Assembly (NCBI RefSeq): GCF_947503705.1
Contig: NZ_CANNES010000007.1
Location: 1-64,000 of the forward strand
Direction: 5' to 3'
Source of the DNA: an uncultured Tateyamaria sp.
GTDB lineage: Bacteria; Pseudomonadota; Alphaproteobacteria; Rhodobacterales; Rhodobacteraceae
DNA: 64,000 bases
This document shows positions 1-64,000 of this stretch, piece after piece. The notes beneath the pieces are model-generated. The model had not been told where the DNA came from and made no database searches. It saw only the letters and a list, made by a program, of their open reading frames with translations. A program made the translations under genes and the position numbers. Position 1 is the first letter of the stretch. Every line of letters starts with the position of its first letter.

Positions 1-77
1 TGGCGCGGTTGACGGGGCTCGAACCCGCGACCCCCGGCGTGACAGGCCGGTACTCTAACCAACTGAGCTACAACCGC
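1..77 (-). tRNA. tRNA-Asp (anticodon GTC)
   Basis: The reverse strand folds as a cloverleaf with acceptor arms GCGGTTG and CAACCGC. The anticodon stem CCGGC/GCCGG encloses the loop CTGTCAC, so the anticodon is GTC. The T arm carries GGTTCGAGCC and the CCA end is encoded at positions 3-1. The gene touches the window edge but appears complete. Confidence 0.95.
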
Positions 78-92
78 CCGCTGCGTTCTGGC

Positions 93-121
93 GTAATATG
101 GGCGGTCCGAAGGCGCGTCAA
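93..121 (-). promoter_or_regulatory. sigma-70-type promoter of tRNA-Asp
   Basis: Read on the reverse strand, TTGACG (121-116) is followed after exactly 17 bases by TATTAC (98-93). The -10 element ends 16 bases before the tRNA 5' end. Both tRNA-Val genes in this window have the same 17-base layout. Assignment is by pattern only. Confidence 0.6.
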
Positions 122-266
122 GCGGCGTTTTGCGCGAAAGCGCAGGAAATCCGGATTATGGTGTGGCACCATCACCCAAGACGGCCATGACGGGCCGCCA
201 ACATCGCGACGACAAGACCCCCTGAGCCAAAGGCCGGTCGAGCGGATGTGATATCCGCCACACCTC

Positions 267-1205
267 TCACTTGTCGGGCAGCGGTATGAATTCGGCGTCG
301 TCCCCGGGTGGCAGCTGGAAGCGGCCGTGGGCCCAGTCTCCGGCCCGCCATGCCTCTTTTGCCGCCTCGATCCGCTCTTTGGACGAGGCCACGAAATTCC
401 ACCAGATGTGGCGCGAGCCCTCAAGTGTCGCGCCACCCAGCATCATCAGGCGCGCACCGGCATTGCCTGCGGTCAGCGACATGCGATCGCCCGGGCGGAA
501 CACCATCATGCGGCCCGCCTCATAGGTTTCGCCGGCCACGACGATACTACCCTGAACCACGTAGACGCCTCTATCTTCGTGGTTGTCCGGCAAGGGAATA
601 CTGGCCCCTGCTTCAAGAACGGCATCGGCATAAAACATCTCTGAGGCCGTGCGAACGGGCGCGCGCTCGCCCCAGGCGTCGCCAAGGATCAAGCGCACTT
701 CCTTGCCCTCGCCTTCCAGGAACGGCAGCGTATCCTTGGGCGCATGCTCGAAGGCGGCCGGATCGTCTTCGGCATCCTTGGGCAAAGCCACCCAGGTTTG
801 AATACCAAACAGATCATGTGGCTTTTGGCGGATCTCTCCATCCGTTCGTTCGGAGTGGGTGATCCCGTGGCCTGCAACCATCCAGTTGACCGCGCCCGGC
901 TCGATCCACTGATCCGTACCCACACTGTCGCGGTGATGAATCTTGCCCTTGTAGAGGTAAGTGACCGTGGCCAGACCGATATGCGGATGGGGACGCACGT
1001 CAATGCCCTTGCCGGTCACGAACTCTGCCGGTCCCATCTGATCGAAAAATATGAACGGTCCAACCATCTGGCGCTTGGGCGCAGGCAAGGCGCGGCGCAC
1101 TTCAAAACCGCCAAGATCACGGGCGCGGGGCACGATTACGGTTTCAATGGCATCTACCGCGTCGCCTTTTGGGCAATCGGGATCAAGGGCGGGATTCCAG
1201 CTCAT
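267..1205 (-). CDS. pirin family protein
   Basis: 312 residues. Two cupin domains: the first contains the pirin signature around RPHPHIGLATVTYLYKG and the following HGITHSER, which supply the His/Glu metal ligands; the second covers the C-terminal half. Pirins are cytosolic iron-binding proteins, and several bacterial ones have quercetinase or redox-modulator activity; the substrate cannot be read here. I start at the ATG at 1205 because GGAGAG lies seven bases upstream and the protein then begins at the usual point; an upstream in-frame start at 1259 has no such support. It is a single gene running toward tRNA-Asp, with no operon partner. Confidence 0.9.
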   Translation of the reverse strand: MSWNPALDPDCPKGDAVDAIETVIVPRARDLGGFEVRRALPAPKRQMVGPFIFFDQMGPAEFVTGKGIDVRPHPHIGLATVTYLYKGKIHHRDSVGTDQWIEPGAVNWMVAGHGITHSERTDGEIRQKPHDLFGIQTWVALPKDAEDDPAAFEHAPKDTLPFLEGEGKEVRLILGDAWGERAPVRTASEMFYADAVLEAGASIPLPDNHEDRGVYVVQGSIVVAGETYEAGRMMVFRPGDRMSLTAGNAGARLMMLGGATLEGSRHIWWNFVASSKERIEAAKEAWRAGDWAHGRFQLPPGDDAEFIPLPDK

Positions 1206-1796
1206 CTCAGGCTCTCCAATATCAAGGTTGGTCCAAAGATAGCTGAATAGGATGCGCACGCAACCGGTAAGAATAGAGGGCTTTGGTGCAAATACGCGCA
1301 GAGAAGGCGGAGGGGCAGAGCATGCTCGAAAGTATCAATCAACACTTGCGATTGCGTTCTTTCAAACCGCAAGGCAGCCTTTTGAACTTTGAATGCCGAT
1401 GCTTTGCGCGGGCCTACGCGAGACATCACTCTCTGTTCAGCCTGCTCAAATCAGCCGTTCAAAAGAAACGACATAGTCATCATAGCCCGCCGCCTTTAGA
1501 CTTGCCCATACAAACCGGCCTGCGGTTGAAAGGCCGCGAACTTGTTTAAATAGACGTTCTTTTTCTGGCTCTTGATCCAAAAAAACGAATTGCCAACGAC
1601 ACATGATTAAAACGACCTGGTCAAAAGTCATGACGCGTATCGGCGTCATAACCTGCTGTTTTCGTGCGATTACAAACCGCCCTCGGCGTAAAAACGCCCG
1701 TTGAACGTGAATAAATGCAAGTGCGCATTCTTGTTATTGCGACGAGCCGTTATTTGCACTAGCCGAAGAATTGGAGACGCAACAAAGGACAAATCC
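1206..1796. other. intergenic region between pirin and H-NS-like genes
   Basis: About 590 bases holding the divergent upstream regions of the pirin and H-NS-like genes. Apart from one weak 67-codon reverse frame at 1446-1649, no gene, RNA or strong hairpin was recognised. TTGAAC near 1704 could be part of the promoter of the H-NS-like gene, but its -10 element is poor. Confidence 0.5.
1446..1649 (-). CDS. possible small protein, unknown function
   Basis: A 67-residue frame with a protein-like C-terminal half (FKQVRGLSTAGRFVWASLKA and following), no signal peptide and no recognised domain. Its codon use is less GC-rich at third positions than neighbouring genes, and no clear ribosome binding site precedes the ATG. 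It could be a genuine short protein, the tail of a decayed gene, or chance. I keep it only because it sits in an otherwise empty 590-base gap. Confidence 0.25.
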   Translation of the reverse strand: MTPIRVMTFDQVVLIMCRWQFVFLDQEPEKERLFKQVRGLSTAGRFVWASLKAAGYDDYVVSFERLI

Positions 1797-2117
1797 ATGA
1801 CCGACATCAACTGGGATGAACTGTCGCTCGAAGACCTGAAGACCATTCAAAAGAAAGCAACCAAAGCGATCAGCACATTCCAAGCGCGCAAGCGTAAAGA
1901 AGCACTGGCCGCTGTCGAAGCCAAAGCCGCTGAAATGGGCTTTGCTCTGGGCGAACTTACTGGAGCCAGCAAAACAAAGGGCAGCAAAGCGCCACCCAAA
2001 TATTGCCACCCCGACAACCCCGCCATGACGTGGACGGGCCGGGGCCGTCAACCGAATTGGGTGAAGGACGCCGTGGCAAATGGCAAATCAATGGACGACC
2101 TGCTGATCGTCAAATAA
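1797..2117 (+). CDS. H-NS/HvrA-like nucleoid-associated protein
   Basis: 106 residues. An N-terminal alpha-helical oligomerisation segment (about 5-50) is rich in Lys, Glu and Ala. A short linker leads to the H-NS-family DNA-binding core TWTGRGRQPNW at residues 78-88, preceded by YCHPDNPAM. This core is the AT-hook-like loop by which H-NS relatives such as HvrA of purple bacteria contact the minor groove. The protein is expected to silence or tune AT-rich promoters. The start is the ATG at 1797 after AAAGGAC; the frame stays open to 1701 but those upstream codons are not protein-like. It is transcribed alone, and a strong hairpin lies 115 bases downstream. Confidence 0.9.
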   Translation: MTDINWDELSLEDLKTIQKKATKAISTFQARKRKEALAAVEAKAAEMGFALGELTGASKTKGSKAPPKYCHPDNPAMTWTGRGRQPNWVKDAVANGKSMDDLLIVK

Positions 2118-2590
2118 CCCGACAGGCGCAATCGTTCCGACATACTACGTCAGAAACGACACGCGATACCCTTCGCGTTGATCAGCTGGGAATGGATCAT
2201 CTGCACAGGGCGCAGGTAACATGCCATGTGACAAAGGGCGGCCTCGAACGGGCCGCCCTTTTGCGTATCAGCACGGCCTGCCCACTTTGCCAGATCAGAC
2301 CGCACCCGAGGGCCCTGCGAAAAACTGTTGAAATAGATTTCAACTGCTGCCACGCTACCCATAGTTGAGCAGTGCCTTGGATTTTCAGGCCACGCTCGCT
2401 TGGGGATCACGTCGGGGGAACATCAAAAAGAGCATTTTTCGCTCTGATTTTATCAGACTGCCACATGTCACGACGATGGGCCGGTCGATCAGATTTAAAC
2501 GATTGGCAAGTTTCATATCTTGCGGTTCCGGGACCATGTTTCACCGGCCCAATGACCGCGAAAGCTTGCAACTCTGGAAAGGACAGTTTG
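2118..2590. other. intergenic region before the MNIO operon
   Basis: About 470 bases between the H-NS-like gene and the ferritin-like gene. It holds the terminator at 2233-2262 and then roughly 330 bases of upstream region for the operon starting at 2591. The forward frame is open from 2372, but these codons are not protein-like. I see no metal-box or other recognisable operator. Confidence 0.5.
2233..2262 (+). terminator. rho-independent terminator
   Basis: Perfect 11-base stem AAAGGGCGGCC / GGCCGCCCTTT around a 7-base loop, followed by a short T run. It ends transcription of the H-NS-like gene, or of a short RNA encoded between 2118 and 2233. Confidence 0.85.
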
Positions 2591-4429
2591 GTGAAAGACA
2601 TTACACAGGCTTGGCAAGATGCGCGCGCCGCCAAAGATCAGCTTGATCTCTCTGCCTCCGAAACATTCATGGTCTTCGTTATCAATCTGACCATGTCGCG
2701 CGATCAGGTGAAAACGCGGCTTGCAGGCGACCTGCAGGCCGCCGTTTCCGTCGAATTGGCGACTATCCCGATTTACCTCTACACCTATTATTCGATCAAC
2801 CGGACCCAAACAAACGGCCAGGACCTCAAGCCAAGTTCAAAATTTGCCAATAATGCCGGCGGTGCGATTATGTCCGTCGCGGTCGAAGAGATGCTGCACA
2901 TGTCCTTGTCCAGCAACATCTATTTTGCGCTGACGGGCAAACCGCCGACGCTCTATATGAATGCACCCGGATATTACCCGACAATGCTGCCGCATCATAA
3001 TCCAGTGGGCCCGCCCGGCCCCGGTGGTCCGACAGATGTGGATACCCACATTCCGCTGCGCGGTTTCAGCTTTGAACAGATGTGGCATTTCCTGCAAATC
3101 GAATATCCGATGAAACCGGTAGGCGTCGAGATTGCCGATGTAGACACACTGTTAGGGACATTTGACAAACGGATCAGCGACCTGAGCGAAGACACGATTG
3201 ATGGTGACGACTATGGCGCATTCCTCAAGGAGTTTGGCTGGCCCTCGGACGAAAACTGGAATTCCATTGGCCAGTTTTATTCCTACATCCGCTGCCTTAT
3301 CGCGTCCTCATTGATCACTGATGACGACTTTACCAACGGCGCACGTGCCTGCCAGATCCAGGCCTTTAACTATGCGCCGAACAATGTCGACACGATGTAT
3401 CCGACCGAGAAATTCAGCCGGGCCAAACCCGCCCCCAAGCCGACCGATCCCAAGGACAAACCAGCGCCGGGCACCTTGCCCAATGCCGCCTATGTCGCTG
3501 GCTACATGAACGAACCCGACAGCCATTCAGGCGATCATTCGAAGGATTGGGAAGAGGACGAAGAGCTGATTTCCGTCTCGTCCAAACAGGACGCCTTCAC
3601 CGCACTTGCGACCATCTGCGAACAGGGTGAGGGGTATGGCCTGCCAGAGGCCGCGACCACCGAACCCACGGGCAAAAGCACGGGAAGCCAGCATGACAAG
3701 GATGGCGAATGGCGCAACTACACCCCCGAAGACAGCCATTTCTGGAAATTCCTGCGCCTGCAATCGCGGTTCTCGGCCTTTGAGGACAGTGTCGAGCAGT
3801 TGCCGATGATGGCGGGGGCCCTGCCCTGGATGAAGGACGAGATCGACAAACTCAAGACACAGGCGGCCACCCAGGAGCAATATGATGCCAGCGGGTTGGT
3901 GTCGGGCGGCGTGGTCTATGACTATCCCAACAGCCCGGTCTCGGCGCAATATCCGCAGCCTTATTCCGAGATCAACGATTTCCTCTCGGGGCTGTTCCAA
4001 TACATGCTGATCCTGTCGGAAACGATCTATCTGGTGCCCTCCAACGGGGCCGAAGAGACCGGCGGCGTTGATCCGCAACATCTGTTCTTCAATCAGGCGC
4101 TGCACCGGTCGATGATCTGGGTGATGGACAAATACATCCAGTACATGCGCGAATTGCCGCCCCTGCCCTCAGGCCCCCATGCGGGCAAAACATGCGCGCC
4201 CACGTTCGAAAACCTCAGCCTCGGCACCCGCGAACAGGCTTTTGATGCGCTCAAGGTGCTTGGCGACAAGGCCATCGCCGCCGCCCATGTGCTGGACCCT
4301 TCGTCAACGCGGGTCAAAGAGCTGGTGGACCGGTCAGTCGATCAGCTGAGCCCGGATGGCAAACACTCCATGAACTTGCCGAACACAGCCGATTACTGGG
4401 TGGGCAACCTGCCCCAAACCCACGCCTGA
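2591..4429 (+). CDS. VioB-type ferritin-like domain protein
   Basis: 612 residues from a GTG start at 2591, chosen because AAAGGA lies seven bases upstream; an ATG at 2552 and the open frame back to 2372 lack this. The N-terminal third matches the ferritin-like domain seen in iminophenyl-pyruvate dimer synthase VioB: Glu55 in VELATIPIYLYTYYS and Glu100/His103 in VAVEEMLHM are plausible di-metal ligands on antiparallel helices. A Pro/Gly-rich loop follows, and a second helical half includes HFWKFLRLQSRF. No signal peptide, so cytosolic. It is the first gene of an operon with a cysteine-rich protein, an MNIO oxidase and a DUF2063 protein. It may be an additional tailoring oxidase or an iron handler for that system. 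Function is inferred from position only. Confidence 0.8.
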   Translation: MKDITQAWQDARAAKDQLDLSASETFMVFVINLTMSRDQVKTRLAGDLQAAVSVELATIPIYLYTYYSINRTQTNGQDLKPSSKFANNAGGAIMSVAVEEMLHMSLSSNIYFALTGKPPTLYMNAPGYYPTMLPHHNPVGPPGPGGPTDVDTHIPLRGFSFEQMWHFLQIEYPMKPVGVEIADVDTLLGTFDKRISDLSEDTIDGDDYGAFLKEFGWPSDENWNSIGQFYSYIRCLIASSLITDDDFTNGARACQIQAFNYAPNNVDTMYPTEKFSRAKPAPKPTDPKDKPAPGTLPNAAYVAGYMNEPDSHSGDHSKDWEEDEELISVSSKQDAFTALATICEQGEGYGLPEAATTEPTGKSTGSQHDKDGEWRNYTPEDSHFWKFLRLQSRFSAFEDSVEQLPMMAGALPWMKDEIDKLKTQAATQEQYDASGLVSGGVVYDYPNSPVSAQYPQPYSEINDFLSGLFQYMLILSETIYLVPSNGAEETGGVDPQHLFFNQALHRSMIWVMDKYIQYMRELPPLPSGPHAGKTCAPTFENLSLGTREQAFDALKVLGDKAIAAAHVLDPSSTRVKELVDRSVDQLSPDGKHSMNLPNTADYWVGNLPQTHA

Positions 4430-4451
4430 GACGAAAGAGAGACGCGTTATC

Positions 4452-5066
4452 ATGAGCAACGATTGCCAAACCAAAACCGCCGCCAGCAACGCGTGTGGCA
4501 CCCCAACCACCCGGCCCTTTGAACCCTCGGCCGATTTCAAGCGGGTGCCCGTGCCCGGCGAGGAACTGCACGCCTGCATGGGGCTCAACAACTGCGCAGG
4601 CCAAGACCGCTATGGCATGGACGGCGCGCCCGGATTTGCGCCCAACGATTGCGCCGGGCAAGGCTATTGCGCGACCACGCAAATGCACAGCTGTCACACC
4701 AACAACAACTGCGCCAATCAGGGTGGGTGCGGGCTTTATGGCTCCGAAAGCGAATTGAACCGCCCCGGTGCAAATGCCTGTCGGTCGATGGGATCCTGCG
4801 CGACCCCGATCAACGCTGAGCGGTTCATCACCACAGGCGCCTATCGTGGCACCAGCGTCTGGCACCGTGCGCGCGCCGTTTTCAAGGAAAGCTTTGATCC
4901 CAGCAAAGCAACCAAAGGACACACGCCGCAAAGCCCCAAAGACGCGCCGTCAGAGTTTCCCGATGGGCCAACATATGCGTGGATCACCACCATGCCCGAG
5001 GGCGAGCAATCGTCTTTTGCGGCCTGCGGGTCCAGCGGGATGTCGGGTGGCGGCAGCTGCGGATGA
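4452..5066 (+). CDS. cysteine-rich C-x5-C repeat protein, probable MNIO substrate
   Basis: 204 residues, no recognised family. Thirteen cysteines at 5, 15, 42, 48, 67, 73, 81, 87, 93, 110, 116, 192 and 203. Nine of them sit in C-x5-C units (42/48, 67/73, 81/87/93, 110/116), often in the context N/D-C-A-G/N-Q. The C terminus is Gly/Ser-rich and ends SGGGSCG; a Trp/Arg-containing segment (130-180) without cysteine lies between. There is no signal peptide, unlike bufferins. GAGAGACG precedes the ATG. The stop overlaps the MNIO start by four bases (ATGA), so the two are translationally coupled. I infer that this is the precursor modified by the MNIO enzyme, perhaps for binding a soft metal such as copper. 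Alternatives are a Cys-rich metal store or a structural protein. Confidence 0.7.
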   Translation: MSNDCQTKTAASNACGTPTTRPFEPSADFKRVPVPGEELHACMGLNNCAGQDRYGMDGAPGFAPNDCAGQGYCATTQMHSCHTNNNCANQGGCGLYGSESELNRPGANACRSMGSCATPINAERFITTGAYRGTSVWHRARAVFKESFDPSKATKGHTPQSPKDAPSEFPDGPTYAWITTMPEGEQSSFAACGSSGMSGGGSCG

Positions 5067-6010
5067 CGCGGGCGAGCGATCTTGCGGCGCTGCCTGAACT
5101 GGGCCTGGGCCTTGGGCTGCGCAATGTCCATTTTGAGCATATCCTGAACCATTGGCCCGCAGTCGACTGGTTCGAGGCGATATCCGAAAACTTCATGGAC
5201 AGTGGCGGCCGCCCCCGCGACGTGCTGCGCCGCGTGGCCAAACGTTACCCAGTGGTGCTGCACGGCGTGTCGCTGTCGATCGGGTCCACCGATCCGCTGG
5301 ACATGGAATATCTTGCACGCCTCAAGGCCTTGACGGCAGAGGTGTCGCCCGCTTGGGTCAGTGACCATCTGTGCTGGACCGGGGTCATGGGGCTTAACAG
5401 CCATGACCTCTTGCCTGTTCCCCTGAACGCCGAAACGCTGGACCACATCGCGGCACGGGTGCACAAGGTGCAGGACTATCTGGGTCGCCCCCTGATCCTC
5501 GAAAATCCATCCACTTATGTGAGCTTTCACGCCACCACCATGGACGAGCCTGCATTCCTGCGCGCCTTGGCCGAGCGGACCGGCTGTGGCCTGCTGCTCG
5601 ATGTCAACAATGTCTATGTGTCTTGCGTCAACGCGGGGACGGACCCCGCCACCTACCTACGCGCCTTTCCGATGGACCGCGTCGTACAGATGCATCTGGC
5701 GGGCCATACCGATCTGGGCACGCATATCATCGACAGCCATGACCAGCCGGTCCGGCCCGAGGTGTGGCAGCTTTATGCCCTGGCCTGCGCCATGACCGGC
5801 GGGGTGGCCACGCTGTTGGAATGGGACGGCAATATCCCCGACTTTGAGACTTGCCATGCCGAACTGCTGAAATCCAAGGCCTACCGCGACGGCGCCTTTC
5901 AGGATCTGGTGGCAGAGCGGAGCACGGCGATCTCGGCCAACGTCTCGAACCCGGTCCAGTTTCTGGTGCCCGGCATTGACGACGTCACGCATCTGGCGGA
6001 CGGTGCATAG
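5063..6010 (+). CDS. DUF692 multinuclear non-heme iron oxidase (MNIO, MbnB/BufB-like)
   Basis: 315 residues forming the DUF692 TIM barrel. Motifs in order: LGLGLR (15-20), FEAISENF (37-44), HGVSLSIG (67-74), SDHLCW (100-105), ENPS (147-150), LDVNNVYVS (179-187), MHLAGH (210-215), IDSHD (223-227) and LEWD (252-255). The His, Asp and Glu in these are the expected two- or three-iron ligands. Family members (MbnB, TglH, ChrH, BufB) oxidise cysteines of ribosomal peptides into oxazolone-thioamide, thiooxazole or related groups. The start codon overlaps the stop of the cysteine-rich gene, pointing to that protein as substrate. The four-gene order resembles bufferin and methanobactin loci, but the precursor type differs. 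Confidence 0.92.
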   Translation: MTRASDLAALPELGLGLGLRNVHFEHILNHWPAVDWFEAISENFMDSGGRPRDVLRRVAKRYPVVLHGVSLSIGSTDPLDMEYLARLKALTAEVSPAWVSDHLCWTGVMGLNSHDLLPVPLNAETLDHIAARVHKVQDYLGRPLILENPSTYVSFHATTMDEPAFLRALAERTGCGLLLDVNNVYVSCVNAGTDPATYLRAFPMDRVVQMHLAGHTDLGTHIIDSHDQPVRPEVWQLYALACAMTGGVATLLEWDGNIPDFETCHAELLKSKAYRDGAFQDLVAERSTAISANVSNPVQFLVPGIDDVTHLADGA

Positions 6011-6016
6011 CGGCCC

Positions 6017-6832
6017 ATGACCGAACTGAGCGAAGTCCAGCGCTGGATGCACAGTACGTTGTTGGCACCGGGCAGCGAAAGCCAGGCCCGGGCGGCTGAT
6101 TTCCTGACGCCCATGGCGCATCTGGATGCGGCACAGGCCCTGTCGATCTACCAGCGCAGCTATGCCTTGCGGCTGGCGGCCTGCATGCGCGAACAGTTTC
6201 CAGCCACCTGCCATGCTTTGGGAGCGGCGCTCTTCAATGATTTTGTCGAAACCTACGTCGCCGCTCTGCCCCCAGAAAGCTATACGTTGCACGATCTGGG
6301 CCGCCGCTTTGCCGGGTTTCTGGCAGATCAACGCCCCGACAAGGATGCCGCTGAAAAAGAAACCTGGATCGACTTTCTGATCGACTTGGCCCGGTTCGAA
6401 CGGCAAGTCTATGTCGCTCATGATTGCGACGGGGTGGAAAGCAGCGGCTTGGAAATGGCTGACCTCGCCACGCCTGACAGCGCCCTGGCCGTACAACCCA
6501 GCCTGACCGTGGCGGAATACGGCTTCGATGTTTCAAGTTATTTTCATGGCGTGCGCGCGGCCTCCGACCCTCCAATTCCGTCGGAACGCCCCTCATTCGT
6601 CGCCGTGCTGCGCGCAAATTACCAGACTACGACTGTGCCGTTATCTCATGCGCATTTCACCTTTTTGCAGGCTTTATGCGCAGGCGAAAACGTGGCCGCG
6701 GCGCTCAGCGCAGTTTCACATGCCCTTGGTCAAAGCGACGCGGATGTCAGGCGCGGGTGGGATGCGGGCAGCGCCACACGACAACGCTGGATCGATGCTG
6801 GGTTCTTTGTGAAACAGCCACCCGCAGCATAG
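6017..6832 (+). CDS. DUF2063 domain protein, MNIO partner (BufC/MbnC-like)
   Basis: 271 residues. The N-terminal ~95 residues match DUF2063 (often labelled putative DNA-binding domain): an initial helix LSEVQRWMHSTLL, then IYQRSYALRLAACMREQFP and a later Tyr/Pro-containing helix. The C-terminal half is less conserved. In methanobactin and bufferin systems the equivalent protein (MbnC, BufC) binds the MNIO enzyme and recruits the peptide, so the DNA-binding label is probably misleading here. It begins six bases after the MNIO stop, with little ribosome binding site of its own, so translation is likely coupled. It is the last gene of the operon. Confidence 0.88.
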   Translation: MTELSEVQRWMHSTLLAPGSESQARAADFLTPMAHLDAAQALSIYQRSYALRLAACMREQFPATCHALGAALFNDFVETYVAALPPESYTLHDLGRRFAGFLADQRPDKDAAEKETWIDFLIDLARFERQVYVAHDCDGVESSGLEMADLATPDSALAVQPSLTVAEYGFDVSSYFHGVRAASDPPIPSERPSFVAVLRANYQTTTVPLSHAHFTFLQALCAGENVAAALSAVSHALGQSDADVRRGWDAGSATRQRWIDAGFFVKQPPAA

Positions 6833-6849
6833 GCCAAAGACGAGAAAGC

Positions 6850-6879
6850 CCTCAATGCGGGCTGCCACCCGCATCGAGG
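6850..6879. terminator. hairpin between convergent genes
   Basis: CCTCAATGCGGG (6850-6861) pairs with CCCGCATCGAGG (6868-6879) with one mismatch and a six-base loop. It lies between the end of the MNIO operon and the end of a reverse-strand operon. There is no clear T tract, so it may act as a transcript-stabilising 3' end rather than a classical terminator. Confidence 0.55.
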
Positions 6880-6895
6880 TCACACACTCTTCATC

Positions 6896-8941
6896 CTACT
6901 GGATGCTCACCACCGCAAGGATATCGCCAGGCAAACCAGGCAGGGCCGGGTCCGTCGGCGCACAGGGTGCGCCACTGGGGTTATTTGCCGGTTGGCCGCC
7001 TTTGCCCACATCCCCGGATTGCCCGTTGATGTATTGCGCCCCGTCAATCGAGGATTCGGACATGCCCGCAAACAAGACGCCAATCGAGGGGCCGCCATTG
7101 CCGCCTGCGCCAGCGCCACTCGATCCACTCCAACCGCCGGGACCACCAGCGCCGCCACCGTTGTCATTGCTGCCCGACCCCGGCGAACCGCCAGACCCAC
7201 CGGGGGCGGCCGCACCCGCGTCACCGCCATCGCCTCCCTTGCCCCCAAGGCCACCGGTAATGATCACATTGGCAAATGTAGGCACGGATTGGTCAGAGAC
7301 GTTCAGGCCAATCCAGGCGCCGCCCTGTTGGCCGCCACCCGCTTCGGTTGCGCCACAGCCACCGGCAGCCCCTCCGCCACCATGACCGCCATTATATTCG
7401 CTGAATGTGTGAGAACAGGCGCTGCCGCCACTGCCGCCACCGCCCGGCCCGCCGCTTTCCCCGGCTGTCCCCGGAGCGCTGACTGACGGCACCCAGGTTG
7501 TTCCGCTGACGCCGCCGCGTTTGGACGCGGTGGGCGTGCCGTTCACACCGCAGGTCCCATGCGTGCCACTGCCCCCCGTCGCGCCATATTTGCCCGACGG
7601 GCAGCTCAGCACTTTGCAGGCATTGGTGATATGGGTGAAGACGGCCCCGGCACCGCCCAGCGATCCCGACCCGTTGTTCCCCTCGCAATCCGAAGACGGA
7701 TTGCCTTTGCACGAATAGTGGCATTTTCCATCGTAGTAATCGGTCGTCTCGCCATCACCGCCATCGCCGCCAGTCCACCCGTTACAGGTATTTGCGCCGT
7801 TCTGACCGCTGCCATTGCCGCCCGTTACCCCCGCCGTCGAGGCCACGCCATCCGCGCCCGGCGCACCTTGTCCACCCGAAATCGTCAGGTTCTCGAAATG
7901 CACAGCCGATTGCGCCGTCATGGATATCGCAACAAACGGTGTCCCGTCCGTACCGCCCGGTTGACTGCCGAGGATGTTGAGGTTCTGGACCGTCGCGCCG
8001 GTGGTCGCGTTAAAGAGCATCGCGCGCGCACCTGCCGTCGTGTTGATCTGCGAGCGGTCGCCATCCGACCCGCCGGAGGCCAGACAGCCCCCGATCAGCG
8101 AAATGTCGTTGCTCGGAAATGACAGCGTATCGGCGGGCGTGTAAGAGCCATAGGCCACCAGAACGCCGCAGGTTGTTCCATCACCGCTGCATTGATTGAG
8201 GCCCGTCTGAATGGTCTTGCAAGCCGTTCCAGCCGATGTGCCACAACTGCCACTATCCGTCCCGGTGCTGGCGACATAGACCGCCTGCCCAAGTGTGGAG
8301 GCATCGAGCGCGGGACAGGACCATTCCAGCGTGGTTGCGTCAGCGGCTGTCGCGATTTGGGTGCCGCATTGTGGATTGGGCGCAGCCCCTGCCGCCACCA
8401 GCCAGGGCGCGAGGCGGTGCGCCTCGCAGCTGAATTGCGCATCTGTCACGTCCAGTGCACAGCCGCCGTCAGAAACCGCCTCGCGGACAAAGCCCTGATC
8501 GAAGTGCGCCCCCCGCATATCCGCACCCGCCAGGTTGGCACAGGACAGGTCGGCAAACCGAAACGTCGCATCGGATACGATCACCCCCGACAGGTTCGCA
8601 CCGCTCAGGTTCGCGTTGTCGAAGGAGGTCGGAACCCCCTCCAATGCGCCAAAGGACGAGGTGGACAAATCCGACCCGCTCAGGTCGGTGGAGCCAAAGC
8701 TGCTGCCTGACACCGAAAGGCCCGCAAGGGTCGCACCGCTGAAATCGGTACCGGTAAAGTTGGCGCCTTCCAGCGTGGTACCGCTGGGAATATCGGCCCC
8801 GGCCAACGCGCAATTGATGCAGGCGGCATCCACCGGCACACCTGCCTGAGGGTCTTCGGCTTGGGCCCAGGCGGATACCCCGCCAAGGATCACAGGGACA
8901 CATGCCAGAAGGACGGCCCGGGTTACACGATCAATCAACAT
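6896..8941 (-). CDS. exported pentapeptide-repeat / glycine-rich protein
   Basis: 681 residues. A Sec signal peptide ends near residue 27 (VSAWAQA). Residues ~45-150 are pentapeptide repeats of the A(D/N)LSG type (for example LSGSDLSTSSF, NLSGANLSG) that predict a right-handed quadrilateral helix. A conserved block near YVASTGTDSGSCGTS and SLIGGC follows, resembling parallel-beta-helix surface proteins. Residues ~350-650 are very rich in Gly, with many GGxGG runs and dispersed cysteines reminiscent of PE_PGRS or Gly-rich adhesins. AAGGAG precedes the ATG. It is the last gene of a three-gene operon, 15 bases after its neighbour. Probably secreted or surface-exposed; a role is not evident. Confidence 0.75.
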   Translation of the reverse strand: MLIDRVTRAVLLACVPVILGGVSAWAQAEDPQAGVPVDAACINCALAGADIPSGTTLEGANFTGTDFSGATLAGLSVSGSSFGSTDLSGSDLSTSSFGALEGVPTSFDNANLSGANLSGVIVSDATFRFADLSCANLAGADMRGAHFDQGFVREAVSDGGCALDVTDAQFSCEAHRLAPWLVAAGAAPNPQCGTQIATAADATTLEWSCPALDASTLGQAVYVASTGTDSGSCGTSAGTACKTIQTGLNQCSGDGTTCGVLVAYGSYTPADTLSFPSNDISLIGGCLASGGSDGDRSQINTTAGARAMLFNATTGATVQNLNILGSQPGGTDGTPFVAISMTAQSAVHFENLTISGGQGAPGADGVASTAGVTGGNGSGQNGANTCNGWTGGDGGDGETTDYYDGKCHYSCKGNPSSDCEGNNGSGSLGGAGAVFTHITNACKVLSCPSGKYGATGGSGTHGTCGVNGTPTASKRGGVSGTTWVPSVSAPGTAGESGGPGGGGSGGSACSHTFSEYNGGHGGGGAAGGCGATEAGGGQQGGAWIGLNVSDQSVPTFANVIITGGLGGKGGDGGDAGAAAPGGSGGSPGSGSNDNGGGAGGPGGWSGSSGAGAGGNGGPSIGVLFAGMSESSIDGAQYINGQSGDVGKGGQPANNPSGAPCAPTDPALPGLPGDILAVVSIQ

Positions 8942-8956
8942 ACCAATCTCCTTTTC

Positions 8957-11900
8957 TCACGTGTTTGTGGATGGGAACGGGGGCAACCACTGGCCGATTG
9001 CAGGCACGGTGCGTCCCCCGGGGCCGGTCCCGTCACCGCCGGGGCCGCTTGGCGCGCCGCTGGCATCCGTCACCATGGCGTAGTTCAGGCTGTACATCTG
9101 GTGCCACATATCGGCGAAAATACTGGCCGCTGACGCCCCTGTCGTAACGACAAGTGGATTGGTGGTCGGCGCCTTCAGGCCGTATTCGTAAATCGCCAGG
9201 CAGTAATCGCCAGGTTGGACGCCTTCGGCCGGGTCCGGTGGCGTCTGATAGAGCACGTAGATATAGGTTTGCTTGAGGTCACCCACTGCGCACATGTCGA
9301 GATAGGTGTAATCCCCCGCCCCTTCCAGCGACAGGAATGGCGACAACCCACCATTACTGTCGTGAAACCGCTTTACCGGGTCGCCCGCCACGTTAAAGGC
9401 CTGAATGCGCGCCAATGCACCATATGTCACAAAGGTGTCGCTGCCATGGGTGCTTTCCAGCACCAAAACGGTGCCGTCATAGGCGCAGGTCACCGCGACG
9501 GGCCGAAACAGCAGGCCCGCGCGCCCGTCCTGCAAGGCCTGACCGGCGAAATCCGTGGCCAGCGGCGCGTCTTCATCTGCGACGCCGGTGGGGGAAATCG
9601 GCACAATGCTCAGCTTGCAATTGGCGTCGTTGACGCCGATCGCATGGCCCGACGGGTGAATCGTCAGCGAGGTCGGGAAATAGGTAAACCGCCCATAGCT
9701 CGGTTGATCCGCACTGGTGTCGATGGTCACCGGCGAGGTCGACAGATCAATCCTGCGCAGATGATAGCCGCCGCCCTGAACCGTGGGGGTCGCCGCCGTG
9801 CGCGGATCAACGAAATAGTCCCCAAGGCCCGGATCATTCGGATCGGGCGTCGGCGTCGGCGGATCGGTATCCGTCATCTCCCAATTGCCATCGGCGTCCA
9901 TGAGAAACTTGGGCGGATAGGGGTCATAGACCATGCGCGTAGGTCCTGTGAACCCACAGGACGGAAAGGCCGCATCGGTCATCTTGGTGCCCGGGATATT
10001 CACGTTCTGCATCGCGTAAAGCTGGCCACCGGTGCCGTTCACACAGTCGGTGATGCCCATCCCGGCGGCCTTCCACGCAAAGCCCAACATGCCATACCGC
10101 TGGCTGAGGGTGATGCCGTTCCAGACCGAAATCGCATTCCCGCTGGAGCCAGTATCCGCAACGGCCTCGGTCGCAGTCGGGTTCTGATCCACCGTCTCGT
10201 AGCCATAGGCGCCGTCCTGATAAATCAGCTGCGCGGTTTCGGCATAGATCGAGTTTTCGTCCAGCGGGATCGGGTTCTGCACCAAGGCGAGGGTGATCTG
10301 GGCCGCGTTGGCCTCGTTATTGTCGAACCAGCCGCTGCTGGCCTGCGCCGCGGTCCACCCGTTTACGTAATAGCTGACCTCGATCTTGATCTGCCCGCCC
10401 AAGGTGTTCTTGGGGAACGCCACGGCGAGCATATCGGTATTCAGCGCTGGCACCTCGGCACGGGCCGTCACGGCGGGGCGCTTGCCGCCCTTGTAGCTCA
10501 TAGTGACAACAAGCTCTGCCGCCTCGGACGGATAGGGATAGGCCCCACCGGCGCGCGGATCGGGTTCCACGGATACGGTAGAGGTGATGGTCGACACGAC
10601 GCCCACCGGAATGTGCCAGGGCGAGGTCACGACCTCGACGATGGTTTCGGCCAATTCCGCAATGCCCACCGACAGGTTCAGCGCAAAGAGGATCCAGCCG
10701 GCAAAAGGAACTTCCTCTGCCACTTCTTCTGCGGCCATCTCCGCTTCGATGAACAGCAACAACTCAAGCGACACCGGATCGAACAGCACCTTGGCGATTT
10801 CGATCAGATCCGCCCAGTCGACCTCCTTGTCGGCGATGGTACCGGTAAGCGCCTCATAGAAATAATAGCCCGCCTCGCCAATCGCCTTCCACCAGTCCTT
10901 GTTGAGCTGTTTGCGCACCTCGGCCTTGGTCGGGCCATTGGACAGGTCCGATGCCGCACCCGCCAGCATCACAGCAGGGACAACCATGTTCATGATCACC
11001 GTGACCGCAGCCCCGAAAATCACGGTCTTGGGATGATCCATGGACCCTGCAAGGCCCAGGCCCGAGCCAAAGAATTTGGCCCCCACCGCACCTTCGGGCA
11101 TTGTAATGTCAAACGAGACACTCGCCTCGGCAGTGGGGATACCCAGCACCGTCACCACGCCGCTGGTATAACCGATCAACTGGGTGTCGGGATATTCAAT
11201 CAGGTCGCCCAAACCGGCACGGATGACCTTGATCGTTGTGTCGGGATTGTCCGGCTGCCAAGGCGGATCGAGCTGCGTCAGATCAATGGTGTTCCCTTCA
11301 GCGTCATAGAATTGAACGTAGACACCCAGATAGCGCAGGTCGCGATCCGTGAAGGTCAGAGTATAGCTCTTGGCATCCGAATTGATGTCCGACACGGACA
11401 TCTGCACCCCATCGGTACGCTGGCCATTGGTGACAGCGACGGTCCAGTCGTCACTGGCGGTATCGGCGGCACTGGTCACCGCGACGGTCGCGAGGGGCTG
11501 CAACTGCGCGGCAAGGGAGGGTGCCACCGGATCAGGGTGATCGGGGGCATCCGCAGGCACGGTGTTCGTGCCAAACTGGACGTCCCACTTGATGTTTTGC
11601 AGCGCCGGTGAGTTCATCGCCACCTGCATCAGTTGTGTCTGCACCGGCCCTGCCTGGGCCTGATAGGCATCGCCCGGGTTCAGGAAAAAGCTGTTGATGC
11701 CCGGATAGCTGACCACCGTGCCATCGGGTGCCGTCCCCGTCACCGACGGGTCGGCGGGACGCTCGAACTTCACCAGGGTTGCCCAACCGGCCCCCGGGGT
11801 GGTCGACGGACGGCCAAGGGTCCGGATCAGGGTGCCAAGCGCGTTGAAACCTTCGGCGATCACCGCGTTTTGCTGCATCATGTCGGTGATGGCCTTGGCC

Positions 11901-12319
11901 GCATCGGTGTTGCCGGTGATCAGATTGGGGTGATGAAAGGCCAGCGCCTCGGCGGTCGAGATATAGTCGATCGCAAAGCTGGCCGCCTCACCCGCCGCCG
12001 GCGTGACGATGATGGCGGTCAGAAAGGGGATATCGGGGCTGTCCACTTCGCCCGCCACCACGGTTTTGGTCAGTTTCACATGCACGCGCAGCACGTGACC
12101 GGCGGGCACGGAAACATCCGCCGCATAGTGGGTCAGACGGTCATCAGACACCTTGGCAAGGCGCGGCAAGGCCTTGCGAGCCTTGGCGCGGGACGCATCG
12201 TCGTGGCGGTGCAAAACGTGACGCTTGCCGCGCGCAACCAGCACCGGAACCTCGTGATCCAGCGCATCCGAAAGATCGATGTGAAAGCTTGCACTGGCCG
12301 ATCCAATATCTTGGGGCAT
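8957..12319 (-). CDS. large orphan protein, unknown function
   Basis: 1120 residues with no signal peptide and no domain I recognise. The N-terminal part contains HVLHRHDD and a helical segment. Residues ~410-540 include hydrophobic stretches (VIMNMVVPAVMLAGAA; PFAGWILFALNLSVGIAEL) that could be membrane-inserting, and the C-terminal ~400 residues are beta-rich with Asp/Pro/Gly turns and aromatic residues, compatible with a propeller. The tail is Gly/Pro-rich. AAGGA precedes the ATG. It lies between two exported pentapeptide proteins (39 and 15 bases away), so joint function with them is likely. The hydrophobic centre plus repeat-like tail could suit a toxin or large surface protein, but that is speculation. 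Confidence 0.75.
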   Translation of the reverse strand: MPQDIGSASASFHIDLSDALDHEVPVLVARGKRHVLHRHDDASRAKARKALPRLAKVSDDRLTHYAADVSVPAGHVLRVHVKLTKTVVAGEVDSPDIPFLTAIIVTPAAGEAASFAIDYISTAEALAFHHPNLITGNTDAAKAITDMMQQNAVIAEGFNALGTLIRTLGRPSTTPGAGWATLVKFERPADPSVTGTAPDGTVVSYPGINSFFLNPGDAYQAQAGPVQTQLMQVAMNSPALQNIKWDVQFGTNTVPADAPDHPDPVAPSLAAQLQPLATVAVTSAADTASDDWTVAVTNGQRTDGVQMSVSDINSDAKSYTLTFTDRDLRYLGVYVQFYDAEGNTIDLTQLDPPWQPDNPDTTIKVIRAGLGDLIEYPDTQLIGYTSGVVTVLGIPTAEASVSFDITMPEGAVGAKFFGSGLGLAGSMDHPKTVIFGAAVTVIMNMVVPAVMLAGAASDLSNGPTKAEVRKQLNKDWWKAIGEAGYYFYEALTGTIADKEVDWADLIEIAKVLFDPVSLELLLFIEAEMAAEEVAEEVPFAGWILFALNLSVGIAELAETIVEVVTSPWHIPVGVVSTITSTVSVEPDPRAGGAYPYPSEAAELVVTMSYKGGKRPAVTARAEVPALNTDMLAVAFPKNTLGGQIKIEVSYYVNGWTAAQASSGWFDNNEANAAQITLALVQNPIPLDENSIYAETAQLIYQDGAYGYETVDQNPTATEAVADTGSSGNAISVWNGITLSQRYGMLGFAWKAAGMGITDCVNGTGGQLYAMQNVNIPGTKMTDAAFPSCGFTGPTRMVYDPYPPKFLMDADGNWEMTDTDPPTPTPDPNDPGLGDYFVDPRTAATPTVQGGGYHLRRIDLSTSPVTIDTSADQPSYGRFTYFPTSLTIHPSGHAIGVNDANCKLSIVPISPTGVADEDAPLATDFAGQALQDGRAGLLFRPVAVTCAYDGTVLVLESTHGSDTFVTYGALARIQAFNVAGDPVKRFHDSNGGLSPFLSLEGAGDYTYLDMCAVGDLKQTYIYVLYQTPPDPAEGVQPGDYCLAIYEYGLKAPTTNPLVVTTGASAASIFADMWHQMYSLNYAMVTDASGAPSGPGGDGTGPGGRTVPAIGQWLPPFPSTNT

Positions 12320-12358
12320 GGTAAAAATCCTTTGGTTTTAATTATTTGAACGCGGCTA

Positions 12359-14716
12359 TCAATTGCCGGGACAAATCGGGTTGGTCAGCGGCACCCAATT
12401 GCCGCCTTGATCCAGTTGCGCGCAGCCGCTGCCGGTATAGGCGACGGAACTGGCATCCAATTGCAGGCTGGCACAGTCGAAACTCACGTCACAACTCAGG
12501 TACAACCCGGTCAGCGCGCCGGTCGGATTGGACCGGGATCGCGCAATACTTGTCGCCGGTCCGATGGTTGGCACTTCGGTCGAGGCAAGATTGAGAAAGC
12601 TCAACTTGCGCAAACCTGACAGTGACGTGGCCACGCTGTTCATGACTGATTTCAGGCTCGGATTGTCCGAAAGATCCGCGCTGAGAAGGTTGGTCTGAAT
12701 GGCCAGATCAAAACTGTCCAAAGCGTTGCCCGACACATCAAGCACCTGAAGGAAGGTGTTTGCATTAAGCGACACGCTTTGGAGCATGTTGTTTTCCGCC
12801 TCCAGCCAGGTGATGCCCGGAATACGCTGCAAATCGAGGCTCGACAGTTTGTTGTCACCGATCTTCAACTCGGCCAACTGGTCAAACTCAAACGAGAACT
12901 CCGAGATCTCATTGTCTTCGAGGTTGAGGGATTGCAGGCCGACGAAATCCTCCAACCCGCCCAGATCGGTGATCCCCTTTCCTGCGCAATCCACCGACCG
13001 TTGCACAGCCGCCGAAGCAATCGAAATCGAGGTTTGACCATCGGGCAACCCGGACAGGATGCAATCCTCCAGCGCCGGATCGGCAAATTCCACAACCGGG
13101 CCCTGATCGCCACAGACAGGTGGTGTCCACATCACCCGCGATGTGTTGCCCGGCGCGCAGCTCTTGGTAGTCCAATTGGGAATTTCCCACTGGTCGCCCG
13201 AGCAGATGGCCGTATTGCCGTCCGGGCAAATCACGGGGGTCGTCAATTGCGGCTTGGTCACATTGCCATAGGTCAGGCCGGTTGCGGCCACCGTGCCGCA
13301 CACCGTGCTGCCACCGCTGGTGCAACAGCCGTCAGGGCCGGGCATGACTGCATTGGCAAAGCTGGCCTGCTGGGTGTCAGCGTCGGCAAAGGTCGATCCA
13401 CCCAGCTGCGCGCAGGAAAAGATGACCCCGCTGTTATCCGTCCCCTCCCCGGCCGACTTCAGGGTCGCGCCGCGAAAGATGGCGCTTTGCAAGATCGCCC
13501 CGCTAAAGGTGACATTTTCCAGAACGGTGTTGGTGAAATCCGCGTTGGGCATCGTGGCCCCGGTAAAGTTCGTACCTTGCAAGGTCACGCCCCCCGACTG
13601 CCCGGTCGCATCGCCAAATTTCGCGCCGATCAGGTTCGAAAACTGAAACAGAACACCGTTCAGACCCGCACTTGTGAAATCCACATCCTTGAAAATGGTG
13701 CCGGATATGGTGGTCGGATTGCCATCCGAGGCCAACATCGCATGCCGCAGAGACGCGCCCTCGAAATCGGTCGCGCTCAGGTTGCTTTGGGACAACACCG
13801 CATAGTCCATCGTGGCGTAGCGCAGCGTCGAGCTGGACAAGTTCACGCTGGTCAGGTCTGCGGCTTGCGTCGGCGCCGTGGTCGGAAGGGCGTCGGTACA
13901 ATGCTGTGCGCTTGCACTGGTCGTGTCCCCGGCCTGATAGTAAAACCGCACACAATCCAGCGTCGCAAAATCGACCGATGCCCCCACCAGGACGATCCCG
14001 TTCGCCGCAGCACCCGTCAGGTCAGAACCTGACAAAACGGCATCGGTGAAATCAACCTCAGTCAGGTTGCTGCCCGTCATATCTATGTTCTGAAATACGG
14101 CCCCCGTGAGGATTGCTCCGGTGATATCCTTGCCTTGCAGATTGAAGGTATCAGGGCCCACATTCTGGAAATCCGTATAGGAAAAATCGGACTGGCCCCA
14201 GTTGTCCGTGTTGATCGCATTGACGTCGATTGTGGCTTGGGAAAAATCATTGCGGCAACTGTCATCCACCACAAAGCTTTGTGCTGGTCCAAATTCCGCC
14301 GCCAGCAGGTTGGTCGACGAAAAATCGGCACAATGGAACGTGGCATATTCGAAATTGGCCGCCTGTATGGCCGCACCGGCAAAAACGGTTTGCGCAAGGG
14401 TCGCGCTGTTGAACGAGGTGACGACCTGGCCGTTGCCCTGAACCCAGGGGCCAAGCGTCGCCCCCACGAAACTGGCTCCTGTCAGGTCCTGCCCGGCAAA
14501 ATTCGCTCCGGTCAGATCAGCGTTGTCAAAAATCCCGTTCACAAGCGACCCCGGCGGATAGGCGCTAAAATTCTCGCCCTCAAGGGTCACATTGGAACAG
14601 TCCAGGATGCCGTTTGTCGTTGTGCAATTTTGCGTGGCAAGAACAATCTGCGCACTGGCCACCCATCCAAGAATTGCGAAACTCGAATGCGCAATCGTCA
14701 AAAAACCAAATTTCAT
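12359..14716 (-). CDS. exported pentapeptide-repeat and leucine-rich-repeat protein
   Basis: 785 residues. The ATG at 14716 is chosen over an upstream TTG because AAGG lies eight bases before it and it gives a standard signal peptide (ending near IVLATQN). Residues ~50-470 are long pentapeptide-repeat arrays (NADLTGANFAG, ADFTNTVLENVTF). A Cys-containing linker (CCTSGGSTVCG; CSGDQWEIPNW) leads to a short leucine-rich-repeat block (~570-720; LQSLNLEDNEIS, LDVSGNALDSF). It ends in a Cys-containing tail. It is probably periplasmic or surface-attached and first in the three-gene operon. The combination of pentapeptide helix and LRR suggests a binding scaffold; the partner is unknown. Confidence 0.8.
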   Translation of the reverse strand: MKFGFLTIAHSSFAILGWVASAQIVLATQNCTTTNGILDCSNVTLEGENFSAYPPGSLVNGIFDNADLTGANFAGQDLTGASFVGATLGPWVQGNGQVVTSFNSATLAQTVFAGAAIQAANFEYATFHCADFSSTNLLAAEFGPAQSFVVDDSCRNDFSQATIDVNAINTDNWGQSDFSYTDFQNVGPDTFNLQGKDITGAILTGAVFQNIDMTGSNLTEVDFTDAVLSGSDLTGAAANGIVLVGASVDFATLDCVRFYYQAGDTTSASAQHCTDALPTTAPTQAADLTSVNLSSSTLRYATMDYAVLSQSNLSATDFEGASLRHAMLASDGNPTTISGTIFKDVDFTSAGLNGVLFQFSNLIGAKFGDATGQSGGVTLQGTNFTGATMPNADFTNTVLENVTFSGAILQSAIFRGATLKSAGEGTDNSGVIFSCAQLGGSTFADADTQQASFANAVMPGPDGCCTSGGSTVCGTVAATGLTYGNVTKPQLTTPVICPDGNTAICSGDQWEIPNWTTKSCAPGNTSRVMWTPPVCGDQGPVVEFADPALEDCILSGLPDGQTSISIASAAVQRSVDCAGKGITDLGGLEDFVGLQSLNLEDNEISEFSFEFDQLAELKIGDNKLSSLDLQRIPGITWLEAENNMLQSVSLNANTFLQVLDVSGNALDSFDLAIQTNLLSADLSDNPSLKSVMNSVATSLSGLRKLSFLNLASTEVPTIGPATSIARSRSNPTGALTGLYLSCDVSFDCASLQLDASSVAYTGSGCAQLDQGGNWVPLTNPICPGN

Positions 14717-15169
14717 GGCATACGCCTTGTAAAACAAAATAAATAAAAAGTTTACCCCACGTCAACTTGATCCGAAACACGCTGCGGTTGTCAATATAAT
14801 TCTACGAAAGCCTAACAGAGGGGCCTGACCCTGGCCCCAAAACGATCCGCTCAGGACCAGAGAACGATCTTGCCGAAAAGGCACCGCCAAGCCGGGCAAC
14901 CGCCCCGTCGGCCAACGAAATCTGAACGCCAGATTTCGCGCGCATCGCTGCGGGAATTCATTTCCATCTATTTGTTTTCAAATATTTTTCACACATTCCG
15001 CCAACCTTCACGGTTTCTAGAAACCGCAAGACACCAACGCACCAAGCGCTGCTGACTGGGCAACAAGGATGCGATAAAAGAAGCACAATGAACCGCTGAA
15101 ACACCCGACCCAAGGCAACGCCAAGGCAGAGGGCGGCGCGCTTTCAAAATCAAACCATGGGACGAAATA
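14717..15169. other. intergenic region upstream of the pentapeptide operon
   Basis: About 450 bases between the operon start and the tRNA-Val tail repeat. The portion near 14735-14815 is AT-rich relative to the surroundings and probably holds the operon promoter. No gene or stable hairpin was seen. Confidence 0.4.
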
Positions 15170-15282
15170 TGGTGGGTCGTGAGAGGCTCGAACTCCCGCA
15201 CTCAGCGTAGCGCCAAAGGCGATGCGCGTAAGTCGGGCCCACCGCAGCGCGGAGCACAGCAAGAAGCGGAAAGGTTGGTGAA
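15170..15282 (-). repeat. tRNA-Val 3'-tail duplication (113-base unit)
   Basis: The first 29 bases (15170-15198) are identical to the 3' end of the adjacent tRNA-Val, including CCA and the T arm. They are followed by about 84 bases of spacer. The unit length, 113 bases, equals the offset to the real tRNA at 15283. The same architecture and a related spacer (CCAAAGGCGA core) occur at the other tRNA-Val near 27.5 kb. The fragment lacks the D and anticodon arms, so it is not a functional tRNA. Confidence 0.8.
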
Positions 15283-15358
<76 letters not shown>

Positions 15359-15367
15359 GTTACGCGC

Positions 15368-15396
15368 TGTCTACTCAATGCTGCGAAGGGCTTCAA
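15368..15396 (-). promoter_or_regulatory. promoter of tRNA-Val(TAC)
   Basis: On the reverse strand, TTGAAG (15396-15391), 17 bases, then TAGACA (15373-15368), ending ten bases before the tRNA 5' end. The -35 region overlaps the palindrome AAGGGCTTGAAGCCCTT. Confidence 0.5.
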
Positions 15397-15444
15397 GCCC
15401 TTTCAAAAGGGGAGCGATGCACAAGGTCATCAGCACCCGGATCC

Positions 15445-16017
15445 TCATTCGCTCAGACAGGTTTGGACCCCGTCCTCCAGGTGATAAATCACGCCCTGCC
15501 CCCCCGGCAATTCGCCAAAGGCACCCGGCTCAAGGCCCAAGGCATGGCAGCGCAACATGCGCGAGGTGATCCCATGGGTAAAGATCACGCTTGGGGTGGT
15601 CCGCTCGGCCAAAAAGGCACCGGTGCGCGCGTAAAGGGTATCCAGACCCTCGCCGCCGGGCGCATGATCATACCAGATCAGGCTGTCGTCCAACTCGAAC
15701 AGATGCGGGGCCTGGCGGGCAATCTCGGTGCGGGATACGCCTGACCATTGGCCCAGTGTGACCTCGGCCAGACGGGCATCAAGAGCCAGCGCGTCGAGGG
15801 AGGTCAGGGCAATCTCTGCGGTCTGACGGGCCCGTCCTTGCGGGCTCGACCACAGGTCCCAACCGGTGATGTCGAAGGTCTCCAGCAGACGGCCCTGTGC
15901 GGCGGCCTGTGCCGTCCCTAACGGGGTCAGAGGGCTGTCAGCCTCGCCCTGCATACGGCCCGCGCGGTTCCATTCGGTTTCGCCGTGGCGAAGGATCAAG
16001 AGAGGAGGATATGTCAT
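15445..16017 (-). CDS. histidine phosphatase family protein (phosphoglycerate-mutase-like)
   Basis: 190 residues. The catalytic RHGE sits at residues 10-13, with a conserved Arg/Glu-containing core (SSPQGRARQTAEI) and a second His in FTHGITSRML. The acid in the middle is within EVTLGQWSG. This is the small broad-specificity branch of the family, cytosolic, about the usual length for cobC/gpmB-like members. The physiological substrate cannot be assigned. The gene is followed directly by tRNA-Val on the same strand. Confidence 0.9.
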   Translation of the reverse strand: MTYPPLLILRHGETEWNRAGRMQGEADSPLTPLGTAQAAAQGRLLETFDITGWDLWSSPQGRARQTAEIALTSLDALALDARLAEVTLGQWSGVSRTEIARQAPHLFELDDSLIWYDHAPGGEGLDTLYARTGAFLAERTTPSVIFTHGITSRMLRCHALGLEPGAFGELPGGQGVIYHLEDGVQTCLSE

Positions 16018-16109
16018 GCGCGATCGCTACCGCGTTGTGCTGCGCCTCACAAGACCAGCTTTGCAAAGATCGCTCGGGCGCGATGTCACTCCGGTCGCCC
16101 GTCAGACGA

Positions 16110-16865
16110 TTACGCGGTCGTGTCGCACACGGGTGCAGTTGGCTTGGGCGGGCCGCCCTTGATCTGCCAACCCCGGATCGCATCCGCGAGATTGTTGGCC
16201 CAGCTCGCATCGCCGCCCGCAGGATAGGCACCGTTCATCAGGTCGCGCAGGGTCACGCCCCGCAGCTGCACATGTGGTTTGGGGCAATTGATCGGCAACA
16301 GCCCACGATCCCGCGCAATGCTTTGGAACGCCTCCCAATCGCGCCGCGCCTGTGGGGTGCCAGCTCCACGCGCCCACCCGTCCACATCAAAGCGGGCAAA
16401 ATCGGCCGCCAACCCAAATTGGTGGAACGACGCCCAGGGTGCCGCGTGGGTCACACGGCGACCGGGCAAACCGCGCCCTTGCGCAAAACGGGCCGCCTGC
16501 CGATGCGGGCTGCGAAAGGTCTCGAACATCCTGAAGGGTATAGCGCAGGCCACCAAATCCTGTTGCACGGCCACAACCTTGCGGCGGACCGCAGGATGCA
16601 ACAGGGCCAGGTCAGAACTGTGCTGCAGATAAGCCGCCGAGGGCGGGCCGTCCGGCACCACAGACAGAATGGGTGAGGCGACCGGGGCCATCACAGACGC
16701 CATATCCGGCACGCCTGCCGGATCATCCACGGGGTGATTGCAAATCGCCGTATAGCGGCCGTCGCCGTCGAGAAATTTGGTAAAAGTGCCGCCAACCGCC
16801 GCACACAGCCCTTCGGTCGCCGGGATCATATCCGCGTGAACGTGGTGCATGATGGCTTTGGGCAT
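16110..16865 (-). CDS. M15-like D-alanyl-D-alanine carboxypeptidase/endolysin-type peptidase
   Basis: 251 residues from the ATG at 16865, chosen for GAGG nine bases upstream. The catalytic region contains FRSPHRQAARFAQGRGLPG, then HAAPWASFHQFGLAADFARFD and KPHVQLRG, matching the SxHxxGxAxD and H motifs of M15 peptidases (Zn2+ ligands His, Asp, His). The N-terminal ~90 residues are family-unspecific. There is no signal peptide visible, so the protein may leave the cell by lysis or act inside. It could cleave peptidoglycan cross-links or be a leftover phage-type lysin. It stands alone, 225 bases after the subtilase gene. Confidence 0.75.
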   Translation of the reverse strand: MPKAIMHHVHADMIPATEGLCAAVGGTFTKFLDGDGRYTAICNHPVDDPAGVPDMASVMAPVASPILSVVPDGPPSAAYLQHSSDLALLHPAVRRKVVAVQQDLVACAIPFRMFETFRSPHRQAARFAQGRGLPGRRVTHAAPWASFHQFGLAADFARFDVDGWARGAGTPQARRDWEAFQSIARDRGLLPINCPKPHVQLRGVTLRDLMNGAYPAGGDASWANNLADAIRGWQIKGGPPKPTAPVCDTTA

Positions 16866-17091
16866 CGCGTGGTCCTCGGGCCTTTCTGGTCTGCGCCATA
16901 CCAAGACGGCTGCGTATGTTCAGGCCTATGTATGATTTAAAACACAGGCACCAGGCAGCATCCACATCTTGGCATGTAAACCGTGAAGACAATAAGAAAC
17001 CAATGTGAAGGCAGCGTGAAAACCGACCGTCAGTCACAAATCCGGACAGGCAACTGCCCAATGATCCATAACAGGCGTCCGGCCGACCGCG

Positions 17092-19182
17092 TTACCAATC
17101 GGTGCGGATCAAGGTCGCGCCGAGGCGCTCCTGCCCCCCCGGGTCCTCCATCCCTGCTGTCGGCACAGGCACGGCACCGGGGATATGGGGCAAAAGCGGG
17201 GCATAATCACCGCTTTGCTGATCAGCACAATCCGGATTGTCCAGAAACAGCATCGACAAGGCGCGCGCCACTTGCGGGGCCGCCGCAGATGTCCCGCCCA
17301 GGGCGATCTGGATGCCCGTCCTTGTGCCCGCCGCCACCACGCCCCAATGCGCCCAGGACCGTTCCGACATGGCCGAGGCCGCGACCTGCGGGCCCGCCGA
17401 CACAGGCGCGTGCGTGTTGCGCCGTACGCCACCCGCACAGCTATAGCGGGCCGCCTCTGCGCTGGCATGCACATGCCCGGCCACACGCAACGTCAAGGCC
17501 CCGGTGGCCATTCCGCTCAGCGTGCCAAAGCGACGGACAAAGGCGCCATCCTCCAAACTGTCGCGGGCGTTGAACGCGCCCGTATCATCCCAAAGGGCGT
17601 TGTTCGGATCAATGAAATAGCTTTGACGCGCACCCGTGCCCGCCCCTCCAAAATCCTCGTCCCGCTGAATCCAGAGCTGAAGACCGCCCGCCGTCTTTTG
17701 CCCATTGTGTTGGGTAAATTCCGGCAGAGCCCGCGGGCAGTGTGCCGTCAGACGCAACCGCCACACACCAGCCGGAGCGACGGCCACATCATCCTCTGCC
17801 TCTGTCGGGGCCAGTGACACCACATGACGCCAGCGGCCACAGCGATATTTCTCAGTAGACAACTGACCAATGGCAAACCCCGCCCGCCGGATCAGGCGAT
17901 GCGCCCGCGACCGGGGTGCATCCGGCACGTCCGGCATCACAAAGGTGTCGCCTTCCAGGCCAGCAGCCTTTGGGGGCATCAGTTCGATCTTGTAATCAGA
18001 CGGATCAACGCCCGCCGGATACCAGATCTCAAGATAAGTCGAGGTACGGTCCTGTGGCGGAATGAACCATTTCAACTCGACCGGCCCGTCGGCTGCATCG
18101 AACTGCGCCTGATCCACAACACCGTGAATGCTTTGCAAGAACATGTTGCCGCTGGGCATGACAAGGGCTGTGGGATGGATTTGGCGACGGGCCGCGATCA
18201 TCTCGTCCATCGCCGCTTCCAGAACACCGGTCCCGTCATGGGCACCGCCCGAATGGCCATAGCTGAGGTTGATCACCAGGGGCACCTTGGCACCGGCGGG
18301 CGCATGGGCCCGCGCGATCTGGTCCGCTCGATCAAAGATGTAGTGAAGGGCGGACAGCAGAAACATGTCCTTTCCAAAACCCGAAGTTTCCGCGCTGGTC
18401 ATGGCAGGCAGATCGACGGCGATGATATGCACGCGGTCCTGATCGCCCACATCCGTCCCGGGCGCATTGCCCGCCAGCAGGTCCAGAATATGGGCCCCGT
18501 GCGAATGCGCCTTGTCCAGCGGCAGGCGCATGTTCGGGTTGCCATCGCCCGCAAGGCCCGCCGCGCGGTAGACCGCCTCTTCGTCGCCGTCATATTCTGC
18601 ATAAAGCGCGTCAATCCGGGCCTTGTCGAACTCCTGACCACAAAGCATCGGATAGCCGCCCTTGGTCGCGGACTGCGACCAGCAGTAATCAATACGGGTG
18701 CCGTTGCGGCCGGTGCAGGCAAAATTGCGATGGGCAAAGGGGATGCCATCGTCGATGATTGCCACGATCACGATGGGATCAGACGCATCGGCGCAGGGCG
18801 CAGGGCCCGGGGCGTCGTGCCAATCCATGTTCAATGTTGCATCGCGAAGGGTCAGATTGGCGCGGGCCTGCCCTGCCCCGAAATTGCGGGCAAAGGCGGT
18901 GTTCATACGCGCCACGCGGCCTGCCTCAACCGGCGTCGGATCGACAAAGGCGGCAGGCACGAACCGGGTCTTTGACCCGGCCCACAGCACAGGGCAGGCA
19001 AAACCACCCTCGCCCGCCGCCTGCGCCAAGGCAGGCAAATCCACAGGCTCCGAAAACTCAAACACGCAGGACAGGGCCGTGGCCCGACGGTCAAGGCCCG
19101 GATGAAGGTACGCCGCCCCGCTGTCATAGACCCAGGTGGCATAGGGGTCGGCATCGGTGCCCGCCTCGGGGGCCTCCGTCAT
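17092..19182 (-). CDS. S8 family subtilisin-like serine peptidase
   Basis: 696 residues. The catalytic triad is visible: Asp at 144/145 in AIIDDGIPFAH, His228 in HSHGAHI and Ser632 in GGTSAAAPQ. A large insert of about 300 residues between NLSYGHSGG and the Ser motif is unusual. No signal peptide, so it may remain in the cytoplasm or be exported by another route. The start codon overlaps the stop of the upstream PAP2-like gene by four bases (ATGA), implying translational coupling, and the C terminus ends near GATLIRTDW. The co-transcribed partner suggests processing of, or a joint role with, the His-Gly-rich protein. Confidence 0.88.
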   Translation of the reverse strand: MTEAPEAGTDADPYATWVYDSGAAYLHPGLDRRATALSCVFEFSEPVDLPALAQAAGEGGFACPVLWAGSKTRFVPAAFVDPTPVEAGRVARMNTAFARNFGAGQARANLTLRDATLNMDWHDAPGPAPCADASDPIVIVAIIDDGIPFAHRNFACTGRNGTRIDYCWSQSATKGGYPMLCGQEFDKARIDALYAEYDGDEEAVYRAAGLAGDGNPNMRLPLDKAHSHGAHILDLLAGNAPGTDVGDQDRVHIIAVDLPAMTSAETSGFGKDMFLLSALHYIFDRADQIARAHAPAGAKVPLVINLSYGHSGGAHDGTGVLEAAMDEMIAARRQIHPTALVMPSGNMFLQSIHGVVDQAQFDAADGPVELKWFIPPQDRTSTYLEIWYPAGVDPSDYKIELMPPKAAGLEGDTFVMPDVPDAPRSRAHRLIRRAGFAIGQLSTEKYRCGRWRHVVSLAPTEAEDDVAVAPAGVWRLRLTAHCPRALPEFTQHNGQKTAGGLQLWIQRDEDFGGAGTGARQSYFIDPNNALWDDTGAFNARDSLEDGAFVRRFGTLSGMATGALTLRVAGHVHASAEAARYSCAGGVRRNTHAPVSAGPQVAASAMSERSWAHWGVVAAGTRTGIQIALGGTSAAAPQVARALSMLFLDNPDCADQQSGDYAPLLPHIPGAVPVPTAGMEDPGGQERLGATLIRTDW

Positions 19183-20423
19183 GACCGGCCTGTTACATGC
19201 TGGATGTCCTCAAGGGCCTTGCCCCACAGCCAGGCAAATAGGTCGCTCTGTCCGCCCAGGTCCACGGCCTGAACGGCGCCCTTGCCGCCGCGGGCCGGGA
19301 CCTCTTGCACACCGACCAGAGGTTTGGCGTCCGGGTTGTCAAAGAGCAGCTTGAGGTCGGCCAGTGCAAAGTCGGCGGCCTGCGAATTGGGCGCATTGGG
19401 ATCGGCCTGAAGTACCGGAAGGGTGCGGGTCGTGCCAATGCCCATCGCCACGATAATTTCGCCCACGGCGCGGCCAATCACGGCCCCAGCCCAATTGTCC
19501 ATCGGATAATGCACACCGGCCACGGTCCGGTTGACGGCAATGCGGTGGGATTGCGCCAGCACCAGCCTTTGCCGATTGCGCATGTCGGCAGTCTCCAGCC
19601 CGGCATGGGTCAGCAAGGTGTTGAGGACAGTGGCGATCGCGACGGCCTGGGTGCCATGCCCGCTGGGCAGACTGCCATGGGAGGGTGACGGGATCAGCGA
19701 CATGATCCGGCTGTCCAACTCGTCAGGGCGGCGGCAGGCCAACATATGTTTGGCAGGCATCGAACACAGGCCCGACAAGAGCTGGGTCACCAGGATCAGC
19801 TCTATCAGATGGGCGGCGCGGCCCGCTGGAATGCCAAGTGCGGTCAAATAGAAATCCGTAAAATAGTCCAGTTGTGACAGCACCTCGCCGGTGCGGTCGC
19901 CACGCTGATCGGCATAGGCACGGACAATGGGCAGCTGTGCCGCCAGCGTGTCGGCACTGGCCGGATAGAGATAGCCAAATTCAGCCCCCTGCCAGGACAG
20001 CGTCACCTTGACGGGTTTCGAAGTCGGCTTGCCCTTCTTGGGTCGGGAGGCGGCATTGGTCGAGGTATTGAACCCTTGCAGAAACTCCATCTGCAACAGC
20101 ATGGCGCGCACGTTGGGCGACCACCGCTCCATATGGGCCGTGGCGTTGGGGGCCAGAGGTGTGATCTGATCGGTGGTGACGTCATCGGTGCCCGCGTGGT
20201 GCACCAGCGCCATGGCCGCGGATTGCAGGGCACCGCCGACAGGATAAAAAGGCAATCCGCCTCCGTGTCCGCCGTGGCCACCATGCCCTCCATGTCCACC
20301 GTGCCCGCCGTGGCCACCATGTCCTCCATGTCCACCGTGGCCACCGTGGCCGCCGTGGCCGCCGTGCCCCCCATGACCGCCGTGACCACCGTGGCCGCCG
20401 TGAAATGGACCAAATAGTGACAT
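19179..20423 (-). CDS. PAP2/vanadium-haloperoxidase-like protein with (HGG)16 N terminus
   Basis: 414 residues. Residues 8-55 are 16 perfect His-Gly-Gly repeats, a probable metal-binding or low-complexity tail. The rest fits the PAP2/vanadium-dependent haloperoxidase fold: LPSGHGTQ (252-259) and HRIAVNRTVAGVHYPMDN (293-310) match the second and third active-site motifs; the first, lysine-containing motif is less clear. No signal peptide is visible. The C-terminal ~60 residues have no recognised domain. It is the first of a coupled pair with the S8 peptidase, 39 bases downstream of a TPR regulator. It could oxidise halides, act as a phosphatase, or be a catalytic remnant; the vanadate pocket would need checking. 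Confidence 0.8.
   Translation of the reverse strand: MSLFGPFHGGHGGHGGHGGHGGHGGHGGHGGHGGHGGHGGHGGHGGHGGHGGHGGGLPFYPVGGALQSAAMALVHHAGTDDVTTDQITPLAPNATAHMERWSPNVRAMLLQMEFLQGFNTSTNAASRPKKGKPTSKPVKVTLSWQGAEFGYLYPASADTLAAQLPIVRAYADQRGDRTGEVLSQLDYFTDFYLTALGIPAGRAAHLIELILVTQLLSGLCSMPAKHMLACRRPDELDSRIMSLIPSPSHGSLPSGHGTQAVAIATVLNTLLTHAGLETADMRNRQRLVLAQSHRIAVNRTVAGVHYPMDNWAGAVIGRAVGEIIVAMGIGTTRTLPVLQADPNAPNSQAADFALADLKLLFDNPDAKPLVGVQEVPARGGKGAVQAVDLGGQSDLFAWLWGKALEDIQHVTGRS
20259..20402 (-). repeat. 16 x 9-base His-Gly-Gly codon repeat
   Basis: The coding repeats for the (HGG)16 tail. Third positions vary between CAT/CAC and GGA/GGC/GGT, so the array has drifted at silent sites, which argues for selection at protein level rather than recent slippage. 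Confidence 0.9.
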
Positions 20424-20462
20424 TGAACTTCCCCTAACTGCGTGTGTGACCCGAGTGAAGGA

Positions 20463-22112
20463 TCAGGAAAATCCCGCGGCGCGCAGGGCCGTCACCATGC
20501 GGCGACCCACATCAAAATCTGCGCCCGGGTGTGACCGGCGATATTCATCAAGGCTGAAACTGGGCAACTGGCGCTGCAATTGCTGCGCGGTCGCGTGCAT
20601 CTCTTCGGTCTGGTCCAGATGGAAATGGGCACACAGTTTGGTGCGCAAGGTCGAGACATGGCGATCATTCAGCGCAAGGGACTTGTCGGCCAGTTCAACG
20701 GCGCGGGCATAGTCCTCATTCGACACATGAGCAAAGGAGGCCAGCGAGTTGTAGAGATAGCCAAGCGGATCAATCGGGGACAGGCGATGGGCTTTTTCCA
20801 CCCGTTCCACAGCCACCGCGCCATTGTCGCGAAAGGCATGCATCACACCGCTGAAAAGCCAGGACATTGCGTCGTTGGGATTGATGTCCAATGCCTTTTC
20901 AAACTGCTTTTCCGCCGCAGGCTGCGCATTGTTGAGAGCGCTGTGAATGACACCGTCCACAGCCAGACACAGCGAATTGTCGGGCTCCATGTCCAAGGCG
21001 CGCTGGGTGCATTCCGCAGCCAGGCGGGCGTCTTGCTTGGGGTCCGTGCTCCACCCGTTCCAGATGGACATGACATACCAATCACCCAACCAAGCCAGCG
21101 GTTCGGCAGCATGGGGGGCGCGGCGAACCGTCTCTTCGATCAACTGGCGGGATTGGGCAAAGCTGGACAGGCGCAATTCATGCATCATACCCACACCCGC
21201 CAATAACAGGCGATGATCCTCAAGATCGGCCAGGTTGCGGCCCCGCACATGGCGGACGGTGTCCGAGGCGATCTTGCGCCCGATCCTATGGGTCAACTCT
21301 GCGATGGCCACACTCTCGGCAGACAGGAAATCCTTGACCGGCGCGGGAAATGTCTTGGTCCACAGGATGCGCCCGGTCGAGGTGTCGATGAAATCCGCAT
21401 CCAGCACCGCCTCGGACCCGTTGACACGAAAGGACCCCGACAGGCAGTAATTCGTGCCCAGTTCGGTATGCACCGTCTGAATGTCCACATGGCTGTCCGC
21501 CAGGCGGCGGGTGGACATGTGCGAGATGACCGCCATCAGGTTGGAACGCGACAACGAGCGACAGATTTCTTCGGCCACGTAATCGCCCAATGGGACATCC
21601 GACGGGCTGCAATTGACCATCCGAAACGGAATGACGGCCACCGTGGGCAGGATGGAGGGCGGCGGCGGCTGGTGACTGGCGCTGTAAAGGCCGAAAAGCT
21701 GGCTGGGGTTCTGCCGGATGCTGCGCAACCAGTCATTGTACCCCTCTTCGCGGATGTCCAGACCTTCCAGAAAAGTGGCACTGCCGGGACGGCCCACAAA
21801 ACGGACCTGCTGCAGGTCCAGCGTGATCTCGGAATGGGTGGTGGTCAGCAGACGGTCAAAATCCGGGCCCATCACGGCCTTGATGTCGGAAATTGCACGG
21901 CGCAGGCTTTGGCGGCCACTGTCGAAAGTTGAGGCGCCCCACAACGCATCTTGCAGGAAACTGCGGGTGCGGCGGCCAAACGGGGCAGTCGCCAGAATGG
22001 CAAAAAGGGCCTTGTGCTTGGTGCCGGTGATTTCATAACCATCGGCGCCGCTGCGGCGAACAAAGCAAGAGCCAAACAGATTAATCTCAAGTTTGGCCAT
22101 GGCCGTGCGCAT
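20463..22112 (-). CDS. winged-helix (SARP/OmpR-like) transcriptional regulator with TPR repeats
   Basis: 549 residues. An N-terminal winged-helix DNA-binding domain (~10-105; TKHKALFAILATAP...SGRQSLRRAISDI) is followed by a TolB-like beta domain (~155-280; PTVAVIPFRMVN...LSGSFRV...GRILWTKTF) and C-terminal TPR repeats (~310-540; AAEPLAWLGDWY, NPNDAMSWLFSGVMHAF). This is the CadC/adenylate-cyclase-associated layout seen in many alphaproteobacterial regulators. There is no transmembrane segment. GGGG lies six bases before the ATG at 22112; an ATG at 22100 is also possible. It is likely the regulator of the neighbouring PAP2-like and subtilase genes, or of itself. Confidence 0.82.
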   Translation of the reverse strand: MRTAMAKLEINLFGSCFVRRSGADGYEITGTKHKALFAILATAPFGRRTRSFLQDALWGASTFDSGRQSLRRAISDIKAVMGPDFDRLLTTTHSEITLDLQQVRFVGRPGSATFLEGLDIREEGYNDWLRSIRQNPSQLFGLYSASHQPPPPSILPTVAVIPFRMVNCSPSDVPLGDYVAEEICRSLSRSNLMAVISHMSTRRLADSHVDIQTVHTELGTNYCLSGSFRVNGSEAVLDADFIDTSTGRILWTKTFPAPVKDFLSAESVAIAELTHRIGRKIASDTVRHVRGRNLADLEDHRLLLAGVGMMHELRLSSFAQSRQLIEETVRRAPHAAEPLAWLGDWYVMSIWNGWSTDPKQDARLAAECTQRALDMEPDNSLCLAVDGVIHSALNNAQPAAEKQFEKALDINPNDAMSWLFSGVMHAFRDNGAVAVERVEKAHRLSPIDPLGYLYNSLASFAHVSNEDYARAVELADKSLALNDRHVSTLRTKLCAHFHLDQTEEMHATAQQLQRQLPSFSLDEYRRSHPGADFDVGRRMVTALRAAGFS

Positions 22113-22277
22113 CCCTCACCCCCCAGTGTGTGCCCCACCACATTATGTTGTGAGACGCAAAGGACAAAGTGACTTCACGCTTTATTCACAAGCATTCGGG
22201 CACGCGAAACTTCATATTCAATACACCCATCGGCGTAATGCGCCGTCATGTGATCTCGGATCGGGAGTGTTTCAGGT

Positions 22278-22493
22278 ATGAATGTCGGCGGTAATGGTAA
22301 ACACAACACCCCGAGCCAGTTTGACCCCGGGCCCGTGCGCGACCTGATTGATTTTCATCTGCGTTGGCACGAATTCCGGCCCTTTGCCGTCCAGGCGGCG
22401 GCAGTTCAGGGGTTGTCCGACACCCAATCGGAAACGGTCGACTGGTTGATTAAAATGGCGGACCGCATTCGCAAAGAAGACCTGTCGCGCTGA
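22278..22493 (+). CDS. small hypothetical protein
   Basis: 71 residues, no recognised domain, no signal peptide. The sequence is acidic and amphipathic (PGPVRDLIDFHLRWHEFRPF; TQSETVDWLIKMADRI), compatible with a small helical protein. The ATG at 22278 has a weak ribosome binding site. It is divergent from the TPR regulator across a 165-base region and convergent with the RND genes, with a strong hairpin in between. Confidence 0.5.
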   Translation: MNVGGNGKHNTPSQFDPGPVRDLIDFHLRWHEFRPFAVQAAAVQGLSDTQSETVDWLIKMADRIRKEDLSR

Positions 22494-22559
22494 TCCCAGA
22501 ACTCCACCACGCGACACATGGGCTTGCAGCACCCTGTCCCCAGCACGGGTGCCGCAGAA

Positions 22560-22606
22560 TTGAGTGGCAGGCACGACGCGTCTCCCAGTTCGTGCTTGCC
22601 ACTCAA
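22560..22606. terminator. long hairpin between convergent genes
   Basis: Seventeen-base arms TTGAGTGGCAGGCACGA and TCGTGCTTGCCACTCAA pair with a single G-T wobble around a 13-base loop. It lies between the small protein gene and the RND transporter gene. There is no T tract after either arm, so it may work as a boundary or RNA-stability element rather than as a strict terminator. Confidence 0.55.
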
Positions 22607-22622
22607 TAACCTCTCAACCGCC

Positions 22623-25600
22623 TCACGCGGGCGCGTCCACCTCATCCGCCTTGACCGCGAAAAAGATGGTGTAAAGCGTCGGCACGATGATCAGCGTCAG
22701 GATCGTCGCAAAGGTCAGCCCGCAGATGATCACAACCGCCAATGAGGCAAAGAACGGATCCCACAACAGCGGCACAACCCCAAGCACAGTGGTGAGCACG
22801 CCCAATGACACCGGCCTGACGCGGCTGACGGCGGCATCGACGACGGCCGCCATACGCGCCTTGCCATCCGCGATCTGACTGTCGGTTTCGTCGATCAGAA
22901 CGATAGCATTCTTGATCAGCATGCCCGTCAAAGACAAAACTCCAAGGATCGCCATGAACTCCAGCGGCGTCGCCGTGCCGGCCAGCCCATAGATCACCCC
23001 GATCAGCGCCAAAGGCACCGCCAGCCAGATGATGATGGTCTGTCGCCAGGCGTTAAAGAGGAAGAGCACCACGATGAACATCGCGCCAAAGCCCAAGGGC
23101 ATGGTCGCGGCCAGACCGGCGTTGGCCTCCTGGCTGCTGCCAAACTCGCCCTTCCACTCCATGCTGTAGCCGGGGGGCAATTCAATGGCCTCGATGGGGC
23201 CACGGACCGCGTCAAACAGGTCACCCGACAACACGCCCGGCGCGTTGTCCGCTTGCGCCATAATCGCCAGTTGCCTGTCGATACGACGCAGATTGCCCGC
23301 CTCGAACACCACATCAAAACGGTCCACCACCTGACTGATCGGCACATATTCCCCAAGGCCCTGGGCATAGACCTGAATATCGCGCAGGCCCCCAACATCA
23401 TTTCGGGCCTCGGCAAAGGGCCGCATGATCACCTGACGCAACTCGTCCCCTTCACGGTAAAGGCCGAGGGTCGCGCCCGTCAGATGATTTTGCAGCGCAC
23501 TAGAAATCTCGCCCTGGGTCAGTCCCAGACGGCGGGCATTTTCCACGTCAATAACAGGGCGGATCACCTGCACCTGCTCGCGCCAGTCATCCTTGACGGC
23601 CACTGCGCCCGCGCCATTCAGGATCGCCTTGGCCTGATCCGCCAGCCCCCGCAACACCGCCGGGTCCGAGCCAAAGAAGCGGGCCTCCACCTTGGACCCG
23701 CTGCCGGGGCCCAACACGAATTTCCACACCTTGGCGTTGGCATCCGGAAACGCCTCGTTGATATGGGCCTGCAGATCGGTACGCAAATCGTCGATGATGC
23801 GGAAATTCTCGACGTCCACCAGGATCTGACCATAGGCCGGGTTCTGGTTCTCGCTCTCATAGATCAGCATGAAACGCAGGTGTCCGGCCCCGACCACCGT
23901 GTTGGTGCCGGTCACGCCCTCAAGACCGCGGGCATATTCTGCAATCCGCTGCATGTCAGCCTCGGTGCGCGCAATGTCGGTGCCCTGCGGCAGGTTGTAA
24001 TCAATCACGAACTGCGCGCGCGTCGAGGACGGGAAAAATCCGGGCGGCACCGCGCTGAAGATTGCGATGGCCGACACGAAAAGCGCCACAACCACGGCAA
24101 CGGTGACCCAACGGATCCGAATGGCCAGCGCCAGGATCGTCCGATAAAGGGTCAGCACCGCGCCCTCTTTGCTGTCCGTGGTGACCTTGGTGTTCTTCAA
24201 CAGCACCGAACAGTAATAGGGCGTGAGCCAGATTGCCACGAGCCAGGAAAAGAGCAGCGCAATACCGATTGTCCAGAACAGGCTGCCCGCATATTCACCC
24301 GTGTTGTCGGGGGAAAAGCCGATGGGCGAAAAGGCCAGAATGCCCACAAGCGTGCCCCCCAGCAGCGGCCATGTGGTTTGTTTGACCACCGCACGGGCGG
24401 CATCCCCCGCATCCTCACCGCGCTGCACGCGCACCAATGTGCCCTCGACGACAACGATGGCATTGTCGACCAGCATGCCCAGGGCAATGATCAGTGCGCC
24501 CAGCGAAATACGCTGCATATCAAGGCCGTAAAGGTACATCCCGATCAGCGTCCCCGCGACGGTCACCAACAGGATACCGCCCATCAGAATGCCCGAGCGC
24601 AACCCCATAAAAACCAGCAACGTGCCGACCACGATGGCCAGGGCCACACCGACATTGACGACAAAGGCATCCACCGACGCCTTGACCGTCGCCCCCTGAT
24701 CCGAGATCGACAGGATTTCAATGCCAATCGGGCGAGTATCCTCCAGTGCGGCGATACGGTCATTTACCGCATTGGCCATATTGACCACATTGCCGCCCAG
24801 AGTGTTGGACACGCCGATACCGATGGCTGGTTGGCCGTCACGATACAAAAGCGTTGTGGCCGGATCCTTGAACCCCCGGCTCACAGTCGCAATATCACCC
24901 AGCCGGAAACTGACGCCCGATTGGGGGTTGGTGATCAACAGCTTTGAAATCGCCTCGACCGAGTCGAAAGCCGCCAGCGGGCGCAGTTCCAGCCGCGTGT
25001 CACCTGCCACGACCGAACCTGCCGGGGCAACGAGGTTCTGCGCCTCCAGCAATTGCTGGATTTGCGAGGGGGCGAGACCAAGGGCCGTCAGCCGCGCAGG
25101 CGCATACTCGACATAGATCACCTCGCTCCGGACCCCGTTCAGAACCACTTTGGACACACCGTCCACTGTGACCAACTCACGCTGCAAATCCTTGGCATAT
25201 TCATGCAGCTCGGTCAGGGAGAACCCCTCGCCCACCACCGCATAATACTGCGCATACACGTCGCCAAAATCGTCATAGACCTGGCTCGGCAAGGCATTGG
25301 GGGGCAGTTGTGATTGCGCATCCGAAATCTTAGCGCGCATCTGGGTAAAGGTTTGATAAAGCTCGGGATAATCCGGCGTCGAGGCAATGGTGAACTCCAC
25401 CGTAACCGTGCTGACGCCTGGCGAAGACACGGATCGGACCTCATCCACACCCTGCAATTGCTGCAACGCATTCTCGACCACTTCCGTGACCTCTTCGGCC
25501 ACTTCTTCGGCGGTGGCACCGGGATAAGGGGTGATGATCTGTGCCTGACGGATGACGAATTCAGGGTCTTCAAAGCGGGGCAAGGCGGTATAGGCGAAAT

Positions 25601-25676
25601 AGCCGCCCCACAGGATCAAAACGGTCGCAACGGCTGAGATCAGCCGCTTTTCCAGGGCGAAACGGGCCAGATCCAT
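22623..25676 (-). CDS. RND efflux inner-membrane transporter (AcrB/HAE1 type)
   Basis: 1017 residues with the RND plan: a first transmembrane helix near residue 15 (VATVLILWGGYFAYTAL), two large periplasmic loops and helices 2-12. The proton-relay region IIALGMLVDNAIVVVEG (TM4) keeps the paired-Asp-type motif in part. PYPGATAEEVAEEV in the N-terminal loop is typical of the family. The length is near the usual ~1030. It is co-transcribed with the adaptor gene upstream, separated by four bases. No outer-membrane channel gene is nearby; such pumps usually borrow a TolC-like protein. Substrates could be drugs, bile salts, or metals; not predictable here. Confidence 0.93.
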   Translation of the reverse strand: MDLARFALEKRLISAVATVLILWGGYFAYTALPRFEDPEFVIRQAQIITPYPGATAEEVAEEVTEVVENALQQLQGVDEVRSVSSPGVSTVTVEFTIASTPDYPELYQTFTQMRAKISDAQSQLPPNALPSQVYDDFGDVYAQYYAVVGEGFSLTELHEYAKDLQRELVTVDGVSKVVLNGVRSEVIYVEYAPARLTALGLAPSQIQQLLEAQNLVAPAGSVVAGDTRLELRPLAAFDSVEAISKLLITNPQSGVSFRLGDIATVSRGFKDPATTLLYRDGQPAIGIGVSNTLGGNVVNMANAVNDRIAALEDTRPIGIEILSISDQGATVKASVDAFVVNVGVALAIVVGTLLVFMGLRSGILMGGILLVTVAGTLIGMYLYGLDMQRISLGALIIALGMLVDNAIVVVEGTLVRVQRGEDAGDAARAVVKQTTWPLLGGTLVGILAFSPIGFSPDNTGEYAGSLFWTIGIALLFSWLVAIWLTPYYCSVLLKNTKVTTDSKEGAVLTLYRTILALAIRIRWVTVAVVVALFVSAIAIFSAVPPGFFPSSTRAQFVIDYNLPQGTDIARTEADMQRIAEYARGLEGVTGTNTVVGAGHLRFMLIYESENQNPAYGQILVDVENFRIIDDLRTDLQAHINEAFPDANAKVWKFVLGPGSGSKVEARFFGSDPAVLRGLADQAKAILNGAGAVAVKDDWREQVQVIRPVIDVENARRLGLTQGEISSALQNHLTGATLGLYREGDELRQVIMRPFAEARNDVGGLRDIQVYAQGLGEYVPISQVVDRFDVVFEAGNLRRIDRQLAIMAQADNAPGVLSGDLFDAVRGPIEAIELPPGYSMEWKGEFGSSQEANAGLAATMPLGFGAMFIVVLFLFNAWRQTIIIWLAVPLALIGVIYGLAGTATPLEFMAILGVLSLTGMLIKNAIVLIDETDSQIADGKARMAAVVDAAVSRVRPVSLGVLTTVLGVVPLLWDPFFASLAVVIICGLTFATILTLIIVPTLYTIFFAVKADEVDAPA

Positions 25677-25680
25677 GGGC

Positions 25681-26928
25681 TCAGTTCCCGACTTGGGTGA
25701 TGGGGCGGATGGTCATACCCTCCAGAATCTGACTGACCCCGGCCGCAATCACGGTGTCGCCCACCGCGACCCCATCGGTAAGGACGACGCTTGAACCACT
25801 GGCATCACCCAGGGTCACGGGCTGGGCAGACACCGCACCGGCCTCGTTCACACGCCAGACAAAGGGGCTGCCATCCGGGCCCGCCGCAATGGCCGACAGG
25901 GGCGCGCGCAATTGCGCGGCACGGCCCGCCGTCGAGGACACGACATTGGCCGACATGCCCGGCAGGATCACCGCGTTTTCGGGTACCGTGACGGCCACAC
26001 GACCACGATAAGTCTGGGTGGCACTGTCGGCCTGAACCGAAAACTCGACAAATTCGGCCTCGAACTCCTGACCGGGCAACGCGTCAAAGGTCGCGATATT
26101 GCGGATCTGGTCAGTGCCGTTGCGGGTCAGGGCCGTCACATCAGGGCCAGGAATGTCAAAGGCCAGGTGGACCACGTCCAAACCTTGCAAGAGGGCGATG
26201 TTCTGCCCCGCCTGCACATTGGTAAAGTTCTCAATGTCCCGACGCGCGATGATGCCGTCAAAGGGGGCGGTCAGGGTCGCGTCGGCCAAACTGTCGGTGG
26301 CCACCTTGATCTGAGCATCAATGCCGCGCAAGGCGGCTTCGGCGGCGGCGATATCCTCGGCGCGGGCACCGATCTCACCGATGCGCAACTGCTCTTCCTG
26401 CGCACGCAAGTTGGCTTCGGCCACACGGGCATTGGCCTGCGCGGTCTCAAGCTGCGCCCGGGTGCTCACGCCCCGATCCAGCAATTCCTGCGCCCGGTCC
26501 AGCGCCTCGCGGGTCTGATCCACCTGAGCCTGAGCGGACTCGACGGCAGCTTCCAGCGCGATGATCTCTTCGGGGCGCGCGCCTGCACGCAGGGCCTCCA
26601 GCTGGGCCACAGCCTGATCCCGGCTGCTTTGCAACTGGGCAATCTGGTTCTCGAAATCGCGCGGATCAATCCGGGCCAGCACGTCGCCCGCCTTGACTTC
26701 GGCAGCGGCACGGATGGGCAGCTCGATCACCTGACCCGACACTTTGAACGACATCACAACCTCGCGCGAGGGCAGCACGATCGCCGGGTAGGTGCGATTG
26801 ATGGTCTCGTCGCTGGCGATGATCTGGGCCACCTTGGCAGGGCGGATAACCGTATCCTGGGCGACGGCCGCTGTGGCGATACAGGCCGCAGCCATGGTCA
26901 AAAATCCGGTGAATTGTTTGAATATCAA
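25681..26928 (-). CDS. RND periplasmic adaptor (HlyD/MFP family)
   Basis: 415 residues from a TTG start at 26928. This start gives a complete signal peptide (FTGFLTMAAACIATAAVAQ) and has GGGG nine bases upstream; an ATG at 26895 would truncate it. Adaptor features are a beta-barrel/lipoyl region (SFKVSGQVIELPI, then PFDGIIARRDI), a long alpha-hairpin (AQLQSSRDQAVAQLEALRAG..., with ALDRAQELLDRGVSTRAQLE) and a C-terminal membrane-proximal domain. It is first in the operon with the RND transporter and starts 74 bases from a divergent potassium-channel gene, so the promoters share that region. Confidence 0.88.
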   Translation of the reverse strand: MIFKQFTGFLTMAAACIATAAVAQDTVIRPAKVAQIIASDETINRTYPAIVLPSREVVMSFKVSGQVIELPIRAAAEVKAGDVLARIDPRDFENQIAQLQSSRDQAVAQLEALRAGARPEEIIALEAAVESAQAQVDQTREALDRAQELLDRGVSTRAQLETAQANARVAEANLRAQEEQLRIGEIGARAEDIAAAEAALRGIDAQIKVATDSLADATLTAPFDGIIARRDIENFTNVQAGQNIALLQGLDVVHLAFDIPGPDVTALTRNGTDQIRNIATFDALPGQEFEAEFVEFSVQADSATQTYRGRVAVTVPENAVILPGMSANVVSSTAGRAAQLRAPLSAIAAGPDGSPFVWRVNEAGAVSAQPVTLGDASGSSVVLTDGVAVGDTVIAAGVSQILEGMTIRPITQVGN

Positions 26929-27002
26929 GGCCCTATCCCCGCGTCGCTTGAAACGTGTTAGTGAATGGTAGCAGCTTATACGAGTTATGCGAGGAACAAT
27001 CT

Positions 27003-27443
27003 TTGGGCACACCATTTCAGATCCTGATCGGCACGGGGCTGTTGGCGCTCTGCGCCTTGCTACATGTCAGCGCCGTATCGGTGGGCATTCCGCTGATCAA
27101 GCGTTTGGCAGGTGTCCTCACGCCCCAAAAGTGGCCGCATATACGGATCGCGGCGCTCTTGTCGCTGGCCCTGATTGTGCTGGTGGTGGGCCACACGGCG
27201 CAGATATGGGTCTGGTCGGTGTATTTCATGCATCTCACCGATCTGCCCGACGTCGCCACCAGCTTTTACTTTGCGACGGTGACCTACACGACGCTGGGTT
27301 ATGGCGATATTGTGCTGGACGCCGACACGCGGATCGTTGGGACATTCTGTGCAATCACCGGTCTTTTGACCTTTGGCATTAGCACCGCATTCCTGATGGG
27401 CGTCTTGGTCCGCGTGATGCCGGACGTCTTCCGCGACGATTAA
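27003..27443 (+). CDS. two-TM ion channel (potassium-channel type)
   Basis: 146 residues from a TTG start at 27003, preferred over GTG at 26955 because GAGGA lies seven bases upstream. Hydrophobic segments near residues 4-30, 50-70 and 110-135 flank a pore loop with the selectivity filter TTLGYGDI (TxGYGD type). This is the small one-pore family (Ion_trans_2), probably tetrameric in the inner membrane. There is no C-terminal RCK domain, which is unusual for full channels, so gating is not predictable. It is divergent from the RND adaptor gene. Confidence 0.85.
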   Translation: MGTPFQILIGTGLLALCALLHVSAVSVGIPLIKRLAGVLTPQKWPHIRIAALLSLALIVLVVGHTAQIWVWSVYFMHLTDLPDVATSFYFATVTYTTLGYGDIVLDADTRIVGTFCAITGLLTFGISTAFLMGVLVRVMPDVFRDD

Positions 27444-27463
27444 GCCAGAGGGCCGCAAAAGAC

Positions 27464-27636
27464 CGCGTCGGTCAGGCCCACCGCTCAGCGGCTGTATCTC
27501 TATTGGAAAAACGGTGGTGCTATGGTGGGTGATAAGAGATTCGAACTCATGACCCAGCGTGGTGCCAAAGGCGACGCGCGTCGGTCAGGCCCACCGCTCA
27601 GCGGCTGTATCTCAATTGAAAAAAACGGTGGTGCTA
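27464..27636 (-). repeat. tandem tRNA-Val(CAC) 3'-tail repeat
   Basis: Two copies of a 113-114-base unit. In the first, 27523-27551 is nearly identical to the tRNA 3' end, with one double change (CAT for CCT). The second copy runs into the real tRNA at 27637. The spacer (GGTCAGGCCCACCGCTCAGCG and GGCTGTATCTC) is repeated almost perfectly. The spacer core is shared with the tRNA-Val(TAC) locus near 15.2 kb. Confidence 0.8.
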
Positions 27637-27711
27637 TGGTGGGTGATAAGAGATTCGAACTCCTGACATCTTCGATGTGAACGAAGCGCTCTACCACTGA
27701 GCTAATCACCC
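27637..27711 (-). tRNA. tRNA-Val (anticodon CAC)
   Basis: Reverse strand: acceptor GGGTGAT/ATCACCC, anticodon stem CTTCG/CGAAG with loop TTCACAT (anticodon CAC), T arm with GAGTTCGAATC and encoded CCA. 75 bases, complete. Confidence 0.95.
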
Positions 27712-27722
27712 AAAGCCCCGGC

Positions 27723-27751
27723 GTCCTAGCCAATTGCCGGAACGCGCGCAA
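27723..27751 (-). promoter_or_regulatory. promoter of tRNA-Val(CAC)
   Basis: Reverse strand: TTGCGC (27751-27746), 17 bases, TAGGAC (27728-27723), then the tRNA 5' end twelve bases on. The same spacing is found at the other two tRNA genes. Confidence 0.4.
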
Positions 27752-27773
27752 GAGGGCTTGATGGCCAAAATTC

Positions 27774-28238
27774 TTATTCGGCGGCTGCGGGGGCGTCGAT
27801 CTCGTCCACCGCCTCTTGTTCGGCAGCCACGGGGCTGGCGGGCAGATCGCGGGCCTGGCGGATCTTGGTAATCAGCACCTTGCCTTCGGCCATCTTCTTT
27901 TCGCGGTTCACCTTGACCTTGCCCAAAGGCTGAAGGTTCAGTTCGCGACCATCCTGAAGGGCAGCCCCCAGTACATGCAGCATCGCCTCGACCACGGGCT
28001 TGGCATCTTTCTTCTTGATGCCCGATTTGGCGACGACAGCGTCGATCAATTCGCGCTTGCGCATCACCGGGCCCGACACGACGGGCTGCGGCGCGTTGAC
28101 CACAACGGATGTGTCTGGCGTGGCGGCGCTGCTTGCAGTTTTGGCTGCGGCCGCCTTGGCCTTGGATACCGCGCTTCCGGCGGAAGTCGTGGATTTGCTG
28201 GTGCTCGTCTTGGTTGTGGTTTTGCGGGTGGTTGCCAT
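27774..28238 (-). CDS. HU-family DNA-binding protein with basic Ala/Ser/Thr tail
   Basis: 154 residues from the ATG at 28238 (GAGG five bases upstream). Residues 1-45 are a flexible Lys/Ala/Ser/Thr-rich tail (KTTTKTSTSKSTTSAG). Residues ~58-130 are HU/IHF-like (RKRELIDAVVAKSGIKKKDA; GRELNLQPLGKVKVNREKK). The long basic extension recalls histone-H1-like tails seen in some alphaproteobacterial HU proteins. It would compact DNA; partner proteins are unknown. It is divergent from an S74-like protein across a region with four ATTTGCGC-type motifs. Confidence 0.88.
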   Translation of the reverse strand: MATTRKTTTKTSTSKSTTSAGSAVSKAKAAAAKTASSAATPDTSVVVNAPQPVVSGPVMRKRELIDAVVAKSGIKKKDAKPVVEAMLHVLGAALQDGRELNLQPLGKVKVNREKKMAEGKVLITKIRQARDLPASPVAAEQEAVDEIDAPAAAE

Positions 28239-28274
28239 GGATGCCTCGGTTTTTGATTGATTTGCGGTTTGATA

Positions 28275-28388
28275 GCGCAAATGGGTTAAAAAGGCTACGC
28301 CAGCGCGGCAAAATGCACGCACAAAGGGTCATTTGGCGCATTTGCGCCACGCCAGACTGGCCCATTTGCGCCCTGCGCGAGCGCAAAT
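28275..28388. promoter_or_regulatory. cluster of ATTTGCGC motifs, putative operator
   Basis: Four copies of one 8-mer lie in the divergent region: GCGCAAAT at 28275 and 28381, ATTTGCGC at 28340 and 28364. The last two form a perfect hairpin (28364-28388). A GGCGC-N4-GCGCC palindrome sits at 28335-28348. The regulator is unknown. Confidence 0.4.
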
Positions 28389-28467
28389 CCCGCATCCCAC
28401 ATCCGAACTTGACCGATCAATGTTTCGATTTGTACTTTTTTGGCCTGAACCGAAGAAGGATTGCACA

Positions 28468-28890
28468 ATGAAGATGATTACAGCCTCCGCCCTTTGCCTT
28501 GCCCTTTCGGCGGCCCACGTCTCGGCAGGTGCCGTCTCTGACCCCGTGATCGAAGCGCCCGTGATCGTCGAAGAGGCGGCCTCCTCCTCCGCAGGGATTT
28601 TGGTGCCTTTGCTGCTCTTGGCCGTGGTTGCAGTTGCCGTGTCCAGCGGGTCGGGCGGAACGATGGATGTCAGCGACGCGCGGCTCAAAACGGATATCGT
28701 GCAGGTCGGCACAACCGCGCTCGATCTGCCGCTCTTTCAGTTCAGCTATATCGGCGGGACGCAGACCTATGAAGGCGTAATGGCCCAGGACGTGGTACAG
28801 GTCGCGCCAGAGGCGGTCGTGCCCTTCGGCTACGGATATATGGCTGTGGATTACGGCGCGCTCGGGATCGAAATGCGCACCATCGACTGA
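28468..28890 (+). CDS. tail-fiber-type (S74-like) exported protein
   Basis: 140 residues. A signal peptide (MKMITASALCLALSAAHVSA) precedes a hydrophobic stretch (~44-56; ILVPLLLLAVVAVAV). The C-terminal half resembles the intramolecular chaperone/peptidase S74 domain: DARLKTDIVQVG, FSYIGG, YEGVMAQDV, APEAV, YMAVDYGAL. In phage tail spikes and surface proteins this domain trimerises and self-cleaves, with Ser and Lys as catalytic residues (SDARLK here). The length suggests a stand-alone domain in an exported, membrane-anchored protein. GAAGGA precedes the ATG. It is convergent with lon across a strong terminator. Confidence 0.75.
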   Translation: MKMITASALCLALSAAHVSAGAVSDPVIEAPVIVEEAASSSAGILVPLLLLAVVAVAVSSGSGGTMDVSDARLKTDIVQVGTTALDLPLFQFSYIGGTQTYEGVMAQDVVQVAPEAVVPFGYGYMAVDYGALGIEMRTID

Positions 28891-28907
28891 TCAGACCGAG
28901 GCACGAA

Positions 28908-28937
28908 AAAGCCCCGCAGTACGACCTGCGGGGCTTT
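28908..28937. terminator. bidirectional terminator between S74-like gene and lon
   Basis: AAAGCCCCGCAG (28908-28919) pairs perfectly with CTGCGGGGCTTT (28926-28937) around six bases. T-rich sequence follows on the forward strand and an A run precedes it, so it can stop both convergent transcripts. Confidence 0.88.
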
Positions 28938-28961
28938 GTTTTTCTACACGGGCCGACCGGA

Positions 28962-31370
28962 TCAGTGGGCCGTGGCCCCTGCCCCGCCGGTCTGTGCCTG
29001 AGCGGCGGCAGCGGTGGCGGCCTCTTCGGCGGCCTCGTCCCATTCGATGGCATCGGGCACGGCGGTCAGCGCATGTTCCAGCACTTCACGCACATGGGTC
29101 ACCGGGATGATGTCCAGGCCCTCTTTGACGTTGTCAGGGATCTCGGCCAGATCCTTTTCATTCTCTTGCGGAATGAGAACCGTCTTGATCCCGCCGCGCA
29201 ACGCCGCGAGCAGCTTTTCCTTGAGCCCGCCAATGGGCATCGCATTGCCGCGCAGCGACACCTCGCCCGTCATTGCAATGTCGCGACGCACCGGAATACC
29301 CGTCAGCACCGACACGATGGACGTGACCATGGCCAACCCGGCAGAAGGGCCATCCTTGGGCGTTGCCCCGTCAGGAACGTGCACGTGGATGTCCATCTTG
29401 TCGAACTTGGGCGGCTTGACGCCAATCTGCGGGCTGATCGACCGGACATAGCTTGAGGCCGCGTCGATGGATTCCTTCATCACGTCGCCCAGCTTGCCGG
29501 TGGTCTTCATCCGACCCTTGCCCGGCAGTTTCAGCGCCTCGATGTGCAGCAAATCACCACCCACCGATGTCCAGGCCAGCCCCGTGACAACACCCACCTG
29601 ATCGGCCTGTTCAGCCAGACCATAGCGGTGCTTTTTCACACCCAGGAATTCGTCAATATTGTCGGCGGTGACACGCACGGTCTCGGCCTCTTTCTTGACG
29701 ATCTTGGTCAGCGACTTGCGCGCCACCTTGGCAATCTCACGCTCCAGGTTCCGCACGCCCGCCTCGCGAGTGTAGTACCGGATGATCGACGACAGCGCGT
29801 CATCGGTCAGCTCGAACTCGGCCTTTTTGAGGCCGTGGTTCTTGACCTGCTTGGCGATGAGGTGCTGCTTGGCAATCTCGCGCTTTTCGTCCTCGGTGTA
29901 GCCCGCCAGCGGAATGATCTCCATCCGGTCCAGCAGCGGCCCGGGCATGTTGTAGCTGTTGGACGTGGTCAGGAACATCACGTTGGACAGGTCATACTCG
30001 ACCTCCAGATAGTGATCGACAAAGGTGCCGTTTTGTTCCGGGTCCAAAACCTCAAGCATCGCCGACGCCGGGTCGCCCCGGAAATCCTGACCCATCTTGT
30101 CAATCTCATCCAAGAGGATCAGAGGGTTCGTCGTCTTGGCCTTTTTCAACGCCTGAATGATCTTGCCGGGCATCGACCCGATATAGGTCCGCCGGTGACC
30201 GCGAATTTCGGACTCGTCGCGCACACCACCCAGGGAGATGCGAATAAATTCGCGGCCCGTGGCCTTGGCGACCGACTTGCCCAACGACGTCTTGCCCACG
30301 CCCGGAGGGCCGACCAAACACATGATCGGGCCTTTCATCTTCTTGCTGCGCTGCTGCACAGCCAGATATTCGACGATGCGTTCCTTGACCTTTTCAAGGC
30401 CATAGTGATCGTTGTCGAGGATGCGCTCGGCCCGGCCCAGGTCTTTCTTCACGCGAGATTTCACGCCCCACGGGATCGACAGCATCCAGTCCAGATAGTT
30501 GCGCACAACAGTCGCCTCGGCACTCATCGGCGACATGTTCTTGAGCTTTTTCATCTCTGCATCGGCCTTTTCACGGGCCTCTTTGCTCAGCTTGGTGGCC
30601 GCGATCTTGGCCTCCAGTTCGGCGACTTCGTTCTTGCCATCCTCGCCATCGCCCAGCTCGTTCTGAATGGCCTTCATCTGCTCATTCAGGTAATATTCGC
30701 GCTGGGTTTTCTCCATCTGGGATTTGACGCGGGTCTTGATCTTTTTCTCGACCTGCAAGACTGACATCTCGCCCTGCATCAGGCCATACACCTTTTCCAG
30801 ACGCTCGCTCACCGCCAGCGTCTCAAGCAGATCTTGCTTTTGGTCCACTTCGATGCCCAGATGCCCGGCCACAAGGTCGGCCAGTTTCGCAGGCTCGGTG
30901 GTCTCGCCCACTGCGGCCAACGCCTCTTCGGGGATGTTCTTTTTCACCTTGGAATAACGCTCAAACTCGTCGCCCACCGACCGCAGCAGTGCCTCGGTCG
31001 TGGCCACATCGCCTGGCATCTCGGTCAGATACTCGGCCCGCGCTTCAAAGAAGGAGTCGTTTTCCAGATATTCGGTAATGCGCACGCGCGCCTGGCCCTC
31101 GACCAACACCTTGACGGTGCCGTCGGGCAGCTTCAGCAGTTGCAGTACATTGGCCAGCACCCCGGCCTTGTAAATGCCTGCGGCATCGGGATCATCTTCA
31201 GAGGGGTTTACCTGGCTCGACAGCAGGATCTGCTTGTCATCGGCCATCACTTCTTCGAGGGCGCGGACGGATTTGTCCCGACCCACGAACAGCGGCACGA
31301 TCATGTGAGGAAATACCACAATATCGCGCAACGGCAGCACCGGGTAGGAGGCGTTTAGAGGCTCTTGCAT
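28962..31370 (-). CDS. lon: ATP-dependent protease La (Lon)
   Basis: 802 residues, the standard length. N-terminal substrate-binding domain with YPVLPLRDIVVFPHM, coiled region to ~300, AAA+ domain with Walker A GPPGVGKTSL, Walker B LILLDEIDK, then the protease domain with catalytic Ser in PKDGPSAGLAM and Lys downstream in GGLKEKLLAA. It is a soluble homohexamer that degrades damaged and regulatory proteins. I start at the ATG at 31370, with AAGGA upstream; the frame opens 48 bases earlier without support. It is a single-gene unit, ending at a bidirectional terminator. Confidence 0.97.
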   Translation of the reverse strand: MQEPLNASYPVLPLRDIVVFPHMIVPLFVGRDKSVRALEEVMADDKQILLSSQVNPSEDDPDAAGIYKAGVLANVLQLLKLPDGTVKVLVEGQARVRITEYLENDSFFEARAEYLTEMPGDVATTEALLRSVGDEFERYSKVKKNIPEEALAAVGETTEPAKLADLVAGHLGIEVDQKQDLLETLAVSERLEKVYGLMQGEMSVLQVEKKIKTRVKSQMEKTQREYYLNEQMKAIQNELGDGEDGKNEVAELEAKIAATKLSKEAREKADAEMKKLKNMSPMSAEATVVRNYLDWMLSIPWGVKSRVKKDLGRAERILDNDHYGLEKVKERIVEYLAVQQRSKKMKGPIMCLVGPPGVGKTSLGKSVAKATGREFIRISLGGVRDESEIRGHRRTYIGSMPGKIIQALKKAKTTNPLILLDEIDKMGQDFRGDPASAMLEVLDPEQNGTFVDHYLEVEYDLSNVMFLTTSNSYNMPGPLLDRMEIIPLAGYTEDEKREIAKQHLIAKQVKNHGLKKAEFELTDDALSSIIRYYTREAGVRNLEREIAKVARKSLTKIVKKEAETVRVTADNIDEFLGVKKHRYGLAEQADQVGVVTGLAWTSVGGDLLHIEALKLPGKGRMKTTGKLGDVMKESIDAASSYVRSISPQIGVKPPKFDKMDIHVHVPDGATPKDGPSAGLAMVTSIVSVLTGIPVRRDIAMTGEVSLRGNAMPIGGLKEKLLAALRGGIKTVLIPQENEKDLAEIPDNVKEGLDIIPVTHVREVLEHALTAVPDAIEWDEAAEEAATAAAAQAQTGGAGATAH

Positions 31371-31681
31371 GCTCTTGTCCTTATCTTTGGCAAAACAGCG
31401 TGGTCCCGATTGCGGCAACCCTGTGCTGTCTCCGTGTCTAGGGCTTTGATCTGTGTCTGCGGCCCGTCAGTGTCAAGGTCCAGCATGACCGGGGCCGCGC
31501 CGGGGTGCAATGGGACGATGCAAACTGTCCCCAGTTTTTTGGCACAAACTGTCGTGGTCGTAGGCCCCAAAACCGCAATATGGGGCACTTGCGAGCAGGA
31601 CATGCGGCAATCTGTGCCGCATCGGCACGGTTGATCTGCGGGGCACAGCACTACCTCGCCTGCCAACGATAAGGATTGCGC
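31371..31681. other. divergent upstream region of lon and DUF4149 gene
   Basis: 311 bases between lon (reverse) and the DUF4149 gene (forward). Holds the candidate lon promoter at 31448-31476 and probably the promoter for the other gene. No convincing sigma-32 heat-shock promoter was recognised. Confidence 0.5.
31448..31476 (-). promoter_or_regulatory. candidate lon promoter
   Basis: Reverse strand: TTGACA (31476-31471), 17 bases, CAGATC (31453-31448), about 78 bases before the lon start. The -35 is consensus and the -10 weak. Assignment is by pattern only. Confidence 0.4.
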
Positions 31682-32074
31682 ATGACCACCCTCGCCCTCT
31701 TGATCGCCGCCCTGCTCTTTGGCGGTATGACACTGTTTTCATTCGGCTTTGCCGCCGTACTCTTTGCCGTGATCGGCCCCGATCAGGCGCGTTTGGCCAT
31801 TCGCGGTGCATTTCCGCACTATTACCTGTGGGTCATTGCCACGGCCGTCGTGGCCAGTGCGCTGGCCCTTGCCACCAGCACCATGGCCGCATGGCTGTTG
31901 ATCGCCATCGCGCTCAGCACCGTTTATGCCCGCCAGATTTTGATGCACCAGATCAACGCAGCCACCGATGCAGGCAACAAAGCCCGATTTAAGGCATTGC
32001 ACGGGGTCAGCGTCGTGATCCAGCTGTTTCAGATCGGACTAAGCGGTTGGGCACTCGCCCTTCTGGGCAGCTAA
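31682..32074 (+). CDS. DUF4149 family membrane protein
   Basis: 130 residues with four predicted transmembrane segments (LALLIAALLFGGMTLFSFGF; LWVIATAVVASALALA; AAWLLIAIALSTV; VIQLFQIGLSGWALALL) and a short loop with HQINAATDAGNKARFKALHG, matching the small DUF4149/TMEM205-like family. Function unknown. The start at 31682 follows AAGGA. Its 3' end is the origin of a degenerate 48-base repeat that continues past the stop. Confidence 0.78.
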   Translation: MTTLALLIAALLFGGMTLFSFGFAAVLFAVIGPDQARLAIRGAFPHYYLWVIATAVVASALALATSTMAAWLLIAIALSTVYARQILMHQINAATDAGNKARFKALHGVSVVIQLFQIGLSGWALALLGS

Positions 32075-32256
32075 GACTCCATCCTTCTGAGCGGCTGGAC
32101 CCTCGCTTTTTTAGGCAGCCAAGGTCCCGCCCTTCTGGACAGCTATGCTCTCGTCCTTCCGCGCTCTCAGGCCCTGTCCTGTTGCGTAGCCAGAGTATCG
32201 CCCTCCAGAGCGGCCCGGACCTCGCCCCCCTCAGGCGGCAAGACTATCGCCCCGAT
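32042..32256 (+). repeat. degenerate 48-base repeat overlapping the DUF4149 3' end
   Basis: The unit starting AGCGGTTGGGCACTCGCCC at 32042 is repeated with changes at 32090 (exactly 48 bases on), weakly at 32138, and again at 32209. Shared features are AGCGG, CTCGCC and GGCAGC-like blocks. The first copy overlaps the last codons and stop of the DUF4149 gene, so the others look like decayed duplicates of its tail. Confidence 0.6.
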
Positions 32257-32273
32257 CAACGGTCAGGCCCGGG

Positions 32274-32342
32274 TCAGACCAGCACCAGAACCGCCAGGAC
32301 AGAAACGGAAAACCAGACAAATGAGAATACTGCAAACGGCAT
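32274..32342 (-). CDS. possible 22-residue membrane peptide
   Basis: A reverse-strand frame encodes a single hydrophobic helix (PFAVFSFVWFSVSVLAVLVL region) of 22 residues. GGAGG lies seven bases before the ATG, an unusually good ribosome binding site for this gap. It is isolated between the DUF4149 repeats and the SprA-like gene. It could be a small membrane protein or a chance frame; length gives little statistical power. Confidence 0.4.
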   Translation of the reverse strand: MPFAVFSFVWFSVSVLAVLVLV

Positions 32343-32437
32343 GAACGTCCCTCCCCAGGGTGTGTGAACTCTTTCTACATATGGCACAGCGGCGACCCGC
32401 GCGATGGGGGAATTCCTGACCTTCGGTCTCCGCCCCA

Positions 32438-33043
32438 TCACAACCGCTGGTCAAGGGCATCCGCCCGTTCCACTGCGCGCACCGTCGCTAAATCCGCAAT
32501 GGCCTGCGCCCGCTGCGCATCAGCCAATGACGCCACCTGCCGGTCAGCGGCAGAAGGCTCTGCCGGGGCCAGGGCCGCCGCCTTGACGACTTCCATCTTG
32601 GCGATGGTCGCTGCCGGATCATCCGGCACGGGGCTCGCGTCAATCGAAACCGCCCCGCCAATGGCATAGCGCTGCCCATCCGGCCCCGTCTGGTAGGTAT
32701 AACTGGGTGATCCCGCATATTGGCCCCCAACGGCGGCATGGGCCTGCTCGTGGCGGCGCACCTCTGCATCACGGGCCTTCAGATCGGCAACCTGATCCTG
32801 CTCGGCCTGGCTCAGCCCGCGTGCATCCGTACCCCGCTCAGACCCCGATTGCCCGAGCCGCGGTCCATTCGACGCAGCGGACCGTTCTGCCGGGCGCACC
32901 TGATCCACGCGGTTCTCGCGCGCCTCTCGTGTCGCAACATTGGCCTGTGCGGCGACGTGATCGGCAATCTCGCGTTGCCGGGCCAGGATGATTGGCGCCA
33001 CTTGCGCCCACCCCGCCCCTTGTTCTGTCTGCAATGGGTCCAC
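32438..33043 (-). CDS. SprA-related putative metalloprotease
   Basis: 201 residues from a GTG start at 33043 (AGAAGGG seven bases upstream). The C-terminal half matches the SprA-related family: LKARDAEVRRHEQAHAAV with a HExxH zinc motif at 98-102, then GSPSYTYQTGPDGQRYA, IGGAVSIDASP and DPAATIAKMEVV. The N-terminal part is low-complexity (Gln/Arg/Ala). No signal peptide. Members are cytosolic proteins of uncertain role; a peptidase activity is inferred only from the motif. It is followed by a 363-base gap and lies downstream of tgt on the same strand. Confidence 0.82.
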   Translation of the reverse strand: MDPLQTEQGAGWAQVAPIILARQREIADHVAAQANVATREARENRVDQVRPAERSAASNGPRLGQSGSERGTDARGLSQAEQDQVADLKARDAEVRRHEQAHAAVGGQYAGSPSYTYQTGPDGQRYAIGGAVSIDASPVPDDPAATIAKMEVVKAAALAPAEPSAADRQVASLADAQRAQAIADLATVRAVERADALDQRL

Positions 33044-33111
33044 CGGACCGCCCTTCTGCTATCTCCAGCAGAACGCTACCAGACAACCGGTTAAGGCATC
33101 GTTTATATGCG

Positions 33112-34239
33112 CTACAGCGGCTCGATATCGCCTTGCGCCCGACCAGCATGGAACGCCGCCTGCCAGGCCTCAAAAGTACCAGCCGCAATCGCATCCCGCA
33201 TCCCCTGCATGATCTCCTGAAAGTAATGCAGGTTGTGCCAGGTCAGCAGCATCCCCGAAATCATCTCTTGCGCGCGGAACACATGGTGCAGATAGGCACG
33301 CGAATAATGCGAACACGCCGGGCAGGTGCAATCCTCATCCAGAGGGCGCGGATCATCCGCATGACGGGCGTTCTTGATGTTGACGACGCCGCGACGCGTA
33401 AACACCTGCCCCGTCCGCCCCGAGCGTGACGGCAGCACACAATCCATCATGTCGATGCCCCGCGCCACAGCACCCACAATGTCATCGGGCTTGCCCACGC
33501 CCATCAGATAGCGGGGTTTGTCCACGGGCAGCTGATCACAGGCGTAGTCCAGACAGCCAAACATGGCCGCCTGACCCTCGCCCACGGCCAGACCGCCCAC
33601 CGCATAGCCCTCAAATCCAATCGCGCGCAGCGCCTCGGCGCTCTCGGCGCGCAGGTCCTCTTCAAGGCCGCCCTGCTGAATGCCAAAAAGCGCATGGCCG
33701 GGCCGGTCCCCAAAGGCGTCACGCGAGCGTTCCGCCCAGCGCATGGACAGGCGCATACTCTCGGCAATGCGGTCCCGGTCGGCGGGCAGCGCGGGGCATT
33801 CGTCAAAACACATCACGATATCCGAGCCCAAAAGGCGCTGAATCTCCATCGACCGCTCAGGCGTCAACTCGTGCTTGGACCCGTCAATATGGCTCTTAAA
33901 GGTCACGCCCTTCTCGGTCAGCTTGCGCAGATCGGCGAGGCTCATGACCTGAAAGCCGCCGGAATCCGTCAAAATCGGCCGCTCCCAATTCATGAACTTA
34001 TGCAGCCCCCCAAGGCGATCAATCCGCTCGGCGGTGGGGCGCAGCATCAGATGATAGGTGTTGCCCAAAAGGATATCGGCCCCCGTGGCACGCACACTTT
34101 CCGGCATCATCGCCTTGACGGTGGCGGCGGTGCCCACGGGCATGAAGGCAGGGGTTCGAATATCGCCACGGGGCGTATGAATAACGCCCGTGCGGGCCGC
34201 GCCATCGGTGGCAGTCAGATCAAAGGAAAAGGTGCTCAT
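33112..34239 (-). CDS. tgt: queuine tRNA-ribosyltransferase (Tgt)
   Basis: 375 residues, the standard length. Exchanges guanine 34 for preQ1 in tRNAs Asp, Asn, His and Tyr. Motifs: [11 protein letters not shown] (with a catalytic Asp), [46 protein letters not shown] and the zinc site [18 protein letters not shown]. The tRNA-Asp gene in this window is a substrate in principle. No queA or queC genes lie beside it here. Confidence 0.96.
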
Positions 34240-34463
34240 AAAGCGATCTCATGCCGGAGCACGGCCAAAATGCCAAGCCCCATCCGCGTCTCCGCTGAAT
34301 GATGCACAATGACCAAAGCCAGGCCGTCCACAGTGAACGCCGCGTTAATAGCAGTACGGCCATACCGCACGGCTTAACAGACTCAGGAAAACCACCATCA
34401 CGTTGTAGCCCACCGCCCGCCTTGCTACGGTAACCCTTCAACCAACACCGGGGGACCGCGCGC

Positions 34464-35840
34464 ATGGACAATCTGAATTTCGGCTGGGAAGAATGGGTGA
34501 GCCTGCCGGAGCTTGGCCTGCCCGCCCTCAAGGCCAAGGTCGACACCGGCGCACGCACATCCGCGCTACATGCCCACGACATCGAGGTCTTTGGCCCCGC
34601 GTCCAAGCCCAAGGTGCGGTTCAACGTGCACCCCATCGCGGGCAAGGATCACGTGTCGATCACATGCTCGGCCCCCATCCTCGACAGGCGCGAGGTCACC
34701 TCCTCCAATGGCGAGGCGGAACTGCGCTATGTCATTGAAACCAGGCTCGAAGTGGCAGGGCAATCCTGGCCCATCGAGGTCACGTTGACCGATCGATCTT
34801 CCATGACCAGCCGTATGCTCCTGGGCCGTCAGGCGCTCAGCGAACATATCACCATCACTGCGTCGGAAAAACGGCTGCAACCGGACCTCAGCTATGACGT
34901 CTACCACTCGTCGGCCATGCGCAAGGTGGCCCCCGCACGGGCGCTGCGGATTGCCGTGCTCAGCCGCGAGGCCAACTATTCCACGAGGCGGCTTGTCGAG
35001 GTGGGCGAGGCGCGTGGCCACGCGGTCGAGGTGATCGACACCACGCGGTGTTACATGGCGATCAACGCCATGGCCCCCGAAGTGCACTATGACGGCAAAC
35101 GGCTGCCCCGCTTTGACGCGGTGATCCCGCGCATTGGGGCCTCCGTCACCGCCTATGGAACCGCCGTGATCCGTCAGTTTGAAACCACGGGCACCTATTG
35201 CGTGAACGGCAGCGCGGGGATCACCGCCAGCCGGGATAAGCTGCATGCGCACCAAATCCTGGCCTCCAAGAAAATCGGGATGCCCACGACCGCCTTTGCC
35301 GCCTCGCCGCGCGACACGAACAACATTCTGGGGCTGGTGGGCAGCGCGCCGGTCATCGTGAAACTTCTCGAATCCACCCAAGGCAAGGGTGTCGTGCTGG
35401 CCGAAACCAAGAAGGCCGCCGAATCCGTGATCGACGCCTTCCGGGGCCTGCGCGCCAACTTTCTGGTGCAGGATTTCGTCAAAGAGGCGGCAGGCGAGGA
35501 CATCCGCTGCCTGGTGATTGACGGCAAGGTGGTGGCGTCGATGAAACGCACCGGGGCGGATGGCGACTTCCGCTCGAACCTGCACAGGGGCGGCAGCGCC
35601 AAATCGGTGCGGATTTCCAAGGAAGAGCGTGAAACCGCCGTGCGCGCCGCGCGTGCCTTTGGGCTGGGCACATCCGGCGTGGACCTTTTGCGCTCCGAGA
35701 CCGGGCCAAAAGTGCTTGAAGTGAATTCAAGCCCCGGCTTTGAGGGGATCGAAAAAGCGACCGGCAAGGATATTGTCGGCCGCGTCTATGACATGATCGA
35801 AGCGCGGGTCAAACCTCAGCCCGCGCGCAAGCGGCGTTAG
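34464..35840 (+). CDS. RimB-RimK fusion: retropepsin-like domain plus ATP-grasp glutamate ligase
   Basis: 458 residues. The N-terminal ~145 residues are the retropepsin-like RimB/ATP-dependent zinc-protease domain with [12 protein letters not shown] (Asp27-Thr-Gly) and MLLGRQAL. Residues ~160-455 are RimK-like ATP-grasp: [71 protein letters not shown] and [15 protein letters not shown]. RimK adds glutamates to ribosomal protein S6, and RimB is reported to modulate it, so a fusion suggests tightly coupled action. Alternatively this is a glutamate-ligase for another substrate. It is monocistronic, in forward orientation next to tgt, and overlaps the end of the convergent next gene by four bases. 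Confidence 0.88.
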
Positions 35841-36583
35841 GACAGGCGCACGCCCTCGGCGGCGGGGGCCGCATCCAGCGTTGCCAGCGCACATAGCAGA
35901 GCGGGCATTTCGCGGCCCTCCAGTTCGAGGAACGGCGCAAACAGGCGCGCCGCTTCTGACAGGTCGGTGGCCATCTCGGCCACGCTCACATCCGCCTCAA
36001 GCGCGCGGCTTATGGTGACCGCGCCCGGCACTTTGGCAGGGGCGTCGCCGGGCAAGGCAAAGACGGGCGGGCGACGCTTGGACAGCGACCAGGCGCCGGG
36101 GGACGTGCCACTGTCGTCGATCTGACCATCCTCGGCCGACCGCTTTTGCTTGAGCGCGCGAAAGATCTGGGGCTTGTGCTTGCGGAACCGGGCCCAAGCG
36201 TCCTTGCGGGTCGCATCATCCGCAAAGCGCGGAGCGTGCATGCCGATGGTCACGTCCTCGGGCTTGAACTCCAGAAACAAGGCCGCGTCGCTGTCGGCAT
36301 GGCGGATTTCCAGCCACAGACGTTTGGGCGCCTTGCGGATGCGGGTCAGATGGGTGATCCGGGGCATGGCGCGGCAGGTCATTACGCCCGTCCCGCCCAT
36401 CATGTCGATCAAACGCGCACCCAGGTTTTCAACCGCCGTCACCGCCTGGCGGATGGTGGCCCGGTCCGTGGGGCGCATCTCGCGCAGCTTCAGGCTCTGG
36501 ACATCCCACATGGCCGCCATCAGGCGCAGATCAACGTCAGGACATGCGCGCAGCATCGGGATATTGTTCTCGGATTGGGTCAT
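35837..36583 (-). CDS. hypothetical protein, unknown family
   Basis: 248 residues from the ATG at 36583 (GAGGAAG upstream). No recognised domain or signal peptide. An N-terminal helical part ([36 protein letters not shown]) leads to a segment with [18 protein letters not shown], which faintly resembles DUF2461-type proteins but is too weak to name. The C terminus is Ala/Leu-rich ([14 protein letters not shown]). It ends inside the rimK stop region on the opposite strand. Confidence 0.6.
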
Positions 36584-36783
36584 AATGCGTCTTCCTCTGC
36601 TCGGATTGTTGATCAATCTGAAAGGGCATCAAGGCGGCAGTCAGACAGGAATTGGGCAAAATCGTGAATCTGCACAACCGCGACGGGTGCCTCGACCTAT
36701 GCGGCCAAGTTGCCTTTGCTCCGACGATCTCGCTACACTCAGGGCACGGGCAGATACCGCCCCTTTTTACAAAAGGCCCGATC

Positions 36784-37917
36784 ATGACTGACACAGCGCC
36801 CAGCTTTACCCTCGGGATCGAAGAAGAATACCTGATCGTCGACGCCCAGACGCTTGATCTGGTGCCCGCGCCCGAGGGGTTGATGCAATCCTGTGTGGAT
36901 GCGCTCGGCGAACAGGTCAGCCCCGAGTTTCTGCAATGCCAGATTGAGGTGGGTACCGGCATTTGCGCCACGGTCGCAGATGCGCGTGCCGATCTGGCGC
37001 ATCTGCGGCGGACGGTTCAGGCCGAATGCAACGCCCATGGGCTGGCCCCCATCGCCGTCTCGACGCACCCGTTTGCCAAATGGCACCAACAGCATTTCAC
37101 CGACCGCGAACGCTACCGCACCCTCGAAAAGGATCTGGGCGGCGTGGCCCGGCGCATGCTGATCTGCGGAATGCATGTGCATGTGGGGATCGAAGACGAG
37201 GACATGCGGATCGACCTGCTCAACCAGTTCACCTATTTCCTGCCGCACCTGCTGGCGCTGTCGACGTCCTCGCCCTTTTGGGAAGGGGACGACACCGGGC
37301 TCAAATCCTATCGGCTCACAGTATTCGACAACCTGCCGCGCACCGGCATCCCGCCCCGCTTCAACAGCTTTGGAGAATATGACCGCTCGATCAAGACGAT
37401 CATCAAGACGGGGATCATTGAGGACGGCAGCAAGATCTGGTGGGATGCGCGCCCTTCCGCCAAGTTCCCCACGCTGGAATCGCGGATCTGCGACGTCTGC
37501 CCCCGGATTGACCACAGCGTGGCGCTGGCGGCCCTGACGCAAAGCCTCTTTCACATGCTCTACACCCTGCGGCGCGAAAACAAACGCTGGCGGCAATATG
37601 ACCGGTTCCTGATCGAGGAAAACCGCTGGCGGGCGCAACGCTACGGGATCAGCGACGGGCTGATCGACTTTGGGGTGGGTGCCGTCAAACCGTTCCCCGA
37701 ACTGATGGACGAACTGATCGAACTGCTCACGCCCCATGCCGCCGCCCTGGGCTGTCTGGCCGAGTTGCGCAGCGCCAGCACGATCCTCGAGGACGGCACC
37801 AGCGCCACACGACAATTGGACACGCTGCAATCGGCCCTCGACAAAGGGGCATCCCGCGAGGACGCGCTGAAAAAGGTGGTGCAATCACTGGTGGAGGATT
37901 TCGGCCGAGGGCTTTGA
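36784..37917 (+). CDS. YbdK-type carboxylate-amine ligase (glutamate-cysteine-ligase-like)
   Basis: 377 residues from the ATG at 36784, within the usual range for the family. The family signature [11 protein letters not shown] opens the protein (residues ~10-20). Other blocks: [53 protein letters not shown]-like [16 protein letters not shown], and [23 protein letters not shown]2-family members ligate Glu to an amine; E. coli YbdK has weak gamma-glutamylcysteine ligase activity. The physiological amine is unknown. The gene stands alone. Confidence 0.9.
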
Positions 37918-38173
37918 CCCACATCCGCCGAAAAAGGACCTGCCAGACCGCACCGCAACCTAAAGGCGAGTGACGCGCACGCCCAACTGCGACGCATTTA
38001 CGCGCATTGCGCCGGAAGCCCTGAATTATCAGCGCTTTGTCGAAAACCCGCGCGCAGAGACCCTTGTGCAGACCGTCGCAATTGGCTAGCCACTCTACAT
38101 CCAAAGGTAGTCGTTTCATGCGCGTGCATCATTGTCCTGTTACCAGAGTTGAGCGGCAGGGAGCGCGTCCGGC

Positions 38174-38899
38174 ATGATCAAGAGCTTTCAGAGGGACGCG
38201 ATAGACCGTCGCAAACTCATGGCGGATGACCAGGCACTGTCACAAATCTCCAAGGATTGGCTGAACACCTCGTTCAAATACAAATACGGCTACAACTTCA
38301 GCTGGATGGGGCAACCGGTTCTCAAGTACCCGCAGGACTTGATGATGCTGCAAATGCTGATCCATCGGTTGCGACCCGATGTGGTGATCGAAACGGGGGT
38401 CGCCTATGGCGGGGGGCTGCTCTTTCTGGCGTCCGTGCTGAAAATGGCTGTACCCGATGGGCGGGTGATCGGCGTGGAAAAGGGCGTGCTGCCTTCAACC
38501 CGGGACGCGGTCGCCACAGGCCCGCTGCATGGCACGATCAAGGTGATCGAAGGGGATTGCGTGGCCGCCGAAACGATTGCCGCGGTGAAATCCGAAATCA
38601 GGCCCGGCGACAAGGTTCTGATCTGCCTCGATTCCGACCACTCCAAAGACCATGTGCTGAAAGAGCTGCAGGCCTACGCACCCATGGTCAGCGTGGATTC
38701 CTATATTGTTGTCTTCGACACCTTCATCGAACATCTCGACCACCCGATCGAGGACCGGCCTTTTGGCCCGGGCAACTCGCCCATGCAGGCAGTCAGCACC
38801 TTTCTGGAACAGACAGAGGATTTCGAGATTGATGGCGCGGTCGATGCCATGCTCCTGGTGTCAGAGGCCCCGTCCGGCTATTTGCGGAGGGTCAAATGA
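38174..38899 (+). CDS. cephalosporin-hydroxylase-like / CmcI-type methyltransferase
   Basis: 241 residues matching the CmcI fold: a class I SAM-like core with DVVIETGVAYGGGLLFLASV, RVIGVEKG, IKVIEGDC and KVLICLDSDHSKDHVLKEL. Asp/His in LDSDHSKDH could bind metal. The family includes rhamnosyl O-methyltransferases and CmcI, and members often act on sugars in lipopolysaccharide or glycopeptide clusters. The stop overlaps the next start by four bases (ATGA). It opens a five-gene set with two other methyltransferases and glycan enzymes. Confidence 0.8.
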   Translation: MIKSFQRDAIDRRKLMADDQALSQISKDWLNTSFKYKYGYNFSWMGQPVLKYPQDLMMLQMLIHRLRPDVVIETGVAYGGGLLFLASVLKMAVPDGRVIGVEKGVLPSTRDAVATGPLHGTIKVIEGDCVAAETIAAVKSEIRPGDKVLICLDSDHSKDHVLKELQAYAPMVSVDSYIVVFDTFIEHLDHPIEDRPFGPGNSPMQAVSTFLEQTEDFEIDGAVDAMLLVSEAPSGYLRRVK

Positions 38900-39591
38900 T
38901 CACGCAGGCAGATTTTGTCGAGCTGACGGACAGCTTTTCCAAGACCCATGGCCTTGTCGACATCCAAGGCTGGCTGCAACCCAATGAACAGCAGACGCTT
39001 CATGCCCTGGCGGCCCGCACAGATGGCCAGATCCTTGAGGTCGGGCCATGGATCGGCCGCTCGACGGTCTGCCTCACCCGGGGATTGCTGCTGCGCAAAG
39101 ACAGGCAACCGGGCGACAAGGTCACCTCGGTCGAGTTGAACCCGGACGAGACATTCTTTCGTCGCAACGACAAGGACGAGGTCGAATTCTGGTGCCCCGG
39201 CGACACCGAACCGCGCGGGCACACGACCGCCGAAATCTATGAAACGATTGTTCTGCCCGCGATCACTGCGCCCGGCGGGTTGGTCGGGAAATTGAAACAG
39301 ACACTGGCCGACCACAATGTGCTGCACCTGAGCAGAATTGTGCCCGGCGATGTCAGTGACGTCCTGCCTATCGACGATTACGGCCTGATCTTTTCAGACA
39401 TCAGTCACACACCGTTTGAAATCCAAAAAATGGTCTCGGCCTTGAAACCTGTCTTGCGGCCCGGGGTCATTCTGGCCTGCCACGATACAACACCCCCAAA
39501 CCGCATCGCCCTAGAGGCCGCGCTTAACTATGACTGGACGGCGCTGTGCGGCAGCCTGCATGTCGGTCAAATTGGAGATACAGACACATGA
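38896..39591 (+). CDS. class I SAM-dependent methyltransferase
   Basis: 231 residues. SAM-binding motif ILEVGPWIGRSTVCL with the acidic end of strand 2 in VTSVELNPDE. Further along are IFSDISHTPFEI and VILACHDTTPP. Related to the CmcI/TylF type of sugar methyltransferases. It overlaps the genes on either side by four bases (ATGA at both ends), so the three methyltransferase-like proteins are made together. Confidence 0.78.
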   Translation: MITQADFVELTDSFSKTHGLVDIQGWLQPNEQQTLHALAARTDGQILEVGPWIGRSTVCLTRGLLLRKDRQPGDKVTSVELNPDETFFRRNDKDEVEFWCPGDTEPRGHTTAEIYETIVLPAITAPGGLVGKLKQTLADHNVLHLSRIVPGDVSDVLPIDDYGLIFSDISHTPFEIQKMVSALKPVLRPGVILACHDTTPPNRIALEAALNYDWTALCGSLHVGQIGDTDT

Positions 39592-40349
39592 TTGAAAGAG
39601 ATGGACTGCTTTTCAAACGTGATTTCAATCCCGACGAACGGCTTGGCCGCGACACCATGGCCGACCTTATGGTCAACACCCCCATTCCAGCCGACGAGCG
39701 GCCGGAAAACGCAGCGCTCTACACCGATCATATGCAGATCGGCAAAATCCTGTTTCTCGATATCCTGTATCGGCAGATCGTCACCGTGCCCGGGGTCATC
39801 ATGGAATTTGGCTGCCGCTGGGGGCAGAACCTCGCGACATTTGCCAACCTGCGCGCGCTCTACGAGCCGACAAACGGGCTGCGCAAAATCTATGGGTTTG
39901 ACACGTTTTCCGGCTTTGTGGACGAAGCGCCCGAAGACCTGAACACAGGCTATGCCGTGCCCGGGGCCGTGGCCACAACCGAGGGCTACGAGGATCACCT
40001 GCACCAGTTGATGCGGGCAAACGAGCTGACCAAACCGCTCAGCCACAAGGTCAAATATGACATCATCAAAGGCGATGCGCGCGAAACCGTGCCTGCCTTT
40101 CTGGCCAAACGGCCGCAAACCATCATCTCGCTCGCCTATCTGGACATGGACCTGTACGACCCGACCAAAGTGGTACTGGAAGAGATCGCGCCTTTCCTGA
40201 CCAAAGGCAGTATTGTCGTTCTGGACGAACTCAATGACGAGGCGTTTCCCGGCGAAACACTGGCCGTCCGCGACGTCCTTGGCCTGCGCAACATCGCCTT
40301 GCGGCGCGTACCTTACCTGACGCATCCCAGCTATTTCGTGGTGGAGTAA
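39588..40349 (+). CDS. TylF/MycF-type O-methyltransferase
   Basis: 253 residues from the ATG at 39588 overlapping the previous stop. Motifs: VIMEFGCRWGQNLATFANL for SAM, KIYGFDTFSGFVDEAPED, KYDIIKGDARETVPAFL, ISLAYLDMDLYDPTKVVLEEIAPFL (Asp residues typical of metal-dependent TylF) and GSIVVLDELNDEAFPGE. TylF and MycF methylate sugar hydroxyls using Mg2+. Here the target is probably a glycan built by the neighbouring glycosyltransferase. It ends five bases before the next gene, which may start at an ATT codon. Confidence 0.82.
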   Translation: MIERDGLLFKRDFNPDERLGRDTMADLMVNTPIPADERPENAALYTDHMQIGKILFLDILYRQIVTVPGVIMEFGCRWGQNLATFANLRALYEPTNGLRKIYGFDTFSGFVDEAPEDLNTGYAVPGAVATTEGYEDHLHQLMRANELTKPLSHKVKYDIIKGDARETVPAFLAKRPQTIISLAYLDMDLYDPTKVVLEEIAPFLTKGSIVVLDELNDEAFPGETLAVRDVLGLRNIALRRVPYLTHPSYFVVE

Positions 40350-40393
40350 CGGACATTCGGGTTCATCTGGCAGTCTTTGATCCGCAACCGACG

Positions 40394-41251
40394 ATGACGG
40401 TTCTCAAGGAAGAGATCTACATCACGCTGGCCTATTGGCTGGGGCAAATCGGTTGCGATGTATCGGTGGATCGTGGCGCGATTGACCCCGAATGCTTCAA
40501 TATTCTCGTCGGCTTTCCCTATGTGAATGATGCCGTCATCGACCGGCTGGCAGCGCTTGAGGCGGGCTATGCCGTCTTTGACGTCGAACTGCTCGATGAC
40601 GGCAAGATCAATTACAAGCCCGAGACGGCGCATTGGTTTCGCCCACCGCTGGATCGACTGTTCCGCAACGCCAAGGCGTTCCTTTCCTATTTCGAACAGT
40701 CCGTCCAATTCATGGCACAGGCCTATGACCTGCCCGTCTACAAACTCGCACCAGCCTGTTGCCCGGCTTTGACAACCCACGCCCCACGCGGCGAGGCCGA
40801 TTGCGACATCGACATCCTCTTTTTCGGGCGGGTCTATGATACACGGGTTCCGGTTCTGAACGATCTGGCAGACCGGTACAGCCTGCGCTTGCTGGATGTC
40901 GGCGATGTCACGACCTCTTATTTCAGAAACGACCTCGCCGCCCGATCACGGATCATCCTGCATCTCGGGCATCGGGCGCCCTTCCAGCACATCGGCATGA
41001 TGCGGCTTTTGTCGATGGCCCATATCGGGGCCTTCTCCCTCTCCGAAGAACGGGCAGAGATTGAACCGGCCCTGCGCCCCCTCAGCGCCTGGTGGGACGC
41101 GGAAAAGATGCCGCTGGTGGACTGTGTGGCCCATTGGCTGGCGCATCCGGCAGCACGGCGGGAACAGGCCCTGATCGCGCAAAACGCAGTCAAGGCACAG
41201 GCCGATCAACGCGGGCTGTCGCAGTTCTGGCAGGCGCATTGTGCCCCCTGA
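40394..41251 (+). CDS. hypothetical protein of glycan cluster, possible glycosyltransferase
   Basis: 285 residues from the ATG at 40394. The frame stays open upstream and reads like protein (VHLAVFDPQPT) back to an ATT at 40355, which has GGAG eight bases upstream; the true start may be that ATT, giving 298 residues. No catalytic motif is recognised, but the two-part layout (N-terminal VGFPYVNDAVIDR; C-terminal IDILFFGRVYDTRVPVL, FQHIGMMRLLSMAHIGAFSLSEER) resembles GT-B glycosyltransferases, where the last segment would bind nucleotide sugar. It sits between a methyltransferase and a GT2-like gene and overlaps the latter's upstream region. Confidence 0.7.
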   Translation: MTVLKEEIYITLAYWLGQIGCDVSVDRGAIDPECFNILVGFPYVNDAVIDRLAALEAGYAVFDVELLDDGKINYKPETAHWFRPPLDRLFRNAKAFLSYFEQSVQFMAQAYDLPVYKLAPACCPALTTHAPRGEADCDIDILFFGRVYDTRVPVLNDLADRYSLRLLDVGDVTTSYFRNDLAARSRIILHLGHRAPFQHIGMMRLLSMAHIGAFSLSEERAEIEPALRPLSAWWDAEKMPLVDCVAHWLAHPAARREQALIAQNAVKAQADQRGLSQFWQAHCAP

Positions 41252-41258
41252 GGCGGTC

Positions 41259-42131
41259 ATGGCCTTCGCGGTCCGGGATGAAGACGACATCCTGGATCTC
41301 AAGCTGCGCCACCACCTCGACTGCGGCTTCAGCCACTTCCACATCATCAACCACGGCTCCAACGACGGCTGCGCCGACATTCTGGCCAGATATGTCGATC
41401 TCAACTGCGTCTCGCTGATCCAGAAGCACCGCGATGCCCCCGCCAGCAACAGCTGGATTGCCGAATTGATGGATGCCGCCCGGGCGCGCAATCCCTCTGC
41501 CTACCTGACGATCTGCGATACGGATGAATTCATCTTTCCCCAAAAACCCCTGGCGGATGTGATGGACGGCGAGACGACCTATGCCCTGCCCCGCAAAAAC
41601 TGTTTCCCCGATCACGAAAGCCTAAGCTGGACGGGGCAAGACCTGTTTTCCGTCTTTCGCAACATGGTGGACCAGGGCCATGACACGACCCCCTTCCGCC
41701 TGCGCATCCAACGGGGCGAGCCCTTGGGCGACGTCTTTGACAGCATTGATTTCCCGATATTCTTTCAGGATCTCAGCGCGGCACCAAAACTCTTTTTCCC
41801 GCTGGAAAAGGTCGAGGAGCTTCGGGCAGGTGCCCATCACGTCGCGGCCTGGGCGCAGGCAGGGCGAAACACGCTGGTGGCCGAAGAGGCCCTGACCATC
41901 CGGCACTTCCCCCTGCGCAGCCTGGCAGGGCTGCGGCGCCGCACGCTGTCCTATCTGAAGTATTTCAAGGACAATCCCGACCTGCCCAACGGATGGGGTT
42001 GGCAAAACAGATATATCATCCACCTGGGCGCATTCGGGCAGCTCCAGAACGAATGGAACCGCCACATCCTGCCCGCAGACCTCGGCATGCTGGCCGATGG
42101 GCCCTCTCGCATCACACGGATCAAGAGCTGA
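41259..42131 (+). CDS. glycosyltransferase family 2-like protein
   Basis: 290 residues from the ATG at 41259, preceded by GAGG five bases upstream; a GTG at 41241 overlapping the previous gene is an alternative. The N terminus matches the Glyco_tranf_2_4 group: MAFAVRDEDDILDLKLRHHL, FSHFHIINHGSNDG, and a DxD motif in LTICDTDEFIF. Conserved C-terminal TIRHFPLRSLAGLRRR likely contacts the acceptor or membrane. It probably transfers a sugar to a surface glycan and ends the five-gene cluster. Confidence 0.8.
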   Translation: MAFAVRDEDDILDLKLRHHLDCGFSHFHIINHGSNDGCADILARYVDLNCVSLIQKHRDAPASNSWIAELMDAARARNPSAYLTICDTDEFIFPQKPLADVMDGETTYALPRKNCFPDHESLSWTGQDLFSVFRNMVDQGHDTTPFRLRIQRGEPLGDVFDSIDFPIFFQDLSAAPKLFFPLEKVEELRAGAHHVAAWAQAGRNTLVAEEALTIRHFPLRSLAGLRRRTLSYLKYFKDNPDLPNGWGWQNRYIIHLGAFGQLQNEWNRHILPADLGMLADGPSRITRIKS

Positions 42132-42254
42132 CGACGATCCCGACACAGCCCCGCCTCTCCGCAATACGGTTTCACCCGGCGATTGCCCGACGACCCTTTA
42201 CCCCTCCGGGCACAATGCCTATATAAAATAGTCAGGAACATCCCGAGGCGCATC

Positions 42255-42617
42255 ATGAACCAGTCCAACAACATGCTCGAAGGCACACCGCTGATTGCGC
42301 CTTCTTCCACGGATCACCCGTTGCACGAGGCGGTCGTCGAGGCGTGCCGCTCGGTCTATGATCCGGAAATCCCTGTGAATATCTTCGAGCTGGGATTGAT
42401 CTACACCATCGACATCTCACCCGAAAACGAGGTCAAGATCATCATGACGCTGACCGCCCCCGGCTGCCCCGTTGCCGGCGAAATGCCCGGCTGGGTTGCG
42501 GATGCGGTCGAACCCCTGCCCGGTGTGAAACAGGTCGATGTCGAACTGACATGGGAGCCGCCCTGGGGCATGGAAATGATGTCCGACGAGGCGCGGCTCG
42601 AACTGGGCTTCATGTAG
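42255..42617 (+). CDS. sufT: SufT-like DUF59 / MIP18-family iron-sulfur assembly protein
   Basis: 120 residues. DUF59 core: VEACRSVYDPEIPVNIFELGLIYTI, the cysteine motif TLTAPGCPVAGEMP and DVELTWEPPWGMEMMSD. GAGG lies six bases before the ATG at 42255. SufT proteins help deliver Fe-S clusters to apo-proteins. It is separated from other suf genes, although an A-type carrier lies 1.2 kb downstream on the same strand. Confidence 0.9.
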   Translation: MNQSNNMLEGTPLIAPSSTDHPLHEAVVEACRSVYDPEIPVNIFELGLIYTIDISPENEVKIIMTLTAPGCPVAGEMPGWVADAVEPLPGVKQVDVELTWEPPWGMEMMSDEARLELGFM

Positions 42618-42695
42618 GCCAAACGCAAACCACCACGGCAACACCCGGCCCGGAACGCAGCCCAGACAGGCACGTCCCGGACCAAAAAGCACGGC

Positions 42696-42842
42696 TCACA
42701 ACCGGCGCAGCACCCACATCAGAGCACGGCGACGACGCTGGCGGCGCTTGCAAATCTGCGCCTCCTCTTTCATTTTTGCAAAAAGGGCCTGTTCGCGCGC
42801 ATACTGACTGCGCATTTCCAAAGGAATATAAGGGCTTTCCAT
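42696..42842 (-). CDS. small basic protein
   Basis: 48 residues from the ATG at 42842 (AAAGGA six bases upstream). Lys/Arg-rich C terminus (CKRRQRRRRALMWVLRRL) after an N-terminal PYIPLEMRSQYAREQ. No recognised domain. It might bind nucleic acid or a membrane. Divergent from the LysR gene. Confidence 0.55.
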   Translation of the reverse strand: MESPYIPLEMRSQYAREQALFAKMKEEAQICKRRQRRRRALMWVLRRL

Positions 42843-42914
42843 AGGGTATCCTTTCGTTGATGACCCCAATCTGGCATCGCGGCACACGGATTGTCAGACC
42901 CGAATTTCGGACCT

Positions 42915-43802
42915 ATGCTTGCAGATATGCAAATCACCGATTGGACAGATTTCGGGCTCTTTGCCGCCGTGGCCCGCGCGGGCTCTCTGGCGGGGGCCGC
43001 GCGCGAAACCGGGCTCAGCCAGGCGACGCTTTCACGGCGGATGACGGCGCTGGAGCAGCGGACAGGGCGCAGGCTCTTTGTGCACGGGGCCAGCGGCTAT
43101 GCGCCCACCGCCGAAGGTCGGGCCCTGCTCGAACGAGCCAAAAAGATGGAGGCGGCCGCGCGCGACATCGCCCACTGGTCCGCCGCGCAATCCGGGCCGC
43201 CACGGGTCCGGATATCGGCAGGCACCTGGACCAGCGATTATCTCGCGCGCGCCCTGCCCGCCTTCTGGTCAAAAACAGACGCCTGGACGCCCGAATTCAT
43301 CAGCTGCAACCGCGACATGGATATCGAGCGGCGCGAGGTGGACATCGGCGTGCGCAACCGCAGGCCGACACATCCCTGGCTGGCGGGCCGGCGCACCGGC
43401 ACGGTCGAACACGCGGCCTTTGCAACCTCCCCGGACGTCACCGGCTGGATCGGGCCCAGCGATGACACCGCCACGCTGCCCTCCGAGGCGTGGACAATCA
43501 CCCATCACGGGGACGAGATGGTGGCCGTGTCCAACGATCCCGCCATCCGCATGGCGCTGGCGCGGGGGGGCGCGGGCCGGGTTGTGCTGCCCACGTTTGC
43601 GGGCGACGCGGCCCCCGATCTGATCCGCGTGTCGGGCATCATCGATGCGCTCACCTCCGAGGAATGGCTGGTCTGCCACCAGGACACCCGGCACGATCCA
43701 GCCATCCGCGCCGCCCTCGATGCGGTCGGCACCTTCCTGTCACAGCCGCGCCCTGCCCCCTTGCAGGACGACAGCCAAAGCCTTACCTTTACAGTCGGAT
43801 AA
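42915..43802 (+). CDS. LysR family transcriptional regulator
   Basis: 295 residues from the ATG at 42915 (an ATG at 42927 is also possible). Winged-helix domain with DFGLFAAVARAGSLAGAAR, SQATLSRRMTALEQRTGRRLF. The C-terminal effector domain (~90-285) is shorter and divergent. It probably regulates the divergent gene or itself; the ligand is unknown. It is followed by sufA on the same strand, 16 bases away. Confidence 0.88.
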   Translation: MLADMQITDWTDFGLFAAVARAGSLAGAARETGLSQATLSRRMTALEQRTGRRLFVHGASGYAPTAEGRALLERAKKMEAAARDIAHWSAAQSGPPRVRISAGTWTSDYLARALPAFWSKTDAWTPEFISCNRDMDIERREVDIGVRNRRPTHPWLAGRRTGTVEHAAFATSPDVTGWIGPSDDTATLPSEAWTITHHGDEMVAVSNDPAIRMALARGGAGRVVLPTFAGDAAPDLIRVSGIIDALTSEEWLVCHQDTRHDPAIRAALDAVGTFLSQPRPAPLQDDSQSLTFTVG

Positions 43803-43818
43803 CCCGAAGGGCACCGCC

Positions 43819-44199
43819 ATGTTTTCGATCCCCGGCAAGCAAGCCGTCAGCATCACAGACCGCGCCGCGGCCCATATCGCCAAACTGATGGCCAAGGACG
43901 GGCATCAAGGGTTGCGCATCGGCGTCAAAAAAGGCGGCTGCGCAGGCATGGAATACACCATGGAATATGTGGACGAGGCGGACCCGAACGACGAAACCGT
44001 CGAACAGGACGGCGCGCGGGTGATGATCGCGCCCATGGCGCAGATGTTCCTCTTTGGCACCGAGATTGATTATGAAACCTCGCTGCTGGAATCGGGGTTC
44101 AAGTTCAACAATCCCAATGTCACCGATGCCTGCGGCTGCGGCGAGTCCATCAGTTTCAAGGACGTGGACGCACTGACTGCGGAACAGAACGCCAGCTAA
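43819..44199 (+). CDS. sufA: SufA/IscA-type iron-sulfur carrier
   Basis: 126 residues with the A-type scaffold cysteines in RIGVKKGGCAGMEYTM and ACGCGESISF (C and CxC ligands). It binds and hands over Fe-S clusters. GAAGGG precedes the ATG at 43819. It lies directly before the TfoX-N gene, whose ATG immediately follows the stop. Confidence 0.9.
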   Translation: MFSIPGKQAVSITDRAAAHIAKLMAKDGHQGLRIGVKKGGCAGMEYTMEYVDEADPNDETVEQDGARVMIAPMAQMFLFGTEIDYETSLLESGFKFNNPNVTDACGCGESISFKDVDALTAEQNAS

Positions 44200-44523
44200 A
44201 TGGCCGTGTCAGAGGAAGAGATCGCGCACGCACTCGACCTCTTTGCCGATCTTGGTGATCTCACAACACGCAAGATGTTTGGCGGGCTGGCGATCTATCA
44301 TCGCGGCACCATCTTTGCCTTGCTGATGTCGGATGGGCGCACGTTGATCAAGGGCCAGGGCGACATGCAGGCGCGGCTCGACGCCATGGGCCTGACCCGC
44401 TGGACCTATACGCGGCCCGGGAAATCGCCCACCGCCATGCCCTATTGGGAATTGCCCGACAGCGCGCTTGATGACGCGGAAGAGGCCACCGAACTGGCAC
44501 GCGCCGCCCTCGCCCACCTCTGA
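44200..44523 (+). CDS. TfoX N-terminal domain protein
   Basis: 107 residues covering the TfoX/Sxy N-terminal domain alone: LFADLGDLTTRKMFGGLAIY, GTIFALLMSDGRTLIKGQ, and WTYTRPGKSPTAMPYWELP. The C-terminal domain of TfoX, involved in competence regulation, is absent, as in many alphaproteobacteria. It starts at the base after the sufA stop, so it is likely co-transcribed, but function is unknown. Confidence 0.85.
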   Translation: MAVSEEEIAHALDLFADLGDLTTRKMFGGLAIYHRGTIFALLMSDGRTLIKGQGDMQARLDAMGLTRWTYTRPGKSPTAMPYWELPDSALDDAEEATELARAALAHL

Positions 44524-44540
44524 TCCGAACCGTCAACCGC

Positions 44541-45083
44541 TCAGGCGGCGACGCCCAATTGCTCCAGCACCCAATCGTTCGGCACGACATCAATCGTCAG
44601 ATTGACACGCTGCGTGGTGCCGTGATGCAGCACGCTGTGCGGATCATTCAGCTTCATATACCAGCACTCGCCCGGCTGCATCTGCACCGGCTCACCGTTC
44701 AGGACGAAATCCACGTCATCGGTGGGCGTGATGGGGATGGTCAGCCGCACAACGCTGTCCGGCACATCCAGACCAAGGGTAGGATCAGTATGTTCCTTCA
44801 CCTCCGCCCCGGCTTCAAGCCGCAGCAACCGGGTCAGCGTGACCACGGTATGGGCGCGGAACTCTTCGATGATCGACTTGATATAGGGAATATCGCTCAG
44901 ATCACCGATGTCCTTTGACGGGGCGCGCGACGCGCCGGTATGCGCGCTCATGTCGGGCGGCACGGTCAGCATGACAACCGAATAATACAGGAACGGCTTG
45001 GCCATATCCTTGGACAATTCGTCCAACATGCGCTGCGCGTCATATTGCAGTGGTAGTTTTATGCGGTCGGCTGCCTGCGTCAT
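44541..45083 (-). CDS. aspartyl/asparaginyl beta-hydroxylase domain protein
   Basis: 180 residues. The core of the 2-oxoglutarate/Fe(II) family: LLRLEAGAEVKEHTDPTLGL (His-x-Asp), VVRLTIPITPTDDVDFVLNG, WYMKLNDPHSVLHHG (second His) and RVNLTIDVVPNDW. In animals the family hydroxylates EGF-like domains; in bacteria it often acts on lipopolysaccharide or other peptides, and the substrate here is not evident. It is transcribed alone, with a 333-base region upstream. Confidence 0.85.
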   Translation of the reverse strand: MTQAADRIKLPLQYDAQRMLDELSKDMAKPFLYYSVVMLTVPPDMSAHTGASRAPSKDIGDLSDIPYIKSIIEEFRAHTVVTLTRLLRLEAGAEVKEHTDPTLGLDVPDSVVRLTIPITPTDDVDFVLNGEPVQMQPGECWYMKLNDPHSVLHHGTTQRVNLTIDVVPNDWVLEQLGVAA

Positions 45084-45416
45084 TGAAATCCCCTGAACCT
45101 ATGCGCGAATCCTATCGGCGGCGGGGGCCATGCGTCAAGCAATCGCAAACTGTTCCGCTGCGCCGAGAGGCAAAGCTTTCCAAAGAGTTATCGCCGCCGC
45201 TCAAACCTTAACGCCGATCTTTTGTGAACAGTGGGTTAACGCCCCTTGGGGCGCGAAAACGTACAGTTTGCGAGCCGAACTGCTCAATTGTGAAAAACAG
45301 GCGAGAATCCATCCGCCGTGACCCGCACAAAACGTGCATATTGGCGGCGAGTCTGTACGTTTTAACAAATGTTAACCGCCGCACGCTGCCTTAACCGATG
45401 CGTTCGGTTCTTTGGT
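45084..45416. other. intergenic region upstream of the beta-hydroxylase gene
   Basis: 333 bases. AAAACGTACAG (45256-45266) and its inverted copy CTGTACGTTTT (45353-45363) flank a middle AAAACGTGCA. Several TTAAC-containing words cluster here (45210-45400), including TTAAC-AAATG-TTAAC, which is one base shorter than a CtrA site. No gene was seen. Confidence 0.45.
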
Positions 45417-46319
45417 TCAGCTTCGATTTTGCAGATGCACATAGGTCTGGCGAAACCGCTCCGACAGGTGATCGCCCGCCAGCATCACGGGCGCGCCGGG
45501 CGGGGCCACATTGGTGTCATAGGTCGGGTTGAAAAACAGTGGGACAGAGATGCGTTCGGCAAACCCACCCACAACACGGTGGGGCGTGGCCTTGACCCGG
45601 CCTTCAGTCCAAAACTCCAGCATCTCCCCGAAATTAATGATAAATTCCCCGGGCGGCGCACTGACCGGGATCCACCCACCACCGCGCTTGCGCACCTCCA
45701 GCCCGGGCGAGCCATCGGTGGCCAGCAAGGTCAGACAACCATAGTCGGTATGGGTCGCAATCCCGAAATCCTTGGCCCCCGCCCAATCGGGGCGCGCGGG
45801 ATAAAAGTTGCCGCGCAAAAGCGCCATGGGCGTGTCAAACGCGCCTTCAAAGTGATCCGCATCCATTTCCAGCGCCCGCGCAATCGCGCGCAGCAGGCCC
45901 TTCGAAATGCTCAAGGTATCGTCGTAATACACTGATATTAAACGCTTAAATTCCGTATCTTCCGGCCAAAGGTTCGGCGCATAAAACGTCTTTTCCGCCA
46001 ATGGATGCCCCTCGGGCAATTGAAACCCGACGTCGAAAAACTGCTTGTAATCGGGGTTTGCATCCGGATCGACCTGCTCTGATCCCGGCGCGCCCCAGCC
46101 GCGGTTCGACCCGGTCTGTGCCATGTCCAGATCGCGCTTGGCCGCCTCCTCCAGATGGAAGAAAGCGCGATAGATTTCAATGACTTGCTCTACCCGCGCG
46201 GCATCCAGAACGGTGTTGTGAACGGTGGCAAATCCCACCCCTGTCGCCGCCTCGGCCAAAGCCTCCAACGACGCGGCATCGCCCGCCGCCAATTTCGCCG
46301 CATCCAATCGTGGGATCAT
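45417..46319 (-). CDS. 2-oxoglutarate-dependent oxygenase, isopenicillin-N-synthase family
   Basis: 300 residues. N-terminal DIOX_N-like part (FATVHNTVLDAARVEQVI; FFHLEEAAKRDLDMAQ), then a 2OG-Fe(II) domain with HTDYGCLTLLATDG (His-x-Asp), ATPHRVVG (second His) and ERISVPLFF (Arg-x-Ser for 2-oxoglutarate). The start at 46319 has GGAGG six bases upstream. The family includes ethylene-forming and antibiotic-biosynthesis enzymes as well as many of unknown substrate. It is a single gene. Confidence 0.9.
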   Translation of the reverse strand: MIPRLDAAKLAAGDAASLEALAEAATGVGFATVHNTVLDAARVEQVIEIYRAFFHLEEAAKRDLDMAQTGSNRGWGAPGSEQVDPDANPDYKQFFDVGFQLPEGHPLAEKTFYAPNLWPEDTEFKRLISVYYDDTLSISKGLLRAIARALEMDADHFEGAFDTPMALLRGNFYPARPDWAGAKDFGIATHTDYGCLTLLATDGSPGLEVRKRGGGWIPVSAPPGEFIINFGEMLEFWTEGRVKATPHRVVGGFAERISVPLFFNPTYDTNVAPPGAPVMLAGDHLSERFRQTYVHLQNRS

Positions 46320-46409
46320 ACCCGCCTCCATCGCTCTTGTGCGCAGCACTAGCCGAGGTCCCGCCGCGATGCTAGGACCAAGCGAACAGGAATTCAAAGG
46401 GGACAGCAC

Positions 46410-47156
46410 ATGGCGCGCAAACTGGCCGCAGGCAATTGGAAAATGAACGGTGATCTGGCGCTGGTGGACGGCCTTGCCACGCTGGCGGGAAACCAATCAA
46501 CGGATGCCCCCCAAATCGTCATTTGCCCGCCTCACACCTTACTCGCTCAGGCGGCAAAAGCCTGTGAAAACAGCGCAGTAGAAATCGGAGGTCAGGATTG
46601 CCGTGCCGAAGCCAAAGGCGCCTACACCGGCGATATCGCGGCCAGCATGATCGCCGAAACGGGTGCCACCCACGTGATCGTCGGCCACTCCGAACGCCGC
46701 GATGGGCACCATGAAACCAACCCCGATATCCGCGCCAAAGCCCAAGCCGCCTGGGCCGCAGGCCTCACCGCGATCCTGTGTATTGGCGAAAGCGAGGCTG
46801 AGCGCGAAGGTTCTGACACCCTCACCATCATCGCGGACCAACTCCAGGCCTCCCTACCGGACAATGCGACGGCGGAGAACACAGTGATCGCCTATGAACC
46901 CATCTGGGCCATCGGCACCGGCAAGGTGCCCACGCTTGCGCAAATCATCGAAACCCATGACATGCTGCGCGCCGAACTGACGGCCCGGCTGGGCGACGAG
47001 GGGGCAAAGATCACGCTGCTCTACGGCGGCTCGGTCAAGCCCACCAACGCAGCCGAAATCTTCCAGGCCGAGAACGTCAACGGCGCGCTTGTCGGAGGAG
47101 CATCGCTCAAGCCTACAGACTTCCAACCGATCATCGACGCACTGGCCGCGTCCTAA
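46410..47156 (+). CDS. tpiA: triose-phosphate isomerase
   Basis: 248 residues, the standard length. Catalytic residues are visible: Lys in AAGNWKMNGD, His in IVGHSERR, and Glu in VIAYEPIWAIGTG; LLYGGSVKPTNAAEI binds phosphate. Interconverts dihydroxyacetone phosphate and glyceraldehyde 3-phosphate in the cytosol. Transcribed alone, ending at a GC-rich hairpin. Confidence 0.98.
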   Translation: MARKLAAGNWKMNGDLALVDGLATLAGNQSTDAPQIVICPPHTLLAQAAKACENSAVEIGGQDCRAEAKGAYTGDIAASMIAETGATHVIVGHSERRDGHHETNPDIRAKAQAAWAAGLTAILCIGESEAEREGSDTLTIIADQLQASLPDNATAENTVIAYEPIWAIGTGKVPTLAQIIETHDMLRAELTARLGDEGAKITLLYGGSVKPTNAAEIFQAENVNGALVGGASLKPTDFQPIIDALAAS

Positions 47157-47187
47157 CCCCTTCTTTTCTTTAGAAATACTCCGGGGG

Positions 47188-47211
47188 GTCTGGGGGGCTG
47201 CCCCCCCAGAC
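47188..47211. terminator. GC-rich hairpin between convergent genes
   Basis: GTCTGGGGGG (47188-47197) pairs with CCCCCCCAGAC (47201-47211) around three bases. It lies between tpiA and the TRAP operon. No T tract follows. It may act as a transcription roadblock. The preceding CTTTAGAAATACTCC sequence resembles a spacer also found at the cysH start. Confidence 0.5.
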
Positions 47212-47228
47212 ACCGCACGCCGCAGGCG

Positions 47229-48770
47229 CTAACGGATGATAATCTCCGGCCCCATCATCAGCGTCGGCAGCCAGGTCGAAATCGCCGGGATATAGGTCAC
47301 CATCAGCAAGAAGACGAACAGCACGGCCGTGAACGGCAGCGCCGCCTTCACGACCCGCATCATGGGCATATTCGCCACGCCAGAGGTCACGAACAGGTTC
47401 AAACCGACGGGCGGCGTAATCATCCCAATCTCCATGTTCACCACCATGATGATGCCCAGATGGATGGGGTCGATACCCAGCTCAATGGCGATGGGAAAGA
47501 CCAGCGGGGCCACGATGACCAAGAGGCCCGACGGCTCCATAAACTGACCACCGATCAACAGAATGACGTTAACGATGATCAGGAACACGATGGGGCCAAA
47601 GCCTGCGTCCAACATCGCGCCCGCGATCTGTTGTGGGATCTGCTCGTCTGTCAAAACATGCTTGAGGATCAAGGCGTTGGCGATGATGAACATCAGCGTC
47701 ACGGTCAGCTTGCCGGCCTCAAAGAACGCGTTCTTGGTATCGCGGTGAATCAGCGCCAGAGGCATTCGGGCAAAGTCGCTTGCGATGGCAACAGGGCTCA
47801 ACGGCAGGCCGCGCATCATACGTTCGGCCACGGCGACACCGGCCGCGGCGGCAAAGCCGATCAGCGTCGCAATCGTCAAGGTCAGGGCACCGCCTGACAC
47901 AAGCCACAGAATGATGCCAAAGAACAGGCCAACCATCAGCGTGATGCCAGTAAAGTTCCCCGCCTTGGGCGCGTTGTGGGCAAAGACGCCCATGTCACGA
48001 TAGATAAAGCTGGCAATGAGGAAGGAATAGACCGCAGCAACGGCAGCCGCCTCGGTCGGCGTAAAGATACCGCCGTAGATCCCACCTAAGATAATGATAA
48101 TCAGGAACAATCCGCCCGAGGCAGCCCCGGCGGAGGCCGCAACCTCACCCCAGCCCTGCCACTCGCCCTTGGGCAGGTTGCGGATCTTGGCGATGGCATA
48201 GATCGTGATCATCAGCATAGAGCCGGCCAGCAATCCGGGGATCACCCCAGCCAGAAACATCCGCCCCACAGACACGTCCGTGGCAGAGGCGTAGACGACC
48301 ATCACGATCGACGGGGGAATCAAGATACCCAATGTGCCCGCGTTGGCGATGACACCGGCGGCAAAGTCTTTGGAATAGCCCACCTGCCGCATACCTGCGA
48401 TCACGATGGAGCCGATGGCGACAACCGTGGCGGGCGATGATCCTGAAAGGGCCGCAAACATCATACAGGCGAACACTCCCGCAATCGCCAGGCCGCCCGG
48501 GAAATGGCCCACAACGGCAATGGAAAAGCGGATGATGCGTTTGGCCACGCCGCCCGTCGACATGAAAGTAGAGGCCAAAACAAAGAACGGGATAGCAAGC
48601 AGGGTGTAGTGCCCCGCCATCGCCTGGAACAGGGTCTGGGCAATCGAAGCGAGCGACGTGTCGCTCAGCACCAGAAGGAACACGATGGACGACATGCCCA
48701 GGCTCACAGCAATCGGCACACCGATCAGCATCAAGCCGACGACCATGATGAAAAGAATTGCAACTTCCAT
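47229..48770 (-). CDS. dctM: TRAP transporter large permease DctM
   Basis: 513 residues, slightly longer than the usual ~430 because of an extra loop near residues 300-350. Multiple membrane segments; conserved MMFAALSGSSPATVVAIGSI, LGILIPPSIVMVVYA, GGIFTPTEAAAVAAVY and NMEIGMITPPVGLNLFV. It forms the Na+-driven permease with DctQ. It begins three bases after dctQ on the same transcript. The substrate is probably a C4-dicarboxylate or related acid, judged from the co-located dctBD. Confidence 0.93.
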   Translation of the reverse strand: MEVAILFIMVVGLMLIGVPIAVSLGMSSIVFLLVLSDTSLASIAQTLFQAMAGHYTLLAIPFFVLASTFMSTGGVAKRIIRFSIAVVGHFPGGLAIAGVFACMMFAALSGSSPATVVAIGSIVIAGMRQVGYSKDFAAGVIANAGTLGILIPPSIVMVVYASATDVSVGRMFLAGVIPGLLAGSMLMITIYAIAKIRNLPKGEWQGWGEVAASAGAASGGLFLIIIILGGIYGGIFTPTEAAAVAAVYSFLIASFIYRDMGVFAHNAPKAGNFTGITLMVGLFFGIILWLVSGGALTLTIATLIGFAAAAGVAVAERMMRGLPLSPVAIASDFARMPLALIHRDTKNAFFEAGKLTVTLMFIIANALILKHVLTDEQIPQQIAGAMLDAGFGPIVFLIIVNVILLIGGQFMEPSGLLVIVAPLVFPIAIELGIDPIHLGIIMVVNMEIGMITPPVGLNLFVTSGVANMPMMRVVKAALPFTAVLFVFLLMVTYIPAISTWLPTLMMGPEIIIR

Positions 48771-48773
48771 GAC

Positions 48774-49463
48774 TTAGCGGCCTTCGTTCATGTGTTTCAC
48801 GGCTTCGACTTCGTCTTCGGCCTCGTGGCTGACGATCAGGCTCTCGGCTTCGCCCCGGATCAGACGCATAGTGACTTGCGCAAAACGGAAGAACAGCAAG
48901 GCCATGCCAAAGGGCAGGATCGCATAGGGAATAAAGCGGGGGATTTTCTCGTAATCCTCGCCCTCGTTCATGATGGGCTGGATCCAGCGAAGCCATTCCG
49001 GAAAGGGAATATCGATAGTCTCGTACCAGCCGCGATAAGACGAGCGGCGCATTTCCTCGAACCCGGTCGGGAACCACTTGCCTGTGGTCTGCGGCAGGTT
49101 CGCAAAGTTCGCCCAATAGTCCCACGCGCCCTTGAGCAGCAGAAAGGCATAGGCCAGACAGACCGCCGCCGCAATCAGCGCCAAGACCCGGCGCACAGGC
49201 GGGGAAAACAGATTGATGATGGCGTCCACGCCCAGATGCGCGGTGACCTTGACCGCATAGCTGACCCCAAAGAGGACGAGCCAGGCAAACAGAAATGTCA
49301 CCGCCTCAAGGCCCCAGATCAGGCCAGTGTTATAGCCGTATCGCAGCACCACGTTGATGAAGGTGATGATCGTCATACCTGCCAGCAGCAGGGCGATCAT
49401 AGTCTCTTCGATCTCGTTGACGATGCGGCCCAGCGTCGTTGTGGGCTTTGCGGGATGCGCCAT
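48774..49463 (-). CDS. dctQ: TRAP transporter small permease DctQ
   Basis: 229 residues from the ATG at 49463 (AAAGG eight bases upstream; a GTG at 49472 also possible). Four membrane segments, including IALLLAGMTIITFINVVLRY and WGLEAVTFLFAWLVLFGVSYA. The C-terminal half is a longer hydrophilic stretch than in small DctQ proteins, common in the dctQ of marine bacteria. Sits between dctP and dctM in one operon. Confidence 0.9.
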   Translation of the reverse strand: MAHPAKPTTTLGRIVNEIEETMIALLLAGMTIITFINVVLRYGYNTGLIWGLEAVTFLFAWLVLFGVSYAVKVTAHLGVDAIINLFSPPVRRVLALIAAAVCLAYAFLLLKGAWDYWANFANLPQTTGKWFPTGFEEMRRSSYRGWYETIDIPFPEWLRWIQPIMNEGEDYEKIPRFIPYAILPFGMALLFFRFAQVTMRLIRGEAESLIVSHEAEDEVEAVKHMNEGR

Positions 49464-49563
49464 GGCAGGCACCTTTCAGAAATGCGGGAAGGCAGGGCGT
49501 CGCAGCCCAAGTGGACCCCACCCCGGATTGCGCCAGGATGGGGTCTTTATTCAGATCAATGAC

Positions 49564-50565
49564 TTAGAGACCGGCGTTGATCGCCTGCGCTGCGTCGATG
49601 TTCTCTTGACCGACATCATCTTTGAACTGGTCCCAAACGGGGCTCATCACTTCGACCCATTCCGCGCGCTGCTCGGGCGTCAGCTGACGTACAACACCGC
49701 CTGCGGCAACGATGGCCGCTTTGGCCTCTTCGTTCACGCGTGTGGATTCAGAGTTCCGGGCTGTGGTCACTTCTTCCAGGATGGTGGCCAGCTGGTCGCG
49801 CGTGCCGTCTTCGAGGCTGTCCCAGAAATCGGTCGACGTCACCACGAGATAGTCGATGATGCCGTGGTTGGTTTCGGTCACTCCGTCCTGCACTTCAAAG
49901 AACTTTTGGCCGTAGATGTTGGACCAAGTGTTTTCTTGACCGTCCACAACGCCGGTCTGCAGGGCGCCGTACACTTCCGAGAAGGCCATGGGCTGAGGCG
50001 AGCCGCCGATGGCCGCCATTTGTGCCTTAAGAACGTCAGAGTTCTGCACCCGGAACTTAAGGCCATTGGCATCCGAAGGCGAATTCAGCGGCGTGTTGGC
50101 CGACATCTGCTTCATACCATTGTGCCAGAACGCGAGGCCCAGCAAGCCACGACGGACCATGCTTTCCTTCATCGCCTGACCGGTTTCCGAGGTTTGGAAT
50201 GCGTCAACGGCTTCGATGTTCTTGAACATGAAAGGCAAGTCAAACAGGCGGAAGGTTTTGGTGAACTGCTCGAACTTCGACAGCGAAGGGGCAGCCAGTT
50301 GGACGTCGCCTTGCAGCAGCGCTTCCAAAACCTGGTCATCGTTATAGAGCGTCGACTGCGGGAACACTTCCATGCAGGCGGTGCCGTTCATTTCGTCGTT
50401 CACGCGCTGTTGCAGCAGTGAGGCGGCGATGCCCTTGGGGTGCTTGTCGGTGTTGGTCACGTGGCTGAACTTGATGACAAGCTCGCCCGCGTCACATGCG
50501 GCGGACACAGCGCCCGCGCTGACAGTCAGAGCCAGTGCCGTTGCGGCAGCGGTCAAAAGTTTCAT
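49564..50565 (-). CDS. dctP: TRAP transporter substrate-binding protein DctP
   Basis: 333 residues with a signal peptide (LLTAAATALALTVSAGAVSA). DctP-type motifs: FSHVTNTDKHPKGIAA, LKFRVQNSDVLKAQMAAIGG and MAFSEVYGALQTGVVDGQEN with the Arg (within KFRVQNS) that binds the carboxylate. Periplasmic receptor that delivers substrate to DctQM. GGGAGG precedes the ATG at 50565. Two palindromes that could be DctD sites lie about 190-240 bases upstream, next to dctD. Confidence 0.94.
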   Translation of the reverse strand: MKLLTAAATALALTVSAGAVSAACDAGELVIKFSHVTNTDKHPKGIAASLLQQRVNDEMNGTACMEVFPQSTLYNDDQVLEALLQGDVQLAAPSLSKFEQFTKTFRLFDLPFMFKNIEAVDAFQTSETGQAMKESMVRRGLLGLAFWHNGMKQMSANTPLNSPSDANGLKFRVQNSDVLKAQMAAIGGSPQPMAFSEVYGALQTGVVDGQENTWSNIYGQKFFEVQDGVTETNHGIIDYLVVTSTDFWDSLEDGTRDQLATILEEVTTARNSESTRVNEEAKAAIVAAGGVVRQLTPEQRAEWVEVMSPVWDQFKDDVGQENIDAAQAINAGL

Positions 50566-50754
50566 GGTGTCTCCTCCCAGAGATATAAAATGAGGTGCGC
50601 CAACCGGTGAAGGCAGCGTCGAACGCATCAAATCGAAGGGACGGGATCATCCCAAGCATTTTGTTCAATTGGTGTTCTGAAAGGGTTAATCTTCTTAAAA
50701 ACAGGCACTTACACATCATTGCTACAAAAATATGCAACCCCGAAATTTGCAGCA

Positions 50755-50803
50755 GTGCGAAAACCCGCACAGTCTAAAACCAGCCTGTGCGGAAATCCGC
50801 ACA
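50755..50803. promoter_or_regulatory. two palindromic sites between dctD and dctP, probable activator sites
   Basis: Site 1 GTGCGAAAACCCGCAC (50755-50770) and site 2 TGTGCGGAAATCCGCACA (50786-50803). Their centres are 32 bases apart (about three helical turns), upstream of dctP and directly after the dctD stop. This spacing fits a pair of dimers binding one face of DNA. Assignment to DctD is by position. Confidence 0.6.
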
Positions 50804-50805
50804 AA

Positions 50806-52035
50806 TTAACGCCGATAGTCCTCGGCCCGAATCCCATAGCGGGTCAGCTTGTCGTAAAAGGTCTTGCGCGGCAGCTTCAGCGCCTTGGCGGCATCACTGG
50901 CATGCCCGTTCTGGCGGCCCAAGGCAGCAATGAGCAGCGACCGCTCCACCCGCGCCAATTGCTCGGCCAGCCCCAGGTCGGCCTCGCGCACCGCCTCATC
51001 CGGCATGCCCAGAACAAAGCGCATCGCGGCACTCATCAGCGAGCGTGCATTTCCGGGCCAATCCTGCGCCATCAGCGCGGCCATGTGATCGGGTGCAAGC
51101 TCGGGCACAGCAAGCCCTGCCTGCTCAGCCGCTTGTTCGACGTAGTGCCGAAAAAGCACCGGAATATCCTCGGGCCGCTCGCTGAGCGATGGGATACGCA
51201 CGGGCATCACCTCCAGTCGGTAATATAGGTCCGGGTTCAGCGCGCCCTGCTCTACCGCCGCGCCCAGATCCCGCGTGCTGCCCGCGATCAATCGGGGATC
51301 ACTGCTGGCCTCCAACGCCTCCAACAACGCCAATTGGCTCGCCGCAGGCAGGCCTGCGATCTCGTCCAGAAACAGGCTGCCACCCTTTGCCGCTTCCAGC
51401 GCCTCGGCCAGTGCTGCGACCCCAAGGTCTGCCGCTGCCCGCTTAACAAAGGGCGCTTTTGAGCGCAGCGAAGACAGGTGAATAACCTCGGCCACTTTGG
51501 AAATGCCGGTGCCCGGCGCGCCGGTAACGAGCACTTCGGTCTCGAGCGGGGCAACCCGGCGAACCCGGGCGCGCAACCCGTTGGCCTGATCGGAGATGCC
51601 AAAAAGCATGCGGGCCGCCGGGTCGCCACTTTCAACCAAGGCTCTCAAACGTCGGTTCTCCAAAACCAGCCCGCGTGATTTCAGAGCCCGTTCAATAACC
51701 GCCAGCAAGTCATTGCGCGCACAGGGTTTTTCCAAAAAACCAAACGCTCCCTCGCGCATAGCGCGTACCGCCATGGGGATGTCCCCTTCGCCTGTCAGCA
51801 AGATCACCGGTAAGTCCGGATCGACCTTGCGCGCATGGGCCAAGAGGTGAAATCCGTCGCGCCCTGGCATGCGAATATCCGACAGGATGACGCCTGCGAA
51901 GTCCTCGGCAATGTGATCCCTGGCCACGACAAAGGATGCCACTGCAATCGGCTCAAGGTCCGCCAATTCCAGCGTTTGCGCCAGTGCGTCGCGCACCGCC
52001 GCATCATCGTCCACCACCAACACTTGCGTTGTCAT
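50806..52035 (-). CDS. dctD: DctD-type response regulator with degenerate AAA+ domain
   Basis: 409 residues from the ATG at 52035. Receiver domain with phospho-acceptor Asp53 (LSDIRMPG). The AAA+ domain has TGAPGTGIS (171-179) where Walker A should read GxxGTGK; the Lys is missing. Walker B LFLDEI is present (221-226). Between FVKRA (196-200) and LFLDEI about 25 residues, including the GAFTGA loop that contacts sigma-54, are absent. C-terminal Fis-like helix: HASDAAKALKLPRKTFYDKL. It is coupled to dctB by a four-base overlap. I infer a DNA-binding activator that does not use sigma-54. Confidence 0.85.
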   Translation of the reverse strand: MTTQVLVVDDDAAVRDALAQTLELADLEPIAVASFVVARDHIAEDFAGVILSDIRMPGRDGFHLLAHARKVDPDLPVILLTGEGDIPMAVRAMREGAFGFLEKPCARNDLLAVIERALKSRGLVLENRRLRALVESGDPAARMLFGISDQANGLRARVRRVAPLETEVLVTGAPGTGISKVAEVIHLSSLRSKAPFVKRAAADLGVAALAEALEAAKGGSLFLDEIAGLPAASQLALLEALEASSDPRLIAGSTRDLGAAVEQGALNPDLYYRLEVMPVRIPSLSERPEDIPVLFRHYVEQAAEQAGLAVPELAPDHMAALMAQDWPGNARSLMSAAMRFVLGMPDEAVREADLGLAEQLARVERSLLIAALGRQNGHASDAAKALKLPRKTFYDKLTRYGIRAEDYRR

Positions 52036-53780
52036 TCCGCCGCCTCTGCCAAATCTGCCCAACGGCGCAGCTCAACCGTAAAGAGCGCACCGCGCTCACG
52101 GTTGCTGCCCCGGATCTCCCCACCAAAGCTTTGCACGATGCCGTAGGAAATCGACAATCCCAGCCCCATCCCTTCGGCCCGCCCCACCTCCTTGGTGGAA
52201 TAGAATGGGTCGAAAACCTTATCCGGCACGTCGATGCCGGGACCTGTATCACTGAAATGCACTTTTACATCGTCGCCTTGCGCGATTTCCAGACGCAGCT
52301 CGCGCATCTCGCTTTCGCTCATTGCATCCAGCGCGTTGGACATCAGGTTGACGAACACCTGACCCAGCCGCACCTCGCCACCGCGCACCCAAAGGTTCGC
52401 GGACGGGCGGTCATAGATCAGCGTCACCTCATCCCGTTTGATCCGGGGGCTCAGCAACTCAACCGCGCTGTCCAGCACGGCCACCAGATCGACTCGCACC
52501 GCTGGCTCGCTTTCCTGCCGTGAAAAGGCGCGTAAGTTTTTGATGATACGGCCCATGCGCCGCGCCATGTCGGCAATGCGGCCCAGATTGTCGCGCGCCC
52601 GGTCCGGTTTTTCGCGCTCCAGAAAGGCAACGGCGTTTTCGGCGTAGTTCTGGATCGCCATCAGCGGCTGGTTCAACTCGTGGCTCAGCCCAGCACTCAT
52701 TTGCCCCAACGCGCTCAGCTTGCCCGCCTGCACCAGATCGGCCTGCGCACGCGCCAGGGCGGCTTGGGCCTCTTCGCGCTCTTCCGCCTCCTGGCGCAGT
52801 TGCGCGTTGGTTTGAGACAAGGCCGCGGTCCGTTCGGCAACCCGTGCCTCAAGCAAGGCATTGGCCTGCGCCAGCGTCCGCCGCCGTTCAGTGGCCAGAA
52901 AGAGCAACGCCCCAAAGGCCAGGCACAGCCCGGCCAGCGCCGCCGCCTGCAAGGCCGCCAGCCGCCGCGCAGGGGCCACGTCCACCAGTGCCTCGCCCGT
53001 CATCCCGATCACGGGCAGCTGCCGCGTGATATGCAGCGCATTTTCCGGCAGATACGGCCCCCAGCCCAACTGCCACACCTCGTGTCGCCCAATCCAATAG
53101 CTGTCAAAGGGCAAGGCCAGACCCTGTGGCGGCACCAGCCCCGCCGCATCATCCGAGCGGGTCCAAAACACGATTTCAGAGCGGTTCGTGATAAACACCT
53201 GGTCAGAGGCATCGGTAAAGAACACAGCCGGGTTCGACCCAACCCAATCCCATTCAATGCTGGCCAGATCGGCAGAGACGACAATGGCCCCTTGCACATC
53301 TGCGTTCCGGTCAAACACCGGCGCGGCATAGGCAAAGACGCGCGCGCCCGACTGCGTTTCGCCATTGCCCCAGCCAAGCGCGCCCTGCATGGCCCGCTGC
53401 ACCAACGGCCCGATATCGACCCCGTTGGTCCCGCCTCGCGCCCCTGCCATCACAAGGCCCTCGGCATTGGTCAACAGGATGTCCTGTGCGGCCGTCTTAT
53501 CCGCAATCTCCAGGAAAAGCGCCTCGGCTGCTGCCACATCCTCACCGGCCAGAACGGCCCCGATCTGTGGGTGATCCGCGACCAGCACCGCCAACTCGCG
53601 GTAGCGTTGCAACTGCCCCGTCAGCCGGTCACTGGCCAGCGCCAGATCGGACGCGCCCTGACGTGCCAACTGGTCCAGGGCCTGGAAATAGCCATAGCGC
53701 CAGACACCGCCCGCCACAGCAGCGACCGCGGCCAGAAAGGCCAGCACAATCGCCAAACGTCTGATGACACCATCGCTCAT
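52032..53780 (-). CDS. dctB: DctB-type sensor histidine kinase
   Basis: 582 residues. Two transmembrane segments (IVLAFLAAVAAVAGGVWRY near 10-28 and AALAGLCLAFGALLFLA near 285) flank a periplasmic sensing region that folds like tandem PAS/Cache in homologues. Cytoplasmic coiled region, then the phospho-acceptor His in SHELNQPLMAIQNYAEN, the N box VNLMSNALDA, the G1 box DTGPGI and GMGLGLSIS. Phosphorylates DctD in response to periplasmic C4-dicarboxylates. It overlaps dctD by four bases (ATGA). Confidence 0.92.
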   Translation of the reverse strand: MSDGVIRRLAIVLAFLAAVAAVAGGVWRYGYFQALDQLARQGASDLALASDRLTGQLQRYRELAVLVADHPQIGAVLAGEDVAAAEALFLEIADKTAAQDILLTNAEGLVMAGARGGTNGVDIGPLVQRAMQGALGWGNGETQSGARVFAYAAPVFDRNADVQGAIVVSADLASIEWDWVGSNPAVFFTDASDQVFITNRSEIVFWTRSDDAAGLVPPQGLALPFDSYWIGRHEVWQLGWGPYLPENALHITRQLPVIGMTGEALVDVAPARRLAALQAAALAGLCLAFGALLFLATERRRTLAQANALLEARVAERTAALSQTNAQLRQEAEEREEAQAALARAQADLVQAGKLSALGQMSAGLSHELNQPLMAIQNYAENAVAFLEREKPDRARDNLGRIADMARRMGRIIKNLRAFSRQESEPAVRVDLVAVLDSAVELLSPRIKRDEVTLIYDRPSANLWVRGGEVRLGQVFVNLMSNALDAMSESEMRELRLEIAQGDDVKVHFSDTGPGIDVPDKVFDPFYSTKEVGRAEGMGLGLSISYGIVQSFGGEIRGSNRERGALFTVELRRWADLAEAAE

Positions 53781-53855
53781 GGGATCAGCTTATCGCGGCC
53801 ACGCGGCGCTTGACCAGACTTGCCAAGCGCTCCCTCTCCTGAGACACCAGCAGTC

Positions 53856-55031
53856 ATGCTGATCCAATCGCCCCACGACCCCGCCTTTGTCCAGGATCCC
53901 TATCCGGTATACGACCGCGTCCGCTCCGGCGGGCCCGTGCTCTTTTGGCAGGACTACGGCATGATGGCCGCCTTTGATCACGCCACGGTGCACGCGCTCT
54001 TGCGCGATAGGCGGTTGGGTCGTGCCGTGCCCGCGTCGAAAAAGCGGCCCGTGCCTGACCATCTGACGGCCTTCAATGCGGTCGAACGACATTCCCTGCT
54101 GGAATTGGAGGCACCCGAGCACACCCGCTTGCGCCGCCTTGTCCTGCACGCCTTTACCTCGCGACGGATCGCTGGCCTGGCGGGCGACATTCGCGACATC
54201 TGCGCCGATCTGCTTAGCACATTGCCCAAAGGCGATTTCGACCTGATCCCGGCCTATTGCCAACACGTGCCGGTCCGCGTCATCGCGCGGCTTTTGGGCG
54301 TGCCAGAGGAAATGGGGCCAAACCTGCTGCGCTGGTCGAGCGCAATGGTCGCCATGTATCAGGCCGGGCGTACGCGCCAGATCGAGGACGCGGCAAACAG
54401 TGCTGCCGCCGAGTTCACCAGCTTTCTCACCGCCTATATCGAAGAGCGGCGCAACGACCCGCGCGACGACCTGATCACCGAACTGATCGCCGCCAAAGAA
54501 GACGGCGCGCGGCTCACCCGCGACGAGATGATCGGCACCTGCATCCTGTTGCTCAATGCAGGGCACGAGGCGACCGTGCATTCCCTGGGCAACGCGGTGA
54601 AATGCCTGATTGAAACCGGCACGACGAGTGCTCTGGCCCCCGGTCACATCGCGAATACGGTGGAGGAACTTCTCCGCTTCGACCCGCCGCTGCATATGTT
54701 CACGCGCTACGCCTATGAAGCCGTCGAGGTGGGCGGTCACACCCTAAACCCCGGAGATGAAATCGCCCTCATGCTAGGGGCCACAGGACGCGACCCGGAT
54801 GTCTTCAACGATCCGCATCGCTTCGACCCAACGCGGCCCAAACCCAACCATGTGGCCTTTGGCGGTGGGTTGCATTTCTGCGTCGGCGCGCCGCTTGCCC
54901 GGCTGGAGATGGAGATTGCCCTGCCGGCCCTCTTCCAACACGCGCCCAACCTCAGGATCGTTGAAACGCCGTATTACGCCGACAGCTACCATTTCCACAA
55001 ACTCGACCGCTTGATGGTAAACCGACCGTGA
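53856..55031 (+). CDS. cytochrome P450
   Basis: 391 residues from the ATG at 53856 (a TTG at 53820 lies upstream). P450 features: ELEAPEHTRLRRLV (C helix), I helix LLLNAGHEATVHSLGNAV with the oxygen-binding Thr, the ExxR motif in VEELLRFDPP and the heme-binding loop FGGGLHFCVGAPLARLEME with the axial Cys. Class I bacterial type, soluble. It needs a ferredoxin partner; the FNR in this window might provide reduction. The substrate is unknown. Confidence 0.93.
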   Translation: MLIQSPHDPAFVQDPYPVYDRVRSGGPVLFWQDYGMMAAFDHATVHALLRDRRLGRAVPASKKRPVPDHLTAFNAVERHSLLELEAPEHTRLRRLVLHAFTSRRIAGLAGDIRDICADLLSTLPKGDFDLIPAYCQHVPVRVIARLLGVPEEMGPNLLRWSSAMVAMYQAGRTRQIEDAANSAAAEFTSFLTAYIEERRNDPRDDLITELIAAKEDGARLTRDEMIGTCILLLNAGHEATVHSLGNAVKCLIETGTTSALAPGHIANTVEELLRFDPPLHMFTRYAYEAVEVGGHTLNPGDEIALMLGATGRDPDVFNDPHRFDPTRPKPNHVAFGGGLHFCVGAPLARLEMEIALPALFQHAPNLRIVETPYYADSYHFHKLDRLMVNRP

Positions 55032-55255
55032 CGCGGGGGGGTGGGTCAAGGCGGGCCAAAGCCCCCCGCCGTCAGGCGGCTTGGTCTTGACGCCGACGCT
55101 GTACACACAGATCCGCAAACAGGCCTGTTCAAGACGCAAAGCGTGTTAAAGATCACTTAGCACTTTGCCAAAACCGGGCAACAATCGCCGCCGCCAAATC
55201 AAAGCGTCGCCTCACAGATTTCAGATTAAAGAATGCGCGGCAGCGCTCCTTTGAG

Positions 55256-55723
55256 TCACGTCCCTAACGGCAGCATTGTGGTCGACTTGATCTCTTCCAT
55301 CGACAGCAACGCGGTCACATTGTGCACCCGTACTTCTGAGATCAGCGCCTGATAAAACGCGTCATAGGCCCGCGCGTTCTGCACCCGCACCTTCAGGATG
55401 TAGTCGATATCGCCTGCCAAACGGTGCGCTTCCTGCACTTCGGGACGATCCTGAAGCGCTTGTAAAAACGCCGCTTGCCAACTTGCCTCATGCTCCGTTG
55501 TGCGGATCAGGACAAAGAAACAGGCCTCGAACCCCAGCGCATCTGCGTCCAGTACAACCGTCTGTTGGCCAATGACGCCAGCCTCGCGCAATTTCCGAAT
55601 CCGGTTCCATACAGGCGTCTTGGACGAGCCCACAGCACGGGCAATGTCGTCCAACGATTGGCTTGCATCGCGCTGCATCTCGGCCAGAATTTTGCGATCC
55701 ACCTCATCAATGCGAACAGCCAT
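55256..55723 (-). CDS. Lrp/AsnC family transcriptional regulator
   Basis: 155 residues from the ATG at 55723 (GGAG nine bases upstream). N-terminal winged helix (DRKILAEMQRDASQSLDDIARAVGSSKTPVWNRI) and C-terminal RAM ligand-binding domain (VQEAHRLAGDIDYILKV). It is divergent from the cysG operon across 144 bases and is likely its regulator, as for CysR-like proteins near sulfur-assimilation genes in alphaproteobacteria. Confidence 0.9.
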   Translation of the reverse strand: MAVRIDEVDRKILAEMQRDASQSLDDIARAVGSSKTPVWNRIRKLREAGVIGQQTVVLDADALGFEACFFVLIRTTEHEASWQAAFLQALQDRPEVQEAHRLAGDIDYILKVRVQNARAYDAFYQALISEVRVHNVTALLSMEEIKSTTMLPLGT

Positions 55724-55867
55724 TCCACATATCTCCAGTTTGCCAAACAGATGTTCCGGCCTTGCACCAAGACAGAACAATCATCCTTATCTACGCCGCG
55801 CGGTGGCAACAAACCAGAACAATATTCTATATTGAAGCTAAGAAACAGCGACCCGAGGGGCCTAGCC

Positions 55868-57274
55868 ATGAACCACTTTCCGATCTTTCTGAACACCTCC
55901 GGGCGCCGGATCGTTCTGTCGGGCGGCGGCGATGCCGCCTTGGCCAAGTTGCGGCTCTTGCTCAAGACAACCGCCAACGTCACCGTTTTTTCGCCAGACG
56001 CAGACGACCAGATCAAGGCATGGGCCGAGGCACGCAAACTGACTCTGATCAACCGCGCCATGGAACCCGGCGACACGCTCTGCGCCGCCCTTTTCTATGC
56101 CGCCGACGAGGAAGCGACCGAAGACAAACGCACCGCCGCCATCGCACATGCTGACGGCGCACTGGTCAATATCGTGGACAACCTCGCTGACAGCCAGTTC
56201 ATCACGCCCGCAATCGTCGACCGCGACCCTGTCACCATCGCCATCGGTACCGAAGGGGCGGCGCCCGTGCTGGCCCGCGCAATCAAGGCCGACCTGGAAG
56301 AAAAACTGCCCACGGGCCTTGGCACCCTCGCCGCCATTGGCAAAGCCTTCCGCAAGGCCGCAGACGCCCTGCCCTTTGGCCGCCCCCGCCGCGATTTCTG
56401 GCGCGATTATTACTTCAATGCAGGCCCCAAGGCGATTGCAAGCGGGATCGAGGCGGTTCAACCGGCCCTCGACACGCTTCTGGCCGATCATCTGATGAAA
56501 GACACCCGTAAAGGCCACGTTGCCTTTGTCGGCGCAGGACCCGGCGACCCGGAACTGTTGACACTCAAGGCACGCAAGGCAATCGATGAGGCCGACGTCG
56601 TCATCTATGATCGCCTGATCAGCCCCGAAATCCTGGAACTCGCCCGCCGCGAGGCCACCATGATCGATGTGGGCAAAGAAGCATTTGGCCCTTCCACGCC
56701 GCAAGAAACAATCAACGCCCTGATCGTTGAACATGGGGCCAAGGGCGCGCAGGTCGTGCGTCTGAAATCCGGCGACGCCACCGTATTTGGTCGCCTCGAC
56801 GAGGAAATCGACGCGGTGACCGCCGCAGGTCTCGACTGGCACATCGTGCCCGGCATCACCTCGGCCTCCGCTGCCGTCGCCTCAATTGGGCAATCCCTGA
56901 CCAAACGGGGCCGCAACACGTCGGTCCGCTTCCTGACCGGCCACGACATGAAAGGTTTTGCAGATCACGATTGGAGGGCACTGGCCAATCCGGGCGAAGT
57001 TGCCGCGGTCTATATGGGCAAGAAATCTGCCCGCTTTATCCAGGGTCGGTTGCTGATGCACGGCATCGATCCTGCCACCCCCGTGACCGTGATCGAAGAT
57101 GCCAGCCGCGCCGAGCAACGTGTGCTCTCCACCACGGTGGCTGAGATGGAGCCAACAATTTCCCAGGCCGGGCTGAACGGCCCTGCCCTGACCTTCATCG
57201 GTTTGGCCCCGCGCAGTGCCATGGCCGCAATTCCCGAAATCCCCATGCCCGTCCAAGCACAGGAGGCCCGATAA
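55868..57274 (+). CDS. cysG: siroheme synthase CysG (multifunctional)
   Basis: 468 residues from the ATG at 55868. N-terminal precorrin-2 dehydrogenase/ferrochelatase half (RIVLSGGGDAALAKLRLLL; LVNIVDNLADSQFITPAIV) and C-terminal uroporphyrinogen-III methyltransferase half (VAFVGAGPGDPELLTLKA; VVIYDRLISPEIL; VVRLKSGDATVFGRLDEE). The N-terminal GGG is close to the NAD-binding form. It makes siroheme for the sulfite reductase two genes downstream. Its stop overlaps the DUF2849 start by one base. Confidence 0.95.
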   Translation: MNHFPIFLNTSGRRIVLSGGGDAALAKLRLLLKTTANVTVFSPDADDQIKAWAEARKLTLINRAMEPGDTLCAALFYAADEEATEDKRTAAIAHADGALVNIVDNLADSQFITPAIVDRDPVTIAIGTEGAAPVLARAIKADLEEKLPTGLGTLAAIGKAFRKAADALPFGRPRRDFWRDYYFNAGPKAIASGIEAVQPALDTLLADHLMKDTRKGHVAFVGAGPGDPELLTLKARKAIDEADVVIYDRLISPEILELARREATMIDVGKEAFGPSTPQETINALIVEHGAKGAQVVRLKSGDATVFGRLDEEIDAVTAAGLDWHIVPGITSASAAVASIGQSLTKRGRNTSVRFLTGHDMKGFADHDWRALANPGEVAAVYMGKKSARFIQGRLLMHGIDPATPVTVIEDASRAEQRVLSTTVAEMEPTISQAGLNGPALTFIGLAPRSAMAAIPEIPMPVQAQEAR

Positions 57275-57573
57275 TGCCCAAGACGTTCACCCCCAAAGTT
57301 GTGACCGCCAACCACCTGCTTGCAGGTGACGTCATCTACCAAACCGCGACCGGATGGACCCGGAAGCTGGAAGAGGCCGAAGTATTGACGGATGAGGCCG
57401 ATGCCGACTTGCGCCTAATTGAGGCCAGTCAACAGGTCGACGTGGTTGTGGGCGCCTATCTGGCGGATGTCGCCGTGGACAACGATATCCCACAACCCGT
57501 TCATTTCCGAGAAGAATTCCGGGCCACCGGCCCTTCGAACTACGCCCATGGCAAGCAAGTGGAGCTGCAATAA
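57274..57573 (+). CDS. DUF2849 protein
   Basis: 99 residues. Characteristic KVVTANHLLAGDVIYQT, GWTRKLEEAEVL and HFREEFRATGPSNYAHGK. Function unknown, but the gene is consistently placed between cysG and the sulfite reductase in Rhodobacterales and rhizobia, so a role in siroheme or sulfite reductase assembly is plausible. One-base overlaps with both neighbours imply coupled translation. Confidence 0.9.
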   Translation: MPKTFTPKVVTANHLLAGDVIYQTATGWTRKLEEAEVLTDEADADLRLIEASQQVDVVVGAYLADVAVDNDIPQPVHFREEFRATGPSNYAHGKQVELQ

Positions 57574-59240
57574 TGTACAGCTATTCTGAATTCGATAGCG
57601 CCTTTCTGGCCCGACGCAACGCGCAATTCCGACAGCAGGTCGAACGCCGCATTGCGGGCAACCTGACCGAGGATGAATTCAAGCCCCTGCGCCTGATGAA
57701 CGGTCTGTATCTGCAGCTGCACGCCTACATGCTGCGGGTCGCCATCCCCTATGGCACCTTGAACAGCGCCAAAATGCACAAGCTCGCCGACATCGCAGAG
57801 CGGTGGGACAAAGGCTATGGCCACTTCACCACGCGCCAGAACATCCAGTACAACTGGCCCGCGCTCAAGGACGTCCCGGACATGCTCGACGCGCTGGCCG
57901 AGGTGGGCATGCATGCCATCCAGACCTCCGGCAACACGATCCGCAACGTGACGGCCGACCATTTTGCCGGCGCCGCAGCAGACGAGATTGCCGACCCCCG
58001 CCCCGTGGCGGAATTGCTGCGCCAATGGTCCACGGATCACCCCGAATTCCAGTTCATGCCGCGCAAGTTCAAGATCGCGATCACCGGCTCTCCCAATGAC
58101 CGCGCCGTGACCAAGGCGCATGACATTGGCCTGCGGATGCTGGAGCGTGACGGCGCACGCGGCTTTGAGGTTATTGTTGGTGGCGGCCTGGGCCGCACCC
58201 CCATGATCGGCAAGGTTGTCAATGACTTCCTGCCCGAAGCTGACCTTCTGCCTTACCTGGAGGCAATCGTGTCGGTCTGGAACCAGGTCGGTCGCCGCGA
58301 CAACAAATACAAGGCGCGGATCAAGATCACAGTACACGAACACGGGATCGACGAAATTAGGCGTTTGGTCGAGGATCGCTTTGTCGAGACGCGCAAAACA
58401 TTCTCCGGCGTGGATCAACAAATGCTGCGCGAGATCGAGACGCATTTTGCGGCACCGAGCTTTAAAGCCGCCTCCGAAGCGCCCTTCAAAAACGCCTATC
58501 ACGGCGACCCCGTGTTCCGAAGCTGGGCCGATACCAACCTTACCGCACACCGCGCCGCGGGTTATAAAATCGTGTCCATCTCTTTGAAGAAACACGGCGA
58601 AACGCCCGGCGATGCGTCGGCTGCGCAGATGCGGCTGATGGCGGATCTGGCGCGTGACTATGGCCATGACGAGTTGCGGATCAGCCACGAGCAGAACGTG
58701 ATCCTGCCACATGTGCACGTCTCGGACTTGCCCGCGCTGCATGCGCGCCTGAAAGAGGCAGAACTGGCCACCGCCAATATCGGCCTGATCAGCGACATCA
58801 TCGCCTGCCCCGGTATGGATTATTGCGCGCTGGCCACCGCACGCTCGATCCCCGTCGCTCAGCAGATCGCAACCCGGTTCGAAGACCTCAAGCTGGAGCA
58901 CGACATCGGACAGCTCAAGATCAAGATCTCGGGCTGCATCAACGCCTGCGGCCACCACCATGTGGGCCATATCGGAATTCTCGGCCTCGACCGTGCCGGC
59001 GTTGAGAATTACCAGATTACGCTGGGCGGCGATCACACTGAAACGGCCAAGGTGGGTGATCGCGCAGGCCCCGGCTTTGGCGCAGAAGAGGTCGTTCCAG
59101 CCATTGAGCGGATCATCGACGCCTATCTCGACCTACGCACCGGCCCGGACGAAGCATTCATCGAAACCTACAAACGCACAGGCATGGCGCCCTTCAAATC
59201 CGCGCTCTATCCGGAAACCAAAGCCGTCGCAGCAGAGTAA
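57573..59240 (+). CDS. cysI: sulfite reductase hemoprotein (CysI/ nitrite-sulfite reductase family)
   Basis: 555 residues. Ferredoxin-like half-domains at both ends of each repeat, and the 4Fe-4S/siroheme cysteines in IIACPGMDYCALATA (C-x5-C) and KISGCINACGHHHVGHIG (C-x3-C). It converts sulfite to sulfide with six electrons. The electron donor might be ferredoxin rather than a CysJ flavoprotein, as no cysJ is present. Coupled by one base to DUF2849 and followed closely by cysH. Confidence 0.93.
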   Translation: MYSYSEFDSAFLARRNAQFRQQVERRIAGNLTEDEFKPLRLMNGLYLQLHAYMLRVAIPYGTLNSAKMHKLADIAERWDKGYGHFTTRQNIQYNWPALKDVPDMLDALAEVGMHAIQTSGNTIRNVTADHFAGAAADEIADPRPVAELLRQWSTDHPEFQFMPRKFKIAITGSPNDRAVTKAHDIGLRMLERDGARGFEVIVGGGLGRTPMIGKVVNDFLPEADLLPYLEAIVSVWNQVGRRDNKYKARIKITVHEHGIDEIRRLVEDRFVETRKTFSGVDQQMLREIETHFAAPSFKAASEAPFKNAYHGDPVFRSWADTNLTAHRAAGYKIVSISLKKHGETPGDASAAQMRLMADLARDYGHDELRISHEQNVILPHVHVSDLPALHARLKEAELATANIGLISDIIACPGMDYCALATARSIPVAQQIATRFEDLKLEHDIGQLKIKISGCINACGHHHVGHIGILGLDRAGVENYQITLGGDHTETAKVGDRAGPGFGAEEVVPAIERIIDAYLDLRTGPDEAFIETYKRTGMAPFKSALYPETKAVAAE

Positions 59241-59245
59241 CATCC

Positions 59246-60001
59246 ATGCTTCTTCTCTTTGAAAATACTCAAAAAACGACAAAGCCTCCCGACCAAACGT
59301 CCCTGGTCGGGGCGCTGAATGCGCAATTGACGCATCACGGGGCCACGGACGTGTTGCGCGCAGCGATTGAGACGATCCCCGACCTCGCGCTGGTCTCCAG
59401 CTTTGGGGCGGAATCGGTTGTGCTCTTACACCTGGCAGCCATGGTGAAACGGGACATTCCGGTGATCTTCATTGACACCAAGATGTTGTTTACCGAAACG
59501 CTGATCTACCAGCAGGATGTGGCTGAACGTTTGCGCTTGAAAAACGTGACGGTGATCCGGGCCAACGATATCGCCACCGATGACCCAGACGGCACGCTGC
59601 ATCGCCACGACACCGATGCCTGTTGCGCTTTGCGCAAGACAGCGCCGTTGCAGGCGGCCTTGAAACCTCATGCAGGCTGGATCACGGGGCGCAAACGCTA
59701 TCAATCCGGCCAGCGTGCGCATTTGGAGTTCTTTGAGGCGGAGGCCGAAACAGGCCGGATCAAGGTGAACCCCTTGGCTCGCTGGGCACCGCAGGATGTG
59801 GCCGAATACATGGCCGAAAACCGTCTGCCTCGCCATCCGCTGGTGGCCCAAGGCTATGCCAGTATCGGCTGCGCGCCCTGCACTTCACCAGTGGCCGTAG
59901 GCGAGGACCCCCGCGCGGGTCGCTGGCGCGATACAGACAAAGACGAATGCGGCATCCATTTTGTGAATGGCAAGATGGTCCGAACAGGAGCAAACACATG
60001 A
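59246..60001 (+). CDS. cysH: APS-type (4Fe-4S) adenylyl-sulfate reductase CysH
   Basis: 251 residues. Core: LALVSSFGAESVVLLHL, PVIFIDTKMLF, the Cys-Cys pair in DACCALRKT and GCAPC, which together ligate a 4Fe-4S cluster, and ECGIHF with the catalytic Cys. The four-cysteine pattern argues for APS rather than PAPS as substrate. The annotated start at 59246 lies in a sequence (CTTCTTCTCTTTGAAAATACTC) that resembles a common intergenic spacer; the first ~20 residues could therefore be non-authentic, but no better start was found. Coupled to DUF934 by ATGA. Confidence 0.92.
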   Translation: MLLLFENTQKTTKPPDQTSLVGALNAQLTHHGATDVLRAAIETIPDLALVSSFGAESVVLLHLAAMVKRDIPVIFIDTKMLFTETLIYQQDVAERLRLKNVTVIRANDIATDDPDGTLHRHDTDACCALRKTAPLQAALKPHAGWITGRKRYQSGQRAHLEFFEAEAETGRIKVNPLARWAPQDVAEYMAENRLPRHPLVAQGYASIGCAPCTSPVAVGEDPRAGRWRDTDKDECGIHFVNGKMVRTGANT

Positions 60002-60408
60002 CAATTCTCGTGACAGACCAAGGCTTTGGACCTGACAACTGGGATCGCGGCTATACCCCCTTGGGAGAGGCGGCCAATGATGCCATGGCCCTCGACGTGC
60101 CCAGCGATGCCGATCCTGACACCATCCCGCTCAATGCGCAGATCATCCGCGTCGACTTTCCCAGCTTTGCAGACGGACGCGGCTTTACCATCGCCAGGAT
60201 GCTGCGATTGCGCGGCTATCAGGGGCGTCTGCGCGCCCAAGGGCACGTGATCTCCGACCAATACGCCATGGCACGGCGTTCGGGCTTTGATGAGGTGGAA
60301 ATCAGCCAGGCTCTGGCCGCCCGCCAGCCCGAGGATCAGTGGGTGTTTCGCGCCGACTGGCAGGATCACGACTATCAGGCCCGAGTGCGCGGTGCCTCGA
60401 ACCACTGA
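59998..60408 (+). CDS. DUF934 protein
   Basis: 136 residues from the ATG at 59998, overlapping the cysH stop by four bases. DUF934 signature: VDFPSFADGRGFTIARMLRLRGYQGRLRA region and EISQALAARQPEDQWVF. Also called CysH-associated protein; its function is unproven, but it always accompanies cysH, so it may assist Fe-S insertion or reduction of sulfate-derived intermediates. It is the last of the coupled sulfur genes. Confidence 0.92.
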   Translation: MTILVTDQGFGPDNWDRGYTPLGEAANDAMALDVPSDADPDTIPLNAQIIRVDFPSFADGRGFTIARMLRLRGYQGRLRAQGHVISDQYAMARRSGFDEVEISQALAARQPEDQWVFRADWQDHDYQARVRGASNH

Positions 60409-60507
60409 TCGAGATCAAGGCGCACACGCATGCGTCACTCTATCCCGTAACCAACAAATCCCTTTCTTAATGGAGCAGTGCAGGTGTAAACCTGCGCTGA
60501 CACTGAC

Positions 60508-61359
60508 ATGACCGAGCAAAGCCCCGTGAACCAAGCGACTGCCCAAAAAGCCACACCCACACTGCCCGACGCCCAAACTGTGACAGAGATCGAGCATTAC
60601 ACCGATCGCCTGTTCCGCTTCCGCTGCACGCGGCCTGCGTCACTGCGGTTTCGGTCGGGCGAGTTCGTGATGATCGGCCTGATGGGCGATCCGCACCCTG
60701 AAACCGGCAAGGTCAAACCGATCATGCGGGCCTATTCCATCGCCTCGCCCAGCTGGGACGAGGAACTGGAGTTCTATTCGATCAAGGTACAGGACGGCCC
60801 GCTGACCTCGAAATTGCAACATATCCAGCCCGGGGACGAAATCATCCTGCGCCCCAAGCCCGTTGGCACTCTGGTCCATGACGCGCTTTTGCCTGGCAAG
60901 CGTATCTGGTTTTTTGCCACCGGCACCGGCTTTGCCCCCTTTGCCAGCCTCCTGCGCGAACCGCAGACCTATGAAGATTATGACGAGATCATCATCACCC
61001 ACACCTGCCGCGAAGTCGGCGAGCTGACGTATGGGGCCAAGCTGATCGAAGATCTGAAATCCGATGAGCTTCTCAATGAGGTGATCGGCGAGGGCTTCTG
61101 GAAAAAGATCAAATACTATCCCACGACCACCCGCGAGCAGAGCCCCAAGATGGGCCGGATTACCGACCTGATGAAATCAGGCGAGGCCTTTGCCGATCTG
61201 GGGGTGGAGCCGCTGAACCCCGACATTGACCGGGCAATGATCTGCGGCAACCTGGCGTTCAACCTCGAACTCAAGGCGATGTTCGAGGAATACGGGCTGG
61301 AGGAAGGCGCGAATTCAAAACCGGCCCATTACGTTGTGGAAAAGGCATTTTTGGACTGA
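60508..61359 (+). CDS. fpr: ferredoxin-NADP reductase (Fpr)
   Basis: 283 residues. FAD-binding RAYSIASPSW and VQDGPLTSKLQHIQPGDEI, then NADPH domain with GTGFAPFASLLREP (GxGxxP), EIIITHTCREVGELTY and the C-terminal aromatic region HYVVEKAFLD. It lies 100 bases after DUF934 and likely provides reduced ferredoxin for the sulfite reductase and possibly the P450. A hairpin-like sequence (AGTGCAGG/CCTGCGCT) precedes it. Confidence 0.93.
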   Translation: MTEQSPVNQATAQKATPTLPDAQTVTEIEHYTDRLFRFRCTRPASLRFRSGEFVMIGLMGDPHPETGKVKPIMRAYSIASPSWDEELEFYSIKVQDGPLTSKLQHIQPGDEIILRPKPVGTLVHDALLPGKRIWFFATGTGFAPFASLLREPQTYEDYDEIIITHTCREVGELTYGAKLIEDLKSDELLNEVIGEGFWKKIKYYPTTTREQSPKMGRITDLMKSGEAFADLGVEPLNPDIDRAMICGNLAFNLELKAMFEEYGLEEGANSKPAHYVVEKAFLD

Positions 61360-61405
61360 CGCTGCATTCATCCCCGTGGGGCGGTGTTTACCCCGCCATC
61401 CGAAA

Positions 61406-62254
61406 TCAGACAGCCGACACGGTGGCAGGTTTCAGCACGGTGCCTGCCACGGTAATCCGATGCATCAGCCGCGCGTGGCCTGCGTAATCGGCCGTTGCAT
61501 AGTGCTGCACCAACCGGTTGTCCCACAGCACGACCATGCCCGGCGCCCACATGACACGACAGGTCAGGATGGGCTGGGTGCAAAACCGATACAGGTATTC
61601 CAAGAGCGGCGCGCTCTCTGAGACACTCCACCCGTCAAACTGGGTGGTAAAGTCGCCATTGACATAAAGGGCCTTCGCCCCGGTTTCAGGATGCCGAATG
61701 ATGACCGGATGGCGCACCGTGCCGTGATAGGCGCTGGGGTCCTGGTTCATCTCAAGCGCGCTGTCTGCAAAGCTCGCGTCACTGTGGCAGGCCCAAAGCC
61801 CGCCCAGCATTGTCCGCAACCCGTCCGACAGCTGCGCACAGGCGGCCACTTGCGACGCGAAATGCGTATCCCCGCCATAGGGCGGCACGGTCTGCGCCGA
61901 CAGGATGGAAATGGCCGCAGGCACCGGATCATAGGAATGATCGCTGTGCCACGTTCCGCCGATTACTGCCGTCTGATCCGGTCGCGTGCGCACTTCGGCT
62001 ATATGGGGATATCCCTCAACCGGGGTAAAGAAACGGTTCACATCGATCTCGCCAAAGGCGCGGGCCAAGGCGGTATGCGCCTCTGGGCTCAAGTGTTGAT
62101 CCGGCACGGCAATCACCCCATAGGCAAAAAGGGCCGCCTTTACCGTGCTCAGACTTGTATCACTCAAGTCGGTTAACGTCCCGCCCATCAGGCGCGCACC
62201 GCAATGACCTGAAAGCTTGGAGATGGTCCAATCCGCCATGGCGATACCTTGCAT
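61406..62254 (-). CDS. TauD-like taurine/sulfonate dioxygenase
   Basis: 282 residues. TauD/TfdA family: GTWHSDHSYDPVPAAIS (His-x-Asp), the second His in NRLVQHYATADYAGHARLMHRIT and Arg in RLMHRI for 2-oxoglutarate. These enzymes release sulfite from taurine or other alkylsulfonates, and the position after the sulfur-assimilation genes fits. A start at 62254 or 62239 is possible. It is convergent with fpr. Confidence 0.88.
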   Translation of the reverse strand: MQGIAMADWTISKLSGHCGARLMGGTLTDLSDTSLSTVKAALFAYGVIAVPDQHLSPEAHTALARAFGEIDVNRFFTPVEGYPHIAEVRTRPDQTAVIGGTWHSDHSYDPVPAAISILSAQTVPPYGGDTHFASQVAACAQLSDGLRTMLGGLWACHSDASFADSALEMNQDPSAYHGTVRHPVIIRHPETGAKALYVNGDFTTQFDGWSVSESAPLLEYLYRFCTQPILTCRVMWAPGMVVLWDNRLVQHYATADYAGHARLMHRITVAGTVLKPATVSAV

Positions 62255-62297
62255 AAAGTGTCCTTCGCAACAGACACACGGCGTGTCGACCTGGCAA

Positions 62298-62331
62298 GAA
62301 AAAACCGCGCCCGAGGGTGTCCCGGACGCGG
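62298..62331 (-). terminator. rho-independent terminator of the repeat-protein gene
   Basis: Reverse strand: CCGCGTCCGGG pairs with the downstream arm CCTCGGGCGCGG with two wobbles, then TTTTTT. It lies 25 bases after the stop of the Ala/Thr/Glu repeat gene and upstream of the TauD-like gene. Confidence 0.75.
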
Positions 62332-62355
62332 CTCTTTTTGGTCAAAGGGAGTGGA

Positions 62356-63330
62356 TCAGAGGCCCATCGCCTCCTTCACCTGATCCAACAGACCTTGCAG
62401 CAATTCGGGGTTGTTCTGCGCTTGCTCCAGACCGCCTTTCAGCGTGGTCTTTTGCAGCGGTCCCATGTCAGAGCCGTCGATCATCTCGGCCACCTTGTCA
62501 AAGTCGAAACCGTCTACGGTCAGCAAATCCGCAATACCTGTGGTCTCTTCTGCCGCAGCAACAGGGGCTTCGGCCACGGGTGCTTCCGGCGCTTCGGTAA
62601 CGGCTTCGGCCGCATCTTCAACGGCATCTGTCGCGGCCTCGGTGGTGTCTGTCACCGCTTCGGCTGTGGCGTCTGCCGCCTCCGTTGCGGTTTCGGTGGT
62701 CGCCTCAACAGCCTCGGCGGCAGTTTCAGTCGTGGTCTCAGCCATTTCAGCCGCAGCTTCGGTTGTGGCGTCCACAGCGTCGGTTGCAGCTTCTGTCGTG
62801 GCCTCAGCCGCCTCTGTCGCTGTTTCCGTGGTCGCCTCTGCAGCGTCAGTTGCAACATCCGCAGTCGCATCGGCGGCACCGCTTACGGCGTCCGTCGCAG
62901 CGTCAACCACGTTGCCTGCCGTATCTGCCACACCGTCAACCGCATCGGTTGCCGCCTCGGTGGCGGCATCTGTCACAGCTGCGCCAGTGTCCAGCGCACC
63001 CTCGACAGCATCCGTGACGCCATCAATGGCAGCGTCTGCCGCGTCAGTGGCTGCGTCCACAGCACCGTCAACCGCATCACCTGCAGCTTCGGTCGTGGCT
63101 TCGACGGCCTCTGTCACGCCGTCGACAGCCGCGTCAACGGCGTCAGCCACTGTACCCTCTGTTGCGTCCACGGCGTCACCCACCGCGTCGCCTGCCGCTT
63201 CCAACGCTTCGGGGGCATTGATGGTCTCTGCGGCTTCTTCGATGGCCTCTTGGGGGGTCTGCCCGGAATACAGCAAATACGCGCCACCCGCGATCACAGC
63301 CGCCACGACAATCCAAATAAGGTTTTTCAT
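62356..63330 (-). CDS. membrane-anchored Ala/Thr/Glu repeat protein
   Basis: 324 residues. An N-terminal hydrophobic anchor (NLIWIVVAAVIAGGAYLLY) is followed by ~200 residues of repeats on the pattern A-x-x-A-x-x-A (TEAATDAVDATTEA; TETATEAAD), LEA- or apolipoprotein-like, compatible with an elongated amphipathic helix. The C-terminal ~60 residues (FDFDKVAEMIDGSDMGPLQ...GLEQAQNNPELLQGLL) look like a small folded domain. Function unknown; stress protection, a membrane spacer, or a scaffold are possible. It ends at a strong terminator and is divergent from infC. Confidence 0.75.
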   Translation of the reverse strand: MKNLIWIVVAAVIAGGAYLLYSGQTPQEAIEEAAETINAPEALEAAGDAVGDAVDATEGTVADAVDAAVDGVTEAVEATTEAAGDAVDGAVDAATDAADAAIDGVTDAVEGALDTGAAVTDAATEAATDAVDGVADTAGNVVDAATDAVSGAADATADVATDAAEATTETATEAAEATTEAATDAVDATTEAAAEMAETTTETAAEAVEATTETATEAADATAEAVTDTTEAATDAVEDAAEAVTEAPEAPVAEAPVAAAEETTGIADLLTVDGFDFDKVAEMIDGSDMGPLQKTTLKGGLEQAQNNPELLQGLLDQVKEAMGL

Positions 63331-63547
63331 TTCCCTCTCCTACTCATTCGTTAAACACGCACGCACACCGCACGGCTTTGGTCCTGCGCTGTCAGATGCG
63401 CGCGCCAAAGGAAAGGTGCAAGGGGGAAAATCCACGTTTTCGGCGCAGGCCAGCCGATTTGCGCCTTGAAGAAGCGCGGGGCAAAGGCTAGGTTTTGGCC
63501 TCGAATTTGTGCCAATTCTCAAAGCCAACTATCTAAGGAAAACCACC

Positions 63548-64000
63548 ATCGCTCGAAGACCACACAACGCGCCGCCCCAACGTGACACTGGCCCGCGCGT
63601 CAACGATAAAATTCGTGCCCCCGAGATTCGCCTGATTGGTGCCGACGGCGAGAACGTCGGTGTTGTAAGCCCTGCCCGCGCCATGGTGATGGCCGAGGAT
63701 GCCGGGCTGGACCTCGTCGAAATTTCGCCCAATGCCAATCCGCCCGTCTGTAAGATCATGGATTTCGGCAAGTTCAAATACGAGACCCAAAAGCGCGAGG
63801 CCGAGGCCCGCAAAAAGCAAAAGATCATCGAGATCAAAGAGGTCAAGTTCCGCCCCAACACAGACACCAATGACTATGACGTCAAGATGCGCAACGTATT
63901 CAAGTTCCTTGAAAACGGCGACAAGGTGAAGGTGACGCTGCGGTTCCGGGGCCGCGAGATGGCGCACCAGAACCTCGGGAGAGAATTGCTGGAACGGGTG
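63548..64000 (+). CDS. infC: translation initiation factor IF-3 (partial, 5' end)
   Basis: 151 codons are present before the window edge. The N-terminal domain contains [20 protein letters not shown] and [21 protein letters not shown], and the C-terminal domain begins with [17 protein letters not shown]. The start is ATC at 63548, with AAGGA eight bases before it; infC uses non-AUG starts for IF-3-dependent autoregulation. The 3' end is missing. Confidence 0.95.

Follow-up and report, generated by a model that had tools for sequence, protein, structure and literature searches.

MNIO enzymes have been described in the biosynthesis of peptide metallophores, bufferins and other RiPPs. The closest described systems are the BufA2 bufferins, or captophorins, which are 5-thiooxazole metallophores (PMC12452194, PMC13097082). 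In the sections of these papers drawn on here, 5-thiooxazole formation is proposed as a broad trait of PME1-dependent MNIOs (PMC13097082), and PME1 partners are tied by rule to exported precursors (PMC12452194). The latter source also reports bufferin fusions (MerC-Buf, Buf1-cytochrome c and Buf_EGKCG-EF-hand) and describes in its Table 2 the group adjamnio-I, proteins of 122–293 aa with 8–21 Cys and no signal peptide that are encoded upstream of an MNIO. The word "ferritin" is absent from the main text of that paper, and our literature search found no paper that connects MNIOs with ferritin-like proteins.

On the forward strand of the 64,000-nucleotide stretch of DNA that we analysed (the window), positions 2591–6832 hold four tightly packed genes, encoding in order a ferritin-like protein (PF12902), a Cys-rich protein, an MNIO and a DUF2063 partner (Table 1). 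Coordinates, Pfam matches and spacing (5' to 3', a 22-nt gap, a 4-nt overlap and a 6-nt gap) confirmed the original prediction of four tightly coupled forward genes. The GTG start at 2591 has AAAGGA 7 nt upstream (by eye), and in relatives such as L014 and L018 similarity to the window protein extends, also by eye, upstream of internal ATGs. The flanking window genes scanned with Pfam encode a pirin, an H-NS, a pentapeptide protein and one protein with no match; there is therefore no DoxX among these neighbours. The PF12902 gene of the window is the only one in this genome, which has a second MNIO in a bufferin-like operon that lacks a PF12902 gene. An anti-phage role was considered and rejected, as PADLOC gave no match at E ≤ 0.01 for any of the four proteins.

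Table 1. Features of the four-gene unit, in window coordinates.
Feature	Position	Strand	Basis and remarks
Ferritin-like protein (PF12902), 612 aa from GTG	2591..4429	+	Pfam; candidate diiron ligands E55, E100, H103, E171, E347, H383
Cys-rich protein, 204 aa, putative MNIO substrate	4452..5066	+	No signal peptide seen (crude scale)
Cys-rich core C42-C116	4575..4799	+	Five C-x5-C units, nine conserved Cys; alignment of 77 sequences and shuffles
C-terminal motif of Cys-rich protein with C192, C203	5025..5060	+	Column conservation, alignment of 77 sequences
MNIO (DUF692, MbnB_TglH_ChrH), BufB type, 315 aa	5063..6010	+	PF05114, NF050167, alignment to 3bww
DUF2063 partner (PME-type 1 / HvfC-like), 271 aa	6017..6832	+	PF09836, HvfC model

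We collected related loci by a scan with two peptide patterns from the Cys-rich protein, which yielded 73 loci in five phyla (two represented by MAGs only); such a search in part imposes the conservation of those two peptides and overlooks members that lack them. The ferritin-like gene adjoined the Cys-rich gene, or lay in the same frame with it, in 73/73 loci, so that the ferritin-like protein, originally proposed as part of the system, is a fixed component of it. The MNIO was present in 72/73 loci and the DUF2063 gene in 71/73, in the same order and on the same strand. All four genes were found in 71 of the 73 loci, and the three missing genes fall beyond contig ends; broken genes in L013 (ferritin-like and partner genes each in two frames), L048 and L084 were counted as present. 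The predicted co-conservation of the four genes in relatives thus extends far beyond the genus. In 21 of the 73 loci the ferritin-like and Cys-rich parts form a single polypeptide, as in L030 (Methyloglobulus), with the ferritin-like part first, and in none is the ferritin-like part fused to the MNIO or the DUF2063 partner. Each locus has one Cys-rich copy; the lone second match, in L032, includes a run of N and duplicates the end of the first copy. Pairwise identities of the four proteins correlated among 68 loci (r 0.68–0.86, permutation maximum 0.14; six loci excluded by name). Across phyla, the MNIO pair is thus linked through a neighbouring or fused substrate to a ferritin-like protein. 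A plasmid search with the Cys-rich protein gave no match. One match in the order survey (G081, E 2.7e-4) was not counted, having two in-frame stops and overlying other reading frames, and an attempt to assign to the cassette the PME-type 2 protein published for Plesiocystis pacifica, whose genome has five MNIOs, failed.

The window MNIO scored 357.8 bits against PF05114 (cut-off 25) and passed the NCBI BufB model NF050167 (359.8 bits, cut-off 310). Its partner scored 62.2 bits against PF09836 (cut-off 27.2) and matched the HvfC model at E 4e-13 with 49.6 bits, under the cut-off of 142. All 68 partners scanned matched both DUF2063 and HvfC at E ≤ 0.001, the model cut-off being checked for the window protein rather than per member; one partner set used 67 of 74 sequences, the remainder being cut or broken. 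Cassette MNIOs formed a single clade (support 99/98). Two divergent fused cassettes were its sister, and the joint group was a clade separate from 13 other MNIOs (100/92, with a bootstrap that had not fully settled). From the MNIO set we excluded the broken L084 as well as L006 and L011, whose sequences duplicate those of L021 and L034; of 30 outside MNIOs, 23 were retained, seven having failed a hand-typed motif filter, and nine long-branch outside MNIOs were omitted from the tree. A ferritin-like gene occurred at one of the 30 outside MNIO loci, L096, which is one of the two divergent fused cassettes. The nearest other MNIOs (L088, L086, L012 and L090) adjoin BufA2-like precursors, which score E 3e-5 to 7e-15 against the Cys-rich profile, and a pair of BufA2-like precursors lies beside an MNIO in G425. 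In the environmental isolate Sphingomonas echinoides ATCC 14820 (L029), the only MNIO found was that of the cassette.

Five pairs among the 13 Cys of the window Cys-rich protein are spaced as C-x5-C, whereas shuffled sequences averaged 0.75 such pairs and reached at least five in 6 of 20,000 shuffles. The 77-sequence alignment, from which repeat loci L001, L003, L004, L009 and L010 and the BufA2 locus L012 were left out, gave the core motif HACMGLNxC..NxCAGQGxC..HxCHxxNxCxxQGGC..NxCxxxGSC; the columns of C192 and C203 were 0.99 and 0.97 Cys, and the C-terminal motif takes the form CGxSGxSGxGxC in the window protein and similar members. The BufA2 model was matched at E ≤ 0.01 by 57 of 74 Cys-rich family sequences (best 5.2e-7; one set used 73 of 76), and the window's own protein matched neither this model nor, in a Pfam scan, any family. 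For export signals we used a crude hydrophobicity scale, not SignalP, on which three bufferin precursors reached 1.7, 2.2 and 2.7. The N-terminal 60 residues of the window protein lacked any hydrophobic stretch, the best mean over 12 residues being 0.59; none of 76 relatives exceeded 2.0, and L060, possibly with a too-early start, was the only split one above 1.7. The original description of a large unsignalled 204-residue protein with C-x5-C units therefore holds on this scale. In a predicted fusion structure (pLDDT 77, pTM 0.69), ten-residue blocks of the tail had pLDDT of 29–76, exceeding 70 only at 661–700; given this low confidence in tail packing, we claim no docking. Profile matches and modelled disorder suggest that the Cys-rich protein is a putative BufA2-related, mostly unstructured substrate without an export signal.

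Like the BufA2 systems as described in the cited sections (PMC12452194, PMC13097082), the cassette has a BufB-type MNIO, a DUF2063 partner, a Cys-rich gene immediately 5' of the MNIO gene and related CxGxNxC and NxCxGQxxC motifs. By contrast, its Cys-rich protein is longer, has a C-terminal Cys motif and shows no Sec signal on the crude scale, and a ferritin-like protein adjoins it or is fused to it in 73/73 loci. The original prediction of a different class of MNIO system is thus borne out for the large Cys-rich protein with no export signal seen and for the fixed ferritin-like component, whereas the BufB-type MNIO, the DUF2063/HvfC partners and the BufA2 matches indicate that the system is not wholly separate. 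The published bufferin fusions also join a bufferin-type domain to a metal-related domain, but they are listed among precursors bearing signal or membrane segments (PMC12452194). With 204 aa, 13 Cys, no signal peptide seen and a position 5' of the MNIO, the window protein falls within the adjamnio-I range, whose major layout has a PME-type 2 partner, whereas 68/68 partners here match DUF2063 (E ≤ 0.001); compared by the Table 2 description rather than by alignment, the Cys-rich part may overlap that group.

The ferritin-like protein matched PF12902 at 106.1 bits (cut-off 22.3); we know of no settled function for this family. The 4-Glu/2-His set listed in Table 1 was invariant in the 70–76 of 77 aligned sequences covering each position (62 of 66 non-redundant sequences were used in the ferritin-like set). 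The predicted structure (pLDDT 84, pTM 0.89) had as its best fold match CC_0557 of Caulobacter, also PF12902 (PDB 3hl1; E 1.9e-5, TM 0.35 by query and 0.69 by target). All six candidate ligands align with the same residues in 3hl1, E347 and H383 via a weak second stretch; the proteins are alike in fold and ligands but differ in length (317 versus 612 residues). From the invariant ligands and predicted fold, we infer a helical bundle able to hold a diiron site. The label "VioB-type" in the original prediction applies only to the shared PF12902 domain: the VioB model TIGR04492 matched the ferritin-like stretch weakly (E 0.014) with 13.2 bits, far below its equivalog cut-off of 1250, and membership with VioB of violacein synthesis was rejected. 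The N-terminus (TFMVFVINLTMS) scored 1.7 on the hydrophobicity scale, a poor test for it, equalling one true bufferin precursor, so export of that part may occur.

We hold with about half of our confidence that the unit is a four-part cassette that matures a cytosolic two-metal protein, in which the MNIO pair would turn Cys of the tail into 5-thiooxazoles. The ferritin-like protein would fold into a helical bundle with a possible diiron site, and the Cys-rich protein, separate or as a C-terminal tail, would serve as the signal-free substrate. The DUF2063 partner would present this tail, and the MNIO would convert Cys of the C-x5-C units, as bufferin and captophorin chemistry suggests; the modified tail would then bind, next to the diiron domain, a soft metal that is most likely copper. 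Judging from the one-to-one copy number and the fusions, the product would combine a diiron site with a thiooxazole metal site and act as a carrier or as a redox enzyme. A ferritin-like protein and a bufferin-like tail, sometimes in one chain, hint at a kind of enzyme-built metalloprotein not described before. More tentatively, the MNIO-built tail might be a built-in metal/redox cofactor of a diiron ferritin-like enzyme, a RiPP-type modification that completes a heterometallic enzyme of the cytosol, in cis or as two chains, rather than yielding a secreted metallophore. If the tail is modified, MNIO chemistry extends to maturation of a diiron-type protein and the PF12902 family gains a testable role; the natural fusions simplify testing to one substrate protein and two maturation proteins. 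Against the two-metal reading stand the absence of a BufA2 match in the window's own Cys-rich protein, the rule linking such partners to exported precursors in the cited part of PMC12452194, a cytosolic location that rests on a crude hydrophobicity scale, a tail without confident packing in the fusion model, and the DyP-like, P450-like and GST genes near some relatives, which point to further oxidative steps.

The diiron ligand set would equally suit an oxidase acting on the tail. A second, diiron oxidase that tailors the Cys-rich protein either ahead of the MNIO or following it, each fused form modifying its own tail in the manner of borosin precursors, is a possibility that we take seriously but think doubtful. 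It accords with the invariant ferritin-type ligands, the fixed position beside the substrate gene and fusion to the substrate rather than the MNIO; however, with one Cys-rich copy in each of the 73 loci and 21 fusions, such an oxidase would be single-turnover or nearly so. Fusion to the substrate also argues against the iron donor suggested originally. Although MNIOs require two or three iron ions according to the portion of PMC13419390 consulted, and the predicted fold is that of a ferritin, we regard storage or supply of iron for the MNIO as very unlikely: fusion to the MNIO or its partner occurs in 0/73 loci, and the second MNIO of this genome has no PF12902 gene in its operon.

BufA2-like motifs and a BufB-type MNIO would also be expected of an ordinary large bufferin or metallothionein-like copper sink. 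The 73/73 co-occurrence and the 21 fusions speak against a ferritin-like gene that is incidental to such a sink; with no signal peptide seen on the crude scale and no DoxX among the flanking window genes scanned, we give this explanation little weight. The cassette could also be one step of a small-molecule or peptide oxidation pathway (DyP-type peroxidase, P450, GST) with the Cys-rich tail as carrier. A P450-like gene and one unknown gene are common to five loci (a second unknown gene to four), a DyP-like gene occurs in six and a GST gene in three, and a THAP4-like gene lies 4–50 nt upstream in six, each family being named from one scanned member. Yet 58 of the 73 loci lack the DyP-like, P450-like and THAP4-like families in the stretch of DNA covered for each (by simple ORF clustering, which can miss genes), and Pfam scores for the neighbours were weak, THAP4 falling under its cut-off, and we consider a pathway of this kind hardly probable.

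PF12902 genes also lie near lodA/lodB in fungi (PMC4417212). That is a quinoprotein system, and the part of the source considered does not mention MNIO; what it shares with the cassette is a PF12902 gene next to those for an oxidase that is built post-translationally. In G662 (L144), a PF12902 protein carries a tail with two CDGSH iron-sulphur domains and a Fer4_19 domain, a parallel for a tail serving as built-in cofactor.

Within the window, the four genes of the cassette are closely spaced on one strand. Pfam assigned gene 1 to PF12902 (Ferritin-like, 106.1 bits), gene 3 to PF05114 (the MNIO family, 357.8 bits) and gene 4 to PF09836 (DUF2063, 62.2 bits); the product of gene 2, a Cys-rich protein of 204 aa, had no Pfam match. 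The Cys-rich protein contains 13 Cys and five C-x5-C pairs, compared with 0.75 in shuffled versions, only 6 of 20,000 of which had at least five such pairs. We dropped the VioB-type label that the original prediction had given to the ferritin-like protein, which scores 13.2 with TIGR04492 against a cut-off of 1250. Adjoining the cassette on the minus strand are genes for a 681-aa protein that has pentapeptide repeats and is Gly-rich in its C-terminal part (6896-8941) and for a 1120-aa protein without a Pfam match (8957-12319).

Locations of the cassette, its divergent relatives and a bufferin-1-like operon
Feature	Location	Strand	Spacing or basis
Four-gene unit	window 2591-6832	+	intergenic: 22 nt, 4-nt overlap, 6 nt
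Bufferin-1-like operon, same genome	G000 contig C3 158209-159003 (L002)		by eye apart from MNIO
Divergent cassette, second subfamily	L142 2635-6264 (G534)		profiles and reading frames
Divergent cassette, second subfamily	L148 from 4336 (G693)		profiles and reading frames

We next consider how widely the cassette occurs. The Cys-rich protein was present in 3 of 292 genomes of the order (the window's own, G072 and G167); a fourth candidate, G081, was rejected due to stops in the match. Among 398 genomes of the phylum, the Cys-rich profile found the window's genome and G385, together with a weak match in G425 to BufA2-like precursors. Based on these few carriers, we conclude that the cassette is rare and scattered. 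Scanning 84,980 species, one genome each, with two peptide patterns taken from the Cys-rich protein yielded 73 loci from Pseudomonadota, Bacteroidota, Myxococcota, Acidobacteriota and Actinomycetota, the last two represented by MAGs only. Consistent with the expectation that the genes are conserved together, profiles of the window proteins detected the ferritin-like gene at 73/73 loci, MNIO at 72/73 and DUF2063 at 71/73, with identical gene order and strand throughout; the missing genes are at loci that stop short of them (L078 and L067), and three loci (L013, L048 and L084) contain broken genes. At the Kordia locus, L047, the Cys-rich protein has an additional N-terminal run of NGCGSSGSS-like repeats, and 22 Cys in total.

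At 21 of the 73 loci, the ferritin-like part is N-terminal to the Cys-rich part in a single reading frame. G167 (L007) also has a fused frame, besides these 21; the G385 locus, identical in sequence to L034, was left out of the count. Where the two are split, the ORFs as called are separated by no more than 325 nt. On the best MNIO tree, the fused state requires at least four changes (quick tree) or six (careful tree), suggesting that fusion or fission likely happened repeatedly; this is not proved, because the well supported branches alone force just one change.

Of the 77 aligned ferritin-like sequences, 70-76 cover residues E55, E100, H103, E171, E347 and H383, and all of these show the same residue at each position; E99, E380 and H505 are likewise invariant in the sequences covering them. 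The predicted structure (pLDDT 84.3, pTM 0.89) best matches 3hl1, the solved structure of a Caulobacter PF12902 protein (E 1.9e-5), which has all six of the former ligands at aligned positions, the last two via a weak second stretch. The invariant ligands and the likeness to 3hl1 suit a candidate diiron site. In a model of a fused protein (L030), the bundle is mostly confident; the tail is not, except for residues 661-700 (pLDDT 72-76).

Each of the 73 loci has one Cys-rich part per ferritin-like part, fused or adjacent. An enzyme is not usually paired with its substrate in this way; two halves of a single product naturally would be. We therefore rank the possibility that the ferritin-like protein is a tailoring oxidase, which we consider doubtful, below a product made of both halves. 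That product would be a cytosolic diiron protein, with a tail that would be modified by the MNIO and bind metal; we give this reading about an even chance. Counting against the cytosolic location of the two-part product, the ferritin-like protein of the window has an N-terminal stretch that equals one bufferin precursor in hydrophobicity.

Genes near the cassette among the 73 loci include DyP-like (six loci), P450-like (five), GST (three) and THAP4-like (eight, in six of which it precedes the ferritin-like gene by 4-50 nt), which may hint at peroxide or oxygen chemistry; no DyP-like, P450-like or THAP4-like gene was found in the flanking DNA of 58 of the 73 loci. In one group sharing a neighbourhood (L018, L021, L022, L027 and L028), all five loci have a P450-like gene and one unknown gene, with a second unknown gene in 4/5, DyP-like in 4/5 and GST in 3/5, in varying orientation. 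The six closely preceding THAP4-like genes are those at L058, L059, L064, L049, L037 and L041; the THAP4-like haem-binding match is weak in the one member scanned, and the N-terminal half of the product presumably resembles a LecA-type lectin.

The window MNIO exceeds the cut-off of the NCBI bufferin maturase model. DUF2063 and HvfC models matched all 68 scanned partners (E <= 0.001), with the window's partner scoring under the cut-off of the HvfC model. The BufA2 model matched 57 of 74 Cys-rich sequences at E <= 0.01 (best 5.2e-7), the window's own not being among them. Outside the cassettes, the MNIOs nearest to that of the window (L088, L086, L012 and L090) each adjoin short BufA2-like precursors that match the Cys-rich profile (E 2.9e-5 to 7.2e-15). 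We infer that the cassette derived from a BufA2-type system. At L012, a tandem pair of BufA2-like precursor genes (870-1238 and 1417-1677) is 5' of one MNIO. The window's genome also has a bufferin-1-like operon, comprising a signal-bearing precursor, MNIO, a DUF2063-like gene and a DoxX-like gene.

PMC13097082 describes 5-thiooxazoles in bufferin-1 and relatives, and proposes PME1-dependent MNIOs as broad makers of them. In the landscape paper (PMC12452194), PME-type 1 partners are linked to signal-peptide precursors. The cassette departs from this rule: as originally proposed, no signal peptide is seen in the Cys-rich substrate, although the partner is DUF2063. By its description, the published adjamnio-I group may be identical with the Cys-rich family; this group is given in PMC12452194 as 122-293 aa with 8-21 Cys and no signal peptide, its major layout having a PME-type 2 partner, whereas that of the cassette is DUF2063. 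The word 'ferritin' is absent from the main text of that paper. A literature search covering few subscription papers found none joining MNIO with a ferritin-like protein, or combining any two of MNIO, VioB and PF12902. A Caulobacter copper paper mentions DUF692 and ferritin, mutually unconnected in the passages covered, and a Haemophilus paper was listed for DUF2063 together with ferritin.

In the reverse test, the full-length ferritin-like profile (threshold 1e-5) matched 14 of the 398 phylum genomes, with full-length matches only in the window's genome and G385 (581 and 631 bits) and the remainder at or below 92.5 bits. We searched ~6 kb on each side of the matches in the 13 other genomes (less at contig ends) with the cassette profiles. 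G385 carries the cassette. G534 has a divergent version, in which a ferritin-like protein of 658 aa bears a Cys-rich tail of its own and is accompanied by MNIO and DUF2063 genes; no partner genes were detected within these flanks in the other 11. Thus, a PF12902 domain alone does not predict the cassette. MNIO itself occurs in 25 of 58 genomes of the class. Among 30 outside MNIO loci, mostly with 1.5 kb flanks, L096 (G693) was the sole divergent fused cassette. Both divergent cassettes have a differently spaced Cys-rich tail, the open frame holding 12 Cys in G534 and 14 in G693. MNIO and DUF2063 genes come next, and by eye both cassettes keep all six ligand positions. Cassette MNIOs form one clade (support 99/98), and one clade with the two divergent MNIOs versus 13 others (100/92, bootstrap not fully settled). 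A PF12902 protein in G662 (L144, 5186-7570) carries one Fer4_19 and two CDGSH iron-sulphur domains at its C-terminal end, paralleling the cassette in joining a ferritin-like domain to a metal-binding tail.
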